Part shown: piece by piece, positions 1 through 64,000 of the stretch
Numbering within the stretch: position 1 is the stretch's first letter
Layout of the letters: each line of letters begins with the position of its first letter
DNA from: Lacticaseibacillus rhamnosus
GTDB lineage: Bacteria > Bacillota > Bacilli > Lactobacillales > Lactobacillaceae
DNA: 64,000 nt
Reading direction: 5' to 3'
Assembly (NCBI RefSeq): GCF_900636965.1
Contig: NZ_LR134331.1
Span: 496,001 to 560,000 of the forward strand
Translations under genes and position numbers: made by a program
The notes under the pieces: generated by a model
What the model saw: the letters and a program-made list of their open reading frames with translations, nothing else
Told to the model about the DNA's origin: nothing
The model's database searches: none

Positions 1-143
1 CCTGGCAGTGGCCGCCCGGTACACGGCACGACTTTGATCCCGGAAGCCAGAGCCGTTTGCAAACCCTCGACCGTGGCCGGTGACAATTGCTTATGCGAAT
101 TCAATAATGTGTCATCCAAATCGACTGCGATCAAACGAATCAT
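1..143 (-). CDS. HAD-superfamily (Cof-type) phosphatase, N-terminal part only
   Basis: Reading the minus strand from the ATG at 143 gives about 47 residues before the window edge. The product opens MIRLIAVDLDDTLLNS, the HAD motif I (DxDxT), with the first Asp as the expected nucleophile. It continues to ..VVPCTGRPLP, which matches the start of the Cof/YidA-like sugar-phosphate phosphatases where motif II follows. These are cytosolic Mg-dependent phosphatases of varied small phosphorylated substrates; the substrate cannot be told here. The remaining two thirds of the gene lie outside the window. The call rests on motif I and the flanking pattern. Confidence 0.85.
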   Translation of the reverse strand, partial: MIRLIAVDLDDTLLNSHKQLSPATVEGLQTALASGIKVVPCTGRPLP

Positions 144-265
144 GGCAGTCACACCCCTTCCTGAAATCAGCTTAGCACAGGGGCGTTGGTGGCAACAATA
201 TGCAACCTTGCCGACCAGCACAAGTCCGGTGAAAAGAATGCTCGGGCACTAAGCCGTCACAACCG

Positions 266-538
266 TTAAATCTCGCCATGGCGGCCAACATCAATCAAGC
301 GGATCGCGTCTGGTTCAACTCGGTAAATGAGCAGCCAATTACCTTTGATGAACAAAGCACGATCTGGTTTGCGTTTTTTGATCACGTGATCGTCATACTT
401 TTCCGGCAGTGGGGTGCTGGTTTGTAAGTAAGCAAGGACTTGCTGAAAGTCAGCCTTGGTGAAGCGCCCGGCTTGGAGGAGTTGTTTGAGATGTTTTTTG
501 AAGCGGGATTGTTCGATGAGGGGCAGGGAGGTGGGCAT
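266..538 (-). CDS. YafQ-family (RelE/ParE fold) mRNA interferase toxin, no adjacent antitoxin
   Basis: This 90-residue basic protein has the YafQ pattern: an N-terminal basic helix (SRFKKHLKQLLQAG), then LPEKYDDHVI, a basic stretch, and the C-terminal core GNWLLIYRVEPDAIRLIDVGRHGEI. YafQ toxins cleave mRNA on the ribosome and are normally encoded just after a DinJ/RelB antitoxin. Here no antitoxin frame exists on either side: 539-776 upstream holds only the lacI promoter region, and the HAD gene lies downstream. The usual catalytic C-terminal His is present in GRHGEI. The start has AAAGG eight bases upstream. It may be solitary, or restrained in trans by the DinJ homologue at 26895-27167; the second idea is inference. 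Confidence 0.8.
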   Translation of the reverse strand: MPTSLPLIEQSRFKKHLKQLLQAGRFTKADFQQVLAYLQTSTPLPEKYDDHVIKKRKPDRALFIKGNWLLIYRVEPDAIRLIDVGRHGEI

Positions 539-689
539 GGTTGGGACCTTTCTTTTTCTTCTAGCGTAACGCCGGATGGAAGAAAACGGGGAATTCTTTT
601 ATAAAGTTATTGTCGTTGCTTGTGAAACACTGCGGCGTGAAGCTGAAGAAAAGGAGAGGCATCTGCACAAAATAGCATATAAGAAATTT

Positions 690-705
690 TTGAAATCGAT
701 ACCAA
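690..705. promoter_or_regulatory. Putative LacI operator upstream of lacI
   Basis: The 16 bases TTGAAATCGATACCAA match 13 of 16 positions of the perfect inverted repeat at 1804-1819. The site lies just upstream of the -35 box at 712. This suggests the regulator controls its own gene as well as the PTS operon. The operator role is inferred from the match. Confidence 0.55.
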
Positions 706-711
706 AAATGC

Positions 712-739
712 TTGACATATTTTTTGAAAGCGCTATATT
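712..739 (+). promoter_or_regulatory. lacI promoter with overlapping cre-like site
   Basis: TTGACA (712-717) and TATATT (734-739) are separated by 16 bases. TGAAAGCGCTATAT (725-738), inside the promoter, matches the catabolite-responsive element consensus TGWAANCGNTNWCA at 12 of 14 positions. Binding of CcpA there would block RNA polymerase, which fits a carbohydrate operon. No binding data are available. Confidence 0.6.
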
Positions 740-776
740 GTTCTTGTGATTAAGGAACAAAGGAGAACGGTGATAA

Positions 777-1784
777 ATGGCAACGATTTCAGAAGTCGCA
801 AAATTGGCGGGGGTCTCAGTATCAACAGTTTCAAGAATCATTAATAACAAGCCCCACGTATCACCAAGCAAAGCAGCGCTGGTAGCAGAAGCAATGAAGA
901 AACTGGGTTATCAGCCTCTGCAAGCAGCACGACAAATGCGGGGGTCTGGATCACAAACCATTGCGGTGACAGTACCATATATTACAAATCCGTTTTTCTC
1001 TGAGCTGGTAGCAGCAATCGAACGAACAGCTGATGAGCGGTCATACAAAACCGTAATTGTTCAAACATTTGGTCAAAAGAGTCACGAGCGCAATGCGTTG
1101 GATTTTTTAAAGACGAATCAGGTTGATGCTGTAATCATGTGTGCGATCGAAAATGACTGGGACCTGATTAAACAATACCGGCAATATGGCTTAATTGCGG
1201 TCTGCAATGAATATGTGGCTGATTCAGATACATTAATGGTACGTGCTGATCAAGAAAGTGGCATGTATGCTGGTGCTAAATACCTGTTAAATCGTGGTTA
1301 TCGAAAGCTTGCCTTTTGTACGGGACAGAAAGCCATTCGTTACAATTCGGAAGCGGAGGATCTCAACAGCGATCGGTATCGCGGTTATCTGCGAGCTTTA
1401 CAGGAATTTAACTTAGAGCCTGTCATGGAGTGGCAGTTTACGGATATCAATACGATTGCTGATGGTCAAAAGTTATTGCAGAGGCTCATGGTAATGAAGA
1501 AACGTCCAGATGCTGTTATTGCTGGCTCCGATCAAGTGGCCGCTGGTATTATTGCCGAAGCTCAAACTATGCAATTAAAGGTTCCGGAAGATCTGGCTGT
1601 TTTGGGTTTTGACGATCAACCGTTAAGTCGAGTTGTGGCACGGCCCTTAACAACGATTCATCAGCCGGTTCACGAAATTGGGGATCGAATCGCAAATATG
1701 GTAGCGGATGCGTTAGAAGGCAAATCGATTGAAGTCAAGGAGGTCGTATTGCCCCTTTCTCTGGTTGTTCGGCAGTCGGTCTAG
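777..1784 (+). CDS. LacI-family transcriptional regulator of the alpha-glucoside PTS operon
   Basis: The 335-residue protein has the standard LacI plan. An N-terminal helix-turn-helix at residues 3-25 (TISEVAKLAGVSVSTVSRIINN) is followed by the hinge region and a periplasmic-binding-protein-like sugar domain to the C-terminus, with the family's GFDDQPLSRVVARPLTTI segment. The ATG has AGGAG upstream. The gene heads a co-directional cluster of PTS and glucosidase genes and ends 53 bases before the IIB start. A perfect inverted repeat in that gap and a close match before its own promoter are the probable binding sites. It most likely represses the operon until the sugar or sugar phosphate is present. 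The exact ligand is unknown. Confidence 0.92.
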   Translation: MATISEVAKLAGVSVSTVSRIINNKPHVSPSKAALVAEAMKKLGYQPLQAARQMRGSGSQTIAVTVPYITNPFFSELVAAIERTADERSYKTVIVQTFGQKSHERNALDFLKTNQVDAVIMCAIENDWDLIKQYRQYGLIAVCNEYVADSDTLMVRADQESGMYAGAKYLLNRGYRKLAFCTGQKAIRYNSEAEDLNSDRYRGYLRALQEFNLEPVMEWQFTDINTIADGQKLLQRLMVMKKRPDAVIAGSDQVAAGIIAEAQTMQLKVPEDLAVLGFDDQPLSRVVARPLTTIHQPVHEIGDRIANMVADALEGKSIEVKEVVLPLSLVVRQSV

Positions 1785-1803
1785 AGTTTTTATTTAACCA
1801 AAA

Positions 1804-1819
1804 TTGGTATCAATACCAA
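1804..1819. promoter_or_regulatory. Putative LacI operator before PTS IIB
   Basis: TTGGTAT-CA-ATACCAA is a perfect 7-bp-arm inverted repeat between lacI and the IIB gene. It overlaps a TGGTATCAAT string that could act as an extended -10. A bound repressor would block initiation or act as a roadblock. A related site lies at 690-705. Confidence 0.7.
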
Positions 1820-1837
1820 AAAATGGAGGAAATTAAA

Positions 1838-2329
1838 ATGACAGTTGTATTAGCTCGAGTAGATCAACGTTTAGTTCATGGTATCGTTGTCAATCAATGG
1901 TCGGCTGAAGTGCAGCCGAAGCGTTATATGGTGATTGACGATGTTGTCAGTCAAGATGAAAACGTGAAGGCTAGCATGCGATTAAGCAAACCAGCTGGTA
2001 CCGGGATGTCAATTATCGATACTGAAAAGGCCTTGACTAATTTTAAAGCCGGCAAGTATGACGCACAGCGAGTTTTTGTCATTGCAAAAGAACCTGACAC
2101 GATGTTGAAATTATTGGATGCTGGTATTGAGATTCCGCGTGTTGATATCGGTATTATTTTTGCGGAAGACGGTCGAACTCAAATCAGTAAATTTGTTTCA
2201 GTCAATCAGCAAGAAGTTAACGATTTCAGAGCATTAGAAAAGCGCAGTGTACCAGTGAATATTCGCTACGTACCCGCTGATGCCCCAATACCATTGGAAA
2301 GAGCACTTGAAGGGAAAACCATTCAGTAA
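1838..2329 (+). CDS. PTS mannose/fructose/sorbose-class IIB component
   Basis: The 163-residue cytoplasmic protein begins MTVVLARVDQRLVHGIVVNQW. His14 in the RLVHG motif is the phosphorylated residue of the mannose-class IIB family. It accepts phosphate from IIA (6390-6806) and passes it to the sugar carried by IIC/IID. The ATG at 1838 is preferred over an in-frame upstream start because GGAGG lies at 1825-1829. Length is normal for the family. It is the first structural gene after lacI and the operator at 1804-1819. Which sugar is carried is inferred from the two alpha-glucosidase genes downstream, not from the PTS proteins themselves. Confidence 0.93.
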   Translation: MTVVLARVDQRLVHGIVVNQWSAEVQPKRYMVIDDVVSQDENVKASMRLSKPAGTGMSIIDTEKALTNFKAGKYDAQRVFVIAKEPDTMLKLLDAGIEIPRVDIGIIFAEDGRTQISKFVSVNQQEVNDFRALEKRSVPVNIRYVPADAPIPLERALEGKTIQ

Positions 2330-2360
2330 CCAGAGCTGAAACATGATAGGAGGAAATGTC

Positions 2361-3167
2361 ATGCCCCATATTTTGCAGGATATTTTAATTATTTTGCTGG
2401 CCTCGTATGCCACCTTGGACAACCAAGGGATTACGATTATGAATTATTGGCCAGTGACGGTTGGGCTTTTTGCGGGTTTGATTATGGGAGACTTACCCAC
2501 TGCAATGACGATTGCCGGAACATTTCAGTTGATGAGCCTCGGAGTTGCAGGTTTAGGCGGTGCTTCGGTTCCTGATTATGGCTTGGCAACAATAGTGGGA
2601 ATCTATCTCTCGGCACGTACAGGAGCTGGTTTGGGAGCTGCTGTGGCAGTTGGACTGCCGGTTGGCCTACTCACTATTCAATTGGACGTTTTGATTAAGA
2701 TTATCAATAACTTTATCGCTCATAAAGCTCAAGCATACGCACATGCCAAAGAATTTAACAAAATGCGTATGATTAACTGGCTTGGACCGTTGTTCTTTGG
2801 ACTTAAAAACTTTATTCCGATGATTTTGATTGTTACAGTCGGACCTTCAGCCATTAGTGCCTTGTTAAAGATTATTCCTAAATGGTTAACTAATGGACTA
2901 ACGATTGCCGGCAGTATGTTGCCTGTTGTCGGGATTGGTATGTTGATGCACTATATGCCCCTGAAAAAATATATTTGGGTTCTCATGATTGGCTTTGTCA
3001 TGTCGGCTTATCTGAAAGTGCCAATTCTGGGGGTTGCAATTATTGGCTTAGCACTTGCAATCTACACGTATCAAAATCTGATCAGCGCTTCTAAGAAGAG
3101 GGAAGTTGCAGCTGCTAATAATGCAGGTACTACGGATGACGATGAAGGAGACGACTACGATGAGTGA
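2361..3167 (+). CDS. PTS mannose-class IIC membrane component
   Basis: This 268-residue, very hydrophobic protein has the IIC-Man pattern: an N-terminal half with GTFQLMSLGVAGLGGASVPDYG and GAGLGAAVAVGLPVGLL, and several further membrane helices. It forms the sugar channel together with IID. The start at 2361 follows AGGAGG at 2348-2353. The C-terminus ends in an acidic tail (..TDDDEGDDYDE). Its stop codon overlaps the IID start by 8 bases, so the two membrane subunits are probably translationally coupled. The gene is intact. Confidence 0.93.
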   Translation: MPHILQDILIILLASYATLDNQGITIMNYWPVTVGLFAGLIMGDLPTAMTIAGTFQLMSLGVAGLGGASVPDYGLATIVGIYLSARTGAGLGAAVAVGLPVGLLTIQLDVLIKIINNFIAHKAQAYAHAKEFNKMRMINWLGPLFFGLKNFIPMILIVTVGPSAISALLKIIPKWLTNGLTIAGSMLPVVGIGMLMHYMPLKKYIWVLMIGFVMSAYLKVPILGVAIIGLALAIYTYQNLISASKKREVAAANNAGTTDDDEGDDYDE

Positions 3168-3981
3168 TGCACAACCAAAATTGACAAAAAAAGAACGTCA
3201 TAGCGCCATCCTTCGTTACATGGCGATGGGAGTTAACAATTTTAACTATGAAACTCAACAAGGTCCGTCAGTTGTCTGGGCATTTTCAAAGGTTTTGCGG
3301 AAAATTTATCCTGATGATGACGAATATGTAGCAGCGTTAGACAATCACTTCAAATATTTCAACACCACGACTGCAATGGCAGGTATGATTCTTGGTGCGA
3401 CTTTGGCGATGGAAGAACGCGATGGAATAAAGTCTAAGGATGCCGTGCAAGCGTTAAAGACTTCCTTAATGGGACCGTTTGCTGGCGTAGGTGACACCAT
3501 TATCTGGATTTTGTTACCGACAATTATGGGATCTATCGCCGGATATATGGCATTACAGGGAAATCCATTGGGGGCTATTATTTGGATCTTAGTGGATATA
3601 TTGTTGTTCTGGATCCGTATTAAGCTTTTTGATATAGGATATGATTCCGGGGTTAAATTAGTAACAACGATGGCAAACCAACTGAGTGCCTTCACTGAAG
3701 CGGCTTCAGTCATGGGAATTACGGTTGTCGGCACACTAATTGCCACCGTGGTGAAGGTCTATACACCGCTTCAGTTCCAATTTGGCAAGGTTAAGTTGGC
3801 GATGCAAACCGGTATTTTGGATAAGATCATGCCGGCATTATTACCAGCTTTAGTGGCCTGGATGGTTTATAAATTACTTGGGTCTAAAAAATGGACTCCG
3901 AATCGGGTTATCATATTGATTCTGGTTATTGCACTCGTCGGTTCATTTTTTGGCATTCTAGGCGTACAGCCAACAAAATAA
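3160..3981 (+). CDS. PTS mannose-class IID membrane component
   Basis: The 273-residue protein begins MSDAQPKLTKKERHSAIL and shows the IID signature regions: NNFNYETQQGPSVVWAF, GVGDTIIWILLPTIMGSIA, and a hydrophobic C-terminal segment. IID is the second integral membrane subunit of mannose-class transporters and works with IIC. The ATG at 3160 lies inside the end of the IIC gene and has AAGGAG eight bases before it. The following GH31 gene starts only 35 bases after its stop, so all are read as one operon. Confidence 0.93.
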   Translation: MSDAQPKLTKKERHSAILRYMAMGVNNFNYETQQGPSVVWAFSKVLRKIYPDDDEYVAALDNHFKYFNTTTAMAGMILGATLAMEERDGIKSKDAVQALKTSLMGPFAGVGDTIIWILLPTIMGSIAGYMALQGNPLGAIIWILVDILLFWIRIKLFDIGYDSGVKLVTTMANQLSAFTEAASVMGITVVGTLIATVVKVYTPLQFQFGKVKLAMQTGILDKIMPALLPALVAWMVYKLLGSKKWTPNRVIILILVIALVGSFFGILGVQPTK

Positions 3982-4016
3982 GTGAGTCGAAGAAGTTAGA
4001 TAGTGAGGTTGATCAT

Positions 4017-6266
4017 TTGAATCAGAAAAATCAGATTGTCGGGGAGCAATATCGTTTTACCGTTATCACAGATAAAATGATTCGCATGGAATATCAACCC
4101 GAGGGTCAGTTTGAAGATGCAACAACACAGATCGTCACAAACCGTGATTTCGCACAACCTAAATTCAAAGTTTATCGCGATATGGACGGATTTGCTGTTC
4201 AAATTGAGACTGATTCGTTTCATCTTTACTATCGGGACGGCGAATTTAATGGAGCTAACTTATTTATTGACACGAAATATAACTATCAGACTCACTATTC
4301 TCGGTGGCATTACGGAGATAGTGACCCTAAGAATTTGCTGGGAACGGCTCGAACATTGGATGGTGCAGATGGTTCCATTCCGCTTGCACCAGGGATAATG
4401 TCAAAAAACGGCTTTGCAATATTGGATGATTCGCAAAGTATGTTACAATCCGGTTCAACTATCCGCAATCGGTCGGTTGCTGAGGTTGACATTTATGGAT
4501 TTGCGTATGGTCATGATTATCGTGCGGCATTGCGAGATTATTATCAATTAACAGGTTTTCCCCCTTCTGTCCCGCGCTTCGCACTTGGTAATTGGTGGAG
4601 TCGCTTTTATCCATATACGCAAAAAACTTACCTCGACTTGATGGAACGCTTTCAAAAGTCGGGCATACCAATATCCGTTGCGGTACTGGATATGAATTGG
4701 CATATCACAGACATTCCAGCTAAGTACGGAAGCGGATGGACAGGATATACTTGGAATCGATCATTATTTCCCGACCCGGTTAAATTGTTACAGACACTGC
4801 ATGCACAAGGTAAACGTGTCACACTTAATGTGCATCCAGCTGCGGGAATACGTCCGTCTGAAGCCCAGTATCAAGCGGTTGCGAAGGCAGTTGGGATTGA
4901 CCCTGCCTCGCAACGGCCGGTGTTATTCGATTTGAATAATCGGCAATTTGTTAAAGCCTATTTCAATCTTGTGCACCATCCACTTGAACTGGAAGGGGTT
5001 GACTTTTGGTGGATTGATTGGCAGCAGGGAAAAGCACGATCGCGAACTCAGATTGACCCGTTGTGGACATTAAACGCATTGCATTTCTTGGATCAACAAC
5101 AAGAAAAAGGGGATCAAGCGTTAATTCTCTCACGCTATGCAGGACCGGGAAGTCATCGATATCCAATCGGTTTTTCAGGGGATTCGATTGCCAGTTGGCA
5201 GTCGTTGAAGTTTCAGCCTTATTTCACCGCGACAGCCACGAATATTGGTTATACGTGGTGGAGCCATGATATTGGTGGACACATGCATGGTCATTATGAT
5301 CCGGAGCTTTCACTAAGATGGTTGCAGTTCGGTATTTTTAGTCCAATCATGCGTCTTCACAGCTCAGATAATCCGTTCATGGGAAAAGAACCATGGAATT
5401 ACGATGCTGTCATAACTAAAACGATGATTCGATTCATGCGTCTGCGGGCTCAATTAGTTCCCTATTTAGCTACGGCCGATATATTGACCCATCAAAAAGG
5501 CCGCGCCCTCATCGAGCCGATTTATTACCGTGATTCGGAGGCTGAAGAGGCCTATCAGTTCAAAAATGAATACTTTTTTGGCTCAGAGATGCTTGTCGTG
5601 CCGATCACCTCGCCTAGTGATGAAACGACTGGGTTAGCAAGTGTGAAGGGCTATGTGCCAGCCGGTACTTGGACAGACTTCTTTACACAGCAAATATACA
5701 CTGGCCCAGCTGTCGTGAAATTTCATCGAAATAGCGAAGATTATCCGGTTTTGGTACGTTCTGGGGGAATTATCCCACTGGCAGTTGATCCGATGGCACC
5801 GGTTGATACGTTACCGGGCGCAATGACAATCAAACTTTTTCCGGGTGAACGAAATAAGTATGTTTTGCGGGAGCAGACTGCTTCAGGGATGGCTCAGACA
5901 AAATTTACTTGGGATCCGAAAACAAAGATATTTACGATTAAAGTAAGCGATCCTGCTAACATCATTCCGACTGAACGAGTATATCAACTGGAAGCTATTG
6001 GCTATGAGGGCTACCTAGATCCGATTGACGGTCACAAAGACCATGAACTGACACTTAAACTGAAACCGCAAGATCATCAAGGCGCCAAATTGGCTCGTGT
6101 TTTCACCATTCTGCAGCATGCCAAACTTGGATTTGATCTCAAGAAGCAGTTGTGGCAAGCCATTAAAGATATGCCAAGAGCTAAGGCTGCTTTGGCGCTG
6201 ACAAGTCTCGCACCTGAGAGTCTAAGCGATGCCCTGCTGGAAATACTTCTAAACGATGAGGCTTAA
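4017..6266 (+). CDS. Glycoside hydrolase family 31 alpha-glucosidase
   Basis: The 749-residue enzyme has the GH31 catalytic core. FWWIDWQQG carries the likely nucleophile Asp334, and the GFSGDS motif carries the acid/base candidate Asp389. The N-terminal beta domain (FTVITDKMIRMEY) and C-terminal beta domains are also recognisable. GH31 retaining enzymes cleave terminal alpha-linked glucose (or xylose). There is no signal peptide, so it acts in the cytosol, fitting sugar or sugar phosphate delivered by the PTS. I chose the TTG at 4017 because GAGG lies about nine bases upstream; the longer upstream frame only overlaps the IID gene. Pairing of GH31 and GH13 with a mannose-class PTS suggests a branched or uncommon alpha-glucoside. 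The last 90 residues have no motif I recognise. Confidence 0.88.
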   Translation: MNQKNQIVGEQYRFTVITDKMIRMEYQPEGQFEDATTQIVTNRDFAQPKFKVYRDMDGFAVQIETDSFHLYYRDGEFNGANLFIDTKYNYQTHYSRWHYGDSDPKNLLGTARTLDGADGSIPLAPGIMSKNGFAILDDSQSMLQSGSTIRNRSVAEVDIYGFAYGHDYRAALRDYYQLTGFPPSVPRFALGNWWSRFYPYTQKTYLDLMERFQKSGIPISVAVLDMNWHITDIPAKYGSGWTGYTWNRSLFPDPVKLLQTLHAQGKRVTLNVHPAAGIRPSEAQYQAVAKAVGIDPASQRPVLFDLNNRQFVKAYFNLVHHPLELEGVDFWWIDWQQGKARSRTQIDPLWTLNALHFLDQQQEKGDQALILSRYAGPGSHRYPIGFSGDSIASWQSLKFQPYFTATATNIGYTWWSHDIGGHMHGHYDPELSLRWLQFGIFSPIMRLHSSDNPFMGKEPWNYDAVITKTMIRFMRLRAQLVPYLATADILTHQKGRALIEPIYYRDSEAEEAYQFKNEYFFGSEMLVVPITSPSDETTGLASVKGYVPAGTWTDFFTQQIYTGPAVVKFHRNSEDYPVLVRSGGIIPLAVDPMAPVDTLPGAMTIKLFPGERNKYVLREQTASGMAQTKFTWDPKTKIFTIKVSDPANIIPTERVYQLEAIGYEGYLDPIDGHKDHELTLKLKPQDHQGAKLARVFTILQHAKLGFDLKKQLWQAIKDMPRAKAALALTSLAPESLSDALLEILLNDEA

Positions 6267-6302
6267 ATGAAGAGATAACTTGACGAGTTAGTTGAGCTTA
6301 AG

Positions 6303-6371
6303 AGTGCTTGGTGTGGCAGTTAAACGCTATGAACCTTCTTAAGGATCTGCTGTTAACTGTACCACCACACT
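6303..6371 (+). promoter_or_regulatory. Intercistronic hairpin between GH31 and PTS IIA genes
   Basis: The arms AGTGcttGGTGTGGCAGTTAA (6303-6323) and TTAACTGTACCACCACACT (6352-6370) pair imperfectly around a ~28-base loop, just before the IIA ribosome-binding site. No T-run follows, so it is unlikely to be a terminator. It may mark an mRNA processing or stability site that sets IIA level relative to upstream genes (inference). Confidence 0.5.
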
Positions 6372-6389
6372 TGCAAGGAGGAAAAACAC

Positions 6390-6806
6390 ATGGAACGCAC
6401 AATTGTATTAGCATCGCATCATAGACTGGCAGATGGATTAAAAGATACGCTGGAATTTATTAGTGGTGGCAGTCAGGATGTTGTGGCCATGGCAGCGTAT
6501 TTGGACAATCAACCTGTTGAAAAGCAGGTTGATACATTGATGGCAGCTTTGCCCGCTGATCGTGATGTGATTGTACTGACTGATATGACAGCAGGAAGTG
6601 TCAATCAGAAGTTTTTCCGATATAGAACCCGTCCGCATACTCACATCATTAGTGGCATGAATTTACCACTTGCTCTAGGCGTTACAATGGAGCCTACTGA
6701 TCAATACATCAGTGATTCACGTATTGATGCTTTAATTCAAGAAGCCAAGAACGCCATTGTCAATGTTAATGAGATACAAGTTGAGGCGGATGACGATGAT
6801 GAATGA
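6390..6806 (+). CDS. PTS mannose/fructose-class IIA component
   Basis: The 138-residue soluble protein begins MERTIVLASHHRLADGL. The family's phosphorylated His lies here, as His10 in the usual numbering (His11 is adjacent). Its role is to take phosphate from HPr and hand it to IIB. AAGGAGG precedes the ATG. The acidic C-terminus (EADDDDE) overlaps the next gene by 11 bases. IIA is separated from IIB-IIC-IID by the GH31 gene and a hairpin, a non-standard order that still completes the permease set. Confidence 0.9.
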   Translation: MERTIVLASHHRLADGLKDTLEFISGGSQDVVAMAAYLDNQPVEKQVDTLMAALPADRDVIVLTDMTAGSVNQKFFRYRTRPHTHIISGMNLPLALGVTMEPTDQYISDSRIDALIQEAKNAIVNVNEIQVEADDDDE

Positions 6807-8484
6807 AATTCCTTGGTGGAAAAACAGCGTTGTTTATCAAGTTTATCCGAAGAGTTTCAACGATAGCAATGGTGATGGGATTGGTGATTTAAACGGAATT
6901 ACCGAAAAGTTGGATTACTTGGCCGATTTGGGCGTGGATGTGCTCTGGCTGAATCCGATTTATCGGTCGCCACAAGTTGACAATGGTTATGATATCTCAA
7001 ATTATCGTGATATTGAACCGCAGCTAGGGACTATGGCTGATTTTGAACAGCTCTTACACGCTGCTCATGATCGGCAGTTAAAGATTATCTTGGACCTGGT
7101 GGTTAATCACACATCAGATCAACATCCATGGTTCAAAGCGGCAAAATCGTCGGTGTCAAACAAGTATCACGATTATTATATCTGGAAAAAGCCGGTTGAT
7201 AACCATGTTCCCAATAATTGGGGTTCGAGTTTTGGTGGCTCGGCATGGGCTTATGAGAAAGACTTGGGCGAATATTACTTACACCTTTTCGCAAGACAGC
7301 AGCCGGATCTCAATTGGAAAAATCCCAAGGTCCGGCAAGAAGTTTATGAGCTTATGCGCTTTTGGTTGGATAAAGGCGTCGACGGCTTCCGAATGGATGT
7401 TATTTCGCTAATCTCCAAGGACCCTGCTTATCCGGATGGCCCATTAATTCAAGGTAAGGTGTATGGCAGTTATTATGCTGGCGCAGCGAACGGACCTAAG
7501 GTTCACAATTACTTACAGGAAATGCATGAACAGGTTTTGTCGCATTACGATATCATGACAGTTGGTGAGACACCGCATACGACAGCCGAACAGGCCCAAC
7601 TATATACAGCAGCGAATCGCCACGAGCTGGACATGGTTTTTCACTTTGATCATATGCATCTTGATTATGGCAAATATGGAAAGTTCTCAACGAATCGGTT
7701 TAAACTAGTTGATCTTAAAGCGGTGTTGGCTCGTTGGGAGACCACATTAGCGCAGGTCGATGGGTGGAACAGTTTATATTGGAGTAATCATGATCAGCCG
7801 CGCCCAGTTACACGTTTTGGAGATGAAGGTCAATATCGGATTCGATCAGCCAAGATGTTAGGGACAGTGTTACACATGCTTCAAGGAACGCCGTTTATTT
7901 TTGAAGGTGAAGAACTTGGCCTGAAAAATGTTCGCTTTGATCATTTGAATCAGTACAACGATCTTGAAACTAAGAATATCTTTAGCGAACTGACTAATCA
8001 ACATCATGAAAGTCCTGAAGCTGCGATGGAAGCCATTTATCTCCACTCGCGAGATAACGCCCGCACACCAATGCCGTGGGACGGGAGCCAAAAGGGGGGA
8101 TTTACAACCGGAAAGCCGTGGTTAGAACTAAATCCCGATCATCAACAAATTAATGCTGAAAAGGACTTAGCAGATAGTGACGGTGTCTATCACTATTATC
8201 AACGCTTGATTAAGCTGCGACATGAAGAACCGTTAGTTACAACTGGCGATTTTGAATTGTTGGCTCCAGATGATCCCGATTTGTTTATTTATCTCCGAAG
8301 AGGTAAAAATGAAACGTTATTAGTAGCTGGAAACTTCTCGGAGTCACAACGAAGATGGCCATTACCAGACGCCTTGCAAAATAAGCAAGTAACCACTTTA
8401 ATTAGCAACGTACCAATAGCTAAACGAGTTGGCAAGATCATCACACTACCACCATTTGGTAGCGTTGTTTATAAACTTCAATGA
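6796..8484 (+). CDS. GH13 alpha-glucosidase (oligo-1,6-glucosidase type)
   Basis: The 562-residue cytosolic enzyme opens with NEIPWWKNSVVYQVYPKSFND and NGDGIGDLNGI, typical of the GH13_31 oligo-1,6-/alpha-glucosidase group. Catalytic residues are visible: nucleophile Asp201 in GFRMDVI, acid/base Glu258 in VGETP, and transition-state Asp333 in SNHDQPR. The motif DLVVNHTSDQHPWF is intact. Length is normal. The ATG at 6796 has GAGGCGG about eight bases upstream; 6799 is an alternative. The gene overlaps IIA and ends the operon at the terminator 8515-8552. It probably hydrolyses alpha-1,6- or related glucosides or their 6-phosphates; the sequence does not say which. Confidence 0.92.
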   Translation: MMNEIPWWKNSVVYQVYPKSFNDSNGDGIGDLNGITEKLDYLADLGVDVLWLNPIYRSPQVDNGYDISNYRDIEPQLGTMADFEQLLHAAHDRQLKIILDLVVNHTSDQHPWFKAAKSSVSNKYHDYYIWKKPVDNHVPNNWGSSFGGSAWAYEKDLGEYYLHLFARQQPDLNWKNPKVRQEVYELMRFWLDKGVDGFRMDVISLISKDPAYPDGPLIQGKVYGSYYAGAANGPKVHNYLQEMHEQVLSHYDIMTVGETPHTTAEQAQLYTAANRHELDMVFHFDHMHLDYGKYGKFSTNRFKLVDLKAVLARWETTLAQVDGWNSLYWSNHDQPRPVTRFGDEGQYRIRSAKMLGTVLHMLQGTPFIFEGEELGLKNVRFDHLNQYNDLETKNIFSELTNQHHESPEAAMEAIYLHSRDNARTPMPWDGSQKGGFTTGKPWLELNPDHQQINAEKDLADSDGVYHYYQRLIKLRHEEPLVTTGDFELLAPDDPDLFIYLRRGKNETLLVAGNFSESQRRWPLPDALQNKQVTTLISNVPIAKRVGKIITLPPFGSVVYKLQ

Positions 8485-8514
8485 GTAACAGAGTTGGTTT
8501 CAATCGATTTTCAT

Positions 8515-8552
8515 GAAGACAAAGTCGCCGTTTGGGTGGGCTTTGTCTTTTT
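8515..8552 (+). terminator. Terminator of the PTS/glucosidase operon
   Basis: AAGACAAAG and CTTTGTCTT form a stem followed by TTTTT, 31 bases after the GH13 stop. It lies between convergent genes. Confidence 0.8.
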
Positions 8553-9321
8553 AATTTACAAGCCGCTTTAACATATAACCAGCAAAGGCTTTTAACTCAG
8601 TCGCCTGATATTCACTCACACGTCCACTTCCAGATTGATATTCGTTTAACGCCAGCTTGATGAGTGGGCGCCATTTGGGGGATAACGTTGCCAGTGCCCA
8701 CTCCCCACCGGAAGACTTTGATGTGACGAGGCGTTCATTTTTAAACGCCAATGCCCGGCATAGGTTTAAAATCGTATACATTGGCTGATTAATAATTGTA
8801 GTGTCTGCGTTGCCAACGTCATAAAGAATACTTTTTAAATACGCTTGGGCAGGAACTGGTGCGAAAACTTCGGCGATTGGTTCCCCGGTTAAAACTTGAC
8901 CATATTGATTGACGATCATCAAATGTGCCGTGAGATCGGGGTCGGTTCCGTGCATTTGATTAATATACTTTGCTGGTTCGCGCAAATACTCTTGATAGTG
9001 CATTTTTGAAAAATGAAAATCAAAGGGAACGGGTTCGGAAAAAGTAGATAGGTCTTGTTTAAGAAGAATGTGAAATTCCAATCCCTTTGCCGGACTCAAA
9101 GGCCAAAGCTTCTCAAGTGTTACATGCATGATACTAGCCTTAGCTTTGTTACTTAGCGGGCTATTGATAACAACAAGAAAGTCTAAATCGCTTACTGCCG
9201 GGTTGAAACAGCCCATGACATAGGATCCGTGCAAGTAAATACCGACTAAATTGGTAGTTAAGATGCTTGTATAACTGGTTTTTAAAAGTGCCAATAATTG
9301 ATTGGTTTTATCCACGCTCAT
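8551..9321 (-). CDS. AadA-like aminoglycoside nucleotidyltransferase family protein
   Basis: The nucleotidyltransferase core reads LVGIYLHGSYVMGCFNP..SDLDFLVV, the GS-x-DxD pattern of Pol-beta-like transferases of the AadA/ANT(9) type. An AadA-like C-terminal helical domain follows (LNLCRALAF; SGGEWAL). Such enzymes adenylylate streptomycin/spectinomycin, but chromosomal homologues in lactobacilli are often of unproved function. The ATG at 9321 is preferred: GAAGGGG lies just upstream and the product then starts MSVDKTNQLL. A GTG at 9357 would add 12 residues. It is a single gene, convergent with the PTS operon and followed by a shared hairpin region. Confidence 0.75.
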   Translation of the reverse strand: MSVDKTNQLLALLKTSYTSILTTNLVGIYLHGSYVMGCFNPAVSDLDFLVVINSPLSNKAKASIMHVTLEKLWPLSPAKGLEFHILLKQDLSTFSEPVPFDFHFSKMHYQEYLREPAKYINQMHGTDPDLTAHLMIVNQYGQVLTGEPIAEVFAPVPAQAYLKSILYDVGNADTTIINQPMYTILNLCRALAFKNERLVTSKSSGGEWALATLSPKWRPLIKLALNEYQSGSGRVSEYQATELKAFAGYMLKRLVN

Positions 9322-9389
9322 TTCCCCTTCAGTCGGACTCGCTAACTTTTTAGGCACTCAATAACAAGTTCAAAATAGGCAAGCTTATG

Positions 9390-9428
9390 AAAAATACCCA
9401 TCCGCTAGTTTGACTTACGGGATGGGTG
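9390..9428 (-). terminator. Terminator for the 42-residue ORF
   Basis: On the minus strand ACCCATCC and GGATGGGT pair and are followed by ATTTTT. It lies just past the stop of the small ORF at 9436-9564. Confidence 0.7.
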
Positions 9429-9435
9429 CTTTCAC

Positions 9436-9564
9436 TCATTGATGTGCAGTCGTGTCCTGAGACGTTTCTGGTAACTTGATCGTTTCAACGCGCACATGCT
9501 GGGGATTTCCTCGAAGATACTCACTGATTTGTTCGGCACTTTTTTCTATGTTTGGTTTTGACAT
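9436..9564 (-). CDS. Small hypothetical protein, 42 residues
   Basis: A short frame with a strong AGGAGG site seven bases before its ATG encodes MSKPNIEKSAEQISEYLRGN.., ending ..ETSQDTTAHQ. It is hydrophilic with no membrane segment or known motif. A terminator follows directly. The tight RBS-ORF-terminator arrangement supports a real monocistronic gene. I do not recognise the family. Confidence 0.6.
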   Translation of the reverse strand: MSKPNIEKSAEQISEYLRGNPQHVRVETIKLPETSQDTTAHQ

Positions 9565-9724
9565 TGAAAAATCCTCCTGCTTTCTGATTCACAACGATTG
9601 TATCTTAAAAGCCGCTGATTTTGTTAGCTTTTAACATAAGTAATTGACGACTTTCAAATAGTTTAGCGATTGAAGCCAAAAAGTAGTGTGTGAAAAGGCG
9701 GGAGAGCAAAGAGTTACTGGCTTC

Positions 9725-10855
9725 TCAAATGAAAAAACCATCGCGCCACAATCTGATACAGCACGATGGTTTGAAACTAGCTTCAACAAAAGACTCTTTC
9801 TTGTATTTACCCTTTTTAAACTTTTTCATCGGCACAACTCGGCCAACTGTCGGTTTGTTATCTTTTTTGGCTTTCACTTCAGGCGTTGATGACTCTGGCG
9901 CCAACGCCTTGATTTTTTCATCGACGGCTTCAGCAAAATCTTTGACTTGTTTTGCTGACCAGAGACCTTTATTGGCAGTTGAACGAATAAACGCTGCCAA
10001 TGCTTGTAAGACCGGTTTACGTTGATTTGCTTTGATAATTTCCTTGTCGCTTAGGATGAAGGCCAGGGTTGTTGAAAGGTCTTCCTTGGTCCACGCTTTT
10101 ATTTCGTGATTGAACATCACCTTATTACTTTGCATGATTAGCAAAACTAGCATGGTGAGCAGGTCGGGGTCTTGCACTTTTTCCGGAAGACGGTCCCAAG
10201 CGGATGATTCGATGAAACGCGAAAGTAAATCCAAAAGTGTTTGGGTTTGCGGTGAAGAGAAGTCAATGGCTTTTTCCTCGAATTCCGGGTCATTTTCGAC
10301 GTCAGCTAATGCTTTTTCAATTTCGGCATCATAGCCATCATCATCTACAGCTTCGTCATCGTCGTCAAAGTCATTATCACCGAATGGGTCATCATCATCT
10401 TCATAATCAGCATAGTCGGCGTACTGGCTAATAGCAGCGTGGGTAGTGGTTTCGGTGAGTGCATGGATGAGTGCCGTCATGAAATCATCGCTGGTGAGCT
10501 GAATCTTTTTCTGCTGAATCAGCCACATGATCATTGCGCGAATAACGTCTGCATCAAAGTCAATGTCAGCATATGGATCATCTGAATTCGCCGATGCCTC
10601 TAAAGTTTGTTCCAAGCCATCAACAATTTGGGGAATATCGAGTTTGGCAATGCTTGAGCGAAGATTTGCAAACGCGGTGGCGAAAAATGTTATGAGCGTC
10701 GAACGGGCTTGAGAAGTTGCATCCCCAACCCACGTCGTCTCTTGAAGCAGCTTAACAAAAACCGGAGTGATGTGAAAATCGTCCTAATACTTATCAAGTT
10801 CACGTCCTGCGTGGCGCAACATTTTCGTTTCATAAGTTAATTTTTCTTTTGCCGT
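9725..10855 (-). pseudogene. Decayed paralogue of the acidic protein at 14619-15584
   Basis: In one frame from 10855 to 9725 the translation aligns with the intact 321-residue paralogue. Shared segments are LRHAGREL/LQRHASREI, AMIMWLIQQKKIQLT/SMMIWLIRTKRVKLT and FIRSTANKGLWSAKQ/FIKSTANSHLWTATQ. Three lesions are visible. The expected ATG is ACG (10855-10853), seven bases after AAGGAG. The codon matching Trp in the paralogue is TAG (10786-10784, codon 24). The stop after ..KYKK is replaced by GAG, so the frame runs on through the terminator hairpin at 9732-9772. The remaining open part (from 10615) has an Asp-rich stretch and could give a truncated product. The function of the family is unknown to me. 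Confidence 0.8.
9732..9772 (-). terminator. Terminator now read through by the decayed ORF
   Basis: On the minus strand AAACCATCG and CGATGGTTTTTT form a stem with a T-run, sitting inside the last codons of the open frame at 9725-10615. This indicates that the original stop codon lay upstream of it. Confidence 0.75.
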
Positions 10856-11153
10856 TGCCTTGCTCCTTTATTTATAAGTGAGGCTACCATTGGCTTTAGT
10901 TTAGCAGGTGCAAGGAGGTGTGCCTAGTGGAGAATACGAGGGGATTTTGAAACCCATGTGGAACAGGTTGTTGCTGTGTCAGTTATGTGCGAAAAAAGAT
11001 GATTCATAACAAATGGTATATATGGAATGATAAAGTAACAACTGATAAACTAAAACCAACAATGCTACGCGACGGCGGCTCTTTTTGAAGAAGGGGGTGG
11101 TGCTTATGGTGTAAAAACGATAAGACCGCAGAATTCTTTAGAAAGGAGCAGAA

Positions 11154-11249
11154 ATGTCCGACTTCGAAGCTTTGAGCCTCATGATCATGGCCGCACTATT
11201 GTTAATCGCCGTGATCGAGTTGGTTCTAAAGCTAATCGATCGAGACTAA
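11154..11249 (+). CDS. Type I toxin-like hydrophobic peptide, copy A (31 residues)
   Basis: The peptide begins MSDFEALSLMIMAALL.. and ends KLIDRD: a short polar start, one membrane helix and a charged tail. This matches the putative holin-like/TxpA-BsrE class of Gram-positive type I toxins, which open with an SL-M-IM pattern and damage the membrane when overproduced. AAAGGAGC precedes the ATG. A minus-strand terminator begins two bases after its stop, as expected for an antisense RNA converging on the toxin message. Sequence 11058-11081 in the 5' leader can pair with 11306-11329 downstream, which could hold the message in an untranslatable fold. Toxicity is not shown; family assignment is by pattern. 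Confidence 0.75.
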   Translation: MSDFEALSLMIMAALLLIAVIELVLKLIDRD

Positions 11250-11250
11250 C

Positions 11251-11290
11251 AAAAAAGCCGTCACGCAAGCTTGCAGGCCCGTGATGGCTT
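11251..11290 (-). terminator. Minus-strand terminator beside toxin copy A
   Basis: AAGCC(A/G)TCACG pairs with CGTGACGGCTT; TTTTTT follows on the minus strand. Downstream on the plus strand the T-run is absent, so it serves the antisense direction. Confidence 0.7.
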
Positions 11291-11338
11291 AATCAAGTTA
11301 TAATCGAGCCGCCGTCAAGCAGCATTGTTGTTCAAAGG

Positions 11339-11367
11339 GTCGTTGGTAAGCAGCCAGCGACTCTTTT
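11339..11367 (+). terminator. Plus-strand terminator of toxin message A
   Basis: GTCGTTGG pairs with CCAGCGAC (one G-U pair), then TCTTTT. The toxin message would therefore include the downstream half of the inverted repeat. Confidence 0.65.
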
Positions 11368-11608
11368 AGTACACTTTTATTTTCAGTGATCCGTGCAGAG
11401 ATGTCAACATATTTGTTTAGGATTTGAGGCGGGAAAAAGAAAAATTACTAGCCTAGATTAATAACAAATGGTATATATGGAATGATAAAGTAACAACTGA
11501 TAAACTAAAACCAACAATGCTACGCGACGGCGGCTCTTTTTGAAGAAGGGGATGGTGCTTATGGTGTAAAAACGATAAGACCGCAGAATTCTTTAGAAAG
11601 GAGCAGAA

Positions 11609-11704
11609 ATGTCCGACTTCGAAGCTTTGAGTCTCATGATCATGGCCGCACTATTGTTGATTGCCGTGATCGAGTTGGTTCTAAAGCTAATCGATCGAGA
11701 CTAA
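11609..11704 (+). CDS. Type I toxin-like hydrophobic peptide, copy B (31 residues)
   Basis: It encodes the same 31 residues as copy A; the few base differences are silent (for example AGT for AGC and TTGATT for TTAATC). Silent-only divergence after duplication hints that the peptide is under selection or that the duplication is recent. RBS, spacing, flanking inverted repeat and convergent terminators are all kept. Confidence 0.75.
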   Translation: MSDFEALSLMIMAALLLIAVIELVLKLIDRD

Positions 11705-11705
11705 C

Positions 11706-11829
11706 AAAAAAGCCGTCACGTCAGCTTAACGGGCTCGTGATGGCTTAATTAAGTTAGAATGAGCCGCCGTCAAGCAGCATTGTTGTTTCACGGGTCGCTG
11801 GTGATTAGCCAGCGACTCTTTTTAGTACA
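11706..11829 (-). ncRNA. Candidate antisense antitoxin RNA, copy B
   Basis: It has the same arrangement as copy A. TTGACA lies at 11863-11858, and the transcript would end at the stem 11746-11710 followed by TTTTTT on the minus strand. The stem loop differs in sequence from copy A while the stem is kept. Confidence 0.5.
11794..11823 (+). terminator. Plus-strand terminator of toxin message B
   Basis: GTCGCTGG and CCAGCGAC pair perfectly, followed by TCTTTTT. The G-U pair of copy A is a G-C pair here. Confidence 0.7.
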
Positions 11830-12054
11830 CTTTTATTTTCAGTGATCCGTGCAGAGATGTCAACATATTTTTCTCGGTGTTAAGAATTGAGAATACGATC
11901 GCGCTCTTTACATGTTAACGTTTTAACTGATAGAACAATCACAAATTGGCAAACATCAAGTTGCTATTTATTTGTGAAGAGGGTATGATGCATTCAATAA
12001 CGTGACCTGTTTAACGAGAATAGCGTTAAAGATGTTATTAAATCAACACTTCGA

Positions 12055-12302
12055 GAAGAAGATTAGCCTTAGCGCAAGCGTTGCAGAGAACCCGGATGGT
12101 GAAAAAGGGGCGTTGGCAAAAAGGTGAAGATGAGCTTCGAATAGTGATTCGTGCGGATAACGCCTGCGGATCGGTTGCAGCCGTTATCCTGCCAGGTATC
12201 AACAGGTACTGGAGGCGATGTTTCGGCATTGCAAACGAGGGTGGTAACACGGCATGGCCGTCCCTTGACGACATTTTTGGTGGTCAAGGGACGGCCTTTT
12301 TT
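12055..12302 (+). promoter_or_regulatory. T-box leader of metQ, probable Met specifier
   Basis: The T-box core GAGGGTGGTAACACGG (12237-12252) precedes a strong terminator: GGCCGTCCCTTGAC pairs with GTCAAGGGACGGCC at 12257-12296, then TTTTTT. Upstream, a Stem I-like region has GGATGGTGAAA (distal loop motif) and GAAG-ATG-A-GCTTC, whose ATG at 12129-12131 is the candidate specifier. An uncharged tRNA-Met would favour the antiterminator and switch on the methionine-binding protein gene. The T-box call is firm; the specifier assignment is by position and by the target gene. Confidence 0.85.
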
Positions 12303-12355
12303 GAATTCATCTTGTGTCGGTTTTGGTTGAAAAGTGATGATGAGGAGGCATTTTC

Positions 12356-13213
12356 ATGCGAAGTTGGAAAAAATTAGTGCTAGTCGGTGCGGCGTTGTTG
12401 GCGTTGGTCAGCGTGACAGCTTGTGGAAAAACTACCAGCAGTACGGCGACTTCGAGCAACAAGACGATTGTAATTGGCAGCAGTGGCTCGGATTATCAGA
12501 TCTGGCAACATATTGCGCAATCACCACAAGCTAAAAAGGCTGGTGTGAAGCTCAAAGTCAAACAGGTGGCAGACGGCAATGTAACAAATTCGGCAACCGC
12601 TGAAGGGCAGTTGGATGTCAATGCGTTTCAATCTTACGCGTATTTCGAACAGTATAACAAGGCAAATCCAAGTCAAAAGTTGGCGGCGCTTGGTACAACT
12701 TATTTAGAGCCGATGGGATTGTATTCCAAAAAATATAAGCGATTAAATCAGCTTCCTGATGGTGCAACGATTGGTATTTCCAATGACCCGGCGAATGCGA
12801 CGCGCGGTTTGTTGCTGCTGGCTGCGGCCAAGTTGATTACGTTAAAGCCGGATTTTAATGCCTTGAGTACCGTCAAGGATATTCAAAGCAATCCGAAACA
12901 TTTAAAGTTCAAAGAGGTGGATCCTTCAGTTCAGGTATTGCCTGACCTAGATGCAGGATTGATATCAAATACGCGTGCTTTGGATGGTGGGCTAAATGTT
13001 TTAAAGGATTCGTTGGTGCATGAGAAGCTGGGTCAGGATACTCGTGCCAACGTGAATATTTTGGTGACGGCGGTTAAAAATAAAAACAAGCCCGAACTTA
13101 AAAAGTTAGTCACGCTTTATCACAACTCAACGATTCAGGCCTGGATCAAGAAGACTTTTTCTGGTACTAAAATTGAGGTGAATAAGCCGATTAGTTATTT
13201 ACAAAAGAAATAG
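12356..13213 (+). CDS. metQ: MetQ/NlpA-family methionine-binding lipoprotein
   Basis: The 285-residue protein has a lipoprotein signal peptide with lipobox VTAC and acceptor Cys23. The mature part carries the NlpA/MetQ fold signatures: IVIGSSGSDYQIWQHI, GQLDVNAFQSYAYFEQYN and GATIGISNDPANATRGLLLL. It would be anchored outside the membrane and deliver methionine (possibly D-methionine or Met peptides) to an ABC importer. No MetN or MetI partner is next to it, so it must work with a transporter encoded elsewhere. GAGGAGG precedes the ATG. The upstream T-box links expression to tRNA charging. Confidence 0.92.
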   Translation: MRSWKKLVLVGAALLALVSVTACGKTTSSTATSSNKTIVIGSSGSDYQIWQHIAQSPQAKKAGVKLKVKQVADGNVTNSATAEGQLDVNAFQSYAYFEQYNKANPSQKLAALGTTYLEPMGLYSKKYKRLNQLPDGATIGISNDPANATRGLLLLAAAKLITLKPDFNALSTVKDIQSNPKHLKFKEVDPSVQVLPDLDAGLISNTRALDGGLNVLKDSLVHEKLGQDTRANVNILVTAVKNKNKPELKKLVTLYHNSTIQAWIKKTFSGTKIEVNKPISYLQKK

Positions 13214-13423
13214 CTTTCAGACAGAGGCGGCTTTGCTAGGTATAAATGGACGTATTTTCTGGATCTGGCGCTAAAAGATAGCCGACTCAGCGTATAATAA
13301 CAGTTGTATCGTTACCGAAAAAAGCGAGTTTTCCAGTGAAAAGGTCGGCGGATAATGCCCTAGTTAAACACCGTCCACCGTCATTCACACACAGACTCAC
13401 GCTGACAATAGGAGGTTTTATAT

Positions 13424-14440
13424 ATGTGCTCATCCATGACAATTAAATCGCTTCAAGGGGATATTTTCTGGGGTCGAACGATGGACTATAACACGAGTTT
13501 CTTCCACGAGTCGCCTGCTGGTGGGGTGCCGGGGAAAATTGTGAGTCTGCCTGCGAACCAGACATTGCCAGCGCAAACGGCTACTTGGAAGACTAAATAT
13601 GCCGCAGTTGGTGTTGGGGTTGATCAAAGCGTGGCGCTGTTTGATGGCGTCAACAGTGAAGGTTTGGCCGGGGACTTGCAGGTGCTGGTGGAATGCAGTT
13701 GGGCAAGTGCCGAGTCACTGGCGAAGCGCAATCTGAAGCCGATTAAAGGTGAGGAGTTTGTCACGTTGGCGCTGACGACTTGCAAGAATGTTGCGGAAGT
13801 GCGCGCACTTGCGAGTCAGTATGGACTGCTGGACGAGCCGTTTCAGTTTGGTGGTCAAGGCGTCAAGATTCCTTTGCATTACACGTTCGTTGATCCATCC
13901 GGTGCCGGACTCGTGATTGAACCGACTGACCATGGTGCCTTCAAGCTGTATGACAGTGTCGGCGCTATGACAAATAGTCCGGAATACGGGTGGCATACAA
14001 CCAATTTACGGAACTATGTCAGTCTTAATGATCGCAACTATCCGGAAGGGGCCGATCTTGGCGACCAACATCTGGAGCCGATTGAATTAGGAACCGGTTA
14101 TGGCATGTTTGGCCTGCCAGGTGATTATACGTCTCCATCCCGCTTTGTTCGGGCGATGTTCGTGTCACGCAACCTCGACCCGTTCAATAGCAACGAAGGT
14201 ATCCGCGTGCTTTACAATGCGTTCAAAACCGTTTTGATTCCTCAAGGTCTAGGCCGCGACCCGAAGCATTCGATTTTAACCGATTATACCCAGTACTGGT
14301 CCGGATACGACCTGAGCAAGCGCGCCATTTTTGTTCAGGACGCCAACACGTTAACCATGACGACCAAGACACTCGATCCGAACCTGACTGAAGTGACCTA
14401 TGATGATTTGGTTAAAACGGAACAGTTTAATCAACTTTAA
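13424..14440 (+). CDS. Choloylglycine hydrolase family (bile salt hydrolase/penicillin V acylase-like)
   Basis: The 338-residue Ntn-hydrolase starts MCSSMTIKSLQG: Cys2 becomes the N-terminal nucleophile after Met removal. Arg18 and Asp21 in WGRTMDY and the DGVNSEGLAG segment match the family's catalytic and substrate-pocket residues. Members hydrolyse conjugated bile salts, penicillin V or N-acyl homoserine lactones. Sequence alone does not separate bile salt hydrolase from acylase; lactobacilli often have both kinds. No signal peptide is present, so it is cytosolic. AGGAGG lies eight bases before the ATG. It is monocistronic with a terminator at 14524-14584. Confidence 0.85.
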   Translation: MCSSMTIKSLQGDIFWGRTMDYNTSFFHESPAGGVPGKIVSLPANQTLPAQTATWKTKYAAVGVGVDQSVALFDGVNSEGLAGDLQVLVECSWASAESLAKRNLKPIKGEEFVTLALTTCKNVAEVRALASQYGLLDEPFQFGGQGVKIPLHYTFVDPSGAGLVIEPTDHGAFKLYDSVGAMTNSPEYGWHTTNLRNYVSLNDRNYPEGADLGDQHLEPIELGTGYGMFGLPGDYTSPSRFVRAMFVSRNLDPFNSNEGIRVLYNAFKTVLIPQGLGRDPKHSILTDYTQYWSGYDLSKRAIFVQDANTLTMTTKTLDPNLTEVTYDDLVKTEQFNQL

Positions 14441-14523
14441 GTAAGATTTGCGGGCATGAAAATACGAACGGTGCGCTATACTTAAGTCGATTCATTAGGT
14501 CGCAGGCTCAGCAGATTGAATAA

Positions 14524-14584
14524 GAAAAAAGACGTCTCAACCAAGTACGGATTTTGCCATACCTGATTGTGACGTCTCTTTTTA
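14524..14584. terminator. Bidirectional terminator between convergent genes
   Basis: AGACGTC (14530-14536) pairs with GACGTCT (14571-14577). TTTTT follows on the plus strand and TTTTTT on the minus strand. It serves the hydrolase gene and the minus-strand gene at 14619. Confidence 0.7.
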
Positions 14585-14618
14585 TGCGGTTAATTAAAAA
14601 CACTGCTGGTTGACATGA

Positions 14619-15584
14619 TTACTTTTTGTGGCGACCTTTCTGCCAGTCTGCCATGGGAATGACGCGATCTGATGGACCTGTCGCCGGTGTTGCCGCGGCT
14701 GTGGCTTTTGGCGGTGTCGCCGGCATCTTGGCGAGCGCTTCTTTGACCTGTGCTTGGGCGGTATCCGCCAAAGCCTTGAGTTGCGTTGCCGTCCAAAGAT
14801 GCGAGTTGGCAGTTGACTTAATGAAGATTGCCAGCGATTTACCCAGTGCCTGCTGCTTATCACGCGGAACGATCTTTGTGTCACGCAGCAGTAGCAACAA
14901 AGCAGCGCCAATATCCTGGCTGGTCCACTCTTTAGGTTCGTGACCAAACATGTTTTGAATGGTTTGAATCAGGAAAAAGATGACCGCACCGAAGAACTCT
15001 TCGTCTTGAGCTGAATGCGGTAGTTGATGCCAGGTCTTAGAGTCGAAAAAGAGCATCAATTGTTCAATCAGCGTGGCCATGCTCGCTGAATCGATCGTCA
15101 TGTCGTCATCATCGTCAAAACGTTCGTCACGTTGGCCGGCACGTGGCGAAGCAAGATCGCCTTCTTCGACCAGTCCCAATACATAAGTCGTCGTGAGTAA
15201 GGCGCCCATCAACGCATCGACAAAATCAATGATGGTCAACTTAACGCGTTTGGTTCGAATCAACCAAATCATCATGCTCTTAATCAGCTCGGCAGCAATC
15301 GCAATCGCTTCACTACGCCGGCGATGCTTATCGCTGATTTGTTGCAGCGTGGTTTCGAGTGCGATTGAAACCGCCTCGGCTGAAAGGGCTTTAATCGTCG
15401 AGCGCAGATTTTCAAATGATTCGGAAAAAAAGGTGACGAGAATTGAACGGATTTCTTGCGGCGGAATTTTCGCGAAATCCGGATCCTGCATTAAGGCCGT
15501 GTAGTCGCTGCTTTTTTGAAAATCAGGCCAGTAAAGATCGATTTCGCGACTGGCGTGTCGTTGCAGTTTTACTTGATAGTCCAT
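14619..15584 (-). CDS. Hypothetical protein, intact paralogue of the decayed ORF at 9725-10855
   Basis: This 321-residue protein is mostly helical. It starts MDYQVKLQRHASREIDLYW and ends ..VIPMADWQKGRHKK. A central acidic run (DDDDD) separates two repeats of similar build: ..MMIWLIRTKRVKLTIIDFVDAL.. and ..NMFGHEPKEWTSQDIGAALL... There is no signal peptide or clear membrane helix. The start at 15584 has GGAGGG six bases before it. The upstream segment (15625-15650) resembles that before the decayed copy (TTTAGTTTA-CAGGTGC), so both genes once shared a promoter type. I do not recognise the family. The two copies flank the type I modules, metQ and the hydrolase. Confidence 0.8.
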   Translation of the reverse strand: MDYQVKLQRHASREIDLYWPDFQKSSDYTALMQDPDFAKIPPQEIRSILVTFFSESFENLRSTIKALSAEAVSIALETTLQQISDKHRRRSEAIAIAAELIKSMMIWLIRTKRVKLTIIDFVDALMGALLTTTYVLGLVEEGDLASPRAGQRDERFDDDDDMTIDSASMATLIEQLMLFFDSKTWHQLPHSAQDEEFFGAVIFFLIQTIQNMFGHEPKEWTSQDIGAALLLLLRDTKIVPRDKQQALGKSLAIFIKSTANSHLWTATQLKALADTAQAQVKEALAKMPATPPKATAAATPATGPSDRVIPMADWQKGRHKK

Positions 15585-15763
15585 GATATGCCCTCCATAT
15601 ACGGTCATTGCGGGTTTTATTACCCTTAGTTTAACAGGTGCCAGGTGGTGCTCACATAAAAACTTGCTGTGGGTGACGAGAGAAAGTGCAGAAAAAATTG
15701 ACGCTGAATTTTCATGCTAGTTAGCGGGGGTTGTGGCGGGGAACCGGGGATTTTTTAGCATTT

Positions 15764-15815
15764 AAAAACAGGCATCTAAAGATACATTACGCATCTCATA
15801 TGCCTGTTACACTTT
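15764..15815 (-). terminator. Terminator of the oleate hydratase operon
   Basis: AACAGGCAT pairs with ATGCCTGTT, and TTTTTAAA follows on the minus strand, 40 bases past the oleate hydratase stop. Confidence 0.75.
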
Positions 15816-15854
15816 TTTGGTCAATAAACTTTTTAAATTGCAAATAGCGCGTGG

Positions 15855-17549
15855 TTATTCAAACATTTTCTTGGTTGCGCGCATCAAAGTCTTGATATCT
15901 TTGTCATATCGTGGCTTGTGTACGAGGTGGCTCATCGGGATACCGGTGAAGTGATAAGCCGCAATTTCGCCTGAACGGACCGCGCTTTGTTCGGTGAAGA
16001 CCATCTGGAATGGCTGCTCGGCAAATTCACCGGTGAAAGCGAGGTTGGTTGAGTGGGCGGGAATGACTTCCGGTCGATCAACTTTGGCGCGATTATTGAA
16101 GAGGGCCGAAGCATACGGCATGTAAACCGGAATGTTGTTGATGATACTTGCCATGATTTCATCTTGGCGATCGCGAATGTTGTCAGGACCCGGATCGACT
16201 TTGGCAAGCTGACCGATCAGTTCCAATGCCATTTCCTTCCCCGTCATTTTGATGTATGGCTTGTTAACAAATTCACCATAACGGCGAGGATACAGGAAGT
16301 AGCCCCACAAAACGGTTTCGTTAGGTTTTTGGGTGGTGAAGTGCGGTTGGTGATGCACCACAATCGACATCATCACGTCTTTTTGTCCAAGCGCGGTGAT
16401 GGGTTGGGTGGATAAGAAAGAGTTCAATGCATTGCCAGGGACTTGGGTGGTAATGCGCTCGATTTCGTTGAGCAGCAAGTGATCCTTGGTGGTTAAGGTG
16501 AAGCTGACCCACTCGCTGGCTGCCCGATCCGCGAAGAACTTATCCGGGTTGCCTAGGTTGTAGAAGTGGTCCGTGGCTTGTTTCCATAAGCTAGCCGCGG
16601 CACCGTAGTCCATGTTTTCAACAGCAGGATGGTCAAAATCACCTTGAGTGGCTGAGTCGGTGATGGAGCCGTTAGTGAAGAAGACGGCGGTATCGTCATC
16701 CACGACCACATGTTCCGGCTTATCGGTTTCGGTGTTCAGCATTTTCAAACCGGTTACCGTGATTTCATCGGTCATCGCGGTGTCTTTAAACTCGAACGCT
16801 GTGACGCGGCGGTTGAGGATGATGCGGCAGCCTTGATCCTTAAGGTAGTTGATTAGCGGCAACATGATGCTTTCAAATTGATTGTAACGGGTGCGGTTGA
16901 CGCCGACCAGATGCTCGATTTGGGTGAACTCGTAAATCATCATATGCATGTAACGCCGCAACTCCTGCGCCGAACTTTCAACGCGGAAGGCAAAAGTGGT
17001 CTCCCACATGTACCAGAAGTTGGTTTGGAACATATGCGGGTCATCTTTGAAGTAGTCGGCGATGCTAACATTGTCGAGTTTCTCTTCTTCCGAATCCGGC
17101 ATCATAATCAGCTTGGTTAGCAAAAGGCGATCCTTGTTGTTTAAGCCAAGGTGACCGGCTTGGATAATGCCGATGCCGCCTTCCATTAACCGCGCCTTAT
17201 CAAACGTCCGGTGCTGAGCGTCAAATTGCCGGGTATCTTCTTCCGCCGTCAATCCGGGTTCAGTTGCCGATGGAATGCGACTCAGCAAGTCCATCAAATC
17301 GACATAGGTTCGATAATTGAGCATCCGACCACCGCGCGCGACGTAGCCTTTGGTATTTTCCATTGGATGATATTTATTCCAATATTCGTCTGCCGTTGCT
17401 TCTGCCGGTGCGCCGTCGTTGGACCCGTGATCATCCAGGGAATAGAACGTAATCTGATCACCTTGCCAGTGACCTTCTTGAATTAAATAAACGGCGGCTG
17501 CCATGTTGGCTAACCCCGCGCCGATCATGATCGCCTTATGCTTGATCAT
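15855..17549 (-). CDS. ohyA: Oleate hydratase (myosin-cross-reactive antigen family)
   Basis: The 564-residue FAD enzyme begins MIKHKAIMIGAGLANMAAAVYL, a Rossmann dinucleotide motif. It continues with family signatures ENTKGYVARGGRML, MEGGIGIIQAGHLGL and WYMWETTFAFRVESSAQELRRYMH. Oleate hydratases add water to the cis-9 double bond of oleic and linoleic acid to give 10-hydroxy fatty acids, a detoxification step in lactic acid bacteria. Full length. The RBS AGGAGG overlaps the stop of the 43-residue ORF just upstream, so translation is coupled. The TetR gene farther upstream is a plausible regulator. Confidence 0.95.
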   Translation of the reverse strand: MIKHKAIMIGAGLANMAAAVYLIQEGHWQGDQITFYSLDDHGSNDGAPAEATADEYWNKYHPMENTKGYVARGGRMLNYRTYVDLMDLLSRIPSATEPGLTAEEDTRQFDAQHRTFDKARLMEGGIGIIQAGHLGLNNKDRLLLTKLIMMPDSEEEKLDNVSIADYFKDDPHMFQTNFWYMWETTFAFRVESSAQELRRYMHMMIYEFTQIEHLVGVNRTRYNQFESIMLPLINYLKDQGCRIILNRRVTAFEFKDTAMTDEITVTGLKMLNTETDKPEHVVVDDDTAVFFTNGSITDSATQGDFDHPAVENMDYGAAASLWKQATDHFYNLGNPDKFFADRAASEWVSFTLTTKDHLLLNEIERITTQVPGNALNSFLSTQPITALGQKDVMMSIVVHHQPHFTTQKPNETVLWGYFLYPRRYGEFVNKPYIKMTGKEMALELIGQLAKVDPGPDNIRDRQDEIMASIINNIPVYMPYASALFNNRAKVDRPEVIPAHSTNLAFTGEFAEQPFQMVFTEQSAVRSGEIAAYHFTGIPMSHLVHKPRYDKDIKTLMRATKKMFE

Positions 17550-17560
17550 TATTTTGCCTC

Positions 17561-17692
17561 CTAGCGACTTTCAAACTTCTTGTATGCGTCAGCGTCATCT
17601 TTGAACAGTTCCATTTTGTTTGCAAAGTAGCAAGCCGTGCCACCTGCAACCAGCGCTAATCCCAGCGCCGTCCACAAGAATTTTTTCATCAT
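17561..17692 (-). CDS. Small single-pass membrane protein upstream of ohyA (43 residues)
   Basis: It encodes MMKKFLWTALGLALVAGG.., a membrane or signal-anchor helix at residues 4-23 that includes a Cys, then a charged tail ending KKFESR. The sequence ahead of the Cys does not form a good lipobox. AAAGGAAG precedes the ATG. Its TAG lies inside the AGGAGG of ohyA, so the two are cotranslated. It might tether or assist the peripheral membrane enzyme OhyA (inference). Family unknown to me. Confidence 0.65.
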   Translation of the reverse strand: MMKKFLWTALGLALVAGGTACYFANKMELFKDDADAYKKFESR

Positions 17693-17777
17693 AAAACGCT
17701 TCCTTTCGCTTTCTGACTTCATTATAGCCAGGCGGAAAAGAAGCGTCTTTAGTCAAAATATGATGTTTGTTCGAAAA

Positions 17778-18344
17778 TTAACGTTCTTTTCCATGCGCCT
17801 GTTTGTGCACGATGAACGCAATTGAACCATTCAACATGAGATCCGCTCGTTTGATCAGGTCACGCTCGGGTTCTTGCAAGGATTGGGCTAGCCACAATAG
17901 AATCTGACCTACGATGGCGGCACCATAGAAGTTACAGATATCGGCCACCATTTTCGCCGGAGTGGTGGGATCGATGTCGAGCACCACCGGCTTCACCATG
18001 TCGGTCGCTGATTGAAACAAAAACTCTTCCAGCATGTCACGGCCCACGGAATGATAGGCATTCAGGCAAAAGGCTTGGTTGGCAATGATGTAATCGAGTA
18101 CCAGTTGATACTTAGCCTCCCAAGTCGCCGCGCCAAGATTTTGCATGACTTTACGGCCAATATCGGCTTCCAGCGTCCACTTCAACAAGCCGTAGATGTC
18201 TTCAAAATGGTAATAAAAAGTGTTGCGATTCACGTGTGTTGCCGCGCTTAATTCAGCGATGGTAATGCGATCCAACGGCTTGTGGTGCATGAGGTCTTTC
18301 AAGGTGGTCGCAAATTGCATTTTGGTTTGGTCAGATGTGGCCAT
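17778..18344 (-). CDS. TetR-family regulator (DhaS-like)
   Basis: The 188-residue protein has an N-terminal TetR DNA-binding domain (DRITIAELSAATHVNRNTFYYHFEDIYGLLKW, residues ~20-52) and a helical ligand domain. The HVNRNTFYYHF recognition helix and short ligand domain resemble DhaS, the activator of dihydroxyacetone kinase operons. It lies directly after dhaKLM and before ohyA, all on one strand. It could therefore regulate either the dha genes or fatty acid hydration. ATG 18344 was chosen over the overlapping GTG at 18347; AGGAG sits upstream of both. Confidence 0.8.
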   Translation of the reverse strand: MATSDQTKMQFATTLKDLMHHKPLDRITIAELSAATHVNRNTFYYHFEDIYGLLKWTLEADIGRKVMQNLGAATWEAKYQLVLDYIIANQAFCLNAYHSVGRDMLEEFLFQSATDMVKPVVLDIDPTTPAKMVADICNFYGAAIVGQILLWLAQSLQEPERDLIKRADLMLNGSIAFIVHKQAHGKER

Positions 18345-18433
18345 CACACTTCACTCCTGTGGTTAAAAAATATCAGCTTACGAATGCGAAAAACCGCCTG
18401 TCTGCAAGGGATGCCGACAAGCGGAAATGAAAG

Positions 18434-18802
18434 TTACTTGACCTTTAGTGGCTTCAATTGGGCTTCGATTTTATCCAATGTCACGTTAGCTTCCAGTAAA
18501 GCCGCAGCGGCGTAAGCACCTTCCACAAAGGCCACGTCATAAACGTGCATCTGTTTGTCGCTGACCTCTTCGGCAATATCCAAATTCATTTTGGCACTGC
18601 CGAGGTCGTAAAAGACGAGCAACTCGGAAGCCGGATTGTCGTTGATTGCTTTTTGAATATGGTCCAGATCCGTTCCGATTTGACCATCACTGGTACCGCC
18701 AGCCGTGGTGATCGGAACATCTTTGGCCACTTGTTTGATTAAGGTCTCAAGGCCGCTGGCGATGGCCGGCACATGGGAGACGAGCAACATGCCCATTGCC
18801 AT
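18434..18802 (-). CDS. dhaM: DhaM, phosphotransfer subunit of PTS-dependent dihydroxyacetone kinase
   Basis: The 122-residue protein begins MAMGMLLVSHVPAIASGL; His10 in LLVSH is the phosphorylated residue of the EIIA-Man-like DhaM domain. TTAGGTSDGQIGTDLDHI and YDLGSAKMNLDI are typical. It takes phosphate from HPr and re-phosphorylates ADP bound to DhaL. This is the short single-domain form found in firmicutes. The ATG at 18802 with AAGGAGTG upstream is the real start; the longer frame to 18922 runs into the palindromic repeat. Confidence 0.92.
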   Translation of the reverse strand: MAMGMLLVSHVPAIASGLETLIKQVAKDVPITTAGGTSDGQIGTDLDHIQKAINDNPASELLVFYDLGSAKMNLDIAEEVSDKQMHVYDVAFVEGAYAAAALLEANVTLDKIEAQLKPLKVK

Positions 18803-18841
18803 GAAAATCACACTCCTTTGGTTTTTGACGGTAATTTGCTG

Positions 18842-18957
18842 AAACGCGTTCACTGGCGCAGAGATCTGCGTGTAAGGACCTTGGTCGCAATGGCAAAACC
18901 CAGCCATCACGCCCAAGGCCACTTACACTCCGATCTCTAACCGCGCCAGTTCACGCT
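18842..18957. repeat. Palindromic intergenic element, copy 1 (dhaL-dhaM)
   Basis: About 116 bases fold into one long imperfect hairpin. Nested arms are ACTGGCGC/GCGCCAGT, AGAGATC/GATCTCT, GTGTAAG/CTTACAC, CCTTGG/CCAAGG and ATGGC/GCCAT. It shares the unpaired core (TGTAAGGACCTTGGTCGCAAT) with copies at 45683-45801 and 61209-61328. Stem positions change in pairs. It supplies the TGA stop of dhaL (18951-18953). Relative to the transcribed strand it is inverted compared with the other two copies. Confidence 0.85.
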
Positions 18958-19532
18958 CTTGCCTCTAGGTATGCCTTTAGCAGCTCTCCAGTTGAGGCAG
19001 CGCCGGGATCGATGTGGCCGACACTTTTTTCACCGAGGTAGGAGGCACGGCCGCGTTTGGCAGTCATGGGTTTGGTGGCTTCAACGAGTTTGTCAATGGC
19101 AGCATCGTCCAGCTTGCCTTGTTTGATTAAGTCAGCGGCGGGGGCCCAGACATCTAGCATGGTCTTGTCGCCTGGTTTGGCTTGGCCGCGTTTGGCAATG
19201 CCTTTTGCTGCCGCTTCAACCAGATCGCCGAAGTCAGTATCGGTTTTGGCGAGTTTGGCCATTTCCAGAAAAGCAGTGCCATACAATGGGCCGCTAGCAC
19301 CACCGACTTTGCTGAGCATGGCCATGGCGATGGTCTTGAAGTCTTGGGCAAGATCGGCAGTTGGTGGCGTTTTTTCGAAGGCAGCCTTGATGGCATTCAC
19401 GCCACGCTCCATGTTGTTACCGTGGTCGGAATCACCAATGACCCGATCAAGTTCGGTGAGATGGTCTTTTTGCTGCGTAATGCGATTTTCAAAATTTGTC
19501 ATCCATTTAGTCAAAATTTCAGCGTTTAACAT
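18951..19532 (-). CDS. dhaL: DhaL, ADP-binding subunit of dihydroxyacetone kinase
   Basis: The 193-residue protein has the DhaL hallmarks LDRVIGDSDHGNNMERG (Asp residues binding Mg-ADP) and KVGGASGPLYGTAFLEMA. The C-terminal GRASYLGEKSVGHIDPGAAST is also typical. It holds tightly bound ADP/ATP and phosphorylates dihydroxyacetone bound to DhaK. The ATG at 19532, with GGGGGGATA upstream, gives MLNAEILTKWM and overlaps the dhaK end by 14 bases. The stop codon lies within the palindromic element. C-terminus ..YLEARA. Confidence 0.92.
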   Translation of the reverse strand: MLNAEILTKWMTNFENRITQQKDHLTELDRVIGDSDHGNNMERGVNAIKAAFEKTPPTADLAQDFKTIAMAMLSKVGGASGPLYGTAFLEMAKLAKTDTDFGDLVEAAAKGIAKRGQAKPGDKTMLDVWAPAADLIKQGKLDDAAIDKLVEATKPMTAKRGRASYLGEKSVGHIDPGAASTGELLKAYLEARA

Positions 19533-20538
19533 CAGTATCCCCCCAGCCAACAGTGTGCGCAGATGCATTCAGATAGTTCAACCATTGCGGATCATCCAGT
19601 GCCAGCATTGTCAGTGAAATCCCCGCCATGTCAAGTGATGTGACATAGTTGCCAGCCTTGGTGAAGTCTGCTTTAAGGCCTTGTGCGTGTAACTCGTTCA
19701 AAACATCACCCATGAAAATGTATTGTTCCGACAGCGGAGTTGCGCCCATACCGTTGATTAAAACGGCATAGGCATGCGCTTTAGGATCTTTAAACTCAAC
19801 AGTTAACTTACCAATCAATTGTTTGGCAAGTGCTTTGGAAGTCGGCAACTTTTCCTGACCAGTGCCGGGTTCATTGTGAATCCCAACGCCAAATTCGATT
19901 TCATCAGGCTTGAGGTCAAAACCGGGTTTGCCCACTTCAGGAACCGTCGCGGCGTGCAGTGCAACGGCAAACGACTTGGTATTTTTAACCACAGCATCGC
20001 CTAACTTTTTGAGCTCATCTAGGCTGAGACCGGCCTCGGCAGCCGCGCCGATAATCTTTTCGACAAAAATAGTGCCGGCAACGCCACGGCGACCTTGTGT
20101 ATACAGCGAATCTTTGACTGCCACATCATCGTCGACCACCACGGATTCAACGTTGATATCGTCGACACTGGCGAGATCCTTGGCCATGTCGAAGTTCATA
20201 ACATCGCCGGAGTAGTTCTTGACGATCATCAGAACCCCTTCGCCTTGGTCAACCGCCTTGATCGCGGCATAAATCTGATCCGGGGTGGGTGAGGTGAAGA
20301 CCTGACCGGCAACGGCTGCATCCAACATGCCTTGACCGACATAGCCGGCGTGCAGCGGTTCGTGACCTGAGCCGCCACCGGAGATAACCCCGACTTTCTT
20401 CTTCTGCTTGAACGCGGCGTCATTGCGGACGACCGCCGTTGTTTCAGGAATCTGTTTCAAATATTGCGGATAACTGGCAGTGAGACCAGCAATCATTTCC
20501 GGGACAATATCGCCTGGAGCATTGATAATCTTCTTCAT
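19519..20538 (-). CDS. dhaK: DhaK, dihydroxyacetone-binding subunit
   Basis: The 339-residue subunit shows GVISGGGSGHEPLHAGYVG and His221 in FGVGIHNEPG, the residue that binds dihydroxyacetone covalently as a hemiaminal. It is first in dhaK-dhaL-dhaM. With DhaL and DhaM it converts dihydroxyacetone to the phosphate at the cost of PEP. The length and motifs are normal. A DhaQ-like inactive paralogue is not present here, nor is a glycerol dehydrogenase. Confidence 0.95.
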   Translation of the reverse strand: MKKIINAPGDIVPEMIAGLTASYPQYLKQIPETTAVVRNDAAFKQKKKVGVISGGGSGHEPLHAGYVGQGMLDAAVAGQVFTSPTPDQIYAAIKAVDQGEGVLMIVKNYSGDVMNFDMAKDLASVDDINVESVVVDDDVAVKDSLYTQGRRGVAGTIFVEKIIGAAAEAGLSLDELKKLGDAVVKNTKSFAVALHAATVPEVGKPGFDLKPDEIEFGVGIHNEPGTGQEKLPTSKALAKQLIGKLTVEFKDPKAHAYAVLINGMGATPLSEQYIFMGDVLNELHAQGLKADFTKAGNYVTSLDMAGISLTMLALDDPQWLNYLNASAHTVGWGDTDVKR

Positions 20539-20675
20539 ATTTGCAACTCCCTTCTAGTTATCAGTGTAACGCTTGCAGTGCTAAAAATCAGGTGGGATGC
20601 AAAGAATAACAGAAGGTATTTGATCGTATGGCTGTAGGCTGGCAACCAGTTTTTGCATGATGATCGCAAGGCATC

Positions 20676-20719
20676 AAAAATCGCCTCATCAAGTGTGGGT
20701 AACTTAACGAGGCGATTTT
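20676..20719 (-). terminator. Terminator of the OsmC gene
   Basis: On the minus strand AAAATCGCCTC pairs with GAGGCGATTTTT, 12 bases after the OsmC stop. Confidence 0.8.
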
Positions 20720-20730
20720 CGGGCAAGCAA

Positions 20731-21159
20731 TTAATCAGCGAAATCAGTAACGGTTTCGATGGTGTAATTGCCGCTATTTTTAAGTAATTTTGAAACCGGG
20801 CAGCGATTTTCAATTTCGTTGGTAAAAGCCTTGGCCGTGTCAAGATCAACACCTTTGACCATAACCTGAGCGTGAACTAAGAATTGATACTCCGCGCGTT
20901 CGCCAATAAAGGCAACTTTAACTCGGACCGCGCCTGTATGCGGCAAGCCGTGTTCCTTTTCAACGGCCTCTAGGGTTGCTTCCAGACAGGTGCTTAACGA
21001 CAAGCCCAAAAGTTGTTCTGGGTTGGTGCCGGGATGATCGTTCAATGGACTGCTTGTTTGAACTTTAAGGCCGCCGGGAACATACGCGTGCCCCTCGAGG
21101 CCTTCATCGTTAATTGCTTCGGTTGTATACAGTGGATGTTGCCAACGTTCATCTGCCAT
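20731..21159 (-). CDS. OsmC/Ohr-family peroxiredoxin
   Basis: The 142-residue protein carries the two reactive cysteines of the family: Cys58 in LSTCLEATL and Cys120 in NRCPVSKLL. The glycine-rich GTNPEQLLGLSLSTC segment is typical. These dimeric enzymes reduce organic hydroperoxides using a thiol partner. TTTAGGAGG precedes the ATG. It forms its own unit with a terminator, upstream of dhaK on the same strand. Whether it is closer to Ohr or OsmC cannot be decided here. Confidence 0.9.
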   Translation of the reverse strand: MADERWQHPLYTTEAINDEGLEGHAYVPGGLKVQTSSPLNDHPGTNPEQLLGLSLSTCLEATLEAVEKEHGLPHTGAVRVKVAFIGERAEYQFLVHAQVMVKGVDLDTAKAFTNEIENRCPVSKLLKNSGNYTIETVTDFAD

Positions 21160-21591
21160 TATTTTGCCTCCTAAAAATTTGTTATTGTGTTCACTTGTTG
21201 CGGAGATGCGCCTCGCATCAGTCGTACGTGACAGTGAAGTACAGACATATAGGGTTAAAGTTGGGATTAATCATTGAAACCGTGAACGCTATTTATTATA
21301 AGCGCTTACACGAACTTCGCAATTAATTTATAGCGCCTTGCAATTTCGTTAAGCTGATAGACATATATTAAGATTTTACTGACCGTTAATACTTCTCCTT
21401 CCACTTGGGATTACTGTATTTAAGGCATCAACACCTGACTTTACTATGAACTGTTTATAGCCGTCTCTGTTCATCATAAGGGTCTTTGGCTTGGTGAAAC
21501 AGCTTAGGAAAATATAAAAACAGTGTTGTCAATACTTTCAAATGTGCTAATAGAAAAAATAAATATATTTTTATTCATGGGAGTAGTTTAA
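21160..21591. other. 432-base intergenic stretch, mostly featureless
   Basis: AT-rich DNA with no convincing gene. It holds a cre-like site (21297-21310) and the presumed OsmC promoter on the minus strand. The A/T-rich region at 21520-21580 probably carries the promoter for the peptide and rhomboid genes. Confidence 0.6.
21297..21310. promoter_or_regulatory. cre-like site
   Basis: On the minus strand TGTAAGCGCTTATA matches the CcpA site consensus TGWAANCGNTNWCA at 13 of 14 positions. It lies 138 bases upstream of the OsmC start and 295 before the small peptide gene. The target gene is uncertain. Confidence 0.5.
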
Positions 21592-21660
21592 ATGAACAAA
21601 AAGTTGACAATGGGCGACTTTAAGGTATTATTCGTTTTACACATAAGGGTTATTTACTGA
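21592..21660 (+). CDS. Putative 22-residue peptide upstream of the rhomboid gene
   Basis: MNKKLTMGDFKVLFVLHI.. starts 8 bases after GGGAG and ends 28 bases before the rhomboid start. It has a basic start and a hydrophobic C-terminal half. It could be a leader peptide, a rhomboid substrate or simply a chance frame; evidence is only the RBS and position. Confidence 0.35.
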   Translation: MNKKLTMGDFKVLFVLHIRVIY

Positions 21661-21688
21661 GTTGCACTATGTTTGGGGAGGGGCTATC

Positions 21689-22378
21689 ATGCTGCAAAAG
21701 TTAAGAAGATCGAATCTTGTGAATATCTATTTCGGCGCTAGGGGGACTTTTCTAACATGCTTCACATTGATGTTCTTTTATTTTTTATTCTCAGTTTTAA
21801 CCAATACATTCTTAATACCATCTGACAAATTTGTCGGAAATATACCATCAATTTTAAGAGGCGAATACTGGTATATCATAACAGGACCGCTTTTCCATTA
21901 TGAATGGCATCACTTAATGTGGAATCTTTTACCGATTGCTGTTCTAGGGCCCTTTATTGAGTGGAAAATTGGTAGTTGGGTTTTCGTAACCAGTTTCTTT
22001 GTTTCTGGATGGGTTGGGTCTTCTATATTCTGTTTTGTATTTGGTGAGTTTATTCAGTCGATTTTGGGCATAGGTCTATATCTCTGTGTGTTCTATGGCG
22101 CGTCAATTGCAGTATATGCATTGTTTCCTCTGACTATAGCGGCGTTTTTAATAAAAGAACCTGAATATTCCTTCATTACTAAGGCAGTGGTTATTGGCGC
22201 GTTCTCATATCTCATACTCGGACTTTTTCCTAAAGCAGATGCATCGGATGCCCAGAGATTTGTGGAAATTGCGCATGTAAGTGGATTTATTGCGGGAATA
22301 ATCGGAGCAATTGTTGTCTCTGTAATCAAACTGCGAAGGAAAGTTGTTTCTTTTTTCCTTCGCCGATCAACAGATTAG
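21689..22378 (+). CDS. Rhomboid-family intramembrane serine protease
   Basis: The 229-residue membrane protein keeps the rhomboid core: FHYEWHHLMWN gives His70-x4-His75-x3-Asn79, the GlpG H-H-N pattern. GAS with candidate nucleophile Ser139 follows, then AHVSGFIAGI with candidate catalytic His196. Around six membrane helices are visible. The second glycine of the usual GxSG is replaced (GASI), so activity is likely but not certain. The ATG at 21689 has GGGGAGGGG seven bases before it. Base composition is AT-rich relative to neighbours and the gene sits next to a duplicated exonuclease fragment, in accessory DNA. Confidence 0.75.
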   Translation: MLQKLRRSNLVNIYFGARGTFLTCFTLMFFYFLFSVLTNTFLIPSDKFVGNIPSILRGEYWYIITGPLFHYEWHHLMWNLLPIAVLGPFIEWKIGSWVFVTSFFVSGWVGSSIFCFVFGEFIQSILGIGLYLCVFYGASIAVYALFPLTIAAFLIKEPEYSFITKAVVIGAFSYLILGLFPKADASDAQRFVEIAHVSGFIAGIIGAIVVSVIKLRRKVVSFFLRRSTD

Positions 22379-22432
22379 ACGTATATTGCTGTGGTACGGT
22401 CACAATTGCTTTGCTTTTAAATTTTGTTACCT

Positions 22433-22588
22433 GAATCCGGTTTTTGATCCGGTTCCGGGTTATTAGCGCGTTCCGGTGGGCGTTGAGAAAAGCCGGTAGC
22501 ATGGGTGATGAGCGGGTGGTTTTGGCATCACTGAACGCGGCGTGGGAGCAGATTGAAGTAACTGGTTGTGTTTTGCCGATTTCGAACT
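22433..22588 (-). pseudogene. Degraded duplicate of the 3' end of the exonuclease gene
   Basis: Bases 22433-22520 match 25067-25154 closely, from GAATCCGGTTTTTGATCCGG onward. After a gap, TTTTGGCATCACTGA.CGCGG..GTGGGAG and GTGTTTT..GCCGAT..CGAAC match further inside the exonuclease gene (25185-25282). Internal deletions break the frame. It is a relic direct repeat bordering the Rgg/peptide locus. Confidence 0.85.
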
Positions 22589-22734
22589 ATTTATAGGCTA
22601 AAACAGTAGCACTAAACGCTCGTATTGCTCAATCTTAATGGACATGATGGCGTGGTAACCAGCCGATTTTCACCCAGTCTATGATTCCTTTGCCTTGATA
22701 CCAGGATCTTTAAAAACCTTAAGGAGATAAAAAA

Positions 22735-22780
22735 CCATACTATCTTTCAAATTCAAGTGAATAATAGTATGGCTATATTT
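22735..22780. terminator. Terminator after the secreted protein gene
   Basis: CCATACTAT and ATAGTATGG pair. TTTTTTA follows on the minus strand and an AT-rich run on the plus strand. It lies ~100 bases past the stop of the gene at 22870. Confidence 0.65.
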
Positions 22781-22869
22781 TTAAACTGTATATTGCATCA
22801 TGATTTATTTGTTATGAGCTGTTTGACCCAGCACACTACAATTTAAATTTGGAAGACTTTCATCTGACC

Positions 22870-23478
22870 TTAAAAGGCTAAAAATACAATCGTTCGAGCA
22901 GTCCAATAAGCTGCTGTACTGTTCCATCCCATTTGAGTGACTAAAAAGCTTTGGATACCATCTTGCATATCACCTTCAAAGTTTGTAAGATAGTTGACCC
23001 AGTCACTTAATGTTTTTTCACCCATCTTTGCCCCGAGTACCTTAGCAGCAGCCTTGAAAACAGCTTTTATAACGGCTACCTTCCATCTTGCCTGTACTGC
23101 TGGATCGTCAGCAATACCTGCTTTTGATTGTAGAAATTGAGTTTTTTCGGAATCAGACCATCCATAATGGCTTGCTAATGTATCAAAGTTTGCTTTGTCT
23201 TCGGGTGATAGTTCAGCGTAAAGCTGGGAAAAACTTTTGGAGCTAGGATGAATGATCGTGTCAGACCAATTGATCTCTCCAGAATAATCGGGGGCAGATT
23301 TTCCAAACGTTTGATCTATTAAGTCGTCTAATGTTCCCCCATTGTTTGGTTGGATCGAATCTGAGATGGCAGTATCCGATTCTGCGGCGTGCACACTTGT
23401 AACAGCCGAAAGCGGACCAACCGATCCAAGAACTATAGCTAGACCAAGTACTGAGAGTTTCTTTGCGCTGAATTGCAT
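22870..23478 (-). CDS. Secreted protein of unknown function with cationic amphipathic segment
   Basis: The 202-residue precursor has a signal peptide (MQFSAKKLSVLGLAIVLG..SVHA) with likely cleavage before AESD. The mature part is acidic and polar up to about residue 130. A cationic amphipathic helix follows (RWKVAVIKAVFKAAAKVLG), and the C-terminus is hydrophobic and aromatic, ending NSTAAYWTARTIVFLAF. I know no named family. The helix resembles membrane-active peptides, which suggests a bacteriocin-like or signalling effector (inference). GGAGG precedes the ATG. It is the last gene of a run behind the hydrophobic peptide and the 59-residue membrane protein, divergent from an Rgg regulator. 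Confidence 0.75.
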   Translation of the reverse strand: MQFSAKKLSVLGLAIVLGSVGPLSAVTSVHAAESDTAISDSIQPNNGGTLDDLIDQTFGKSAPDYSGEINWSDTIIHPSSKSFSQLYAELSPEDKANFDTLASHYGWSDSEKTQFLQSKAGIADDPAVQARWKVAVIKAVFKAAAKVLGAKMGEKTLSDWVNYLTNFEGDMQDGIQSFLVTQMGWNSTAAYWTARTIVFLAF

Positions 23479-23504
23479 AAATATAATCCTCCTAAATGTC
23501 TCTA

Positions 23505-23684
23505 TTACGATTTTAAAGCGTTTGAGATGCTTTTATAAGCAATGAAAATCAGTATAGCGAAACTGATTAGGCCAAAGATAAAGATCGTAGATAAAACGAT
23601 GCCGCTTTGGGTTTGCTTGTAAAGAAATGCGAGTAACATCGCAATGACGAATGTTACCAAAAATGAAATCCATAATTTTAGCAT
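23505..23684 (-). CDS. Small two-helix membrane protein (59 residues)
   Basis: It encodes MLKLWISFLVTFVIAMLLAF.., a basic turn (YKQTQSG) and a second hydrophobic segment (IFIFGLISFAILIFIAYK). The basic C-terminus ends NALKS. GAGG lies nine bases before the ATG. Its size and place beside a secreted protein recall immunity or accessory membrane proteins of bacteriocin loci. No family was recognised. Confidence 0.65.
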   Translation of the reverse strand: MLKLWISFLVTFVIAMLLAFLYKQTQSGIVLSTIFIFGLISFAILIFIAYKSISNALKS

Positions 23685-23753
23685 TGATTTAAACCTCGGA
23701 ACATATATTTAACAATCTAACTCGATTTTAGCGAGTAGCCGTTGGATTTTCGA

Positions 23754-23819
23754 TCAGCCACCTGCGATAACGCGACCGCCAAGAGGCACTAAGATTGAAA
23801 GAAGTACGGTCATCATCAC
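23754..23819 (-). CDS. Short hydrophobic peptide, candidate Rgg pheromone (SHP-like)
   Basis: A ~21-residue peptide read from GTG 23819 (or ATG 23816 or 23813) contains TVLLSILVPLGG and ends RVIAGG. The strong GGAAGGAG site lies eight bases before the GTG. Known streptococcal SHP pheromones are 20-30 residues, hydrophobic, divergent from or adjacent to rgg, and end in a processed ..VGG-type octapeptide. This frame lies 108 bases from the rgg start on the opposite strand and ends ..IAGG. It also differs: there is no run of basic residues at the start and an Arg falls in the tail. Processing and activity are inference. Confidence 0.55.
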   Translation of the reverse strand: MMMTVLLSILVPLGGRVIAGG

Positions 23820-23880
23820 TTCTTCAGCTCCTTCCTTTGTTCTGCATATAGTGTAGGGGATGAACGCTGTTTTTTGTGTT

Positions 23881-23900
23881 AATATGAAATCATTCATATT
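23881..23900. promoter_or_regulatory. Palindrome in the rgg-peptide divergent promoter region
   Basis: AATATGAA-ATCA-TTCATATT is a perfect inverted repeat with 8-base arms, 28 bases before the rgg TTG start. It is ~80 bases upstream of the peptide gene on the other strand. It is a likely binding site for the Rgg protein. The peptide side has a possible -10 (TACACT) but no good -35, as expected for an activated promoter. Confidence 0.55.
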
Positions 23901-23927
23901 TTTGGCTAAAAATTAGGAGTTTATATA

Positions 23928-24800
23928 TTGAAGTATGCAGCGGGTTCTATTTACCATGAAGTACGGCGACGACGAGAACTGAGGATTAAGGAGGTTAGAG
24001 GAAACCTCCACCAATCAACGATTTCGCACCTGGAACATGATACGGTTGACATGACCTTAAATACGATGATGAAGATACTTAAACCAACTTTTATGTCGGC
24101 TGAAGAATTCTGCCAATTGATTGATGAACAAAGCGAGTCACCAACCTTCATTTTCAAAAAGATTGCGCGTTATTATGATGAAATGAACGTGGCTGGCTTG
24201 AAACAGCTAGTGACTGTTTACAAAAGGGATAAATTGCTAACCACACCAAACAGACTGGTTTTATTGACAATCCAAAGCTGCATTGATGAATTATCTGAAA
24301 AAAAGCACTTGTTGTCTCAAGATGATTGTGACTTTGTTCAAGGATATCTTCTGCATCCAGGACGATGGTTTAGCTTTGAATATATTGTTTTTGCTAACCT
24401 GTCATTTTCAATGCCGGCTAAGATTAACTTAAGAGTTTCCAAGAAAATGGTGCGAGCATACGAACAGTTTCATTTACCCAGTTATGATAGTCTTTTGGTA
24501 AATGTCTTATATAATTTATCGACCTCATTTCTTGATCAAGAAGACCCTAAATTATCAGCACGCTTTTTAAACTTTCTTGATTTAGATAAGTTAAATCACA
24601 ACAATCTTTATATGCGACACCATATAACTTTTCTGAAGCTAGTTATTCGATTTCAAACAAATCCATTAGACAAAGCTAACGTAGAAAAGCTAAAGGTGTT
24701 CTTAGAAGCGACTAGGCTTATTGATGAGACTTTATTTAAAAAGAATATTGACTGGATTGAGTCGCTAAAAATAAATCCCGTGATTATTTTAGGGAAATAG
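23928..24800 (+). CDS. Rgg/GadR/MutR-family transcriptional regulator
   Basis: The 290-residue protein has an N-terminal XRE-type helix-turn-helix (residues ~6-50; IKEVRGNLHQSTISHLEHDT, TLNTMMKIL) followed by a long helical repeat domain as in Rgg regulators. Rgg proteins bind imported short peptides and activate neighbouring promoters. The TTG start at 23928 has AGGAG eight bases upstream. It is divergent from the hydrophobic peptide and two membrane or secreted protein genes. The HTH region is rather basic (HEVRRRRELRIKEV). No second regulator or ABC exporter is near. The match is by architecture and pattern. Confidence 0.8.
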   Translation: MKYAAGSIYHEVRRRRELRIKEVRGNLHQSTISHLEHDTVDMTLNTMMKILKPTFMSAEEFCQLIDEQSESPTFIFKKIARYYDEMNVAGLKQLVTVYKRDKLLTTPNRLVLLTIQSCIDELSEKKHLLSQDDCDFVQGYLLHPGRWFSFEYIVFANLSFSMPAKINLRVSKKMVRAYEQFHLPSYDSLLVNVLYNLSTSFLDQEDPKLSARFLNFLDLDKLNHNNLYMRHHITFLKLVIRFQTNPLDKANVEKLKVFLEATRLIDETLFKKNIDWIESLKINPVIILGK

Positions 24801-25042
24801 AGATAGTAAATTAGACATCACTTAATAATCGTTGACAATCAGTTTTGATTTTTCCTAATGAAGTCATACAAGTTGGCATTTTTTATGACCAAGAAGGTTT
24901 GCAGTAGCTAGAAGCAAGAGTGAAACAGAAAGATCGCTTTAAAAAGAATTAGCCAAAATCAACTTTTGTTTTCGAACAGCTGATGAGACTGCACCAATAG
25001 TCGTCCTCGTGTGTAGATTTTTTGCTGGAAGTATTTGTAGTG

Positions 25043-26458
25043 TTAATCTTTGTTGTATGAATCCGGTTTTTGATCCGGTTCCGGGTTATTAGCGTGTTCC
25101 GGTGGGCGTTGAGAAAAACCGATATCACGAGTGATGAGCGGGTGGCCTTGCCAGATGAGGTGTTCCAGCAGCGCCATCGTGGTTTTGGCATCACTGAGCG
25201 CGGTGTGGGAGGGCAGGTCGATTCCGAGTGCCTCTTTGTAATGTTGCAGTGACGGGGTGTGTTTTTTGCCGATACCGAACGTTTTACGCGCCAGCACCGC
25301 AGCATCAAACGCTTGTAGAGGGGCAACTTTGATGGCTAGGCCGGATTCAATGGCGCGGAGATCGTTGCTTAAAGCGAACCCGACAACTAATTCATGCTGG
25401 AGCAGCTGTTGCAGCGCAGTTTTAACAAGTGGCAGAGGTTGGCCGTATTTTTCCAATAAGTCGTCGGTAATGCCGGTGATTTTAACCGAGAATGGCATGA
25501 CGTGATGGCCGGCTGGCAGTTGCGTGAAAATATCGAATGTCTGATCAATCTGATGCTGGCGGATGCGCAACAAACTGATTTCGGTTAAGTCAAGCTGATT
25601 GCGATCGGCGACGAATTCGGTGTCGATGACGACATAATCACCGTGAGCAAGGCGGTCAATGACATCGCGGTGGGTTGTCAATGCTGGCTGATCTGAGGCA
25701 AGCTCGGTTACTAAAGTGGGGTTAAGCTGCAATGACTTAGCTGCGCGGCGCTGGGCTGCTTGAACTAGCGGCATCTCTTCGCGGGCAAATTTTGCGGCGA
25801 GCCGGGCCATCAGTTGATCTGCTTGAACTTGCCGCTGATGTTGTAGTGAGACCAGCGATTGATCCGCGGTGCCAAGGGTAATATCAAATAACCGTGCGAG
25901 CCAGATAGCCGCATCAGAAGCCGGAGCGGTAGTGACATACACCCCGTTTATATCGGGCAGAGCGAATGCCACCTGTCCATTTTCTGCCCAGTTGGTTAAC
26001 CCCAAGGCGAGTAGATGAACCCAATCGCGAAAAGGCCGCATGAAAGCAAACAACTGGCGCTGACGGTCTAACCGATCTAGACGCTTAGCCGCTGCGGACA
26101 CAGCAGCGGCTAATTGCAAGGCGAGGCTTTTGCGATGATTGCCAAAGTCTTTGAGCTTAAACTTGACTGGTAAAATGGCACTACGCGGGCGCAACATATA
26201 ACGCAGACGGCCACCTTCCGGGAACCAGCGGGCTAGATCAAAGCTGACATCGCCACGAGGAGAGACCTGATTAACGGTGGCCGGCTGTTTAGCGGTTGGG
26301 GTACGATGCTGGAGAACCGCCATCAGTTCGTTGAGTCGGGTGCGAACCTCGGCGGCGTTGCGCGGCTTGATAATCGGATCACGCAGCAAATGATTTAGCT
26401 GCCGGCGAGCTTGACGCGGTGAGTGACTTGGCTTGCGATGTGGTCTGGACTGCACCAT
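25043..26458 (-). CDS. DEDD-type 3'-5' exonuclease (DnaQ/RNase T-like) with long N-terminal region
   Basis: The 471-residue protein has its exonuclease domain at residues ~270-440. It contains VVIDTEFV (Asp279, Glu281), the ExoII-like FALSNDLRAI and the ExoIII-like HTALSDAKTTM (His and Asp), so all DEDDh residues appear present. Residues 1-260 show no domain I know, with basic stretches at the start. The ATG has AAAGGAGG upstream. The C-terminal end (NNPEPDQKPDSYNKD) lies in the segment duplicated at 22433-22588. It may act in DNA repair or RNA trimming; the function is not fixed. Confidence 0.8.
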   Translation of the reverse strand: MVQSRPHRKPSHSPRQARRQLNHLLRDPIIKPRNAAEVRTRLNELMAVLQHRTPTAKQPATVNQVSPRGDVSFDLARWFPEGGRLRYMLRPRSAILPVKFKLKDFGNHRKSLALQLAAAVSAAAKRLDRLDRQRQLFAFMRPFRDWVHLLALGLTNWAENGQVAFALPDINGVYVTTAPASDAAIWLARLFDITLGTADQSLVSLQHQRQVQADQLMARLAAKFAREEMPLVQAAQRRAAKSLQLNPTLVTELASDQPALTTHRDVIDRLAHGDYVVIDTEFVADRNQLDLTEISLLRIRQHQIDQTFDIFTQLPAGHHVMPFSVKITGITDDLLEKYGQPLPLVKTALQQLLQHELVVGFALSNDLRAIESGLAIKVAPLQAFDAAVLARKTFGIGKKHTPSLQHYKEALGIDLPSHTALSDAKTTMALLEHLIWQGHPLITRDIGFSQRPPEHANNPEPDQKPDSYNKD

Positions 26459-26595
26459 GATGACAGCCTCCTTTCTTAGCGAGATTAAATCTAAGAACAG
26501 TATACCAAGTGTGGCGGGGATTTACATTTTTGGCTCTTGAGTGATGGTTGAGCAGACACAATGAAAGTACAGATTGGTTTTGCGTATGTTAAAAC

Positions 26596-26642
26596 AAAAA
26601 CAGCCATCTTCGAACTGAAAGTGAGTTGCGGATGGCTGTTTG
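26596..26642 (-). terminator. Terminator of the broken DinJ/YafQ operon
   Basis: AACAGCCATC pairs with GATGGCTGTT, followed on the minus strand by TTTGTTTT, ~40 bases after the toxin remnant. Confidence 0.7.
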
Positions 26643-26681
26643 GATTGTCTCGTAAAGTTTAAATGTTTAACGAGTTTGATC

Positions 26682-26867
26682 TTACTCAATGTTCAATGTA
26701 TCGCGGTGTGTGCCTGTTGCAAGAAGCATTAAAATTAACGCTTCAGCATCGACTTTATAAACGAGAAGCCAATCAGGAGCAACACGCAATGCTCGTTCGC
26801 CGCTGTGAGCACCCTTTAAAGCATGGTCATGTAGAGAAGCTAATTTTACATGACCTTGACGCTGCAA
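26682..26867 (-). pseudogene. C-terminal remnant of a YafQ-family toxin
   Basis: The 61-residue open part contains HALKGAHSGERALRV, PDWLLVYKVDAEALILML and the end ATGTHRDTLNIE. This is the core and C-terminus of YafQ toxins (about 90 residues). The upstream frame is closed by TGA and shows no YafQ N-terminus, so ~30 residues have been lost. The intact antitoxin gene lies just before it. A truncated product would lack the first helices and is unlikely to be active. Confidence 0.8.
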
Positions 26868-26894
26868 AGTTGTTGCCTGTCAATATGCATGCAG

Positions 26895-27167
26895 TTAATC
26901 GTCAACATCACTGTATAAATCCTTCATCAAAGCATCGACAGTCTTGAAGCTTTTTATTCGCCCCGCTTTAACATCAGCTTCTGCAACTTGAAGCTGATCA
27001 ACAAATGACATTGGAGGTGTAAATGGCAATGCACCGGTGTCACCAATCCGTTTCAGGTACATGTTAATAGCCGAGGAAATATCTAATCCCATGCTATTAA
27101 GAACATGGAGCGCTCGTTCTTTAGTTTTGGTATCAATCCTAACGCTGATGCGGGATTTTTTGGTCAT
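26895..27167 (-). CDS. RelB/DinJ-family antitoxin
   Basis: The 90-residue protein begins MTKKSRISVRIDTKTKERAL, a ribbon-helix-helix DNA-binding N-terminus. DISSAINMYLKRIGDTGALPF is the DinJ signature, and the tail is flexible (MKDLYSDVDD). It should bind a YafQ toxin and repress its own operon. The ATG at 27167 follows GGAGTTGATGAAC. Its own toxin is truncated. It may now serve only as a regulator, or act on the orphan YafQ at 266-538. Confidence 0.88.
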   Translation of the reverse strand: MTKKSRISVRIDTKTKERALHVLNSMGLDISSAINMYLKRIGDTGALPFTPPMSFVDQLQVAEADVKAGRIKSFKTVDALMKDLYSDVDD

Positions 27168-27647
27168 GTTCATCAACTCCTTCAGCTGAGAATGTACGTC
27201 ACTTAATGCCAAATTCAACTATAACTTCATTTAACCACATACATTGTTGATTTCAAAAATGCGATGTCTTTAAACGAAGGCAAGGAGCTGGAACGTCATG
27301 ATCTAGATGAAACAATTTAGCAGATGCGCATAAAATCAACAAAATAAAGGGTTGTAGATTTACGAGATCTAGTTGCGAGATATTGTATTGGTATTACTTT
27401 TAAAGGATGGGCTAACATTGGTCGGGAGTACTTACAGAATGACCTAATATACAAGACATATAGAGACTTCATATTCGACAACAAAATGCGGGTATAAATT
27501 GTTGACCTCGGAAACGGTATGGGTGTAAATTAAGCGCGGCAAGATGAACTTGAACGCGTCTTCATAAATGCTGTTGTAGAATGTCCGGCTGGTTTCATTC
27601 TAAGTAAGCCATATATTTTGGCCTATTGCAGACAGGAGAGAATAAAA
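27168..27647. other. 480-base stretch without a recognisable gene
   Basis: Short broken frames only; nothing I could match to a family. Composition is uneven and it borders a truncated toxin gene, so it may be decayed accessory DNA. Confidence 0.5.
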
Positions 27648-27713
27648 ATGAAGAGCACATTAATCGGGCTTATTCTTGTTGGGGCATCGGCGTTTGGCAT
27701 GACTAGCGTGTGA
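27648..27713 (+). CDS. Putative 21-residue hydrophobic peptide
   Basis: MKSTLIGLILVGASAFGM.. is a short basic start followed by a hydrophobic helix. CAGGAGAG is eight bases upstream. Its TGA is followed at once by the AAGGAG of the next gene, so the two are probably cotranslated. It could be a leader peptide or the remnant of a longer membrane protein. Confidence 0.45.
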   Translation: MKSTLIGLILVGASAFGMTSV

Positions 27714-27728
27714 AGGAGATGACCACAA

Positions 27729-27977
27729 ATGGCTGTCTGGGATTTTATTCAGATTGTGTTCACCGCAGTTGTCATTATCTGGATAGTGATAACTTCTAAG
27801 GGTAAGGCGGATCGGAGAACAAAGGAACTAATTTGGATAATTATTGGTTTAGTTGTTGTTGGCAACATTGCTGGCTATATCATTGCAAGTGAAAGAAGTC
27901 AGTGGGCAATCGCCTATAATTATTCATTTGCTTTCTTCCAATTGGTCATTTTGTGGTCTTTTGCGCGTAACTTTTGA
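27729..27977 (+). CDS. Small membrane protein, 82 residues
   Basis: Three hydrophobic segments are visible (IQIVFTAVVIIWIVITS; LIWIIIGLVVVGNIAGYIIA; YSFAFFQLVILWSFA) separated by a basic loop (KGKADRRTKE). GAAGGAGATG precedes the ATG and a terminator follows at 27993. Such small multi-helix proteins are common among bacteriocin immunity and accessory genes, but I recognise no family. Confidence 0.6.
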   Translation: MAVWDFIQIVFTAVVIIWIVITSKGKADRRTKELIWIIIGLVVVGNIAGYIIASERSQWAIAYNYSFAFFQLVILWSFARNF

Positions 27978-27992
27978 AAACAAGATATAAGG

Positions 27993-28036
27993 TAGCTCTA
28001 GCAATTCGTATGTGAGAATTACTAGAGCTATTTTGT
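27993..28036 (+). terminator. Terminator of the small membrane protein gene
   Basis: TAGCTCTAG and CTAGAGCTA pair, with an inner AATT/AATT, followed by TTTTGTT. Confidence 0.75.
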
Positions 28037-28219
28037 TGCTTGAGGAAAGGTACAACGAAATGCTAGAACGGTCGCACACAGAAATGTCATCGGTTAAGTA
28101 TTACTTCTCAAGAAAAGGATGAACTGTGATGTTCACAATTATTTTGCGTTTACTAACCTGCTAGCAGTCTTGAAGATACCCCCCTTGTTTTAGAACCAAA
28201 ATTATGCGATAACTGTTGT

Positions 28220-28513
28220 ATGGATATCAAACAATCAGTCATTACCGAGAATTTTAAACAACGGTTGTTCTTTGCGCTGTCTGATCCCGGTCGATATAAA
28301 ATTGTCCGCATGCTTTACCACGTGGGCCACGAGATGGGTTGCAACGAGTTGAACGAACACGTGGAGATTGACAAATCAACGATGTCATATCATTTGCGAA
28401 CACTTCGAGAAATCGGCATGATCACCACACGAACGCAGGGACGGCAAAAGTTTGTCACGTTGAATCGAGAAAAAATTGAAGCAGCGTTTCCGGGATTACT
28501 GGAAAGGCTTTAA
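28220..28513 (+). CDS. ArsR-family transcriptional regulator
   Basis: This 97-residue winged-helix protein has LFFALSDPGRYKIVRML, then the recognition region STMSYHLRTLREIGMITTRTQGRQKFVTL typical of ArsR/SmtB regulators. No metal-binding Cys pair of the ELCVCDL type is seen, so the signal is probably not a metal. The RBS is weak. It precedes an MFS transporter gene by 81 bases on the same strand and probably controls it. Confidence 0.88.
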   Translation: MDIKQSVITENFKQRLFFALSDPGRYKIVRMLYHVGHEMGCNELNEHVEIDKSTMSYHLRTLREIGMITTRTQGRQKFVTLNREKIEAAFPGLLERL

Positions 28514-28594
28514 AAATAAGCAAACCAATGCTTATTTTTTAGCAGTAATTGTTTGATATTTTTAAAACTATAAAATGAACCGGGGGCTTTTTGC

Positions 28595-29758
28595 ATGAAA
28601 CATCGTCAACTATCCTTACTTTTCTTCTTAGTCATGTTTGTGATCGGGACGGACACTTTCCTGGTTTCACCGCTGTTACCGACACTGACACATTATTATG
28701 GCATTACGACCAGCCTTTCCGGGTTTATTGTCAGCGCTTATGCCATTGGATACATGCTGTCAGCGCTGTTGATCGGCCCGATTTCGGATCGCCATGATCG
28801 TAAAAAGATCCTGGTTGGTGGGTTAGTCGTTTTCACCGTGGCGACTGCGAGTTGTGGATTAGCGAATACTTTTGCGTGGATGTTGATCACGCGCTTTGTT
28901 GCCGGAATTGCCGCTGCGACTGCCGGTCCACAGATTTGGGCTGCGATCCCTGTTTTATTCCCGCGTCAGCAAGTGGTCAAAGTGATGGGCTATGCGACCG
29001 CTGGCTTGGCAGTGGCGCAAATCGTCGGCGTTCCTTTAGGCAGTTACTTAGCAGTTTGGTCTTGGCGTTTCCCGTTCTTTTTCGTCGGAGCCATTGCGTT
29101 GATCCTGACGCTTTTGGTTATGCGTCTAATGCCTAGTTTGAACGATGCAAAGGCTGCACCGGCATCCGAGAGTATTTATCGGCAGCTAGTCGGTAATCAC
29201 CCGGTTATGAAGTTGTTAGCGGCGTACTTATTGTTCCAAACGGCCAATTTCTGCGGCTTTGCGTTTATCGGTACGTGGTTTGCTAAAAGTTTCAACTTAT
29301 CCGTTGGCGCGATTGGCAGCTTTATTCTGTTAATCGGCGTAGGTCAGTTTGTAGGCAGCCTTCTTGGCAGTCGGCTTGTGACATGGTTAGGTCAACCTCA
29401 CGCCTTTTTACTTGAATTTATCTTGTTCATCATCGGTTATGTGGTGCTACCGTTTGCCAACTCACCACTTGCGGCCACGATTATTCTTGCGCTCATTTAT
29501 ACTATTGGCGGGGCTTTGTTGCCGCTGTTTATGAGCACGTTACAGGAGCATGCCGGTACAGCTCGCAGCACGATCTCGGCGTTGGCCAATGCAGTGATGT
29601 ATTTAGGCGAAGCAATTGGCGGCGTCATCGGTGGCGTTTTAATCAAGCAGTTTGCCGGTTTTTCCGGAATTGCAACGTTTACGGCAGTGGTCGCGGTGTT
29701 GGCAATGCTGTTATATGCACAGCAGGGGTACTTTAAGCAGTTACAGACAAGTAGATAA
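28595..29758 (+). CDS. MFS transporter (DHA1-type drug/sugar efflux family)
   Basis: The 387-residue protein has about 12 membrane helices, the MFS motif A-like GPISDRHDRKKILVGG between helices 2 and 3, and the antiporter-like GYATAGLAVAQIVGVPLGSYLA (motif C type). It probably exports small compounds; the substrate is unknown. The gene follows the ArsR regulator and has GGGGG before its ATG. Full length and intact. Confidence 0.88.
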   Translation: MKHRQLSLLFFLVMFVIGTDTFLVSPLLPTLTHYYGITTSLSGFIVSAYAIGYMLSALLIGPISDRHDRKKILVGGLVVFTVATASCGLANTFAWMLITRFVAGIAAATAGPQIWAAIPVLFPRQQVVKVMGYATAGLAVAQIVGVPLGSYLAVWSWRFPFFFVGAIALILTLLVMRLMPSLNDAKAAPASESIYRQLVGNHPVMKLLAAYLLFQTANFCGFAFIGTWFAKSFNLSVGAIGSFILLIGVGQFVGSLLGSRLVTWLGQPHAFLLEFILFIIGYVVLPFANSPLAATIILALIYTIGGALLPLFMSTLQEHAGTARSTISALANAVMYLGEAIGGVIGGVLIKQFAGFSGIATFTAVVAVLAMLLYAQQGYFKQLQTSR

Positions 29759-29911
29759 CTTAACTTGCATTGGAAAATGATTCGTCAACCTCGGTTTTGA
29801 CATCATTGTTTTGCAAATCACGCGTTGACAAGTTGGCGTTGTTTTAACCTGACAGAGACTGTATAATTAAAAGGCAGAACATATGTTTGTATCTTGGAAG
29901 GGGAATGTCAA

Positions 29912-30487
29912 TTGCCAGCTAATAAACAAAGATGCGCGTGGGCGGATACCACCAATGATTTAATGCGCCAATATCATGATACCGAATGGGGACGTCCGAG
30001 CCATGACAATCGCCACTTGTTTGAGCTGTTGTCACTTGAAATCATGCAAGCAGGATTGAGCTGGCAGACCGTATTAAACAAGCGGGCAGCATTTAAGGCG
30101 GCGTTTGCTGATTTCGATTATCAACAAGTTGCACAAATGACGCCACAAATTCCTGCGCTTTTGAAAAATGATCAAATTATTCGGAATCGAATGAAAGTGA
30201 CGGCGATGATCAAAAATGCCAATGCCGTTGCGCAGTTAGTGGCCAATGGTACGGATTTTGACCATTATGTTTGGAATTTTGTCAGTAACCAACCCATTCA
30301 ACATCATATTGAGCGGCATGAACAGGTACCGAATACAACCGATTTGGCCAAACAGATGAGCAAGCAGATGAAGAAGGATGGCTTTGCGTTTACCGGTCCT
30401 GTGGTTGTGTACTCGTTTATGCAAGCGGCGGGGTTGGTTAACGATCACGAAACAGGTTGCTTTGTTTATCAGCAGCTTGGCCAATAA
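29912..30487 (+). CDS. tag: DNA-3-methyladenine glycosylase I
   Basis: This 191-residue HhH enzyme has the zinc ligands Cys8 (RCAWAD) and His22 (YHDTEWG), and a C-terminal His/Cys pair in NDHETGCF. Catalytic-pocket Glu43 lies in LLSLEIMQAGLSW. It removes 3-methyladenine from alkylated DNA in base excision repair. The TTG at 29912 is preferred: GGAAGGGG lies eight bases before it and the product then begins MPANKQRCAW. The IS607-type element begins close downstream. Confidence 0.92.
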   Translation: MPANKQRCAWADTTNDLMRQYHDTEWGRPSHDNRHLFELLSLEIMQAGLSWQTVLNKRAAFKAAFADFDYQQVAQMTPQIPALLKNDQIIRNRMKVTAMIKNANAVAQLVANGTDFDHYVWNFVSNQPIQHHIERHEQVPNTTDLAKQMSKQMKKDGFAFTGPVVVYSFMQAAGLVNDHETGCFVYQQLGQ

Positions 30488-30629
30488 CTGGGGATTTAGA
30501 TTTTGGATTGACGTAACCATGATTTCACAGCTTTTAAACGGGGAGGTGATCAACAGTACCTATAAACATGGAACAATATAGAATATAAGGGTATAATACG
30601 AGCATAATAATCAAGTGGAAGGTGCTCGT

Positions 30630-31226
30630 ATGTTCAAACCAAACGAAATGGCTAAGCGACTTGGTGTGACCGTCAAAACTCTGCAAAAATGGGATAATTC
30701 CGGTAAGTTTAAAGCTCATCGAACGCCGACAAATCGACGCTATTACACTGAGGATCAATATTTGGCTTATATCAGTCATAATGATCAACCAAAGAAACGT
30801 CTTCAGGTGGCTTATGCTCGAGTATCAAATGTCGGGCAAAAAGATGATCTAGCTAATCAAATTGATTTTTTGCGTCGATATGCTAATGGTAAGGGCATTA
30901 TTCTTGATGAAGTGATAACGGATATTGGGAGTGGCCTAAACTACAAACGCAAAAAATGGAATGCCTTGTTAGATGATGTGATGGCTGGTCATGTTGAAAC
31001 TATTTTCGTGACTTATAAAGATCGTTTTGTTCGTTTCGGCTACGACTGGTTTGAACGCCTAGCGCAAAAGTTCGACACCCAAATCGTGGTGTTGAATAAC
31101 CCTGATCTTTCGCCTCAAGAAGAACTAACTGAAGACCTGATTAGTATTATTCACGTGTTTTCTTGCCGATTATATGGCTTACGTAAATACAAGAAGAAAC
31201 TTGAAGACGATCCGTCTTTGAAGTAA
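30630..31226 (+). CDS. tnpA: IS607-family serine recombinase (TnpA)
   Basis: The 198-residue protein has an N-terminal MerR-like helix-turn-helix (FKPNEMAKRLGVTVKTLQKWDNSGKFKAHRTPTNRRYY) followed by a serine resolvase domain. Nucleophile Ser66 is in AYARVSNVGQKDDLANQ. This order, DNA-binding domain first, is special to IS607 transposases. It would catalyse strand exchange via a circular intermediate. The ATG at 30630 has GGAAGGTG upstream. A TATAAT box at 30591 probably drives it. The gene is intact. Confidence 0.92.
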   Translation: MFKPNEMAKRLGVTVKTLQKWDNSGKFKAHRTPTNRRYYTEDQYLAYISHNDQPKKRLQVAYARVSNVGQKDDLANQIDFLRRYANGKGIILDEVITDIGSGLNYKRKKWNALLDDVMAGHVETIFVTYKDRFVRFGYDWFERLAQKFDTQIVVLNNPDLSPQEELTEDLISIIHVFSCRLYGLRKYKKKLEDDPSLK

Positions 31227-31260
31227 GTCCCTTAGTTAACTTGAAAGGAGGTGAACACTT

Positions 31261-32442
31261 TTGATTAAAACGCATAAGATCAAACTATATCCCAATTCAA
31301 CGATGCGCAAAGAACTAGATAAATTGTTTGATTATCGCCGTTTCGTCTGGAATCAAGCGCTGGAAATCTGGAATGACATGTATGATGCTTCTTTAGTCAT
31401 GATAGATAAGTCAATACGGCCTAATGAGCGAAAAGTTCGTGATGAACTGGTGGCGAATAAGGCAGATTGGCAGTTTGAACGATCAGCGCGAGTCTTACAG
31501 CTTGCCGTGAATGATTTAAGTAAGGCGTGGGCAAACTATTTCAATCCTAAAATGCCCAATCATGACAAGCCTAGGTGGAAGTCGAAAAAGCGATCACGTA
31601 AAACTTTTAAAACGGATCGTGCTCAGATAGTCAATGGCAAGCTTCGTTTGGATCAGCCACGTGGTACCAAACTCTGGTATGACATTAAACTGGCTGAACT
31701 GCCACGATGGCGGGGTGACATCAAGCAAGTTTGCATCGTTCAAGACGCAGATGGCTACTATGCATCGTTGTCTATTGAAGCTGCAGTCCTAGCTGAAAAA
31801 AGACCCATTCGACGGGTTACTGGCGTTGATGTCAATGTGGGCAAGTTCGACTACCGAACTGCCTCCGGTTATGCCATTCAGCCGACAATACCTGCTTCGC
31901 TAGCAGCACTTTACGCTCGTATCACGCACTACCAAAAACAGCTTGCCCGTAAACGAACCACAAATCCAAAGCGCTTTAATTCAGCGACCTATCGCGCAAC
32001 GAGAACCAAGTTGAAGCGAAACTATCAACGCGTTGAACGGATACAAATGGATTTGTTAAACAAATTTACAACCAAGCTAATTGTAGATAACGATCTAATT
32101 GGGATAGAAGACTTGGATAATCAGCACATGCGCATGAATCGTCGTCTTGCTAAAAACCTGCATCGTTCAATGTTTGGTAAATTCAAAATCATGATGCAAT
32201 ACAAAGCGGATTGGAACGGCAGTACTTTAATTCTTGCCGATCCAATGTTTCCGAGTACGCAACGGTGTTCAAAATGTGGTTACATCAAAACTGGTGAAGA
32301 GAAACTTACTTTGCACGGTAATGCCAAATACCACACTGGACATGACGATTACATTTGCTACCAATGCGGTGCTAGGATGCGGCGCGATGAAAATGCAGTT
32401 GATAACCTGATCGATTATGCGAAATCAAAAGTACAGGGGTAG
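31261..32442 (+). CDS. tnpB: TnpB, RNA-guided RuvC-like nuclease
   Basis: The 393-residue protein has all three RuvC acidic residues: Asp190 in TGVDVNVG, Glu283 in IGIEDLDN and Asp376 in RRDENAVDN. A zinc ribbon lies between the last two (Cys336, Cys339, Cys366, Cys369). TnpB proteins cut DNA using an RNA made from the element's right end and help the element persist. The TTG start at 31261 follows a near-perfect AAAGGAGGTGA. No truncation or lost catalytic residue is seen, so it should be active. Confidence 0.92.
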   Translation: MIKTHKIKLYPNSTMRKELDKLFDYRRFVWNQALEIWNDMYDASLVMIDKSIRPNERKVRDELVANKADWQFERSARVLQLAVNDLSKAWANYFNPKMPNHDKPRWKSKKRSRKTFKTDRAQIVNGKLRLDQPRGTKLWYDIKLAELPRWRGDIKQVCIVQDADGYYASLSIEAAVLAEKRPIRRVTGVDVNVGKFDYRTASGYAIQPTIPASLAALYARITHYQKQLARKRTTNPKRFNSATYRATRTKLKRNYQRVERIQMDLLNKFTTKLIVDNDLIGIEDLDNQHMRMNRRLAKNLHRSMFGKFKIMMQYKADWNGSTLILADPMFPSTQRCSKCGYIKTGEEKLTLHGNAKYHTGHDDYICYQCGARMRRDENAVDNLIDYAKSKVQG

Positions 32443-32478
32443 GCTATACCCTAAAAGTTCAAGAGGCGGTCACTGTCA
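32400..32478 (+). ncRNA. Candidate omega (guide) RNA end at the TnpB right end
   Basis: The tnpB 3' end and following bases contain a small stem GGGTA-GGC-TATACCC (32437-32451), then AAAAG and TTCAA (32458-32462). In the TnpB family the scaffold RNA overlaps the tnpB 3' end and the guide is the flanking DNA, here from 32463. The start of the RNA is not defined. Inferred from family knowledge and layout. Confidence 0.45.
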
Positions 32479-32673
32479 TGATGAATTATTTCAGAGTGGG
32501 AATATCGCTGTTGACGGGACTAAATGAAATGCTGAATGTCAATCAAGAAAGGAAATATATAGAACCTTTATTGGTGTCAAAGAGACATTCTTCCACATTT
32601 TATATAGCAGCGTATTTGATTAAAATACAACAACCCATTTATACTGATTTAAAACCAAAAAGAGGTCTGATCA

Positions 32674-32892
32674 ATGGAAACGACAATTTGTAAGATTGGA
32701 GATTCGGTTGGCGTCATTTTTCCACGAGCATTACAAGCTGAAGTTGGCAGAAAATATAAGATTTCTAAAGTTAAGGATACATTTGTGCTGACACCGCTGC
32801 GATCTGATTTATTTGCCGCTGCCGCTGATTGGCAAGGATTCAGAGATGCTGTGACTGATGAAGACCTAGCATGGGATGAGATAGAGGACTAA
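32674..32892 (+). CDS. AbrB/MazE-family antitoxin-like protein, no toxin nearby
   Basis: The 72-residue protein has an N-terminal AbrB swapped-hairpin domain (CKIGDSVGVIFPRALQAEVG) and an acidic C-terminal tail (DEDLAWDEIED), the usual antitoxin plan in MazE/AbrB-Doc pairs. GAGG lies upstream of the ATG. No MazF, Doc or other toxin gene follows; a terminator and an insertion sequence do. It may be a leftover from a lost pair or a stand-alone regulator. Confidence 0.8.
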   Translation: METTICKIGDSVGVIFPRALQAEVGRKYKISKVKDTFVLTPLRSDLFAAAADWQGFRDAVTDEDLAWDEIED

Positions 32893-32961
32893 GCGTACGT
32901 CATCCTAAATTCAGTCACAGCGGCAGCACTCATCCTTAACAGCTCAAGTAACGAGAGACGA

Positions 32962-32999
32962 AAAGAACCCACTCGCAATTTTCAGCGAGTGGGTTCTTT
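32962..32999. terminator. Strong terminator hairpin, probably once shared with fba
   Basis: AAAGAACCCACTCGC pairs perfectly with GCGAGTGGGTTCTTT. On the plus strand it ends the AbrB gene. On the minus strand it would lie ~20 bases after the fba stop if the insertion sequence 33004-34580 were removed. Confidence 0.8.
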
Positions 33000-33003
33000 A
33001 AAT

Positions 33004-34580
33004 AGTGGATGGTGAAAAACTATAAAAGTACTTTCATGATAGGCTTTGACAATAGTTAAGTGTATAATAAGTGTAAGCCTTATTTGCCCGAAATGCCTAT
33101 GCTTTGGGATTTACCCTTGCACTTATCGCTGACCTATCGGAGGAATTGATCATGGTTTATCGTCAAAAAGCAACGCAACTATCACTTGAATCCTTTGGAA
33201 GCGCTCTGGGAACACCGCTCAGCCCGGACAACGAGTGGGTTCAATATGCAGAATTGATCCCATGGGCCAAACTTGAAGAGGCATACCAATTACAGTTCCC
33301 TTCAAAAACCGGCCGAGCAGCGAAGCCATTTCGATTGCTTTATGGCGCAACGTTGATCCAGTTGAAGAAAGGCCTGACCGACCGCCAAGTTGTCGACGAT
33401 ATCCGTGATACACCAGCCTATCAGTACTTCATCGGATTACCCGAATATCGCGCTAAGAAGCCATTTGAACACACAACGTTGGTGCACTTTCGCCAACGGC
33501 TTTCAGCCATCTCAGATTTGATCCGCAACATTACTAATGACTTCACGCGCGAGCGGTTGGAGGCCGATCTACCTGAGGGGACACATGTTTTGATTAGTGA
33601 TGCGACTGCCGTTCCGGTCAAGATCAAGTATCCCCAAGATACAACGCTGCTTAACCAGAGTCGTTTGAATCTCGAACAAATGGTCACAGATCTGGCCCAC
33701 GGGTTAGGTGTGGAAATTCCGCGGACGTACAGACGTGAAGCAAAAGGTAAGTGGACCGCTTTTTCGAGGAAACCGCGGCGTCAAAACAAGGAACGCCGCA
33801 AACAGCTTCAGGCTCAGCTACAATACATCCGAAGAGATCTGCGATATGTGGCGGAACTGCTTGCGCAAGGCGGTCAGCTCACTGATTGGCAAGCACAGCG
33901 TCTGGAAGTGATTAAACAAGTCTATGAGCAGCAGCTCTTCATGTTTGAGAACCACACTCACCATGTCGAGAATCGCATCGTTAGCCTTCAACAGCCGTAT
34001 ATCCGGCCAATCGTGCGAGGTAAGGCAAAGCAGTCCGTTGAGTTTGGCGCCAAGATTGACTGTTCCATGTTGGATGGCGTGATTGATGTAGAGCGTTTCG
34101 ACTTCAATTCATTTAACGAAAGCACTGATCTTGAAGTAACGCTTGACCATGCTTTTGACCTAGTGGGTGAATATCCGGATGAGGTGCTGGTCGATACTCT
34201 CTATCGCACGCGAGATAACATCAATCTGTGTAAGAAGCTAGGCATTAAACTTAATGGGCCAAAGCTGGGTCGAAAGCCCAAACATGTGGATCCGAAACAG
34301 CGCAAAGCCGATGTCAGTGCGGAAAACCGTCGCGGTGCCATTGAGCGCAAGTTTGCCTTCTTGAAAGGTTCACTTGGGCTTGACTTAGTGAACACCAGAA
34401 CGGCTGAGTCCTTGGTGGTAACGGTGGATAGCGCGATTGCATTGGCAAATATCGACCTCCTCCTTAAGCTTTTTTCTGTACCAATTTCTATTGTGGTCGA
34501 ACAGGGTGGCCTGCATTATCAAATCAACTATAAAGTGACTGAAATTCGGCCAGAAACCGCAGCCTAAATCACCAGGCACT
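33004..34580 (+). mobile_element. Complete DDE insertion sequence (IS1182/IS5-like), ~1577 bp
   Basis: Imperfect terminal inverted repeats AGTGgaTGGTGA (33004-33015) and, on the other strand, AGTGccTGGTGA (34580-34569) flank one transposase gene. AAAT occurs directly outside both ends (33000-33003 and 34581-34584) and fits a 4-base target duplication. The element separates fba from the hairpin at 32962-32999. Confidence 0.75.
33152..34567 (+). CDS. DDE transposase (DUF772 N-terminus)
   Basis: The 471-residue protein has the DUF772-type N-terminus (RLLYGATLIQLKKGLTDRQVVDDIRDTPAYQYFIGL). A DDE domain follows with LISDATAV, VLVDTLYRT and RGAIERKFAFLKGSLGLDLV carrying the expected Asp, Asp and Glu. 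It cuts and joins the IS ends. The ATG at 33152 has CGGAGG upstream; the longer frame would run into the IS leader. Intact. The IS1182 versus IS5 family cannot be decided without a search. Confidence 0.85.
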   Translation: MVYRQKATQLSLESFGSALGTPLSPDNEWVQYAELIPWAKLEEAYQLQFPSKTGRAAKPFRLLYGATLIQLKKGLTDRQVVDDIRDTPAYQYFIGLPEYRAKKPFEHTTLVHFRQRLSAISDLIRNITNDFTRERLEADLPEGTHVLISDATAVPVKIKYPQDTTLLNQSRLNLEQMVTDLAHGLGVEIPRTYRREAKGKWTAFSRKPRRQNKERRKQLQAQLQYIRRDLRYVAELLAQGGQLTDWQAQRLEVIKQVYEQQLFMFENHTHHVENRIVSLQQPYIRPIVRGKAKQSVEFGAKIDCSMLDGVIDVERFDFNSFNESTDLEVTLDHAFDLVGEYPDEVLVDTLYRTRDNINLCKKLGIKLNGPKLGRKPKHVDPKQRKADVSAENRRGAIERKFAFLKGSLGLDLVNTRTAESLVVTVDSAIALANIDLLLKLFSVPISIVVEQGGLHYQINYKVTEIRPETAA

Positions 34581-34601
34581 AAATAGTCTTTGATTAAAAA
34601 A

Positions 34602-35483
34602 TTAAAGTGCTTCAGGAACCATCTTAACTGGCTTGTTGCCAATCCAGCCGGTGATTTCCTTGAAGGTATCGGTGATCGCATCGGTGCCTGGCTTGAGCAT
34701 CTTACGAGGGTCAAAGCCCTTGCCTTGTTGATCCTTACCAGCTTCGATGTATTCACGTGTTGCCTTAGCAAAGGCAAGTTGGCATTCGGTGTTGATGTTC
34801 AACTTGGAAATGCCCATGGTGATCGCCTTTTGAACTTGTTCTTGAGGGATACCGGAACCACCGTGGAGAACGAGCGGCATCTTAACAGCGTCGTTCAATT
34901 CTTGTAAGCGGTCGAAGTGCAGACCTTTCCAGTTGTCTGGATATTGGCCGTGGATGTTACCAATGCCAGCTGCCAGGAAGTCGATCCCGGTAGCTGCCAA
35001 AGTCTTGGCTTCTTCAACATCAGCTAATTCACCTTCGCCGACAACACCGTCTTCTTCACCGCCGATGGAACCAACTTCAGCTTCAACGGAAATGCCCTTG
35101 GCGTGGGCCAGCTTAACGATTTCCTTGGTCTTTTCCAAGTTATCTTCAAAGTCGAGGTCGTGGCCGTCAAACATAACTGAGTTGTAGCCAGCAGCAATAG
35201 CTTCCTTGGCTGCTTCATAGTTACCGTGGTCCAAGTGAATCACAACAGGAACTGTGATGTCCATGGCTTTAACGGCAGCTTCGATCATGGTTTGGCAAAA
35301 TTCATAGCCACCCATGTACTTAGCAGCACCCATGGAAGTCTGGATGATAACCGGAACGTTCAATTCTTGAGCGCCGGCGAGAATGGCACGAGTCCATTCC
35401 AAGTTGTTGGTGTTGAAGGCACCGATACAGTAGTGACCTTTATGTGCAGCTTTTACAAGCTCTGCAGCGTTAACTAATGGCAT
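34602..35483 (-). CDS. fba: Class II fructose-bisphosphate aldolase
   Basis: The 293-residue glycolytic enzyme has the zinc-binding HLDHGNYE, the AEVGSIGGEEDGV loop, GIGNIHGQYP and VLHGGSGIP, with the NINTECQLAF end of the class II family. It cleaves fructose-1,6-bisphosphate into the two triose phosphates in the cytosol. AGGAGG precedes the ATG and a -10-like TAGAAT lies at 35530-35525. Codon use is strongly biased, as for a highly expressed gene. The stop is followed after 17 bases by the edge of the insertion sequence. Confidence 0.97.
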   Translation of the reverse strand: MPLVNAAELVKAAHKGHYCIGAFNTNNLEWTRAILAGAQELNVPVIIQTSMGAAKYMGGYEFCQTMIEAAVKAMDITVPVVIHLDHGNYEAAKEAIAAGYNSVMFDGHDLDFEDNLEKTKEIVKLAHAKGISVEAEVGSIGGEEDGVVGEGELADVEEAKTLAATGIDFLAAGIGNIHGQYPDNWKGLHFDRLQELNDAVKMPLVLHGGSGIPQEQVQKAITMGISKLNINTECQLAFAKATREYIEAGKDQQGKGFDPRKMLKPGTDAITDTFKEITGWIGNKPVKMVPEAL

Positions 35484-36071
35484 GTAGATATCCTCCTACG
35501 AAATATACAATTCACAACTGTTGTATTCTACCATAAATGACAAAAGAAAAGGGCGAGAAAATGATGAGAACGTGACGGTTTTACTGACCGGTTTGAAAGA
35601 AAACGGTCACGTTGATAACCCACCGTTACCAAGGCTCCATTAAATTTACCGTAGTTTCAGAAAAAACGCCATTGATTGACTCGGCATTTTCAGAGGTTAG
35701 AATCTGCTTACTCAAGCCAACTAGCCAACAATGAAAAAGGTCATGACAATGACGGTGATTAGCGATTGTTACAGGTTGAAATGAGATTTTTCTCATTTTA
35801 TATTAGATGAGCTGCGGGGTAACGTAGTGGATTTCACAAGCTGATTTAAAATGACCGACGCATAAATCGCTTTCTTTAGTGGGTTGTGATGGTAGAATCT
35901 TCAAAAAATAACTGAATAAAAAGAGCTTTTCACAAGCTTTTGGTGTCCCCACAAATAAGACCTTGCTTAGAACGATTGACCCTGGAAATCAAAGCACTAA
36001 GGTAAAGGTAGTAACAGATTGATAACAATTGAGTTGTTCACACGAATAAATTAACCAAAGGAGATCTTGAT
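35484..36071. other. 588-base divergent intergenic region between fba and pyruvate oxidase
   Basis: No gene is visible. It holds the fba promoter on the minus strand, the inverted repeat at 35569-35613 and the pyruvate oxidase leader on the plus strand. No clear cre or other named site was found. Confidence 0.6.
35569..35613. promoter_or_regulatory. Inverted repeat upstream of fba
   Basis: AACGTGACGGTTTT (35569-35582) and AAAACGGTCACGTT (35600-35613) pair with one mismatch around 17 bases. It lies 85-130 bases before the fba start and could be an operator or transcript hairpin. Function unknown. Confidence 0.45.
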
Positions 36072-37805
36072 ATGGCAACAAAAGCAGCGGATCAGTTAGT
36101 CAGCGTCTTGATGGATTGGCAGGTTAAGCATGTGTTTGGCTTGCCTGGTGACTCCATTGACACCACCGTGGATGCTTTACGGCGCCAACAAGATAAGATC
36201 AAGTTCGTTCAGGTACGTCATGAAGAAGTCGCCGCACTGGCTGCTGCATCAACGGCTAAGCTGACAGGTGGCCTCGGTGTTTGCTTGTCAATCGGCGGGC
36301 CCGGCGCGATTCATCTATTGAATGGCCTGTATGATGCCAAAATGGATCATGTTCCTGTACTGGCATTATTAGGGCAAGTCACAACCAGTAACTTAAATGA
36401 AGGCTTTTTCCAGGAAGTCAACACGCCTAAGCTATTCGATGACGTGGCGGTTTACAACAAAACTGTCATGGCATCAGATAATTTAGGCCAGATCGTTGAC
36501 ACGGCCATTCGCACCGCGTTCACGGAAAAAGGCGTTGCGGTGTTGACGATTCCAGACGACTTGCCTGATCAAAAGGAAACCACCAGTTACCGCGACAGTG
36601 CAGCGGCGTTTGCCTTGAATGTACCGGAAGTGGATCCTAAGCAGTTGGATGATGTGGCTTCGCTTTTGCAAAAGTCCCAGAAACCTTTAGCCTTGATTGG
36701 CCGTGGGGCGGAAAATGCCGGTGAAGCCGTTCAAAAATTTGTTGAAGCGAACCATATCCCGTTTATTCAGACCATGCCGGCGAAAGGAACGGTGGCAGAC
36801 GATCATCCGAATAGCCTCGGTAATGTCGGCAAGCTCGGGACGAAGCCTGCGTATGAAGCCATGAAGGCAACAGACCTGTTGTTTATGATCGGGACCAATT
36901 ATCCATACACCCCCTATTTGCCAGATGCAGGGCAGGCTAAGTGTGTCCAGATTGATACGCAGCCGGAGAACTTAGGCAAGCGGTATTCGGTTGATGTTGC
37001 CGTGGACGGCGATGTCGGTGCCTTTTTAACCGAACTGAATGCCAAAGGAGCTTTGCGTGATGATGATCGCTTCTTGAAAGCATGCCGGAAGAATATGGAG
37101 AGTTGGGACAAATGGATGGCCGAAAAACGGCTACTGGATACGAACCCTGCCTCACCGGAAGCCGTCTTTGCGACAATTGACCAAACGGCGCCTAAAGATG
37201 CGGTTTACTCGATTGATGTCGGCACGTCAACGTCTTGGGGTGCCCGTTTTCTGAATGTCCAGCCAACGCAGAAGTATACGATTTCTGCGTGGTTAGGGAC
37301 GATGGGCTGTGGGCTACCCGGAGCGATTGCAGGTGCCGAGGCATTTCCAAAGCGGCAAAATATCAGCGTGGCCGGTGACGGTGCTTTTGCCATGGTCATG
37401 CAGGATTTTGTCACGGCGGTCAAGTATAAGCTGCCAATCATCATGGTGGTTTTGAATAATCAAAAGCTTGCCTTCATTGAATACGAACAACAAAGCGCCG
37501 GTCAGTTGAATTATGAAATTGATTTGGCCGACATGGATTACGCCAAAATTGCCGAGGCCGCTGGTGGCGTTGGCTATACCGCACACAGTAATGCTGAATT
37601 TAAAGAGGCACTCACCAAAGCCTATCAAGAAACAGACAAGCCGGTTTTGATCAATACCTATGTTCAAGACGACGCGCCACTACCAGGAAAGATTGTTGGT
37701 GAAGAAGCGAAAGGCTACATGAAGTATGGCTCCCAGTATCTTGAAAATTATTGGAAGATTCCTTCCATGCCGCCATTGAAAGATATTATGCGGCAATTCT
37801 TCTAA
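36072..37805 (+). CDS. Pyruvate oxidase
   Basis: The 577-residue TPP/FAD enzyme matches the lactobacillar Pox/SpxB family: FGLPGDSIDTTVDALR, RHEEVAALAAASTAKLTG and GPGAIHLLNGLYDAKMDHVPVLAL at the start, and the TPP motif GDGAFAMVMQDF..NN at the C-terminal domain. It converts pyruvate, phosphate and oxygen to acetyl phosphate, CO2 and H2O2 under aerobic conditions. AAAGGAG precedes the ATG. It is monocistronic with a strong terminator at 37828. Acetolactate synthase is a less likely alternative. Confidence 0.92.
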   Translation: MATKAADQLVSVLMDWQVKHVFGLPGDSIDTTVDALRRQQDKIKFVQVRHEEVAALAAASTAKLTGGLGVCLSIGGPGAIHLLNGLYDAKMDHVPVLALLGQVTTSNLNEGFFQEVNTPKLFDDVAVYNKTVMASDNLGQIVDTAIRTAFTEKGVAVLTIPDDLPDQKETTSYRDSAAAFALNVPEVDPKQLDDVASLLQKSQKPLALIGRGAENAGEAVQKFVEANHIPFIQTMPAKGTVADDHPNSLGNVGKLGTKPAYEAMKATDLLFMIGTNYPYTPYLPDAGQAKCVQIDTQPENLGKRYSVDVAVDGDVGAFLTELNAKGALRDDDRFLKACRKNMESWDKWMAEKRLLDTNPASPEAVFATIDQTAPKDAVYSIDVGTSTSWGARFLNVQPTQKYTISAWLGTMGCGLPGAIAGAEAFPKRQNISVAGDGAFAMVMQDFVTAVKYKLPIIMVVLNNQKLAFIEYEQQSAGQLNYEIDLADMDYAKIAEAAGGVGYTAHSNAEFKEALTKAYQETDKPVLINTYVQDDAPLPGKIVGEEAKGYMKYGSQYLENYWKIPSMPPLKDIMRQFF

Positions 37806-37827
37806 AATTTATGGGAGTGCAACAATG

Positions 37828-37877
37828 AAAACAGGCATGGCTTAAATTGGACAGTGACTTAAGCCGTGCCTGTTTTT
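37828..37877 (+). terminator. Terminator of pyruvate oxidase
   Basis: AAACAGGCATGGCTTAA pairs with TTAAGCCGTGCCTGTTT (one G-T), followed by TTTTTGTTT. Confidence 0.9.
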
Positions 37878-38016
37878 GTTTGGAGTGGTTGACGAGCAAA
37901 TAACGGGAATCCGGCAGCTGAACTTAGTCTGCCGGATTTTGCTAGCTTGTGCATGAGTTATTTGTTAACGGTATTAACACGCCGCAGCTTCCAACATCAC
38001 AATTGCGTATCAAAGC

Positions 38017-38304
38017 CTATAAACTTAGCGGCCAAAGATTATTGCCGAGCTGTTTAAACGAGAAGACTTTATCCCAGAGCGCTTTTTCTTCAACAGTAAA
38101 CGAAAAGCGATCACTCAACTTAACGGAAGGCGCAAAATTGAAAAAAGATTGGAGCGCGCCGGTGAAGGCAGTTCCGTGGCTGTTTTTCAGCTCTTTTAAA
38201 CTTTTGGCAACGTATCTCGCCGTCTCGGAACTCGGATGGTTGTGGCTCAGCTTTACGCTCAGTTGTTCCATACTGGCGATGACTTCTTCGGGTTGAACTT
38301 TCAT
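38017..38304 (-). CDS. Hypothetical protein, 95 residues
   Basis: A mixed helical soluble protein starting MKVQPEEVIASMEQLSVKL with AGGAGGATC upstream of the ATG. No signal peptide, membrane segment or known motif. It stands alone between pyruvate oxidase and the serine hydrolase. I do not recognise its family. Confidence 0.65.
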   Translation of the reverse strand: MKVQPEEVIASMEQLSVKLSHNHPSSETARYVAKSLKELKNSHGTAFTGALQSFFNFAPSVKLSDRFSFTVEEKALWDKVFSFKQLGNNLWPLSL

Positions 38305-38506
38305 GAGGCGATCCTCCTGCTTTTCAATAGAATACGCTTACATTATAATTCTAAGGCAAGTTGGATGCAATGCATTTTACTTTTAAAGCAGATGGGGATG
38401 CCGATGTTTATTGATTTATTTTACTCTTTATACTAAATATTACACCTTTAATTAATAAATAAACTAATATCAGCTTGCTATCTTGGCGTAAATTATTGCC
38501 TTTAAA

Positions 38507-39520
38507 CTATAACGATGTGCGCCAGTTGGCCATCTCCTCTTGCCATTTTTTGAGTGTCTCAACACCAGGCGACATGTTGGTCAGCGTAATCTGTGCTAAT
38601 TGCTTTTCAAATGAAACATCAAAAAACGCCCAGTAACCGAAAATATGACCATTGTGACTTAACCAGTGCTGTGTTCGGGATTTCATCCAACCCATGCCGT
38701 AAAAGTCGTGGGTCAGCGTCAGTGCCTCATCCCACGCGGATTCCGGCAAAATGCGGCGCTGTAAAACGGCCCGCGCCCAGATGGCCAAGTCTGCGAGTGA
38801 ACTCACCACCGCGCCATCTCCACCTTGGTAGTGGCCGCGGCCAAGGGCGACTGGTTTGCCGTTAGTAAAGTCCAAATCATCGTAACTATTGGCATCAGCA
38901 TGTTGCGTGCCCAGTTGAGTCTTCGTCATCGCCAATGGCTCAAAGAAGTGTTGGTTGAGAAAGTCACGCAATGGCATATTCGCAACCTGCCTAATAATAT
39001 GTCCCAGAAGGTAGTAGTTACTATTGGAATAGGCACCTTTTGCATCCGGCGCAAAGTCGAGGGGATGCTGATTGAGCAATTCGATAATCTGCTGAAGGGC
39101 GTCATTGCCGTTGAGATCTTCTAGGATGGGGTAACTTAAATGCGATTCGCTCGCATCGGGCATTTTTTTTGCATAGTCGGCCAGCAGTAGCTCCGTATAA
39201 TCCGGAATCCCACTCGCCATATGTAGCATCTGACGCAAGGTGATTTGTTTGGCGAAACGATATTCAGGCAAGTAGTCCGACAGCGGTGCATCGATATTCA
39301 GTTTTCCCGCGGCATTTAGTAATAAGATACTGTTGGCCGTGAACTGTTTGCTCAGTGAGCCTAAGCCGCTAGTGGTGTTGAGCGTAAACGGCTGATGCTT
39401 GGCAAAGTCAGCCATACCGTTTTGCCAGTATGACAGCATACGGTGAGCGTCGACCAAAACAGTGGCACCATTTAGTTGATACTTTTTATTAATTAGTTGA
39501 TAACCTTGAAGATTATGCAC
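38507..39520 (-). CDS. Serine hydrolase of the beta-lactamase/AmpC-like fold
   Basis: The 337-residue protein has the SxxK motif as Ser55-Leu-Ser-Lys58 (GSLSKQF), a YSN motif (AYSNSNYYLLGHII) and HMASGIPDY, typical of class C beta-lactamase-like esterases and D,D-peptidases. No signal peptide is obvious, so it may be cytosolic or surface-linked by another route. The substrate is unknown. It lies just downstream of the dipeptide epimerase gene on the same strand (42-base gap), so a shared role in muropeptide recycling is possible. Confidence 0.82.
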   Translation of the reverse strand: MHNLQGYQLINKKYQLNGATVLVDAHRMLSYWQNGMADFAKHQPFTLNTTSGLGSLSKQFTANSILLLNAAGKLNIDAPLSDYLPEYRFAKQITLRQMLHMASGIPDYTELLLADYAKKMPDASESHLSYPILEDLNGNDALQQIIELLNQHPLDFAPDAKGAYSNSNYYLLGHIIRQVANMPLRDFLNQHFFEPLAMTKTQLGTQHADANSYDDLDFTNGKPVALGRGHYQGGDGAVVSSLADLAIWARAVLQRRILPESAWDEALTLTHDFYGMGWMKSRTQHWLSHNGHIFGYWAFFDVSFEKQLAQITLTNMSPGVETLKKWQEEMANWRTSL

Positions 39521-39562
39521 GTAAAATTCTCCTTATATGTTTGGCTAAAATTCACACTTCTT

Positions 39563-40630
39563 CTATAAATGAACTTCAACACCTAATCCCGGCCGATCAG
39601 ACAAGGTTAAGGTTTCTCCGTCTGCTTCAAACCCGCCAGTGAGCCAATCGGTTTCTTCTAGCAGCATGAAGCTATCGACATCGCCGTAACGAACATTGGC
39701 GTGGGCTGCGATAAAGTGGGCGGAGGCGGCGGTTCCTAGGCGGGTTTCGGCGTTGCAGCCGACCATACACCCAATCCCGGCTGCTGCGGCGATGGCATTG
39801 ATAGCGTTGGCGCCTGCAAAACCGCCTGATTTGGCTAATTTAATATTGATCAGGTCAGTTGCACCGAGTTTAACCGCGGCACTGGCATCATGTGCGTTGT
39901 GAACACTTTCATCAAGCATCAACGGCACCGCGAGTTCTTGGCGAAGTGCTGGGGCTTCCATGAGTTGCCAATCCGGTAATGGTTGTTCGAGGGCGATGAG
40001 GTTGGGAAGTTGCAATTGAGCCATGATGCGGCGGGTTTGGGCGGCGGTCCAAGCTTGGTTGGCATCGACCTTAATGGAAACGTTAGGACCGACTGCTGCA
40101 CTGACCGCTTTGATAGCCGCGATATCGGCAAGTTCATCGTTACCTGCCTTTAACTTTAAGGCGGTGAATCCGGCGTGTACATATTGTTGGGCTGTTGCTG
40201 CCATTTCTTCAGCTGAGCCGATGGGAATCGTGATATCGGTGGTAATGGTGTTGCAGTCGCCACCGAACAATTGCCAAAGCGGCATGCCAGCCGATTTTCC
40301 CAAAATATCGCTGCAGGCAACGTCAATCCCGCACTTTAAGGCAGTGTGACCGGCCATCACCGCATCCATGCGCGCATGGACTTGTTCGAGATTGCGCGGA
40401 TCAGTGCCCACTAGTGCTGCGGCAAATGTTGGTAAAGCAGCTTGCTCGGTTTCATTCGTTTCGCCATTGACCGGTGCATATGGTGATGCCTCGCCAAAGC
40501 CGGTCATGCCAGTATCCGTTTCAATTTTAATGATGAGAGTCGTGATCGCACTCAATTCTCCTAAGGCAAGTTTGAACGGGGTTTTGAGTTTAATCGGCCG
40601 GGGATGAGCGGTAATCGCAGTAATTTGCAT
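39563..40630 (-). CDS. Dipeptide epimerase (enolase superfamily, L-Ala-D/L-Glu epimerase type)
   Basis: The 355-residue protein carries the enolase-superfamily residues: KxK (Lys159, Lys161 in ALKLKAG), Asp189 in VDANQAW, Glu215 in LEQPLPD, Asp240 in LDESVH, and the second catalytic Lys region NIKLAKSGG. A DVD motif near the end (YGDVDSFML) matches the substrate amine-binding aspartates of dipeptide epimerases. It would convert L-Ala-D-Glu from peptidoglycan to L-Ala-L-Glu. Muconate cycloisomerase annotation is a common but less apt alternative. GGAGGC precedes the ATG. Confidence 0.85.
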   Translation of the reverse strand: MQITAITAHPRPIKLKTPFKLALGELSAITTLIIKIETDTGMTGFGEASPYAPVNGETNETEQAALPTFAAALVGTDPRNLEQVHARMDAVMAGHTALKCGIDVACSDILGKSAGMPLWQLFGGDCNTITTDITIPIGSAEEMAATAQQYVHAGFTALKLKAGNDELADIAAIKAVSAAVGPNVSIKVDANQAWTAAQTRRIMAQLQLPNLIALEQPLPDWQLMEAPALRQELAVPLMLDESVHNAHDASAAVKLGATDLINIKLAKSGGFAGANAINAIAAAAGIGCMVGCNAETRLGTAASAHFIAAHANVRYGDVDSFMLLEETDWLTGGFEADGETLTLSDRPGLGVEVHL

Positions 40631-40813
40631 GGCTGCCTCCTATTGATAAGTATTGAGCCAACGGTAGCATGCATCGTCATGATTTTCAAACTAAAATATC
40701 ATTGGAATGTAACCCGAATCAAATTTTTGACGGGCAGTTTTCTAGCCGCGCGGTTGCGTCACCGCGACAGGACTGCGATGATGGCAATAAGCAGACAACG
40801 ATGGAGGCAAAAC

Positions 40814-41548
40814 ATGACAGCTATTTATGATGATCCGGATTTTTTCAAGGCTTATAGTCAAATGGATCGCTCGAAAAAAGGTTTAGCCGGCGCTGGCGAG
40901 TGGCACGAGTTGAAAACGGTGCTGCCGGACTTTACCGGTAAACGGGTACTCGATCTGGGGTGTGGCTATGGGTGGCACTGTCGATACGCCGCTGAGCATG
41001 GGGCCAAAACGGTGCTAGGAATTGATACTTCCGCCAAAATGCTGGCCGAAGCCGCGACGATGACCCACGATCAACCCATCGTTTATCAACAAATGGATAT
41101 GCAGGCCATTGATCAATTGCCAGGATCTTTTGATGTCATCTTAAGTTCACTGGCCATTCATTACATTGCTGATTATGCAGGTCTGGTTCAAAAAATCAGT
41201 GCCAAATTACCCGTGGACGGCCAGTTTATCATGTCAGTGGAACATCCGGTTTTTACGGCTCAAGGTGACGAGACATGGATCAAAGATGATCGCGGGCATA
41301 ACCTTTATTGGCCGGTAGATCGATATTTTGCGGAAGGTCAGCGTGAAACCGAGTTTTTGGACCACCGCATTCAAAAATACCACCGGACGTTGACGACCTA
41401 TTTGAATACGCTGCTTGATCATCACTTACGCTTGGATCGTGTGATTGAACCGACGCCCACTGCCGCGATGGTGCGGGATATTCCCGGTATGGCTGATGAG
41501 CTGCGGCGACCGATGATGTTAATTGTGGCTACGACTAAAACCGCTTGA
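40814..41548 (+). CDS. Class I SAM-dependent methyltransferase
   Basis: The 244-residue protein has SAM motif I in RVLDLGCGYGWHCRYAAEHGA, an acidic motif II (VLGIDTSAKML) and SFDVILSSLAIHYI (motif post-II). It belongs to the Methyltransf_11/25 group. The substrate is unknown. The ATG at 40814 follows GGAGG; the longer frame lacks a site. It stands alone between the epimerase and the amidotransferase genes. Confidence 0.88.
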   Translation: MTAIYDDPDFFKAYSQMDRSKKGLAGAGEWHELKTVLPDFTGKRVLDLGCGYGWHCRYAAEHGAKTVLGIDTSAKMLAEAATMTHDQPIVYQQMDMQAIDQLPGSFDVILSSLAIHYIADYAGLVQKISAKLPVDGQFIMSVEHPVFTAQGDETWIKDDRGHNLYWPVDRYFAEGQRETEFLDHRIQKYHRTLTTYLNTLLDHHLRLDRVIEPTPTAAMVRDIPGMADELRRPMMLIVATTKTA

Positions 41549-41652
41549 CCATTCGAAATTAAGATGCAGGCAGAGACTTGAATATTGTCGCGTCAAAAAT
41601 AACGGGGTATACTTTTGAAAATGAAAATAAGAAGAAAGCGAAGGGACCTCGC

Positions 41653-42405
41653 GTGAAATTTAAGATTGGTATTCCCACCGATGAACTCATTGAAATTAAT
41701 CCTATCATGCCGAACAATCATCCGGCTTATGCACCACATGATGTCAAAGAAGCTTTCATTAAATTAGGCGCGATACCGTTGATCATCGCTTTTCCGGATG
41801 ATGTCAGCAAGGTTGACCAGCTGGCACAAGATTATGTGCAGCTGATTGACGGCCTGATGTTGCCAGGTGGACCGGATGTGGACCCAACGTTTTACGGGGA
41901 AGAGCCACATCCGAAGATTGGGATGACGCTGTACCAGAAAGATCGTTTTGAAATTGCCTTGATTAAGGCGGCGTTGGCTGCGGACAAGCCGATTTTCGGC
42001 ATTTGCCGCGGGATTCAGATTATGAACGTGGCGATGGGTGGAACGTTGTATCAGGATCTTGAGAGTCAGTATCCGGAGTTGAAAATCCAACACCCACAAG
42101 CCACACTGGGGCAATTTGCGACCCACCATGTCGAATTGACCGCTGGCAGCAAATTGGCCAAGCTTTACGGGCAGTCAACGATTAAAGTTAACTCGCGCCA
42201 TCACCAAGCTGTTAAAGCGGTGGGTAAGGGATTGAAAGTGACGGCGGTTGCACCGGATGGCGTGATTGAAGGCATGGAATCCACAGATACCGATCTCTTC
42301 CTCGGCGTTCAATGGCATCCGGAAAACATGTGGCAACAGGAAGATCCGCAGCAGTTAGTTGTCTTTCAGGACTTTCTGGATCGAATCGCTGCTCATCGCA
42401 AGTAA
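41653..42405 (+). CDS. Class I glutamine amidotransferase-like hydrolase (PuuD type)
   Basis: The 250-residue protein shows the nucleophile Cys118 in FGICRGIQIMN and the His/Glu pair in GVQWHPE, plus MLPGGPDVDPTFYGEEPHP, diagnostic of gamma-glutamyl-gamma-aminobutyrate hydrolase-like proteins. It probably cleaves gamma-glutamyl amides. I prefer the GTG at 41653 (product MKFKIGIPTDEL, AAGG upstream); a TTG at 41578 would add 25 residues. A glutamine-synthetase-like gene 1.9 kb on could make the substrate. Confidence 0.85.
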   Translation: MKFKIGIPTDELIEINPIMPNNHPAYAPHDVKEAFIKLGAIPLIIAFPDDVSKVDQLAQDYVQLIDGLMLPGGPDVDPTFYGEEPHPKIGMTLYQKDRFEIALIKAALAADKPIFGICRGIQIMNVAMGGTLYQDLESQYPELKIQHPQATLGQFATHHVELTAGSKLAKLYGQSTIKVNSRHHQAVKAVGKGLKVTAVAPDGVIEGMESTDTDLFLGVQWHPENMWQQEDPQQLVVFQDFLDRIAAHRK

Positions 42406-42450
42406 ATCAGCTGGCCAGCTAGCACACGCATCATGGTGAAAATTGAATCT

Positions 42451-42486
42451 AAAAAGCCGTCTCCAGTTTGGATGGCGGCTTTTTAG
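42451..42486. terminator. Bidirectional terminator between convergent genes
   Basis: AAAAAGCCGTC and GGCGGCTTTTT pair with T-runs on both strands, between the amidotransferase and AbiEii genes. Confidence 0.75.
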
Positions 42487-42491
42487 ATTTT

Positions 42492-43367
42492 CTATTTCTC
42501 GGTTTGCGGCGCGCTAAAAATTTGGGTAAGTTGTTTCCTTGCACTGTCTAACACGCGAGTAAAGCGGATATCTTGCGCAAATTTCTTTGTTTGCTGATAG
42601 CTTTTCCAAGATAGTGCCATTCCAGGTGCTGTTTTGAGTTCTTCGAGTATGGCTTCTCCCTGACTTAACGTGAGATTACCGATCTTTTTTGCTTTAGCTG
42701 TTTCGTGAAAGGCTTTGATCAACTGTTGATGGTCTAAGTCGATTGATATTAGTGTACTGAGAGCCCAAATGTCATAGAAGTCTTTGGCTCTGGTATTGTT
42801 GGGACCCTTTTGGTAGATCGTTATCAATTTATCAGCCATGATTTGTTCTTGAGGAAAGGCGTTTATTGTAATTTTGTCATGCGCGTCAATAAAGTTAGTA
42901 TGCACAAACTTTATTGGATTAGGGTAAATCACGTCACCTGTTGAAATATCAATATTCAGTTTTGATCGTGTTTTTCCCATTGTTCCAATGACACCCAAGC
43001 GGAATCCGGGATATTTATTTTCATTCATTTCTGACTTTACTTGCGTGATTTCAAAATGAATTGGTCCTTCCGCGTGCTCAAAGATGTCAAAAAAGATTTT
43101 TTTGAGTTCGTCAGCGTTTAAGCTGTAATGATTTAAAGTTACGTCGAGATCAGTTGTTGTTCGTAAGGGGGCGCCGATTAATGTCATAATCTCAAAGCCC
43201 CCTTTAAAGACAAAATCACTTCTGTACTTTGATTCAGAAATCTGGCGCAAAAGTTCCTGCAGTCGAAAGAGCAGCTGTAGGTCCTGACGCGGCACTCCAA
43301 GAGAATCTGCTGATTTGTTAATGCGATTAGCAATCATTTGGGGAGATAGATTAGCATACGGCGGCAT
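42492..43367 (-). CDS. AbiEii-type nucleotidyltransferase toxin
   Basis: The 291-residue protein has the AbiEii (DUF1814) core: FVFKGGFEIMTLIGAPLRTTTDLDVTLN with the GG-x-TDLD nucleotidyltransferase motif. IMADKLITIYQKGPNNTRAKDFYDIWAL follows, as usual in the family. AbiEii uses NTPs to modify its target (tRNA in related enzymes) and arrests growth during phage infection. Its ATG overlaps the AbiEi stop by one base (TAATG). Full length. Confidence 0.9.
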   Translation of the reverse strand: MPPYANLSPQMIANRINKSADSLGVPRQDLQLLFRLQELLRQISESKYRSDFVFKGGFEIMTLIGAPLRTTTDLDVTLNHYSLNADELKKIFFDIFEHAEGPIHFEITQVKSEMNENKYPGFRLGVIGTMGKTRSKLNIDISTGDVIYPNPIKFVHTNFIDAHDKITINAFPQEQIMADKLITIYQKGPNNTRAKDFYDIWALSTLISIDLDHQQLIKAFHETAKAKKIGNLTLSQGEAILEELKTAPGMALSWKSYQQTKKFAQDIRFTRVLDSARKQLTQIFSAPQTEK

Positions 43368-43963
43368 TAGGCTAGTACCTCCAGTAATTTAAAGATGTCG
43401 CTCTGCGGATATAGTTGCTCTTTAAGTTTTTTAAGCCGCTTATAGGAATTGACGTTATTGCCATATTCGTACATGTAATTGTTAATTGCTTCTTTGCGCG
43501 AGTATGGGGCAACATCTGATCGTTCCCAGAATTCAAGTAAGGTTCGTTCCACCGAATAAGCCGGCACTAGTCCCATGTTGGGCGTTTGGACTGATGTGAT
43601 ACCTGGAAAATAACGGTCGGGGACATAGTAAATCGGCACAATACCATGCTCAGCTAAACGGGGATTACTGTAACCATGTGGAAAAGCCATGATGAATCGG
43701 TCAGGCAGTTGATCGGTTAATCCATGCAGAAACAAGGCTGTATCAAGAGCAAAGACGCCTTTTGTATAGCGCTGCGATAAAACTTCAAAGTCATCCCATG
43801 TGTACCCGTTCTCAACATAAACGCCGCGCGCCTCTCGCAAGATTTTTCCATTTTTGACGGCTTGATTAAGCGTAGAGGAGGAGACACCAAAACGCTTGGC
43901 TGTGCCGCTAACAAAAGTGTGATGTTCCTGTAATAACGCATTGAGGCCGCTCGCAACACCCAT
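43367..43963 (-). CDS. AbiEi-type antitoxin
   Basis: The 198-residue protein starts MGVASGLNALLQE. An N-terminal winged helix (HTFVSGTAKRFGVSSSTLNQAVKNGKI) is followed by the AbiEi C-terminal domain (FALDTALFLHGLTDQLPDRF; YSVERTLLEFWER). It represses its operon and neutralises AbiEii, a type IV arrangement. The ATG at 43963 has AAAGGAGAG upstream. With AbiEii it forms a complete abortive-infection toxin-antitoxin pair. Confidence 0.88.
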   Translation of the reverse strand: MGVASGLNALLQEHHTFVSGTAKRFGVSSSTLNQAVKNGKILREARGVYVENGYTWDDFEVLSQRYTKGVFALDTALFLHGLTDQLPDRFIMAFPHGYSNPRLAEHGIVPIYYVPDRYFPGITSVQTPNMGLVPAYSVERTLLEFWERSDVAPYSRKEAINNYMYEYGNNVNSYKRLKKLKEQLYPQSDIFKLLEVLA

Positions 43964-44210
43964 AAGAGGCTCTCCTTTCGAGTTGGCTTTATATACATCA
44001 AATATATCATATGTAGTATATATAAACAAACCAACTTTCTTATAGAGATTTACTTTTGCTGTAGGATGCAAGGGGAGATGTGTCTAAGTTGAGCAGTGTC
44101 GTTAAGAGTAATGCCAGTTTCTTAACAAGATGTTTAGAGGAGATTCGAAAGGCAATTTTCAGAAATTCTTTCATTTCACCAATAATCATGTAAGATTGAA
44201 GCCGAGTGAT

Positions 44211-44220
44211 GTTACGTAAC
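44211..44220. promoter_or_regulatory. Palindrome upstream of the glutamine-synthetase-like gene
   Basis: GTTACGTAAC is a perfect 10-base palindrome 50 bases before the start at 44270. It could be an operator. It does not fit the GlnR/TnrA spacing (TGTnAn7TnACA). Confidence 0.35.
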
Positions 44221-44269
44221 GGGTGTTGTTTAAGACGGCAAGCATGATGAAAAGGGGCTGAGGTTAGCA

Positions 44270-45613
44270 ATGAATGAAGAAGCTGTGATTGAGCAATTGA
44301 CAGAAAAGCAAACCGAGCTGATCGAGTTTCTGTATGTGGATTATAACGGCCTGACACGAGGAAAGGTGATTCCACTAGCAAGTTTGAAAGCTAAACTGGC
44401 AGATGGCATTGGCTTGACCAAGGCAACCTTGAATGTCAGCGAGCGCGATACGATTTTACCGGTGCAGGATATGACGCCAATCGGGGAGTTGCGGCTGGTT
44501 GGCGATCCGGCTTCGGCCCATGTGCTGCCATATATGCCGCAAGTAGCCACTTTAATGGGTGACATTTATAACCTCGATAAAACGCCTTATGCATCAGATC
44601 CGCGGTCGATATTGAAGCGTGTTGTTGAGCAGCTTGCGGATGCTGGGTTCAGTGTGAAAATGACCTATGAAAACGAGTTTGAGTTATTTACTGGCGACAA
44701 GGATCATCGGGAGCCTGCGATGCCGCGGGTTGCTTTTTCAACTGAGTCAATGGACTTTGCTTATCCTTTTATTCTCAAAGCGATTAATCAGCTTCAACAA
44801 GTCGGGATTATGCCGAATGCGTATTATCCGGAAGGCGGGATTGGCCAGCATGAATTGAGCATGTTGCCGCAAGATCCGGTAACGGCCGCGGATAATGAAG
44901 TGATTTATAAGCGGATTATCAAAAATACGGCTAAGGATTTCGATCTCTATGCATCCTTTGCACCAAAACCGCTTGTGGATTCGGCTGGCTCCGGAGCGCA
45001 CATTCACTTTTCGTTGTGGCAAGACCAAAAAGATGCTTTTTTTGATGACGATGCGCCGATGCATTTGTCGCAGACCGGTCAGTATTTTGTGGGGGGCATT
45101 TTGAAACATATTCAAGGTTTGCTGGCATTAACCTGTCCGTCAGTCAATTCGTATCAACGCCTCGCCCCGGGACATTGGAGTAGTGCTTATGCGACATATG
45201 GTCAGGATAATCGCGAAGCCGCCGTGCGAATTCCGTCAACGGCCTGGAGCGATCCAGCCAGCTCGATGAACATTGAATTAAAAGCGAGTGACGCCACGGC
45301 CAATCCATACTTAGCGTTTGCAGGGCTATTAGCGGCCGGACTTGATGGCATCACCCACCAACTGCAACCTGGTGACTATTGCGATGTCGATCCGGCCAGC
45401 CTTAGCGATGCGGAACGCGCGGCAAAAGGTATCCGACGCTTGCCGCGAACATTAGGTCAGGCAGTTGATGCATTTGTGGCGGATCCGCTATTTCAGGATT
45501 TGTTCGGCGCTCAGCTGGTAGATGCTTATGCAAAAATCAAGCGTGAAGATGACCACTACTATGGCAAGTTGGAACTGGAAAAGATTGCCGCATTGCATCG
45601 GGAATTGTATTGA
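44270..45613 (+). CDS. Glutamine-synthetase-like ligase (gamma-glutamyl-amine synthetase/FluG C-terminal type)
   Basis: The 447-residue protein has the GS catalytic fold: FLYVDYNGLTRGKVIP, YENEFELF (metal Glu), GIGQHELSM, GSGAHIHFSLWQ, and the adenylylation-side NREAAVRIPS with ELKASDATANPYLAFA. It is shorter and divergent from true GlnA (no typical MCD motif found). It sits with a FluG-type amidohydrolase and an amino-acid permease and near a PuuD-like hydrolase. A role in gamma-glutamylation of an amine or polyamine is therefore more likely than ammonia assimilation. Substrate not determined. Confidence 0.8.
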   Translation: MNEEAVIEQLTEKQTELIEFLYVDYNGLTRGKVIPLASLKAKLADGIGLTKATLNVSERDTILPVQDMTPIGELRLVGDPASAHVLPYMPQVATLMGDIYNLDKTPYASDPRSILKRVVEQLADAGFSVKMTYENEFELFTGDKDHREPAMPRVAFSTESMDFAYPFILKAINQLQQVGIMPNAYYPEGGIGQHELSMLPQDPVTAADNEVIYKRIIKNTAKDFDLYASFAPKPLVDSAGSGAHIHFSLWQDQKDAFFDDDAPMHLSQTGQYFVGGILKHIQGLLALTCPSVNSYQRLAPGHWSSAYATYGQDNREAAVRIPSTAWSDPASSMNIELKASDATANPYLAFAGLLAAGLDGITHQLQPGDYCDVDPASLSDAERAAKGIRRLPRTLGQAVDAFVADPLFQDLFGAQLVDAYAKIKREDDHYYGKLELEKIAALHRELY

Positions 45614-45682
45614 TTGTAGGAAAATTTTAAGCCAGCGCCGATCCGTACGATTTCATTTACCCGCACCGGATCACGCTCACCA

Positions 45683-45801
45683 TAACGCGTTCACCGGCGC
45701 AGAAGTCTGCGTGTAAGGACCTTGGTCGCAATGACCAAACCCGGGTCATCACGCCCAAGGCCGCTTACACTCCGACTTCTACCGCGCCGGATCACGCTCA
45801 C
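45683..45801. repeat. Palindromic intergenic element, copy 2 (upstream of the amidohydrolase)
   Basis: It has the same long hairpin as at 18842-18957 and 61209-61328. Arms here are ACCGGCGC/GCGCCGGA, AGAAGTC/GACTTCT, GTGTAAG/CTTACAC, CCTTGG/CCAAGG and ATGACC/GGTCAT. A small related hairpin (AGCGCCGATCCG with CGGATCACGCT, 45634-45678) lies just before it. It ends 22 bases before the next start codon. Confidence 0.85.
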
Positions 45802-45822
45802 TTTCTTTGAGGAGGTTTCATT

Positions 45823-46965
45823 TTGGACGACTTAACGGAATTTGTCGACCAAGTCCCATTGTTGGACCATCACTGTCACTTTTTGATTAATGGCAAAGTG
45901 CCGGATCGGGATGAACGATTGGCACAGGTTTCGACTGAAGCGGATAATGATTATCCCTTAGCCGATACCAAAAACCGCCTTGCTTATCATGGCTTTTTGG
46001 CTTTAGCAAAGCAGTTTGCCCTTGATGCCAAGCACCCGTTAGCAGCGATGAATGATCCGGGGTATGCAACCTATAATCAGCGCATTTTTAGCTATTATCA
46101 TTTTCAGGAGTTGTTGATTGATACTGGATTTGTGCCCGATGATGCGATTTTGGATTTAGATGAAACCGCTAAATTGACTGGGGTTCCGGTTAAAGCCATT
46201 TATCGGCTGGAGACGCATGCTGAAGCGCTGATGTTGCAGCATGATAACTTTGCTGCGTGGTGGCAGGCGTTGCGTGATGATATTCGCCAAGCTAAAGAAC
46301 GTGGTTTTGTCGGATTTAAGTCGATTGCGGCTTACCGCGTGGGCTTGCACATTGAGCCGGTTAATCTGATGGAAGCGGCAGCAGGGTTTGATACCTGGAA
46401 ACAGTCTGGTGAAACCCGGCTGACGTCAAAGCCGTTGATTGATTACATCTTGTACCACGCGGCGCCGCTAATTATCGCCCAAGACCTGCCGCTTCAGTTT
46501 CATGTTGGTTATGGCGACGCGGATACGGATATGTATCTAGGTAACCCGCTGTTGATGCGCGACTTTTTAAATGCGTTTGCGAAAAAAGGGCTTAAAGTCG
46601 TTTTATTACATTGTTACCCGTATCAGCGGGAGGCTGGTTATCTCGCCAGTGTCTTTCCAAATTTGTATTTTGATATTTCGCTGTTGGACAATCTTGGTCC
46701 CAGCGGCGTGCGGCGGGTGTTCAATGAGGCAGTTGAACTGGCGCCGTATACCCGGATACTATTTGCGTCTGATGCGAGCACGTATCCGGAAATGTACGGC
46801 TTAGCGGCGCAGCAATTTAAGCAGGCACTCATCGCGCATTTTTCACCGTTGCCATTTGTCGATTTAGCCCAGAAAAAAGCGTGGATCAACGCCATCTGCT
46901 GGGAAACCGCGGCTAAGCTCTACCACCAAGAGGATGAGTTTAAGCCCACAGATCCGCACCGCTAA
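45823..46965 (+). CDS. Amidohydrolase family protein (FluG N-terminal type)
   Basis: The 380-residue TIM-barrel hydrolase has the metal-binding HxH in LLDHHCHF, FHVGYGDADTDM, VLLHCYPYQREAGYLA, YFDISLLD and FASDASTYPEMYGLA, as in the Amidohydro_2 domain of FluG. The TTG start at 45823 follows GAGGAGG. In FluG proteins this domain is fused to a glutamine-synthetase-like domain; here the two are separate neighbours. It may hydrolyse the gamma-glutamyl product or a related amide (inference). Confidence 0.82.
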   Translation: MDDLTEFVDQVPLLDHHCHFLINGKVPDRDERLAQVSTEADNDYPLADTKNRLAYHGFLALAKQFALDAKHPLAAMNDPGYATYNQRIFSYYHFQELLIDTGFVPDDAILDLDETAKLTGVPVKAIYRLETHAEALMLQHDNFAAWWQALRDDIRQAKERGFVGFKSIAAYRVGLHIEPVNLMEAAAGFDTWKQSGETRLTSKPLIDYILYHAAPLIIAQDLPLQFHVGYGDADTDMYLGNPLLMRDFLNAFAKKGLKVVLLHCYPYQREAGYLASVFPNLYFDISLLDNLGPSGVRRVFNEAVELAPYTRILFASDASTYPEMYGLAAQQFKQALIAHFSPLPFVDLAQKKAWINAICWETAAKLYHQEDEFKPTDPHR

Positions 46966-47001
46966 AAGCGAGTTTGCTAATAGAGGAGAAACAAACCCAT
47001 T

Positions 47002-48356
47002 ATGGAAAAACGTAAAAAATTAACCTTACTTGAGGTCTTTGGTCTTTCAATCGCCATGGTTGCTCCCACTGGCGCCATGTCGTTTAACACCGCAAGTGCC
47101 GCCGCAATGCCGGGATCAATATGCCAATTGCTTTCTTGCTTGGTGGCATTGGTGTCTTGTTTGTGGCCATTTCGTTTGTTGAGCTAGGCAAGCGCATCCC
47201 TGGCGATGGTTCGGCATATGCTTACAATGCCAAAGCGCTTGGCGAAAAGGCCGGCTTCATTTCCGGCTGGTTGTTGGTGCTGACCTACGTGACCTTTGTG
47301 TTCAGTTCCGGCGCCATTGTCGGAAACTTTGCCAATGTCTTTCTAAGTCACTTAGGCATCCATTTGCCAGTCAATTTATACAATATTATCGTCCTGTTGT
47401 TAGGGGGCTGGCTCAGTCATAAAGGCATTGAGTTCTCCACTCGTTTGACCTTGGTGCTGGAATTGCTGGCGGCTTTAGTGTTGAGTGTGTTGACTGTCGT
47501 GATTATTTTCTCCGGCGGTCGCAGCGGTAATTCGGTGCAGCCGTTGATCCCTCAGCCCCACATGGCAACTGGCTTAGGCATGGGGATGGTGTTTGCTCTG
47601 ATGTCATTTGCCGGGTTTGAAGGTTCAGCAACCATTGCTCCGCGCGCCACGAATCCACGCAAGGCGATCAGTATTGCGCTGCTAGGTGCGGTAAGCTTTG
47701 CGGCAATTTTCTATTTCTTGGTGAGTTACGCGGAAGTCATCGGTTTTGGCTCGGCACACATTGGCGATCTTGCCAAAAGTACCGCGCCAATGAACTTCCT
47801 GGCGACCCATTATCTCGGCACCAACGCGGCGATCTTTATGGACTTTGCCGCCATGGTGAGCTACTTTGCCTGTTACTTCGGCGCACTCAATGCTGGGGCC
47901 TTCATGCTGGAAGCACTTGGGAAAAGTGGGTATCTGCATCCATGGTTGGCGGAAGAAACCGGGGACAAGCAGACGCCGACGCATGCGCTTGATAGCATCA
48001 CGGGGCTGGCGTTGATTGTGTATGTCATTTTTGCAATCGGCTTGGGCGTTAGTGCCAGTGATATGTACAACTGGTTTGGTACGATTGGGATGCTGGGCTT
48101 GCTGACAGTGTATGTGCTGGTGAATATTGGCGCGATTGTTTATTTCCGCAAAGATAAAGGCCGCTCAATGTTCAAACATGTGCTTGCTCCTGTCATTGGG
48201 ATTCTGGTCCTCATCTATCCTATCTACACCAGTCTTTGGCCCATTCCGGCATTTCCAATGAACACCTTCCCGTACATTGCAATCGCTTGGTTCCTCATTG
48301 GCCTCTGGGTGGCAGCAAAACGGCGTAAGGTCACAACGCGGCTAGAAGATTTTTAA
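47002..48356 (+). pseudogene. APC-family amino acid/amine permease, frameshifted
   Basis: Frame one (47002) gives MEKRKKLTLLEVFGLSIAMVAPTGAMSFNTASAAAM and then shifts. The second frame resumes ..AGINMPIAFLLGGIGVLF and runs to 48356 with the normal remaining helices of an APC permease (RIPGDGSAYAYNAKALG; GFEGSATIAPRATNPRKA). Restoring one G in ATG-CCGGG at 47107-47114 (ATG GCC GGG ATC) would rejoin them as AMAGINMP, so a single-base deletion is the likely cause. A sequencing error is possible. If real, import of the amine or amino acid of this cluster is lost; a protein restarted at 47121 would lack helix 1. Confidence 0.82.
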
Positions 48357-48374
48357 ATCATTCCTGAATCCATC

Positions 48375-48413
48375 AAAAAACGCCTGCCATCATCGCGATG
48401 CAGGCGTTTTTTT
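48375..48413 (+). terminator. Terminator after the permease
   Basis: AAACGCCTGC pairs with GCAGGCGTTT, then TTTT. Runs of A on the other side allow use in both directions. Confidence 0.85.
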
Positions 48414-48465
48414 GATCCCATATTGGGTGTCTAAACTAGAGACATTTTCAAAATCGTCAGCGGTT

Positions 48466-48891
48466 TTAGTCAGTCCCCGCGACTTTTTCATGGGCTGTGC
48501 CGGTTTTGACGTATTTTTCCGTGCCATCAGCAACGGCCTGGCGATAATAATGCTGCTTGTATTCAATCGTGTTAAGGGTTTGGCGCAGTTGCTGCATTTG
48601 AGTTTCAACGGACTCATGAAGATGATTGAAAAAGTCCAGCCGCTTTTCCAGTGTCGTGTCGCCTTCCAGCGTCCACTGCATGAAGGTGCGGATATCTTTA
48701 ATCGACATGCCAGCAGTTTTGAGACAGTTGATCATTTCCAGCGCGCCGAGATTGTGGTCGTCAAAACAGCGAACCCCGGCAGGATCTTTCTTGAGATCGG
48801 GAATGAGACCTTCTTTATCATAGTAGCGGATGGTGGGGACGGAGAGATGCGTGATGGCAGCGACTTCGCCAATCGAATAAGATACGGACAT
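48466..48891 (-). CDS. MerR-family transcriptional regulator
   Basis: The 141-residue protein has a MerR winged HTH (YSIGEVAAITHLSVPTIRYYDKEGLIP, residues ~4-30). An RF-type wing follows (VRCFDDHNLGALEMINCLKTAGMSIKDIRTFM), then a coiled coil with TLEKRLDFFNHLHESVETQMQQLRQTL. It resembles the AdhR-like aldehyde-responsive group. The ATG at 48891 has GGAGG upstream. It is divergent from the aldo/keto reductase, with a palindromic operator between. Confidence 0.88.
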   Translation of the reverse strand: MSVSYSIGEVAAITHLSVPTIRYYDKEGLIPDLKKDPAGVRCFDDHNLGALEMINCLKTAGMSIKDIRTFMQWTLEGDTTLEKRLDFFNHLHESVETQMQQLRQTLNTIEYKQHYYRQAVADGTEKYVKTGTAHEKVAGTD

Positions 48892-48934
48892 ATGAACCTC
48901 CAATGGTGATGACTAAAGATAATTTAAAAAATAG

Positions 48935-48965
48935 TTGCCCTAAAGTTGACTTTAGGGGCTAGGCT
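48935..48965 (+). promoter_or_regulatory. MerR-type promoter with 19-bp spacer
   Basis: TTGCCC (48935-48940) and TAGGCT (48960-48965) are 19 bases apart. The palindrome CCCTAAAGT-TG-ACTTTAGGG (48938-48957, perfect 9-base arms) lies almost wholly between them. Over-long spacers holding a palindrome are the mark of promoters untwisted by MerR activators. An alternative -35 is TTGACT at 48946. Confidence 0.7.
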
Positions 48966-49068
48966 GAGTGTAGCACTTATCAAAACAAGTGCAAAAAAGT
49001 TGATCATGCTAGGGTGCTTTTTCAATTCGTTGAAAACACCCGGCGAAAGTCAAAAGAGGGATGAAAAC

Positions 49069-49935
49069 TTGTTAGAAGAAACGTATCTATTAGCCAATGG
49101 GGTTAAGATCCCTAAAATTGGTTTTGGCACTTGGATGATTGCAGACAATGCCGCTGCAGCAACGGCCGTGCACGAGGCGATCGACGCTGGTTACCGACAT
49201 ATCGATACAGCCGAAGCTTATGGTAATGAAGTCGGCGTGGGCGAAGGCGTGCGGGCAGCCGGTATTGCGCGGCAGGACATTTTCGTCAACACCAAGTTAG
49301 CCGCAGAGATCAAGGAACACGATGCAGCAGTTAAAGCAATTGACGAGTCGCTGCAAAAACTGAATTTGGATTATATCGACATGATGATCATTCACGCACC
49401 GAAGCCATGGGCAAAATACGATGAGCCTGACCGTTACTTTGAAGGCAACCTGGAAGCATGGCGGGCGCTGGAAGAAGCGTATAAAGCTGGCAAACTGAGG
49501 GCGATCGGTGTGTCTAATTTTGATCCCACCGATCTCAGGAATCTGTTGGATCATGCCGAGATTGCGCCAATGGTTGACCAAGTGTTAGCACACATTACCC
49601 AGACGCCGTTTAAAACAATTGAATTTGCCAAACAACATCATATTCTGGTTGAGGCATATTCACCGTTTGGACATGGTGAAATGTTCAAAAATCAGGCAAT
49701 TAAGCAGATGGCGGAAAAGTATCACGTTTCAGTGGCACAATTAGGGATGCGATATTTATTGCAGCTAGGCCTGTTACCGCTGCCGAAGACGGTCAAACCG
49801 GAACATATGAAGGCGAATGCCGAGGTTGACTTTGAGATCAATGAAACCGACATGTCGACGCTTGAACACATGAAGCCATTGACAGACTATGGTCAGTATC
49901 AGTCTTTCCCGGTTTATAGTGATCGGTTAAGTTGA
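49069..49935 (+). CDS. Aldo/keto reductase
   Basis: The 288-residue TIM-barrel oxidoreductase has the AKR tetrad region: Asp in HIDTAEAYGNE, Tyr in the same motif, Lys in VNTKLAAE, and His in MMIIHAPKPW. GVSNFDPTDLRNLL and the NADPH-binding end LPLPKTVKPEHMKANAEV follow. It reduces aldehydes and ketones in the cytosol. The TTG at 49069 with GAGGG upstream gives MLEETYLLANGVKIPKIGFG; the longer frame covers the promoter. It is driven by the MerR-type promoter upstream. Confidence 0.88.
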   Translation: MLEETYLLANGVKIPKIGFGTWMIADNAAAATAVHEAIDAGYRHIDTAEAYGNEVGVGEGVRAAGIARQDIFVNTKLAAEIKEHDAAVKAIDESLQKLNLDYIDMMIIHAPKPWAKYDEPDRYFEGNLEAWRALEEAYKAGKLRAIGVSNFDPTDLRNLLDHAEIAPMVDQVLAHITQTPFKTIEFAKQHHILVEAYSPFGHGEMFKNQAIKQMAEKYHVSVAQLGMRYLLQLGLLPLPKTVKPEHMKANAEVDFEINETDMSTLEHMKPLTDYGQYQSFPVYSDRLS

Positions 49936-50114
49936 GAACAGACTATTGATTGCGTACAGACCAACAAAAAAGAGCGGCAGTGAGTCGCTCGCTTTTGTTA
50001 GTCAACTTTAGACGCATACACTAACTTTTGTGAAGTTTTAAATACTGTTTCAGCCGCAATGCTTAGCGATTTGGTCCTGCTTTGATCACTCTTAGGCGTC
50101 TATATGCCAGCAAA

Positions 50115-51137
50115 TTATGCCCATGGTCCAGCAACCACAATCTTCCCGATCATGTGTCCGGATTCAACGAGTGCATGTGCCTGACGCAGGTTTGCGGCAT
50201 TAAGCGGTTGTAGTGTCTTAGTCAAGGTGCATTGCAGCGTGCCTTTGTCGAGAAGCGCGGCAACTTGATCAAGAATGGCGCCTTGCGAATCTAGGCCATA
50301 GCCATACCAAGACTTTGAGAACATCCACTCCCACGCAAATGTTGCCCGCTTCTTAGTGAGTTTCTGCAAGTTGATGCCGTGGCGATTTTCGGTAATAGCC
50401 GCGACCCAACCATCAGGACGAATCATGGTGGCGATCTCGGACCAGTGCTCGTCTAGATGCGACAGATTAAGGATATAATCGACATCTTTAAACCCGGCTG
50501 CCTTCAGCTGCGGTGGTAATGGCTTGCGGTGGTTTAAAACGTGATCAGCACCATGATCCTGTACCCATTTTTGTGATTCGGGACGTGAAGCGGTTGCCAG
50601 AACCTGCAGACCGGCCAGATGCGCTAACTGTGTCGCCATGGAACCGACACCGCCGGAACCGTTGATAATTAAGATCGTATGATGCCGATTTTCTGCAGTT
50701 GCATCCGGCGAAATATGTAACTTTTCAAACAACGCTTCCCATGCGGTGAGACTGGTTAGTGGCATGGCGGCTGCTTGGGCATCGTTCAGGTTCTTCGGTG
50801 CGTGACCGACAATGCGTTCATCGACTAACTGATATTCGGCATCGCTTCCGGAGCGTTTATAACTACCAGCGTAGAAGACCCGATCACCAACTCTAAAGCG
50901 CGTGACATCTTGACCCACAGCATTGACGGTACCAACAGCATCCCATCCCAACACTTTAGGCTGAGCCAACTGCGCGTGCCCTGCTCCTCGTGTACCTGTG
51001 TCAACAGGATTAACAGACACAGCACGAACATTCACTAGAAGGTCGTGACCAGTGGGGGTTGGCTTAGAAAGGGTCAGATCTTCTAAACTACGAGCATCTT
51101 GAATGGGTAAATGTTGCGTAAAACCAATTGCTTTCAT
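50115..51137 (-). CDS. MDR-family zinc-type alcohol dehydrogenase/quinone reductase-like protein
   Basis: The 340-residue protein has an N-terminal GroES-like domain (VRAVSVNPVDTGTRGAG; LGWDAVGTVNAVG) and a Rossmann domain with INGSGGVGSMATQLAHLAG for NADPH. Catalytic zinc Cys/His ligands of true alcohol dehydrogenases are not seen, so it is closer to zeta-crystallin-like quinone/enone reductases. It is divergent from an HxlR regulator, the usual pairing for electrophile-induced reductases. Confidence 0.87.
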   Translation of the reverse strand: MKAIGFTQHLPIQDARSLEDLTLSKPTPTGHDLLVNVRAVSVNPVDTGTRGAGHAQLAQPKVLGWDAVGTVNAVGQDVTRFRVGDRVFYAGSYKRSGSDAEYQLVDERIVGHAPKNLNDAQAAAMPLTSLTAWEALFEKLHISPDATAENRHHTILIINGSGGVGSMATQLAHLAGLQVLATASRPESQKWVQDHGADHVLNHRKPLPPQLKAAGFKDVDYILNLSHLDEHWSEIATMIRPDGWVAAITENRHGINLQKLTKKRATFAWEWMFSKSWYGYGLDSQGAILDQVAALLDKGTLQCTLTKTLQPLNAANLRQAHALVESGHMIGKIVVAGPWA

Positions 51138-51237
51138 TGAAGTAGCTTCCTTTCGCTAAGTTTCACCTTGTATGTTAGCGGGCATGTTCTAAAATAGTAA
51201 GTGAGTAAATTGTAAGTAACTTAAAAAAGGAAGTCCT

Positions 51238-51585
51238 ATGATGTCAGGCGAACTTTATGATTGTGCGGCTGGGTGTCCAGTTCAAAATACAGTTGACATT
51301 ATTTCAGGTAAATGGAAAAGTGTGATCCTATACCATCTTTTTCAGGGTGACGCGACACGGTTCAGTACGCTTAATAAAGCCATCCCATCAGTAACTGAAC
51401 GGATGTTGGCATTACAATTAGCACAGCTAGAAGCGGATCATGTCATTACTAAAAAGCCAGGTGACGCCGATGGACGAGCCACAGAATACGGACTAACAGA
51501 ATTCGGGCAGACACTGGCACCAGTGATCCAAGCGATGGCAACCTGGGGCGAGGCTTATCAAGCACGACAAAAAGCGACCGCCTGA
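51238..51585 (+). CDS. HxlR-family transcriptional regulator
   Basis: This 115-residue winged-helix protein starts MMSGELYDCAAGCPVQNTVDIISGKWKSVILYHL, with the conserved Cys in GCPV used for redox or electrophile sensing by HypR/QorR-like members. AIPSVTERMLALQLAQLEADHVI is the recognition region. It is divergent from the MDR reductase; the spacer has repeated GTAAGT/GTAAGTAAC strings (51199-51222) that may be its operator. Start 51238 (or 51241) follows AAGGAAG. Confidence 0.9.
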   Translation: MMSGELYDCAAGCPVQNTVDIISGKWKSVILYHLFQGDATRFSTLNKAIPSVTERMLALQLAQLEADHVITKKPGDADGRATEYGLTEFGQTLAPVIQAMATWGEAYQARQKATA

Positions 51586-51608
51586 CTGGACATACTGAAG
51601 ATGAACAT

Positions 51609-51655
51609 TAAAAAGCATCGTTGGGATTTTTAAATGGTCCCCAACGATGCTTTTT
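51609..51655. terminator. Bidirectional terminator (HxlR and TSUP genes)
   Basis: AAAAGCATCGTTGGG pairs with CCCAACGATGCTTTT, flanked by A and T runs on both sides, between convergent genes. Confidence 0.9.
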
Positions 51656-51658
51656 ATG

Positions 51659-52411
51659 CTATAAATACGCCTGATAGAACAGGAAAACCGCAAGCCCAAG
51701 TGCAAAGATACCGACTGCAGTTTTAATAATGCGAGATGGGATCAAGCGAACAATGACCGGTCCGAGAAAACCACCTGCAAATAAGCCGATGCAGACCGGG
51801 ATTAGGACACCCCAGGCAATTGGCATTGAGAAGATAAACATGATGGATGTCACTAGGTTATTCACAAGTGAGGCAAGATTGCGCATGGCATTGTAGGTGG
51901 CATAAGGGCCTTCAACAAGTCGCGAAAGTACGGCCACCATCAGCAATCCGGCACCGGCACCAAAATAGCCAACATAAATACCGACTAACATCACCAGCAC
52001 ATAGCCCAACCACCGCAAGTGCTGACGCGTAGAACTGTTACTGCTTGCGGGTTTGGGTGGCATTAGAATCAAGACGCCAGCCAAAAAGATGATAAACGGG
52101 ACGACTCTTTTGAATCCTGCGTTGGAACTATGAATTAAAATAAGAGCCCCAAAAACGCCGCCAATGGTATTAAGCAACGTGATGACAAGCGCCTGATGCC
52201 AGTGATCTTTTAATTCGTGGCGAGAAGCAGCAACCGCAGATGAACCGCTAAATAAAAGTCCAATTGTATTGGTAGCGTTAGCTGTAATCGGCGCCACGCC
52301 AACTGACAATAGCACCGGATAAAGCGTGAGTGCTGCCATCCCGACAATACCGTTGAGAATGCCGGCAAGTAGACTCATGCCTAGTAAGAAAAGGATGGTT
52401 TCGATTGTCAT
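51659..52411 (-). CDS. TSUP (TauE/SafE)-family membrane transporter
   Basis: The 250-residue protein has about eight membrane helices and the two family repeats: LAGILNGIVGMAALTLYPVLL..TANATNTIGLL and VGIYVGYFGAGAGLLMVAVL..YNAMRNLASLVNN. TSUP proteins export sulfite, sulfoacetate or related organic anions; the substrate is not known. The ATG at 52411 follows GAGGCGAATTC; the longer frame lacks an RBS. Transcribed alone. Confidence 0.85.
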   Translation of the reverse strand: MTIETILFLLGMSLLAGILNGIVGMAALTLYPVLLSVGVAPITANATNTIGLLFSGSSAVAASRHELKDHWHQALVITLLNTIGGVFGALILIHSSNAGFKRVVPFIIFLAGVLILMPPKPASSNSSTRQHLRWLGYVLVMLVGIYVGYFGAGAGLLMVAVLSRLVEGPYATYNAMRNLASLVNNLVTSIMFIFSMPIAWGVLIPVCIGLFAGGFLGPVIVRLIPSRIIKTAVGIFALGLAVFLFYQAYL

Positions 52412-52636
52412 GAATTCGCCTCGTTTTGCTTTAGCTGAAATTATATATCTTTGATACCAGAAATTCGTTAATAGTGCATCTTTTACACATCTGAAAAGGT
52501 GATTCAATTGATGTTAGTGTGCGGTCGTTTTGCATGATAAGCAAAATAATTGAATGATACGGACTTCATGACATAATAAATGGAACCCAACTTACGGTTA
52601 AATTGAGTAAAACGCATTGACGTCTGAGGAGCTTTT

Positions 52637-53776
52637 ATGACTAAGAAAGTTTACCGCATTCTCATCCCAACCCTAACCTTTTTCTACCTATGGCTTGCCC
52701 TAGGTGGCCTTGATCAAGCTGCAAAACTCTGGCTTAAACTGGTCATCATCGCAATCGGGGCCTTTTTAAGTCTGCTTTGGATTCGAATGGTTCGGTTGCC
52801 GCCTTTTCGTGAGGTGCGGCACTTGTGGCATCAAATTGAAACGCTGCAGTTTATGATTGTTTCTGATCCGAAGAACCGGCTAGATTTGTTGAAGCGGCGC
52901 GTTTTTGCCGATCAGGCGCGACATTTTCGCGGGTTGGCCGTTTATAGTTATGTCTTGAGTATGCTGTCAGGACTGATTTTAGATGGGCTGGGATTTGTGC
53001 GAGTAAGCGATTTTGTGGTGACGATTGGCTGGACATTAGCGCTGATGGTGCTCATCACGGTGTATATTATTGGCGCCATTCAGGCATTTGCCACGCACTT
53101 AATTCGAACCTTTGTGAGTTTGCAGCTGTTTGCCCCGTTGGCTTTGCTGATTGGCCTGAATATAACCGGAATCATGCCTGACTTCAGTGCTTTCCGCGAT
53201 TATATTCTATATTACCTGCTGTTGAGCATCACGATTTCTGCGGTAATGATTGTGATGGTGCCGAATTATCAGTTGCGGGTGTTGACGAATTATATTCCTG
53301 CGATTAATGCGACGAGCACGGTGATCATTTTTCTGCTGGCGGAGTTTGGCAATACGGCGATGGCAGGCATTGCGCATCAGATTAGTCAAGGACTTGATTT
53401 ATCGCCGACACTGACGGCTAGTTTGTTTGGGCCGAAAATGATTGCGGCGATTCGCGAATTGCTAACGCTGGTCAGTATTGTGTTTCTCATCAGCGGCAAC
53501 GTTATTTCCGCGGTGATGACGCATTATCGAGTGAAGAGTGAAAATCAATTGAAGCAAGTGCTGGCTGACATCACGCTTCCGATTTCGTCAACGGATTATC
53601 AAAGGTTGCGATCAATTGTTTATCACGGCTTAGCTTATAATGCGTTGTTGATTATTGGTCGGCAGGATCTTTATCAGGCTGTCTGCACTTATGAACGGCA
53701 ACATGGTCTGGAGCCGCCTGCAGAGGAAGCAACCCAGTCCAAACGTCGCTGGTTTGAATGGCCCAAACGGCATTAG
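52637..53776 (+). CDS. Multi-pass membrane protein of unknown function
   Basis: The 379-residue protein has two N-terminal helices (ILIPTLTFFYLWLALGG; LVIIAIGAFLSLLWI). A ~60-residue polar loop and at least four to six more helices follow, then a soluble C-terminal tail with a short Lys/Arg-rich end. AGGAG precedes the ATG. It lies 125 bases before an ABC ATPase gene but may be a separate unit. No family recognised. Confidence 0.7.
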   Translation: MTKKVYRILIPTLTFFYLWLALGGLDQAAKLWLKLVIIAIGAFLSLLWIRMVRLPPFREVRHLWHQIETLQFMIVSDPKNRLDLLKRRVFADQARHFRGLAVYSYVLSMLSGLILDGLGFVRVSDFVVTIGWTLALMVLITVYIIGAIQAFATHLIRTFVSLQLFAPLALLIGLNITGIMPDFSAFRDYILYYLLLSITISAVMIVMVPNYQLRVLTNYIPAINATSTVIIFLLAEFGNTAMAGIAHQISQGLDLSPTLTASLFGPKMIAAIRELLTLVSIVFLISGNVISAVMTHYRVKSENQLKQVLADITLPISSTDYQRLRSIVYHGLAYNALLIIGRQDLYQAVCTYERQHGLEPPAEEATQSKRRWFEWPKRH

Positions 53777-53901
53777 CCTTGGCAGACACCTTAAGTAAAG
53801 TTACATCCGTTTTTTAAATTAGTTTTGCCATTTAAGCGGTATAGGCAAAAATGGTCTGCTATACTTAGAAAAAATCTTTGGATTGCTAAGAAGGTGAGCC
53901 C

Positions 53902-54636
53902 ATGAAACAACTGGAAATTGCACATTTGGATAAGGCGTTTGATCAGCAGGTTTTGTTTAAAGATGCTAACTATACGTTTAAACAAGGAAAAATCTATGGC
54001 TTGCTAGGGCGCAACGGTTCGGGAAAGTCGACTTTATTTAACATGATTGTGCGTAACTTGCCGCATGATCATGGCACGATCGCAATTGATGCCGATGATG
54101 GTCAAGGATTGATCACGGATTATGCGGACACATCGGTGGGCATGGTTTATACCCAACCGCATTTGCCGGCGTTTATGACCGGGGTGGAGTTTGTGGATTA
54201 TTTTATGGCGATTAATCGGCAGCGTCTTGAGCAAACCCACACGAGCGTTAAAGCGGCGGATTTCTTTTCATTGGCGGGGTTGTCGCAGGCGGATGCCAAT
54301 AAGTTGTTGCGCGATTATTCCGAGGGGATGCGCAATAAGTTGCAGATTGTGGTGTCACTAATGCTTAAGCCGCCCGTATTACTGTTAGACGAGCCGCTGA
54401 CGACGGTGGATGTGGTGGCGGCTCATGAAATGCAACAGATGATTGTCGCGATGAAGGTCGACTCGGTAGTTGTTTTCTCGACCCATATTATGCAGTTAGC
54501 ACAGGCCATTTGTGACGCGGTGGTGTTGCTGCATGATAAAAAGCTGAGCGAACTGGAAGGTCTGGATATTCACAGTCAGGAATTTGAAGAGGCTGTGATT
54601 GCGCGTTTAAGTGATGAGGTGCAGGCAGATGCGTGA
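53902..54636 (+). CDS. ABC transporter ATP-binding protein
   Basis: The 244-residue ATPase has Walker A GRNGSGKST, a Q-loop region (GMVYTQPHLPAF), a variant signature YSEGMRNKLQ, Walker B VLLLDEPLTTVD and the H-loop FSTHIM. It energises the membrane subunit encoded next; their ends overlap by 8 bases. The weak signature (SEGM instead of SGGQ) is common in two-gene exporters of this kind. Substrate unknown. AAGGTGAG precedes the ATG. Confidence 0.9.
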   Translation: MKQLEIAHLDKAFDQQVLFKDANYTFKQGKIYGLLGRNGSGKSTLFNMIVRNLPHDHGTIAIDADDGQGLITDYADTSVGMVYTQPHLPAFMTGVEFVDYFMAINRQRLEQTHTSVKAADFFSLAGLSQADANKLLRDYSEGMRNKLQIVVSLMLKPPVLLLDEPLTTVDVVAAHEMQQMIVAMKVDSVVVFSTHIMQLAQAICDAVVLLHDKKLSELEGLDIHSQEFEEAVIARLSDEVQADA

Positions 54637-56245
54637 TGCTTGGCGATATTACTGGTTTCAGGCGCAGGTCAATGCAACGACGATGGTGAATGGGTTCATC
54701 TACTTTTTGCGGCGATTTCCGTTTCTAGGTAAAAAGATCCCGACAAAGTGGTACCGGCCAAGTGCTTTGAAAACCCTCATGGCAATTGCGGTTAACTTTT
54801 TCACGATTTTGCTAAAACCGGTGACAACGCTTTTGCTAATCGGGTTAGCGTTTTTGGTTGGCAGTGCGTATCACGATTATGTGCATCCACTGGCAACCGA
54901 TCTTTCACTGCGCGTCATGATCGCGGTACTGGTTTATCTGGTGGGCTTTCTCATGTTTCGCGGCTTGGTATTCCGCAATTTGCCGCTGAGCCTCAAGTCG
55001 GTTAAATTAGGTGATTATTTTGCCTTGGATCGGCCGGCACTGGTGCGCGGGTTGATGCTGATGGATCAAATCAGTGGCGTTGTACTTGGACCACTATTGC
55101 CTATGTTTGCGCTCGCCTTGTTGACGCAGCATATGTGGCTGTTTTTGGTTGGACTGCCGATTGCCATTTTCGGGTGGTTATGGCCGAGTTTCATTCCGCG
55201 GTTGCTTTGGGCACACTGGCGGCTGGGATTGCTGGTGCAGATTGGGTACTGGCTGAGTTTACTGGGACTCCCCATTGGCTTAGTGGTAACCGGAAAATTA
55301 GCCGCCTTTACGGTTGGCGTTTTTTCACCGCTGGGCTTTCTGATTGGCTGGGCTGGCGTGGTGCTGACTGGGTGGTATATTTACCGTTTTCCGAATGATA
55401 ATTCCTTAATCATGGCCTCCATTCAGGATGCGGTGCGGACGTTAAATCTTGTTGCCTCAGCCAAAAAGCAGCAACTTCTCGCGGCAGGAACTGCAATGCA
55501 AAAGAAACTGACGCTGGATACCACCGTGGCCCTCAAGTCTGAAAACCGTTCCGGCAGTAATTATCTCAATGCCTTGTTGTTTGCCCGTTACCGCCGCCAG
55601 CTATGGAAAAAGTTGCGGACCCGCCTGTTCTGGGTTATTGGACTTGGCGGAGGGCTTTTGATCGCTTTAAAACTTTTCGCTGTCCATAACTTAGGCGATC
55701 TGACACCGATCTATGGCGGCATTTTCTTCTTGATGTATTTAACCTCGCTGGGTGGCCAAATTGTTCAGTTGTTATTTGTTAATTGTGACGCGGCAATGTT
55801 GTATTATCCTTTTTACCGCCAGCCCAAGACCATTTTAGCGGGATTCTTTTATCGGTTTTGGCACATTGTTCAGTACAATGCAGTGACTGGGTTCACGGTT
55901 TTCCTGTTGATTTTTGCACTGCAGTTAATCGCACCGGTAGCAGATCAGGTTAACTTTTATCTGGTCTTGTTGCTGGAAATCTGTGGGCTGATGTTGTTCT
56001 TTTCGTTTCACGATCTCTTCATTTACTACCTGCTGCAGCCATTTACGGATGATATGGACGTTGTCTCGCCGCTGTATCGGTTCTTAAGCTTCGGAATGTA
56101 TTGGGTGGCGTGGCTTTTTACGCAGATTCATTTTTACGGCTATGGTTATGCAATTCTCATTGGTACGGTGACGCTGCTTTATGTCGGGATCGGTACCGCG
56201 GTGATTTACCGAGTGGCACCTAAGACTTTCCGGATTCGGTATTAA
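54629..56245 (+). CDS. ABC transporter permease (large integral membrane protein)
   Basis: The 538-residue protein begins MRDAWRYYWFQAQVNATTM and has around ten membrane helices in two groups separated by a polar stretch (~residues 260-330). It is coupled to the ATPase gene by overlapping coordinates and the GAGGTG site inside it. No substrate motif is seen. A terminator follows at 56285. Confidence 0.82.
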   Translation: MRDAWRYYWFQAQVNATTMVNGFIYFLRRFPFLGKKIPTKWYRPSALKTLMAIAVNFFTILLKPVTTLLLIGLAFLVGSAYHDYVHPLATDLSLRVMIAVLVYLVGFLMFRGLVFRNLPLSLKSVKLGDYFALDRPALVRGLMLMDQISGVVLGPLLPMFALALLTQHMWLFLVGLPIAIFGWLWPSFIPRLLWAHWRLGLLVQIGYWLSLLGLPIGLVVTGKLAAFTVGVFSPLGFLIGWAGVVLTGWYIYRFPNDNSLIMASIQDAVRTLNLVASAKKQQLLAAGTAMQKKLTLDTTVALKSENRSGSNYLNALLFARYRRQLWKKLRTRLFWVIGLGGGLLIALKLFAVHNLGDLTPIYGGIFFLMYLTSLGGQIVQLLFVNCDAAMLYYPFYRQPKTILAGFFYRFWHIVQYNAVTGFTVFLLIFALQLIAPVADQVNFYLVLLLEICGLMLFFSFHDLFIYYLLQPFTDDMDVVSPLYRFLSFGMYWVAWLFTQIHFYGYGYAILIGTVTLLYVGIGTAVIYRVAPKTFRIRY

Positions 56246-56284
56246 TCTGGCCGCGTTTAGGGTGGAATTTAATGTTAGTTCATG

Positions 56285-56314
56285 AGCACTGCCAGCAGCT
56301 GGCAGTGCTTTTTT
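56285..56314 (+). terminator. Terminator of the first ABC operon
   Basis: AGCACTGCCAGC pairs with GCTGGCAGTGCT, then TTTTT. Confidence 0.9.
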
Positions 56315-56451
56315 AATATCACCCAGCAGATGCCTTGTTGCAAGCGGTTGCGGCAACAGGTAGAGTTGAATTAGGAAACACTTGTTTTGCAATGAATCAT
56401 AACCGATATAAGTGCGGAGCTAATAGGCTTGGGGCAATGGAGGGTGAAGGC

Positions 56452-57132
56452 ATGCAGACGAAGGTACTGGCGGTGGATGATGATACTGCTATTTTGGCAA
56501 TGTTGAAGCGATACTTTGCGTGGCGGCTACCGGAGTTTCGATTACTCACAGCAGATGCAGGGCAAGCAGCCTTGAGTCAATTGGCGCAGCAGCCCGACTT
56601 GATTTTGCTGGATGTTAATTTACCGGATATTGATGGCTTTACTTTAACCAGTCGAATTCGTGCGATCACTTCTGTCCCCATTATCTTTTTAACCGCACGT
56701 ATTACCGATCAGGATAAGGTGCAGGGGTTAGGCGCAGGCGGTGATGACTATGTGACCAAGCCATTTAGTCTGACGGAATTAGGTGCACGCATCAAGGCAC
56801 ATGTCAGACGGGCCCATCAGCCGGACAAACAGGCGCAGATTGCCGTTTTTGGGCGGATCATGATTGATTATCATGCGCATCAGGTCTCGGTGGATACGAC
56901 TTGCCTAAAACTTGAAAATAAGCAATATCAACTGATTGAATGGCTAAGCCTGAATCCGGGGCAGGTGTTTAGCCGCGAGCAGTTGTATGAAAAGATTTGG
57001 GGCTACGATGCACAAGGGGATGAGCGGGTGATCACCGAGCACATTCGCCGCATTCGCAAGCTCTTTGATGCCTGTCAGGTAACATCGCCCATCGTAACGG
57101 TTTGGGGAGTGGGATATAAATGGCAAAATTAA
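56452..57132 (+). CDS. OmpR-family response regulator
   Basis: The 226-residue protein has a receiver domain with acidic pocket (AVDDD), phospho-acceptor Asp54 in ILLDVNLPDIDG, Thr in FLTAR and Lys in VTKPF. A winged-helix DNA-binding domain follows (KQYQLIEWLSLNPGQVFSREQLYEKIWGY; VITEHIRRIRKLF). It pairs with the kinase that overlaps its end. AGGG precedes the ATG at 56452. The ABC genes downstream are its likely targets. Confidence 0.93.
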   Translation: MQTKVLAVDDDTAILAMLKRYFAWRLPEFRLLTADAGQAALSQLAQQPDLILLDVNLPDIDGFTLTSRIRAITSVPIIFLTARITDQDKVQGLGAGGDDYVTKPFSLTELGARIKAHVRRAHQPDKQAQIAVFGRIMIDYHAHQVSVDTTCLKLENKQYQLIEWLSLNPGQVFSREQLYEKIWGYDAQGDERVITEHIRRIRKLFDACQVTSPIVTVWGVGYKWQN

Positions 57133-58244
57133 AAGCACACTTTATGAAGCTATCGATTAAAAAAGCACTTTTACAGATGATTCTGCTGGGAACGATTGTC
57201 GCCGGCATCATGATGTTGCTATTTTTACAAGTCTGGCATCTCCTGATGTTTCACTTAACGACGGCTTTAGCGACTCACTGGTTTTTAGGCGGTGTCGGTT
57301 TGTATTTTGGCGGAGCAATTATTGGTAGCTTCGCCGTTTTATATGCGGTTATGAATGCGATGGCGCGGATGGTTTATCGGCTTAAGTTTGCACCGCCGTT
57401 AGCCCAGTTAAAGGCGGGGGTGGCACATATTCAGGCTCAGGATCTGGATTTTGAACTGCATGCCAAGACAACCGACGAACTGGGGCAATTGGTGGGCGCA
57501 TTTGAAGCGATGCGCCAGGCCCTTCGCCAAGCACTTGAAGAAGCATGGCAGTTGGTTGAGGATCAAAAACAGGTGAATGCGGCTTTTGCCCATGACCTGC
57601 GAACGCCATTGACGGTTTTGCAAGGCAACCTGGAACTTTTGACCATGGCGGATAAGGATGAGCAGCCGGATCAGGCACTCTTGGCTGAGATGCACCAGCA
57701 GTTGGATCGGATGACGGCTTTTATCCAAACGATGAGTCATCTTTCCGCGCTTCAAAACCGTCAGCTAACCGGTGAGGCGATGACGCCGGCCGCCTTGGAA
57801 CAACAACTTAAAGAAGAAGCCAGCAAACTTGTTCCGGCTACCAAAACGGTTACTTGGAAGGTCGAGAACCAGCTGACAACAAACGAGTCGCTTGCAATTG
57901 CACCGGATGTGGTACTTGAAGTTTTCGATAATCAACTGACCAATGCTTGTCGGTTTGCCGCTGAGCAGGTGGCGATTCACTTAACCGCAACGGCAAACGG
58001 GTTGACGATAAAAGTTGATAATGATGGTCCGCCGTTGACGCCGGGTGAACAAGCTAAAGCCAAGTTGCCGTATTTTTCCAATGATCGTCAAGCCCAACAT
58101 CTCGGAGTCGGTATGTACATCTGTACGCAATTATGCGCGGCGCATCGGGGTCATTTTACAATTGCCAATCAACCAGATACCCAAGGCGTCAGCACCATTG
58201 CCGAATTTGGTTTTTTAACGCCTGCCTCCAGCTCGACTGATTGA
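57120..58244 (+). CDS. Sensor histidine kinase
   Basis: The 374-residue kinase has two N-terminal membrane helices (residues ~17-48 and ~54-82) with almost no outside loop. A HAMP-like linker (LKFAPPLAQLKAGV) is followed by HisKA with His158 in AFAHDLRTPLTVLQGNLELL, and HATPase motifs FDNQLTNACRFA, DNDGPPL and GVGMYICTQL. The short extracytoplasmic part suggests sensing within the membrane or through the adjacent ABC transporter, as in intramembrane-sensing kinases for antimicrobial peptides. Its ATG lies within the regulator gene. Confidence 0.92.
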   Translation: MAKLKAHFMKLSIKKALLQMILLGTIVAGIMMLLFLQVWHLLMFHLTTALATHWFLGGVGLYFGGAIIGSFAVLYAVMNAMARMVYRLKFAPPLAQLKAGVAHIQAQDLDFELHAKTTDELGQLVGAFEAMRQALRQALEEAWQLVEDQKQVNAAFAHDLRTPLTVLQGNLELLTMADKDEQPDQALLAEMHQQLDRMTAFIQTMSHLSALQNRQLTGEAMTPAALEQQLKEEASKLVPATKTVTWKVENQLTTNESLAIAPDVVLEVFDNQLTNACRFAAEQVAIHLTATANGLTIKVDNDGPPLTPGEQAKAKLPYFSNDRQAQHLGVGMYICTQLCAAHRGHFTIANQPDTQGVSTIAEFGFLTPASSSTD

Positions 58245-58342
58245 TCTGATTTTAGGTAAATTGGCTGAGTTGTCAGAAAATTGTCATTTACTTGTTACAG
58301 TCTGCTTATCAACATGATGCGTCTGCCAATTTAGAAATTGCA

Positions 58343-58383
58343 GGTGAGAAAAAACGGGTGCCTTTACTGCACGCGGTTCTCAC
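58343..58383 (+). promoter_or_regulatory. Hairpin in the leader of the second ABC operon
   Basis: GTGAGAA pairs with TTCTCAC, with an inner GGGTGC/GCACGC, 52 bases before the ABC ATPase start. No T-run follows. It may be a message stabiliser or operator. Confidence 0.4.
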
Positions 58384-58435
58384 AGCGCGGTTTTGAACAA
58401 ACTGGCTCGCTTCATGAATAAGGAGGCTTTTTTTG

Positions 58436-59335
58436 ATGACAACGATTCAGATTGAGCAGTTAGTGAAGCAATATCGTGGCCGACAACAGCCGGCTTTGGA
58501 TCACGTTTCGTTGAATATCCAGTCAGGAATGTATGGATTATTGGGGAAAAACGGTGCCGGTAAATCCACGTTGATGAAGATTTTGACAACACTTGAGCAA
58601 CCTACTTCCGGTAAGGTGTTGGTGGATGGCACACCACTTAAAGATGCGCGCAGTATTCGGCGCAAAATTGGGTATCTGCCGCAACAGTTCGGGTTTTATC
58701 CAACCATGAAAGTTATTGACGCAATGACCTATTTGGCAATCTTAGCTGAGGTGCCGGCTCGCGAGCAGAAGCGGCGAATTGAGCGGTTACTGGCAGCTGT
58801 TCATTTGACAGCTCAGGCGAAAACGAAAGTCAAGGCGTTGTCTGGTGGTATGTTGCAACGGTTAGGCATTGCGCAGGCGCTCGTGAATGAGCCACGGGTT
58901 TTGATTGTTGATGAACCCACTGCGGGACTGGACCCGGAAGAACGGATACGATTTCGGAATTTGTTGGCAGATTTTGCTAATGAGCGTTTGGTACTCTTGT
59001 CTACTCATATTGTTTCCGATGTTGAGGCAACGACTAATCGTATTGGCATCCTTGATCATGGGCGACTGGTTTTCAATGGGACCACTGACGAGCTTATTGA
59101 TGCGGCTGCGGGGCATGTTTTTGTCGGTGACTTACCGGTGGCGCAGCTTAAACAGTTTAAGACGCAGTACCAGATTAGTGAACAAACAGCGCACGGGCAG
59201 CATATTCGGGTACGCTTTTTAGCTCGTACTCCGTTGGCAACTTGGCAATCGGTTGCGCCAACGTTGGAGGAGGCGTATCTGTATTTACAAACCCAGCATC
59301 ATCAAGCGTTGGTGAAGACGGTAAGCGGTGTGTGA
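58436..59335 (+). CDS. ABC transporter ATP-binding protein
   Basis: The 299-residue ATPase has Walker A GKNGAGKST, signature ALSGGMLQRLG, Walker B VLIVDEPTAGLDP and H-loop LLSTHIV. A ~80-residue C-terminal extension follows, as in drug/bacteriocin exporter ATPases. It is followed by two permease genes. The ATG at 58436 has AAGGAGG. Its place right after the two-component genes suggests regulated export of a toxic peptide or drug. Confidence 0.92.
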   Translation: MTTIQIEQLVKQYRGRQQPALDHVSLNIQSGMYGLLGKNGAGKSTLMKILTTLEQPTSGKVLVDGTPLKDARSIRRKIGYLPQQFGFYPTMKVIDAMTYLAILAEVPAREQKRRIERLLAAVHLTAQAKTKVKALSGGMLQRLGIAQALVNEPRVLIVDEPTAGLDPEERIRFRNLLADFANERLVLLSTHIVSDVEATTNRIGILDHGRLVFNGTTDELIDAAAGHVFVGDLPVAQLKQFKTQYQISEQTAHGQHIRVRFLARTPLATWQSVAPTLEEAYLYLQTQHHQALVKTVSGV

Positions 59336-59347
59336 GGAGGGGTCATT

Positions 59348-60475
59348 GTGAAGCTGCTTTGGATGGAATTTAAGCGGCAGACGCGAAGTTTAACGTTTGT
59401 TATTTACACATTTTTAGTCGTGGCATTTATCGTGATGAATGTCTGGCCATTACTTTCACGAAACTTAACCACCCTGCCGAAATCACCAGCGAGCTACGAA
59501 AATATTACGGCGACCGATTATCAGACGCTCAAGACAAACAGTCTGGATCAGTTGCACTACGATTATCGGCATAATTTGTATACGACTTATCCGTTGGGGT
59601 TTGCAAAACAAGTGACGTTACGCGCGGCAGACCAGGCAAAAGTTCGGCAGTTGATGACTGAGGCGGAGGATGCAGACACGCGCGCACCCTTGGTTAAAAC
59701 ATTGGCAAAGGTTGATCGGCTCTTGGGTGGACAGTCTGCGTACAGTTCACAAAATATTCAGAATTTTGCTTATCGCCGGATGACGAAAGCCGAAGTCGTC
59801 GCGGATCAGCAGCTCATTCGGCAACGTGATCGGGTCACCGGAGCGTTCGCGAGATTGTTTGCGGATATTGCCGGAATCATGATGGGCATTTTACCGACAA
59901 TTGTGGCCATTGCTTTTTGTACTGCCGATCGCCGGCATCATGCGTTGGCGGTGATTCAAGCCAAGGCGATGACCACGCCGCGTTTATTATTGACGCGGTA
60001 TGTTGCGAGTTTAGGAAGTTTATTTGCGCCAGTGATTGCGATCGCTATTGCGCTAACGATTCAGGTCGCCGTTTTATACCAAGGGATGTCGTTGGATTAT
60101 ACCGCGATTGTGAAAATGGCCTTTATCTGGGTGTTACCAACGCTCATGGTCAGCAGTGCGGTTGGCTATTTAAGTGCGGCGATTTTTGGCAATTTTATTG
60201 GTTTTGGCATTCAAATTGGCTGGTGGTTGGCAACGATGATGGCAGGTGCTCGCCGCGTGAGTGGTAACTACGGATGGTTATTGATCCCGCGGCATAATTC
60301 GCTGCACAATGGCGCGTATTACTATGCCCAGCTAAACCAGCTGTTGCAAAATCGGCTCGGATACGCTTTGTTGGCGCTTGGACTGATGGCGTTAACTGCT
60401 TGGATCTTGGCTGCACAACGGGGAGGTAAACTACATGCACTCAAGTTTAGGTCGCTTCGTCCGATTAGAAATTAA
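59348..60475 (+). CDS. ABC transporter permease
   Basis: The 375-residue membrane protein has one N-terminal helix (LTFVIYTFLVVAFIVMNVW), a ~140-residue external-type polar domain and five to six C-terminal helices, an ABC-2-type plan. The GTG start follows GAGGAGGGG. It ends within the next gene (41-base overlap). Confidence 0.85.
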   Translation: MKLLWMEFKRQTRSLTFVIYTFLVVAFIVMNVWPLLSRNLTTLPKSPASYENITATDYQTLKTNSLDQLHYDYRHNLYTTYPLGFAKQVTLRAADQAKVRQLMTEAEDADTRAPLVKTLAKVDRLLGGQSAYSSQNIQNFAYRRMTKAEVVADQQLIRQRDRVTGAFARLFADIAGIMMGILPTIVAIAFCTADRRHHALAVIQAKAMTTPRLLLTRYVASLGSLFAPVIAIAIALTIQVAVLYQGMSLDYTAIVKMAFIWVLPTLMVSSAVGYLSAAIFGNFIGFGIQIGWWLATMMAGARRVSGNYGWLLIPRHNSLHNGAYYYAQLNQLLQNRLGYALLALGLMALTAWILAAQRGGKLHALKFRSLRPIRN

Positions 60476-61064
60476 AACCAACGTCTTGAAAACCAGCCTC
60501 ATTGCGGTACTCGGCTGGGGACTCATTCCGATTGTTTTTACGCTGACACCGCAGAGTCTGGCACAAGCTGCGATGCCGACTGAGTTGTGGATGCCGTTGC
60601 TAGCGATCTTTTGTTTTGGCAGCTTATTTTTACCGGAGCAAACAACAGGGGTAGCAGCAGTTATCAATAGTAAATCGATCCAATTGTGGACGGTTTACGC
60701 GGTGCGATTTGCTTGGTATTTTGGCGTGTTGGCAGTGCTGAACGTTACGCTGCTTGGTCTATATCAGATTCAGGGAACGACATTGGCTGCTGGCGTTCTG
60801 TTGGGCAATGCGTCGGTTAAGAGTTTATTTATCGGGAGCATCACGCTTGGTAGTTACTGTTGCTCTCAGTCACTTGCGGTGGCGTATTTAATTCCGACCG
60901 TCTACTTTGCGCTTTGTATTGGTAGCAATCAATTAGGGGCGTTAAACTTGTTGACCTTAATGCGTCAGCGACCGTTAAGCGATAATTGGTTACAACTAGG
61001 GGTTGCGGCGTTTTTGATGATCATTAGCTTTCTTTTGGCGCGGCGGCGGTTGGTAAACAGTTGA
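60435..61064 (+). CDS. ABC transporter permease, short
   Basis: The 209-residue hydrophobic protein has about six membrane helices and a basic end (LARRRLVNS). It starts at ATG 60435 after GGGGAGG, inside the end of the previous permease gene, so translation is coupled. It completes an ATPase-permease-permease exporter. No substrate clue. Confidence 0.82.
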   Translation: MHSSLGRFVRLEIKTNVLKTSLIAVLGWGLIPIVFTLTPQSLAQAAMPTELWMPLLAIFCFGSLFLPEQTTGVAAVINSKSIQLWTVYAVRFAWYFGVLAVLNVTLLGLYQIQGTTLAAGVLLGNASVKSLFIGSITLGSYCCSQSLAVAYLIPTVYFALCIGSNQLGALNLLTLMRQRPLSDNWLQLGVAAFLMIISFLLARRRLVNS

Positions 61065-61131
61065 AAATAGTTGCTGCATGCAGGCGGCTTGAGCGTGTGA
61101 CTTTCTGCTACAAGCGGTGGGCCACTTGGCG

Positions 61132-61137
61132 TATAAT
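61132..61137 (+). promoter_or_regulatory. Probable pepN -10 box
   Basis: TATAAT within GGCGTATAATAAGCG, after the last ABC gene and before the palindromic element. The -35 is poor. If used, the element at 61209-61328 lies in the pepN 5' leader. Confidence 0.5.
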
Positions 61138-61208
61138 AAGCGTGATTAACGTTATCATCACGCGTTTGCCGGTGTAGGGGATTAACTGCTTCGGTGCGCG
61201 TTTCATCA

Positions 61209-61328
61209 TAACGCGCTCCCCGGCGCAGGGACCTGCATGTAAGGACCTTGGTCGCAATGGTCAAAGTGCGACCATCACGCCTAAGGCCGCTTACACTCCG
61301 GTCCCTAACCGCGCCGGCTCGCGCTCAC
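61209..61328. repeat. Palindromic intergenic element, copy 3 (upstream of pepN)
   Basis: It folds like the copies at 18842 and 45683. Arms are CCGGCGC/GCGCCGG, AGGGACC/GGTCCCT, TGTAAG/CTTACA, CCTTGG/CTAAGG and ATGGTC/GACCAT. The middle arm differs from both other copies on both sides, keeping pairing. It ends 20 bases before the pepN ATG. Confidence 0.85.
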
Positions 61329-61348
61329 ACACAAGGAGGAATTGGTGC

Positions 61349-63883
61349 ATGACTGTAGCAACGCATTTTTATCAGTTGTTTCAACCGGAACATTATAATC
61401 TTTACTTGGATATTAACCGGGAGACGAAGAAGATTTCCGGGAAGACGACGATTACCGGTGATGCCAAGCAAACCGAAATTGCGGTTCATCAGAAGTATTT
61501 GACGGTCAGTGCGGTTCAGGCTGACGGCAAGGATGTTCCGTTTACGGTGGATGATCCTGCCGAAGCGGTGCGGATTACTTTGCCGCAAGCTGGCAAGGTG
61601 ACGTTGACACTGACGTATACCGCACCGTTGACGGACACCATGATGGGTATTTATCCTTCTTATTACGAAGTGGACGGGGTTAAGAAGCAGATTATCGGGA
61701 CCCAGTTTGAAACAACGGCTGCACGTCAGGCATTCCCTAGTGTAGACGAGCCTGAAGCCAAGGCGACGTTTGATTTAGCGATTAAATTTGATGAACATCC
61801 CGGTGAAACGATTATCAGTAACATGCCGGAAGTTCGTGAAGAAAATGGCGTTCATTATTTTGACACCACGGTTCGGATGTCGACTTACCTGATCGCCTTT
61901 GCATTTGGTGAATTGCAAAATAAGCAGACAACCACCAAAAGCGGCGTTAAAATCGGGGTCTTTGCTACCAAAGCACATCAACCTAATGAGCTTGATTTCG
62001 CATTAGACATTGCCAAGCGCTCGATTGAATTTTACGAAGACTTTTACCAGACCCCTTATCCACTTCCGCATTCCTGGCAGTTGGCGTTGCCTGACTTTTC
62101 GGCTGGCGCGATGGAAAACTGGGGGCTTGTCACTTATCGGGAAGCGTTGCTGACGCTGGATCCGGACAATACCTCGCTGGAAACCAAGCAGCGGGTTGCT
62201 ACCGTTATTGCGCATGAACTGGCGCATCAATGGTTCGGTGATTTGGTGACGATGAAGTGGTGGGACGATCTGTGGTTGAATGAAAGTTTTGCCAACATGA
62301 TGGAATATGTTGCGGTTGATGCCTTGCAGCCGGACTGGCATATTTGGGAAACATTCCAGACACTGGAAGTACCAATGGCGTTGCAACGTGATGCAACGGA
62401 TGGGGTTCAGTCAGTTCATGTTCAAGTAGAAGATCCGGCTGAAATCGATTCGCTTTTTGACAGCGCGATTGTGTATGCAAAAGGGGCGCGGATGCTGGTC
62501 ATGGTACGTTCCTTAATCGGTGATGATGCGTTGCGGGCCGGTTTGAAGGCATACTTTGAGGCTCATTATTTTGGCAATGCTGCCGGTGCTGATTTGTGGG
62601 CAGCTTTGGGTAAAGCGGCTAAGTTAGATGTCGGCACCATTATGCAGTCATGGCTGGAACAACCAGGCTACCCAGTGGTGACAGCAGCGGTGGTTGATGG
62701 CAAACTGACCTTGTCCCAGCAACAATTCTTCATTGGTGCAGGCAAAGATGCAGGCAGGCAGTGGCAGATTCCGCTCAATAGCAATTATGCTGCCGCACCG
62801 CAGATTTTTGCGGATAAGCAGGTAACTTTGGGCGATTACACCCAGTTGCGCGAAGCAAGCGGTCAACCATTCCGCGTAAATGTGGGCAATAATTCGCATT
62901 TCATCGTGAAATACGACGCCACCTTACTCGCCGATATTTTGGCGCATCTTGACCAACTCAATGCGATTGATCAGCGGCAGGTGCTTCAAGATCTGCGATT
63001 ATTGGCGGAGGGCCGGCAAAATGCTTATGCCGACATTGTGCCGTTGCTGTCGCGGTTTGCCCAGAGTCACAGTGCCATCGTCATCAACGCCTTGTATCGG
63101 GTGGCCAATGACTTGAAACAATTCGTCAACCCGGATTCAGCCGAAGAAACGCAGCTGAAAACCTTCTTCAACCAACTCAGCGCCGACCAGTTCAAGCGCC
63201 TGGGCTGGACACCAAAAGCCGGCGAATCCAATGATGATCAACTAACCCGTCCTTATGTCCTAAGCATGGCGTTGTATGCTAAGAATAAAGACGCCATTGC
63301 GCAAGGTCACGATCTATTTACGGCAAATAAGGATCACCTGCTTCAGTTACCGGCTGATGTGCGGATGTTTGTCCTTCAAAATGAAGTGAAAAACTTCGGC
63401 AGTGCTACCTTGTTCGATCAGTTACTGACGGCGTATAAGCAGACAACCGACTCAAGCTACAAAGCCGACATTCTTGCAGCGGTAACCAGCACCCCGGATG
63501 CCGAGTTAATCGCTAAAATTGTGGATCAATTTGAAAATGCCGACACCATTAAGCCGCAAGATTTGCGCTCATGGTTCCGCGGCGTCTTGAGTAATCACGC
63601 CGGTGAACAAGCAGCATGGGATTGGGTTCGCAACGAATGGGCTTGGCTTGAAAAAACGGTTGGCGGCGACATGGAATTCACAACCTACATCACCGTTATC
63701 GCCGGTATTTTCCGCACCACGCAACGACTCGATGAATTCAAGAAATTCTTCGAGCCAAAACTACCGACCCCTGGCCTAACGCGGGAAATCACCATGGACA
63801 CCAGCGTCATTGCCAGTCGCGTCGATTTGATTCAAGCAGAGCAACAAGCTGTGCATGAAGCAGTTGCCAAAGCTGTTAAGTAA
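61349..63883 (+). CDS. pepN: Aminopeptidase N (M1 family metallopeptidase)
   Basis: The 844-residue enzyme has the GAMENWG exopeptidase motif and the zinc site HELAH (His289, His293) with the third ligand Glu312 in NESFA. An ERAP1-type C-terminal domain follows. It is the main broad-specificity aminopeptidase of lactic acid bacteria, cytosolic, releasing N-terminal residues from peptides during casein use. The start MTVATHFYQLFQPEHYNLYLD with AAGGAGG upstream is typical. Monocistronic; terminator at 63925. Confidence 0.97.
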   Translation: MTVATHFYQLFQPEHYNLYLDINRETKKISGKTTITGDAKQTEIAVHQKYLTVSAVQADGKDVPFTVDDPAEAVRITLPQAGKVTLTLTYTAPLTDTMMGIYPSYYEVDGVKKQIIGTQFETTAARQAFPSVDEPEAKATFDLAIKFDEHPGETIISNMPEVREENGVHYFDTTVRMSTYLIAFAFGELQNKQTTTKSGVKIGVFATKAHQPNELDFALDIAKRSIEFYEDFYQTPYPLPHSWQLALPDFSAGAMENWGLVTYREALLTLDPDNTSLETKQRVATVIAHELAHQWFGDLVTMKWWDDLWLNESFANMMEYVAVDALQPDWHIWETFQTLEVPMALQRDATDGVQSVHVQVEDPAEIDSLFDSAIVYAKGARMLVMVRSLIGDDALRAGLKAYFEAHYFGNAAGADLWAALGKAAKLDVGTIMQSWLEQPGYPVVTAAVVDGKLTLSQQQFFIGAGKDAGRQWQIPLNSNYAAAPQIFADKQVTLGDYTQLREASGQPFRVNVGNNSHFIVKYDATLLADILAHLDQLNAIDQRQVLQDLRLLAEGRQNAYADIVPLLSRFAQSHSAIVINALYRVANDLKQFVNPDSAEETQLKTFFNQLSADQFKRLGWTPKAGESNDDQLTRPYVLSMALYAKNKDAIAQGHDLFTANKDHLLQLPADVRMFVLQNEVKNFGSATLFDQLLTAYKQTTDSSYKADILAAVTSTPDAELIAKIVDQFENADTIKPQDLRSWFRGVLSNHAGEQAAWDWVRNEWAWLEKTVGGDMEFTTYITVIAGIFRTTQRLDEFKKFFEPKLPTPGLTREITMDTSVIASRVDLIQAEQQAVHEAVAKAVK

Positions 63884-63924
63884 AATATTAGTCGTCTTGG
63901 CTGATAGCTAAAGAGAAATGACAA

Positions 63925-63962
63925 AAGGCCGCCACTCAGCGTTACAGTGGCGGTCTTTTTAT
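63925..63962 (+). terminator. Terminator of pepN
   Basis: GGCCGCCACT pairs with AGTGGCGGTC (one G-T), then TTTTTA. Confidence 0.9.
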
Positions 63963-64000
63963 GCCTTCATACTTCCAGTTAATGAGTATCCATACGGCAT

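Follow-up and report, generated by a model that had tools for sequence, protein, structure and literature searches.

Does a small divergent locus of Lacticaseibacillus rhamnosus encode a quorum-sensing circuit of the Rgg/short hydrophobic peptide (SHP) type that controls a bacteriocin-like precursor? We examined this locus within a window of 64,000 nucleotides (the whole stretch of DNA that was analysed), which corresponds to positions 496,001-560,000 of a genome made of a single contig of 2,988,387 bp.

Organization of the locus

A preliminary description had listed an Rgg regulator, a divergent ORF of 21 codons with a ribosome-binding site, a palindrome and a protein with two hydrophobic segments, and each of these was recovered in its place. 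The features are as follows, in positions of the window.

22417..22548, no strand: left direct repeat, which duplicates in part the 3' end of the gene at 25043-26458, of 471 aa (blastn)
22870..23478, minus strand: secreted-type precursor of 202 aa with a hydrophobic N-terminal segment, predicted bacteriocin-like effector (alignments A2/A5)
23505..23684, minus strand: small membrane protein of 59 aa with two hydrophobic segments (hydropathy), immunity candidate
23754..23819, minus strand: SHP-like peptide ORF MMMTVLLSILVPLGGRVIAGG, 21 aa, predicted pheromone precursor
23828..23833, minus strand: Shine-Dalgarno (SD) sequence AAGGAG, 8 nt ahead of the GTG of the peptide ORF
23850..23855, minus strand: TACACT as a possible -10 element, 25 nt after the 20-bp dyad, from sequence
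23881..23900, no strand: Rgg operator candidate, AATATGAA-ATCA-TTCATATT, core ATATGA-N6-TCATAT, a perfect 8+8 dyad proposed on sequence evidence
23928..24800, plus strand: Rgg-family regulator, TTG start, 290 aa, HTH and Rgg C-terminal repeat domain
25043..25211, no strand: right direct repeat, formed by the exonuclease-like gene's own 3' end

The frames, SD sites and dyad of the module are all intact. Direct repeats lie on both of its sides, and the left and right copies align by blastn in stretches of 111 bp (87% identity) and 33 bp (94%). The genes to the left and right of the module were named by eye as OsmC-like and exonuclease-like.

The Rgg regulator and its putative operator

The Rgg protein of the window scored above the cut-off for TIGR01716 and PF21259; no HTH family reached the cut-off by sequence. 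Its predicted fold was closest to those of Rgg144, Rgg3 and Rgg2, and the fold match with Rgg144 and Rgg2 spanned the N-terminus. The family models and the SHP-receptor-like predicted fold agree with the Rgg type that had been proposed. A plasmid origin of the gene was considered and rejected, a tblastn search of 72,556 plasmid records having given no match.

The genome has exactly two perfect copies of the core ATATGA-N6-TCATAT, one in the window (519,882) and one at 112,795, both shortly upstream of Rgg genes. The second site belongs to L007, a paralogue 50% identical to the window Rgg, and the distance from core to start codon is 31 bp for the window Rgg and 51 bp for this paralogue. When up to one mismatch was allowed, the core occurred at 12 places of the genome, ten of them imperfect, against 4 for a control with the reversed pattern at the same tolerance. 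The sequence AAATATGAATGATTTCATATTA is identical in the window, in L. zeae (L014) and in genome G023 (L035), with diverged flanks; these three are orthologous loci and hence are not independent. Within the 150 bp ahead of the Rgg start, 8 of the 10 loci of the subfamily contain TGA-N6-TCA, at a distance of 21-51 bp (L008 and L038 lack it), and its frequency in shuffles of those eight loci was 2-13% per locus. A palindrome with 8-bp arms is not rare by chance, being present in 4.25% of the sequences obtained when the 243-bp interval was dinucleotide-shuffled 2000 times, but this is offset by the invariance of the dyad in the two orthologous loci and by the restriction of the perfect core to two Rgg promoters of the genome. 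The palindrome reported between Rgg and the peptide is not only present but kept in two orthologous loci. On these sequence grounds the dyad is very likely the operator of Rgg, and this predicted relation between Rgg and its operator is the solid part of the case.

On the peptide strand, 25 nt after the 20-bp dyad, the hexamer TANNCT is common to all three orthologues (TACACT, TAATCT and TAAGCT). A consensus promoter scan gave 8 sites versus 7.7 in shuffles and no site at the proposed -10.

The peptide ORF

The peptide ORF begins with GTG-ATG-ATG, and AAGGAG is located eight bases earlier. The frame is open further upstream, where an ATG within the dyad (23897) would give a product of 47 aa; the SD sequence speaks for the short start. 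Candidate peptides were judged by a strict rule, which asks for a mean hydropathy of at least 0.5 over the last ten residues and for at least seven of these to be V, I, L, M, F, A or G. In the same 2000 shuffles, an SD-preceded ORF of 15-35 codons on the peptide strand was found in 7.35%, one with a hydrophobic C-terminus (hydropathy alone) in 2%, and one passing the strict rule in 0.4%. Three strict-rule ORFs are present across both strands of the whole window, the peptide included. Since the rule was written with knowledge of the window peptide, the other loci are a fairer test.

The peptide had been likened to SHPs on account of its ..VIAGG end, and its C-terminus, like those of the peptides at the other loci, does recall streptococcal ones such as EGIIVIVVG (PMC11414475) and DILIIVGG (PMC5167397). 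It had also been said to lack some SHP features, and this was borne out: the peptide contains no D or E, its sole charged residue is R16, its N-terminus is not basic, and it gave no match at E<=10 in NCBIfam, including the SHP2/SHP3 model NF033797. The maturation site of classical SHPs usually holds Asp or Glu (excerpt of PMC12445099), and their N-terminus is basic in the examples of Table 1 of PMC5167397. A search of Pfam with the window and L008 peptides gave no match at E<=10. Judged by its residues, the peptide is not a classical SHP. It is likely the signal of Rgg, which presumes that it is translated and acts as a pheromone.

Candidate peptides at other Rgg loci of the genus

Application of the strict rule to the subfamily yielded peptides in 5 of 10 loci versus about 0.09 expected from the sum of the shuffle frequencies, which were obtained on intergenic intervals for six loci and on 250-nt stretches for L035, L038, L040 and L042. 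The candidates passing the rule are as follows.

Window: MMMTVLLSILVPLGGRVIAGG
L008: MPDLTEILNDTYPVGDDVIIVPG
L036: MTTTLMISAFILVQGIRIIVRV
L041: MLEMAIGMFYHLAGIIIVCG
L038: MISSCVKDVMLLVLQVVQADSVLLL

No strict-rule peptide was found at L007, L014, L035, L040 and L042. The L038 candidate was discounted for its antisense overlap with the end of a 94-aa ORF (AbrB-like by eye). The four accepted peptides have a pattern in common and cannot be aligned; D or E is present in those of L008 and L041 and absent from that of L036. The peptides of L008, L036 and L041 gave no match at E<=10 in NCBIfam, including NF033797. This model is narrow: its cut-off is 38, and even an SHP-looking ORF (MKKQKLLPLLFLILGGIMIIVVG) that lies divergent to a less closely related Rgg in L101 reached only 7.9.

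The Rgg of L008, at 2.366 Mb of the same genome, is 34% identical to that of the window and is divergent from its peptide (..DDVIIVPG), a 186-aa bacteriocin of the EntV family and a protein of 73 aa in which the hydropathy scale used shows one hydrophobic segment. This bacteriocin has two cysteines and matched NF058576 with 176.2 bits against a cut-off of 130 (5e-52), and the profile of its family matched EntV (7roa) at 1.3e-34. Relatives of it at E<=0.001 were present in 4 of 397 genomes of the family, the genome of the window being the sole one of its genus. When the A6 profile was compared with ORFs of at least 90 aa in the 1.5-kb flanks of nine loci outside the window's genome, no EntV-family match was obtained.

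The second Rgg of G023 (L036) is accompanied by its peptide, a 104-aa secreted-type protein and an ABC ATPase resembling that beside L007, and L036 is probably, judging by eye, the orthologue of L007. In G007 (L041), the peptide stands ahead of a frame that is cut by the contig end and looks ABC-transporter-like by eye. L008 and L036 are the other loci with a divergent secreted-type protein, and the placement of their peptide ORFs is that seen in the window.

The orthologous loci of L. zeae and G023

The Rgg proteins of L. zeae and G023 are 66% and 70% identical to that of the window, respectively. The left neighbour is the same as in the window in both loci, and the right neighbour is also the same in L. 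zeae. A membrane-protein frame homologous to 23505-23684 directly follows in both, and that of G023 has lost the usual ATG.

Absence of the peptide from relatives with the same Rgg had been set in advance as a result that would count against the proposal, and no strict-rule peptide was found in either orthologous locus, both of which keep Rgg and the dyad. The secreted protein was likewise absent, with no match at E<=0.001 in the genome of L. zeae or of G023. This can be read in favour of the model, as the joint loss of toxin and signal with retention of immunity, or against it, as an Rgg that works without the peptide in these loci.

The secreted protein and the membrane protein

The secreted protein has a signal-like hydrophobic N-terminus, and its C-terminal half (from about residue 80) is common to other proteins. 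The cationic segment attributed to it, RWKVAVIKAVFKAAAKVLG, is indeed present, with five K/R and no D/E. A search of 60 relatives at E<=0.001 gave 2 matching genomes, its own and G043, and a search of 395 genomes of the order at E<=0.01 gave 17, its own included. The best relatives were in G705 (2.2e-19, 43%) and G630 (2.7e-11); those of G043 (2.4e-4), G504 (0.00125) and G607 (0.0043) were marginal, the relatives in L013, L081 and L082 lying in this marginal range (E 2.4e-4 to 0.0043), and several weaker matches fall on other parts of the protein. Five plasmid records also matched (3e-8 to 4e-10), three from Lactobacillus helsingborgensis, one from Lactobacillus sp. and one from Enterococcus hirae; one relative of the effector lies on an 8.8-kb plasmid alongside a helveticin J gene.

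Alignment of nine proteins (A5), of which L088 and L089 are near-identical, showed only L90 and W192 as invariant columns, and most of the nine end in G-x-N-x-T-x-A-x-W or nearly so. Of the 17 matching genomes of the order, L061 (E 1.5e-5, a 73-aa frame for which no precursor was found), L062 (stops in frame) and nine short or other-part matches (L064-L066 and L068-L073) were left out of the alignment. The proteins of the window, L078, L079, L081 and L082 matched no Pfam or NCBIfam model over cut-off, PHROGs gave weak matches only, of function unknown, and the AlphaFold model of the window protein is all helix (pLDDT 57.2). Membership of the EntV family was rejected for this protein, which has no NF058576 match and no cysteine and which gave an hhalign probability of 13% on the signal peptide only.

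Bacteriocin/immunity loci usually pair a precursor with a membrane protein of small size. Of the 9 aligned proteins, 7 adjoin a small protein that has two hydrophobic segments, none having been seen for L079 and L087. The secreted and membrane proteins of the window have this bacteriocin-like layout, in which the first would kill and the second would confer immunity. Inspection by eye of the surroundings of effector relatives outside the genus showed no Rgg, so the proposed link between effector and Rgg comes from the window only.

The proposed circuit and its alternatives

We think it reasonably probable that the locus is a divergent Rgg/SHP-type quorum-sensing circuit that controls a bacteriocin-like precursor. 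The 21-aa peptide would be made from a promoter beside the dyad, exported and cut down to a short pheromone from its C-terminus (roughly ..LGGRVIAGG), which would re-enter the cell and bind to Rgg. The regulator, seated on ATATGA-N6-TCATAT, would then drive expression of the peptide (positive feedback), of the small membrane protein and of the secreted precursor. The precursor would leave through Sec and be cut, and its cationic, amphipathic C-terminal part may act on neighbouring bacteria, the producer being protected by the membrane protein. The RIP protease family TIGR00054 (Eep/RseP) is present in the genome (283.9 bits, over cut-off), this being a generic and near-universal model that matched 14 of 14 control genomes and was over cut-off in 9. 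The earlier proposal of an Rgg/SHP locus with an effector was supported in part, namely for the Rgg family and fold, the operator, the SHP-like ORFs here and at three other loci of the genus, and the bacteriocin features; a classical SHP and conservation of the peptide in the orthologous loci were not supported.

The main competitor, which we consider unlikely though deserving of attention, is that Rgg runs the operon through the dyad but senses another cue, either as a MutR/GadR-like regulator or through a pheromone made elsewhere, the 21-codon ORF being a by-product or a leader. The retention of Rgg and dyad where the peptide ORF is missing in L. zeae and G023, the five subfamily loci out of ten that have no strict-rule peptide, and the want of SHP hallmarks in the window peptide all point that way. 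However, the secreted gene is missing from the same two orthologous loci, L008 and L036 combine a divergent secreted-type protein with a peptide ORF in the corresponding position, and an SD sequence with a hydrophobic C-terminus is rare in shuffles. We also regard it as very unlikely that the module lacks a working circuit and is a bacteriocin island in decay or silent: the effector is absent from two orthologous loci, the membrane-protein frame of G023 lacks its usual ATG, and the direct repeats and duplicated gene end suggest rearrangement, but the frames, SD sites and dyad of the window module are unbroken.

The peptide could also be part of the weapon and not a signal, if it acts on membranes and is expressed together with the secreted protein. 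Its hydrophobicity and its position at the head of the run, on the strand of the effector, are consistent with this, yet in effector loci outside the genus no SHP-like ORF was seen by eye immediately before the precursor gene (L081 does have one hydrophobic ORF of 31 aa close by, but on the opposite strand), whereas within the genus such ORFs adjoin Rgg genes with differing neighbours; we regard this explanation as very unlikely. Least probable of all is a circuit of the RopB/LCP type, in which the peptide would be leaderless and some 8 residues long. Such circuits are reported in Lactobacillaceae (excerpt of PMC10518010), but this candidate was rejected when no SD-preceded ORF of 4-14 codons was found in 23685-23927.

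Possible SHP-type signalling in Lacticaseibacillus

Beyond the SHP-type circuit that we favour for the window, we put forward more tentatively, as a possibility somewhat short of probable, that Lacticaseibacillus has a genus-specific set of Rgg regulators, each with its own SHP-like pheromone (some of these lacking the acidic cleavage residue), connected to interchangeable bacteriocin cassettes (the EntV family, the unnamed family of the window and others). Orthologous sites would keep the receptor, the operator and the immunity-like gene and lose the signal and the toxin together. Were this so, some strains would be eavesdroppers or immune only and others producers. The circuit favoured for the window, if right, would extend SHP-type Rgg signalling, mostly streptococcal so far, to a genus of food and probiotic bacteria. 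Such signalling would also be tied to a family of bacteriocin-like proteins for which our searches gave no Pfam or NCBIfam model and, at a second locus, to an EntV-family bacteriocin. It would suggest why such bacteriocins may look silent in the laboratory, and could offer a simple way to switch on such antimicrobials.

Comparison with known systems

Comparison with the streptococcal Rgg2/Rgg3-SHP and Rgg144 systems showed that the window shares with them the Rgg receptor fold, a divergent small hydrophobic ORF with an SD sequence, a dyad in the common intergenic region and neighbour genes on the same strand. Apart from the peptide features described above (the missing Asp/Glu maturation residue, basic N-terminus and NF033797 match), it differs from them by its effector, a secreted-type precursor, and by its host genus. 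Among the matches listed in our literature search, no title concerned the window locus or, in lactobacilli, an EntV-like bacteriocin controlled by SHP-Rgg.

With the EntV (enterocin O16) family (NF058576, PDB 7ROA), the window protein has in common a secreted pre-pro-protein, and the paralogous L008 locus encodes a member; however, the window protein has no cysteine and no detectable homology beyond the signal peptide, whereas EntV requires a disulfide, is cleaved by GelE and inhibits Candida virulence (excerpt of PMC9562342).

The view that Rgg-SHP circuits are known mainly in streptococci fits the SHP literature, but has to be qualified by the RopB/LCP-type Rgg circuits of Limosilactobacillus reuteri and others, that of L. 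reuteri having an ABC transporter as its target (excerpt of PMC10518010). These resemble the window by their Rgg-type receptor, divergent peptide and occurrence in Lactobacillaceae, and differ by LCPs that are leaderless and of about 8 residues where the window ORF has 21 codons. In L. paracasei, rgg genes are reported in bacteriocin regulation, in the excerpt of PMC12346395 without the layout of the window. The biosynthetic clusters linked to RRNPP regulators (RRNPP_detector) are alike in having a peptide-receptor pair beside antimicrobial genes, and six cases in Lactobacillaceae are given in the excerpt of PMC10075063.

Bacteriocin-like genes at other Rgg loci and at a possible RRNPP locus

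An Rgg locus paralogous to that of the window and lying in the same genome, L008 (G000:C1:2,363,500-2,368,500), arguably makes a better case than the locus in the window does. It holds:

1605-2165 and 2225-2296 of L008: EntV-family bacteriocin and SHP-like peptide

The bacteriocin, which exceeds the cut-off of the EntV family (NF058576), is divergent from the Rgg gene of this locus, and the SHP-like peptide is MPDLTEILNDTYPVGDDVIIVPG. Another EntV-like bacteriocin under RRNPP control is possibly encoded at L113, in a genome from another family of the order:

1489-3352 of L113: weak EntV-family protein, HTH regulator gene and small ORF

The regulator gene and the small ORF, of 47 aa, are both near the EntV-family protein, and the regulator matches RNPP_C weakly (20.8 bits, below the cut-off of 26.5).

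At the subfamily Rgg locus L038 (G010:C59:14,800-21,700), the Rgg gene has, about 1 kb away, a hydrophobic ORF of 93 aa and two ORFs whose leaders are of the double-glycine type (..RISGG.., ..QITGG..); by eye, this group appears bacteriocin-like.

The Rgg of L007 (G000:C1:110,500-115,500), a paralogue at 50%, has a perfect operator core. Divergent from it lies an ABC transporter with an ATPase similar to lantibiotic-protection ABC proteins, at 153.5 bits where the cut-off is 309.75. By the rule used, L007 has no peptide ORF, whereas the same rule gave one at L036, probably its counterpart in G023.

Surroundings of the module in the window

21662-22378: gene for a membrane protease of the rhomboid family (PF01694, 56.3 bits)
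22417-22548 and 25043-25211: direct repeat, 87% identical
30615-32442: serine-recombinase-like ORF (203 aa) and adjacent TnpB-like ORF (393 aa)

The protease gene adjoins the module; by eye, no rhomboid-type ORF is among those listed for the orthologous stretch in L. zeae. The repeat, present on both sides of the module, consists of the end of a 471-aa exonuclease-like gene and a truncated second copy. The recombinase and TnpB-like pair looks, by eye, like an IS607-type element.
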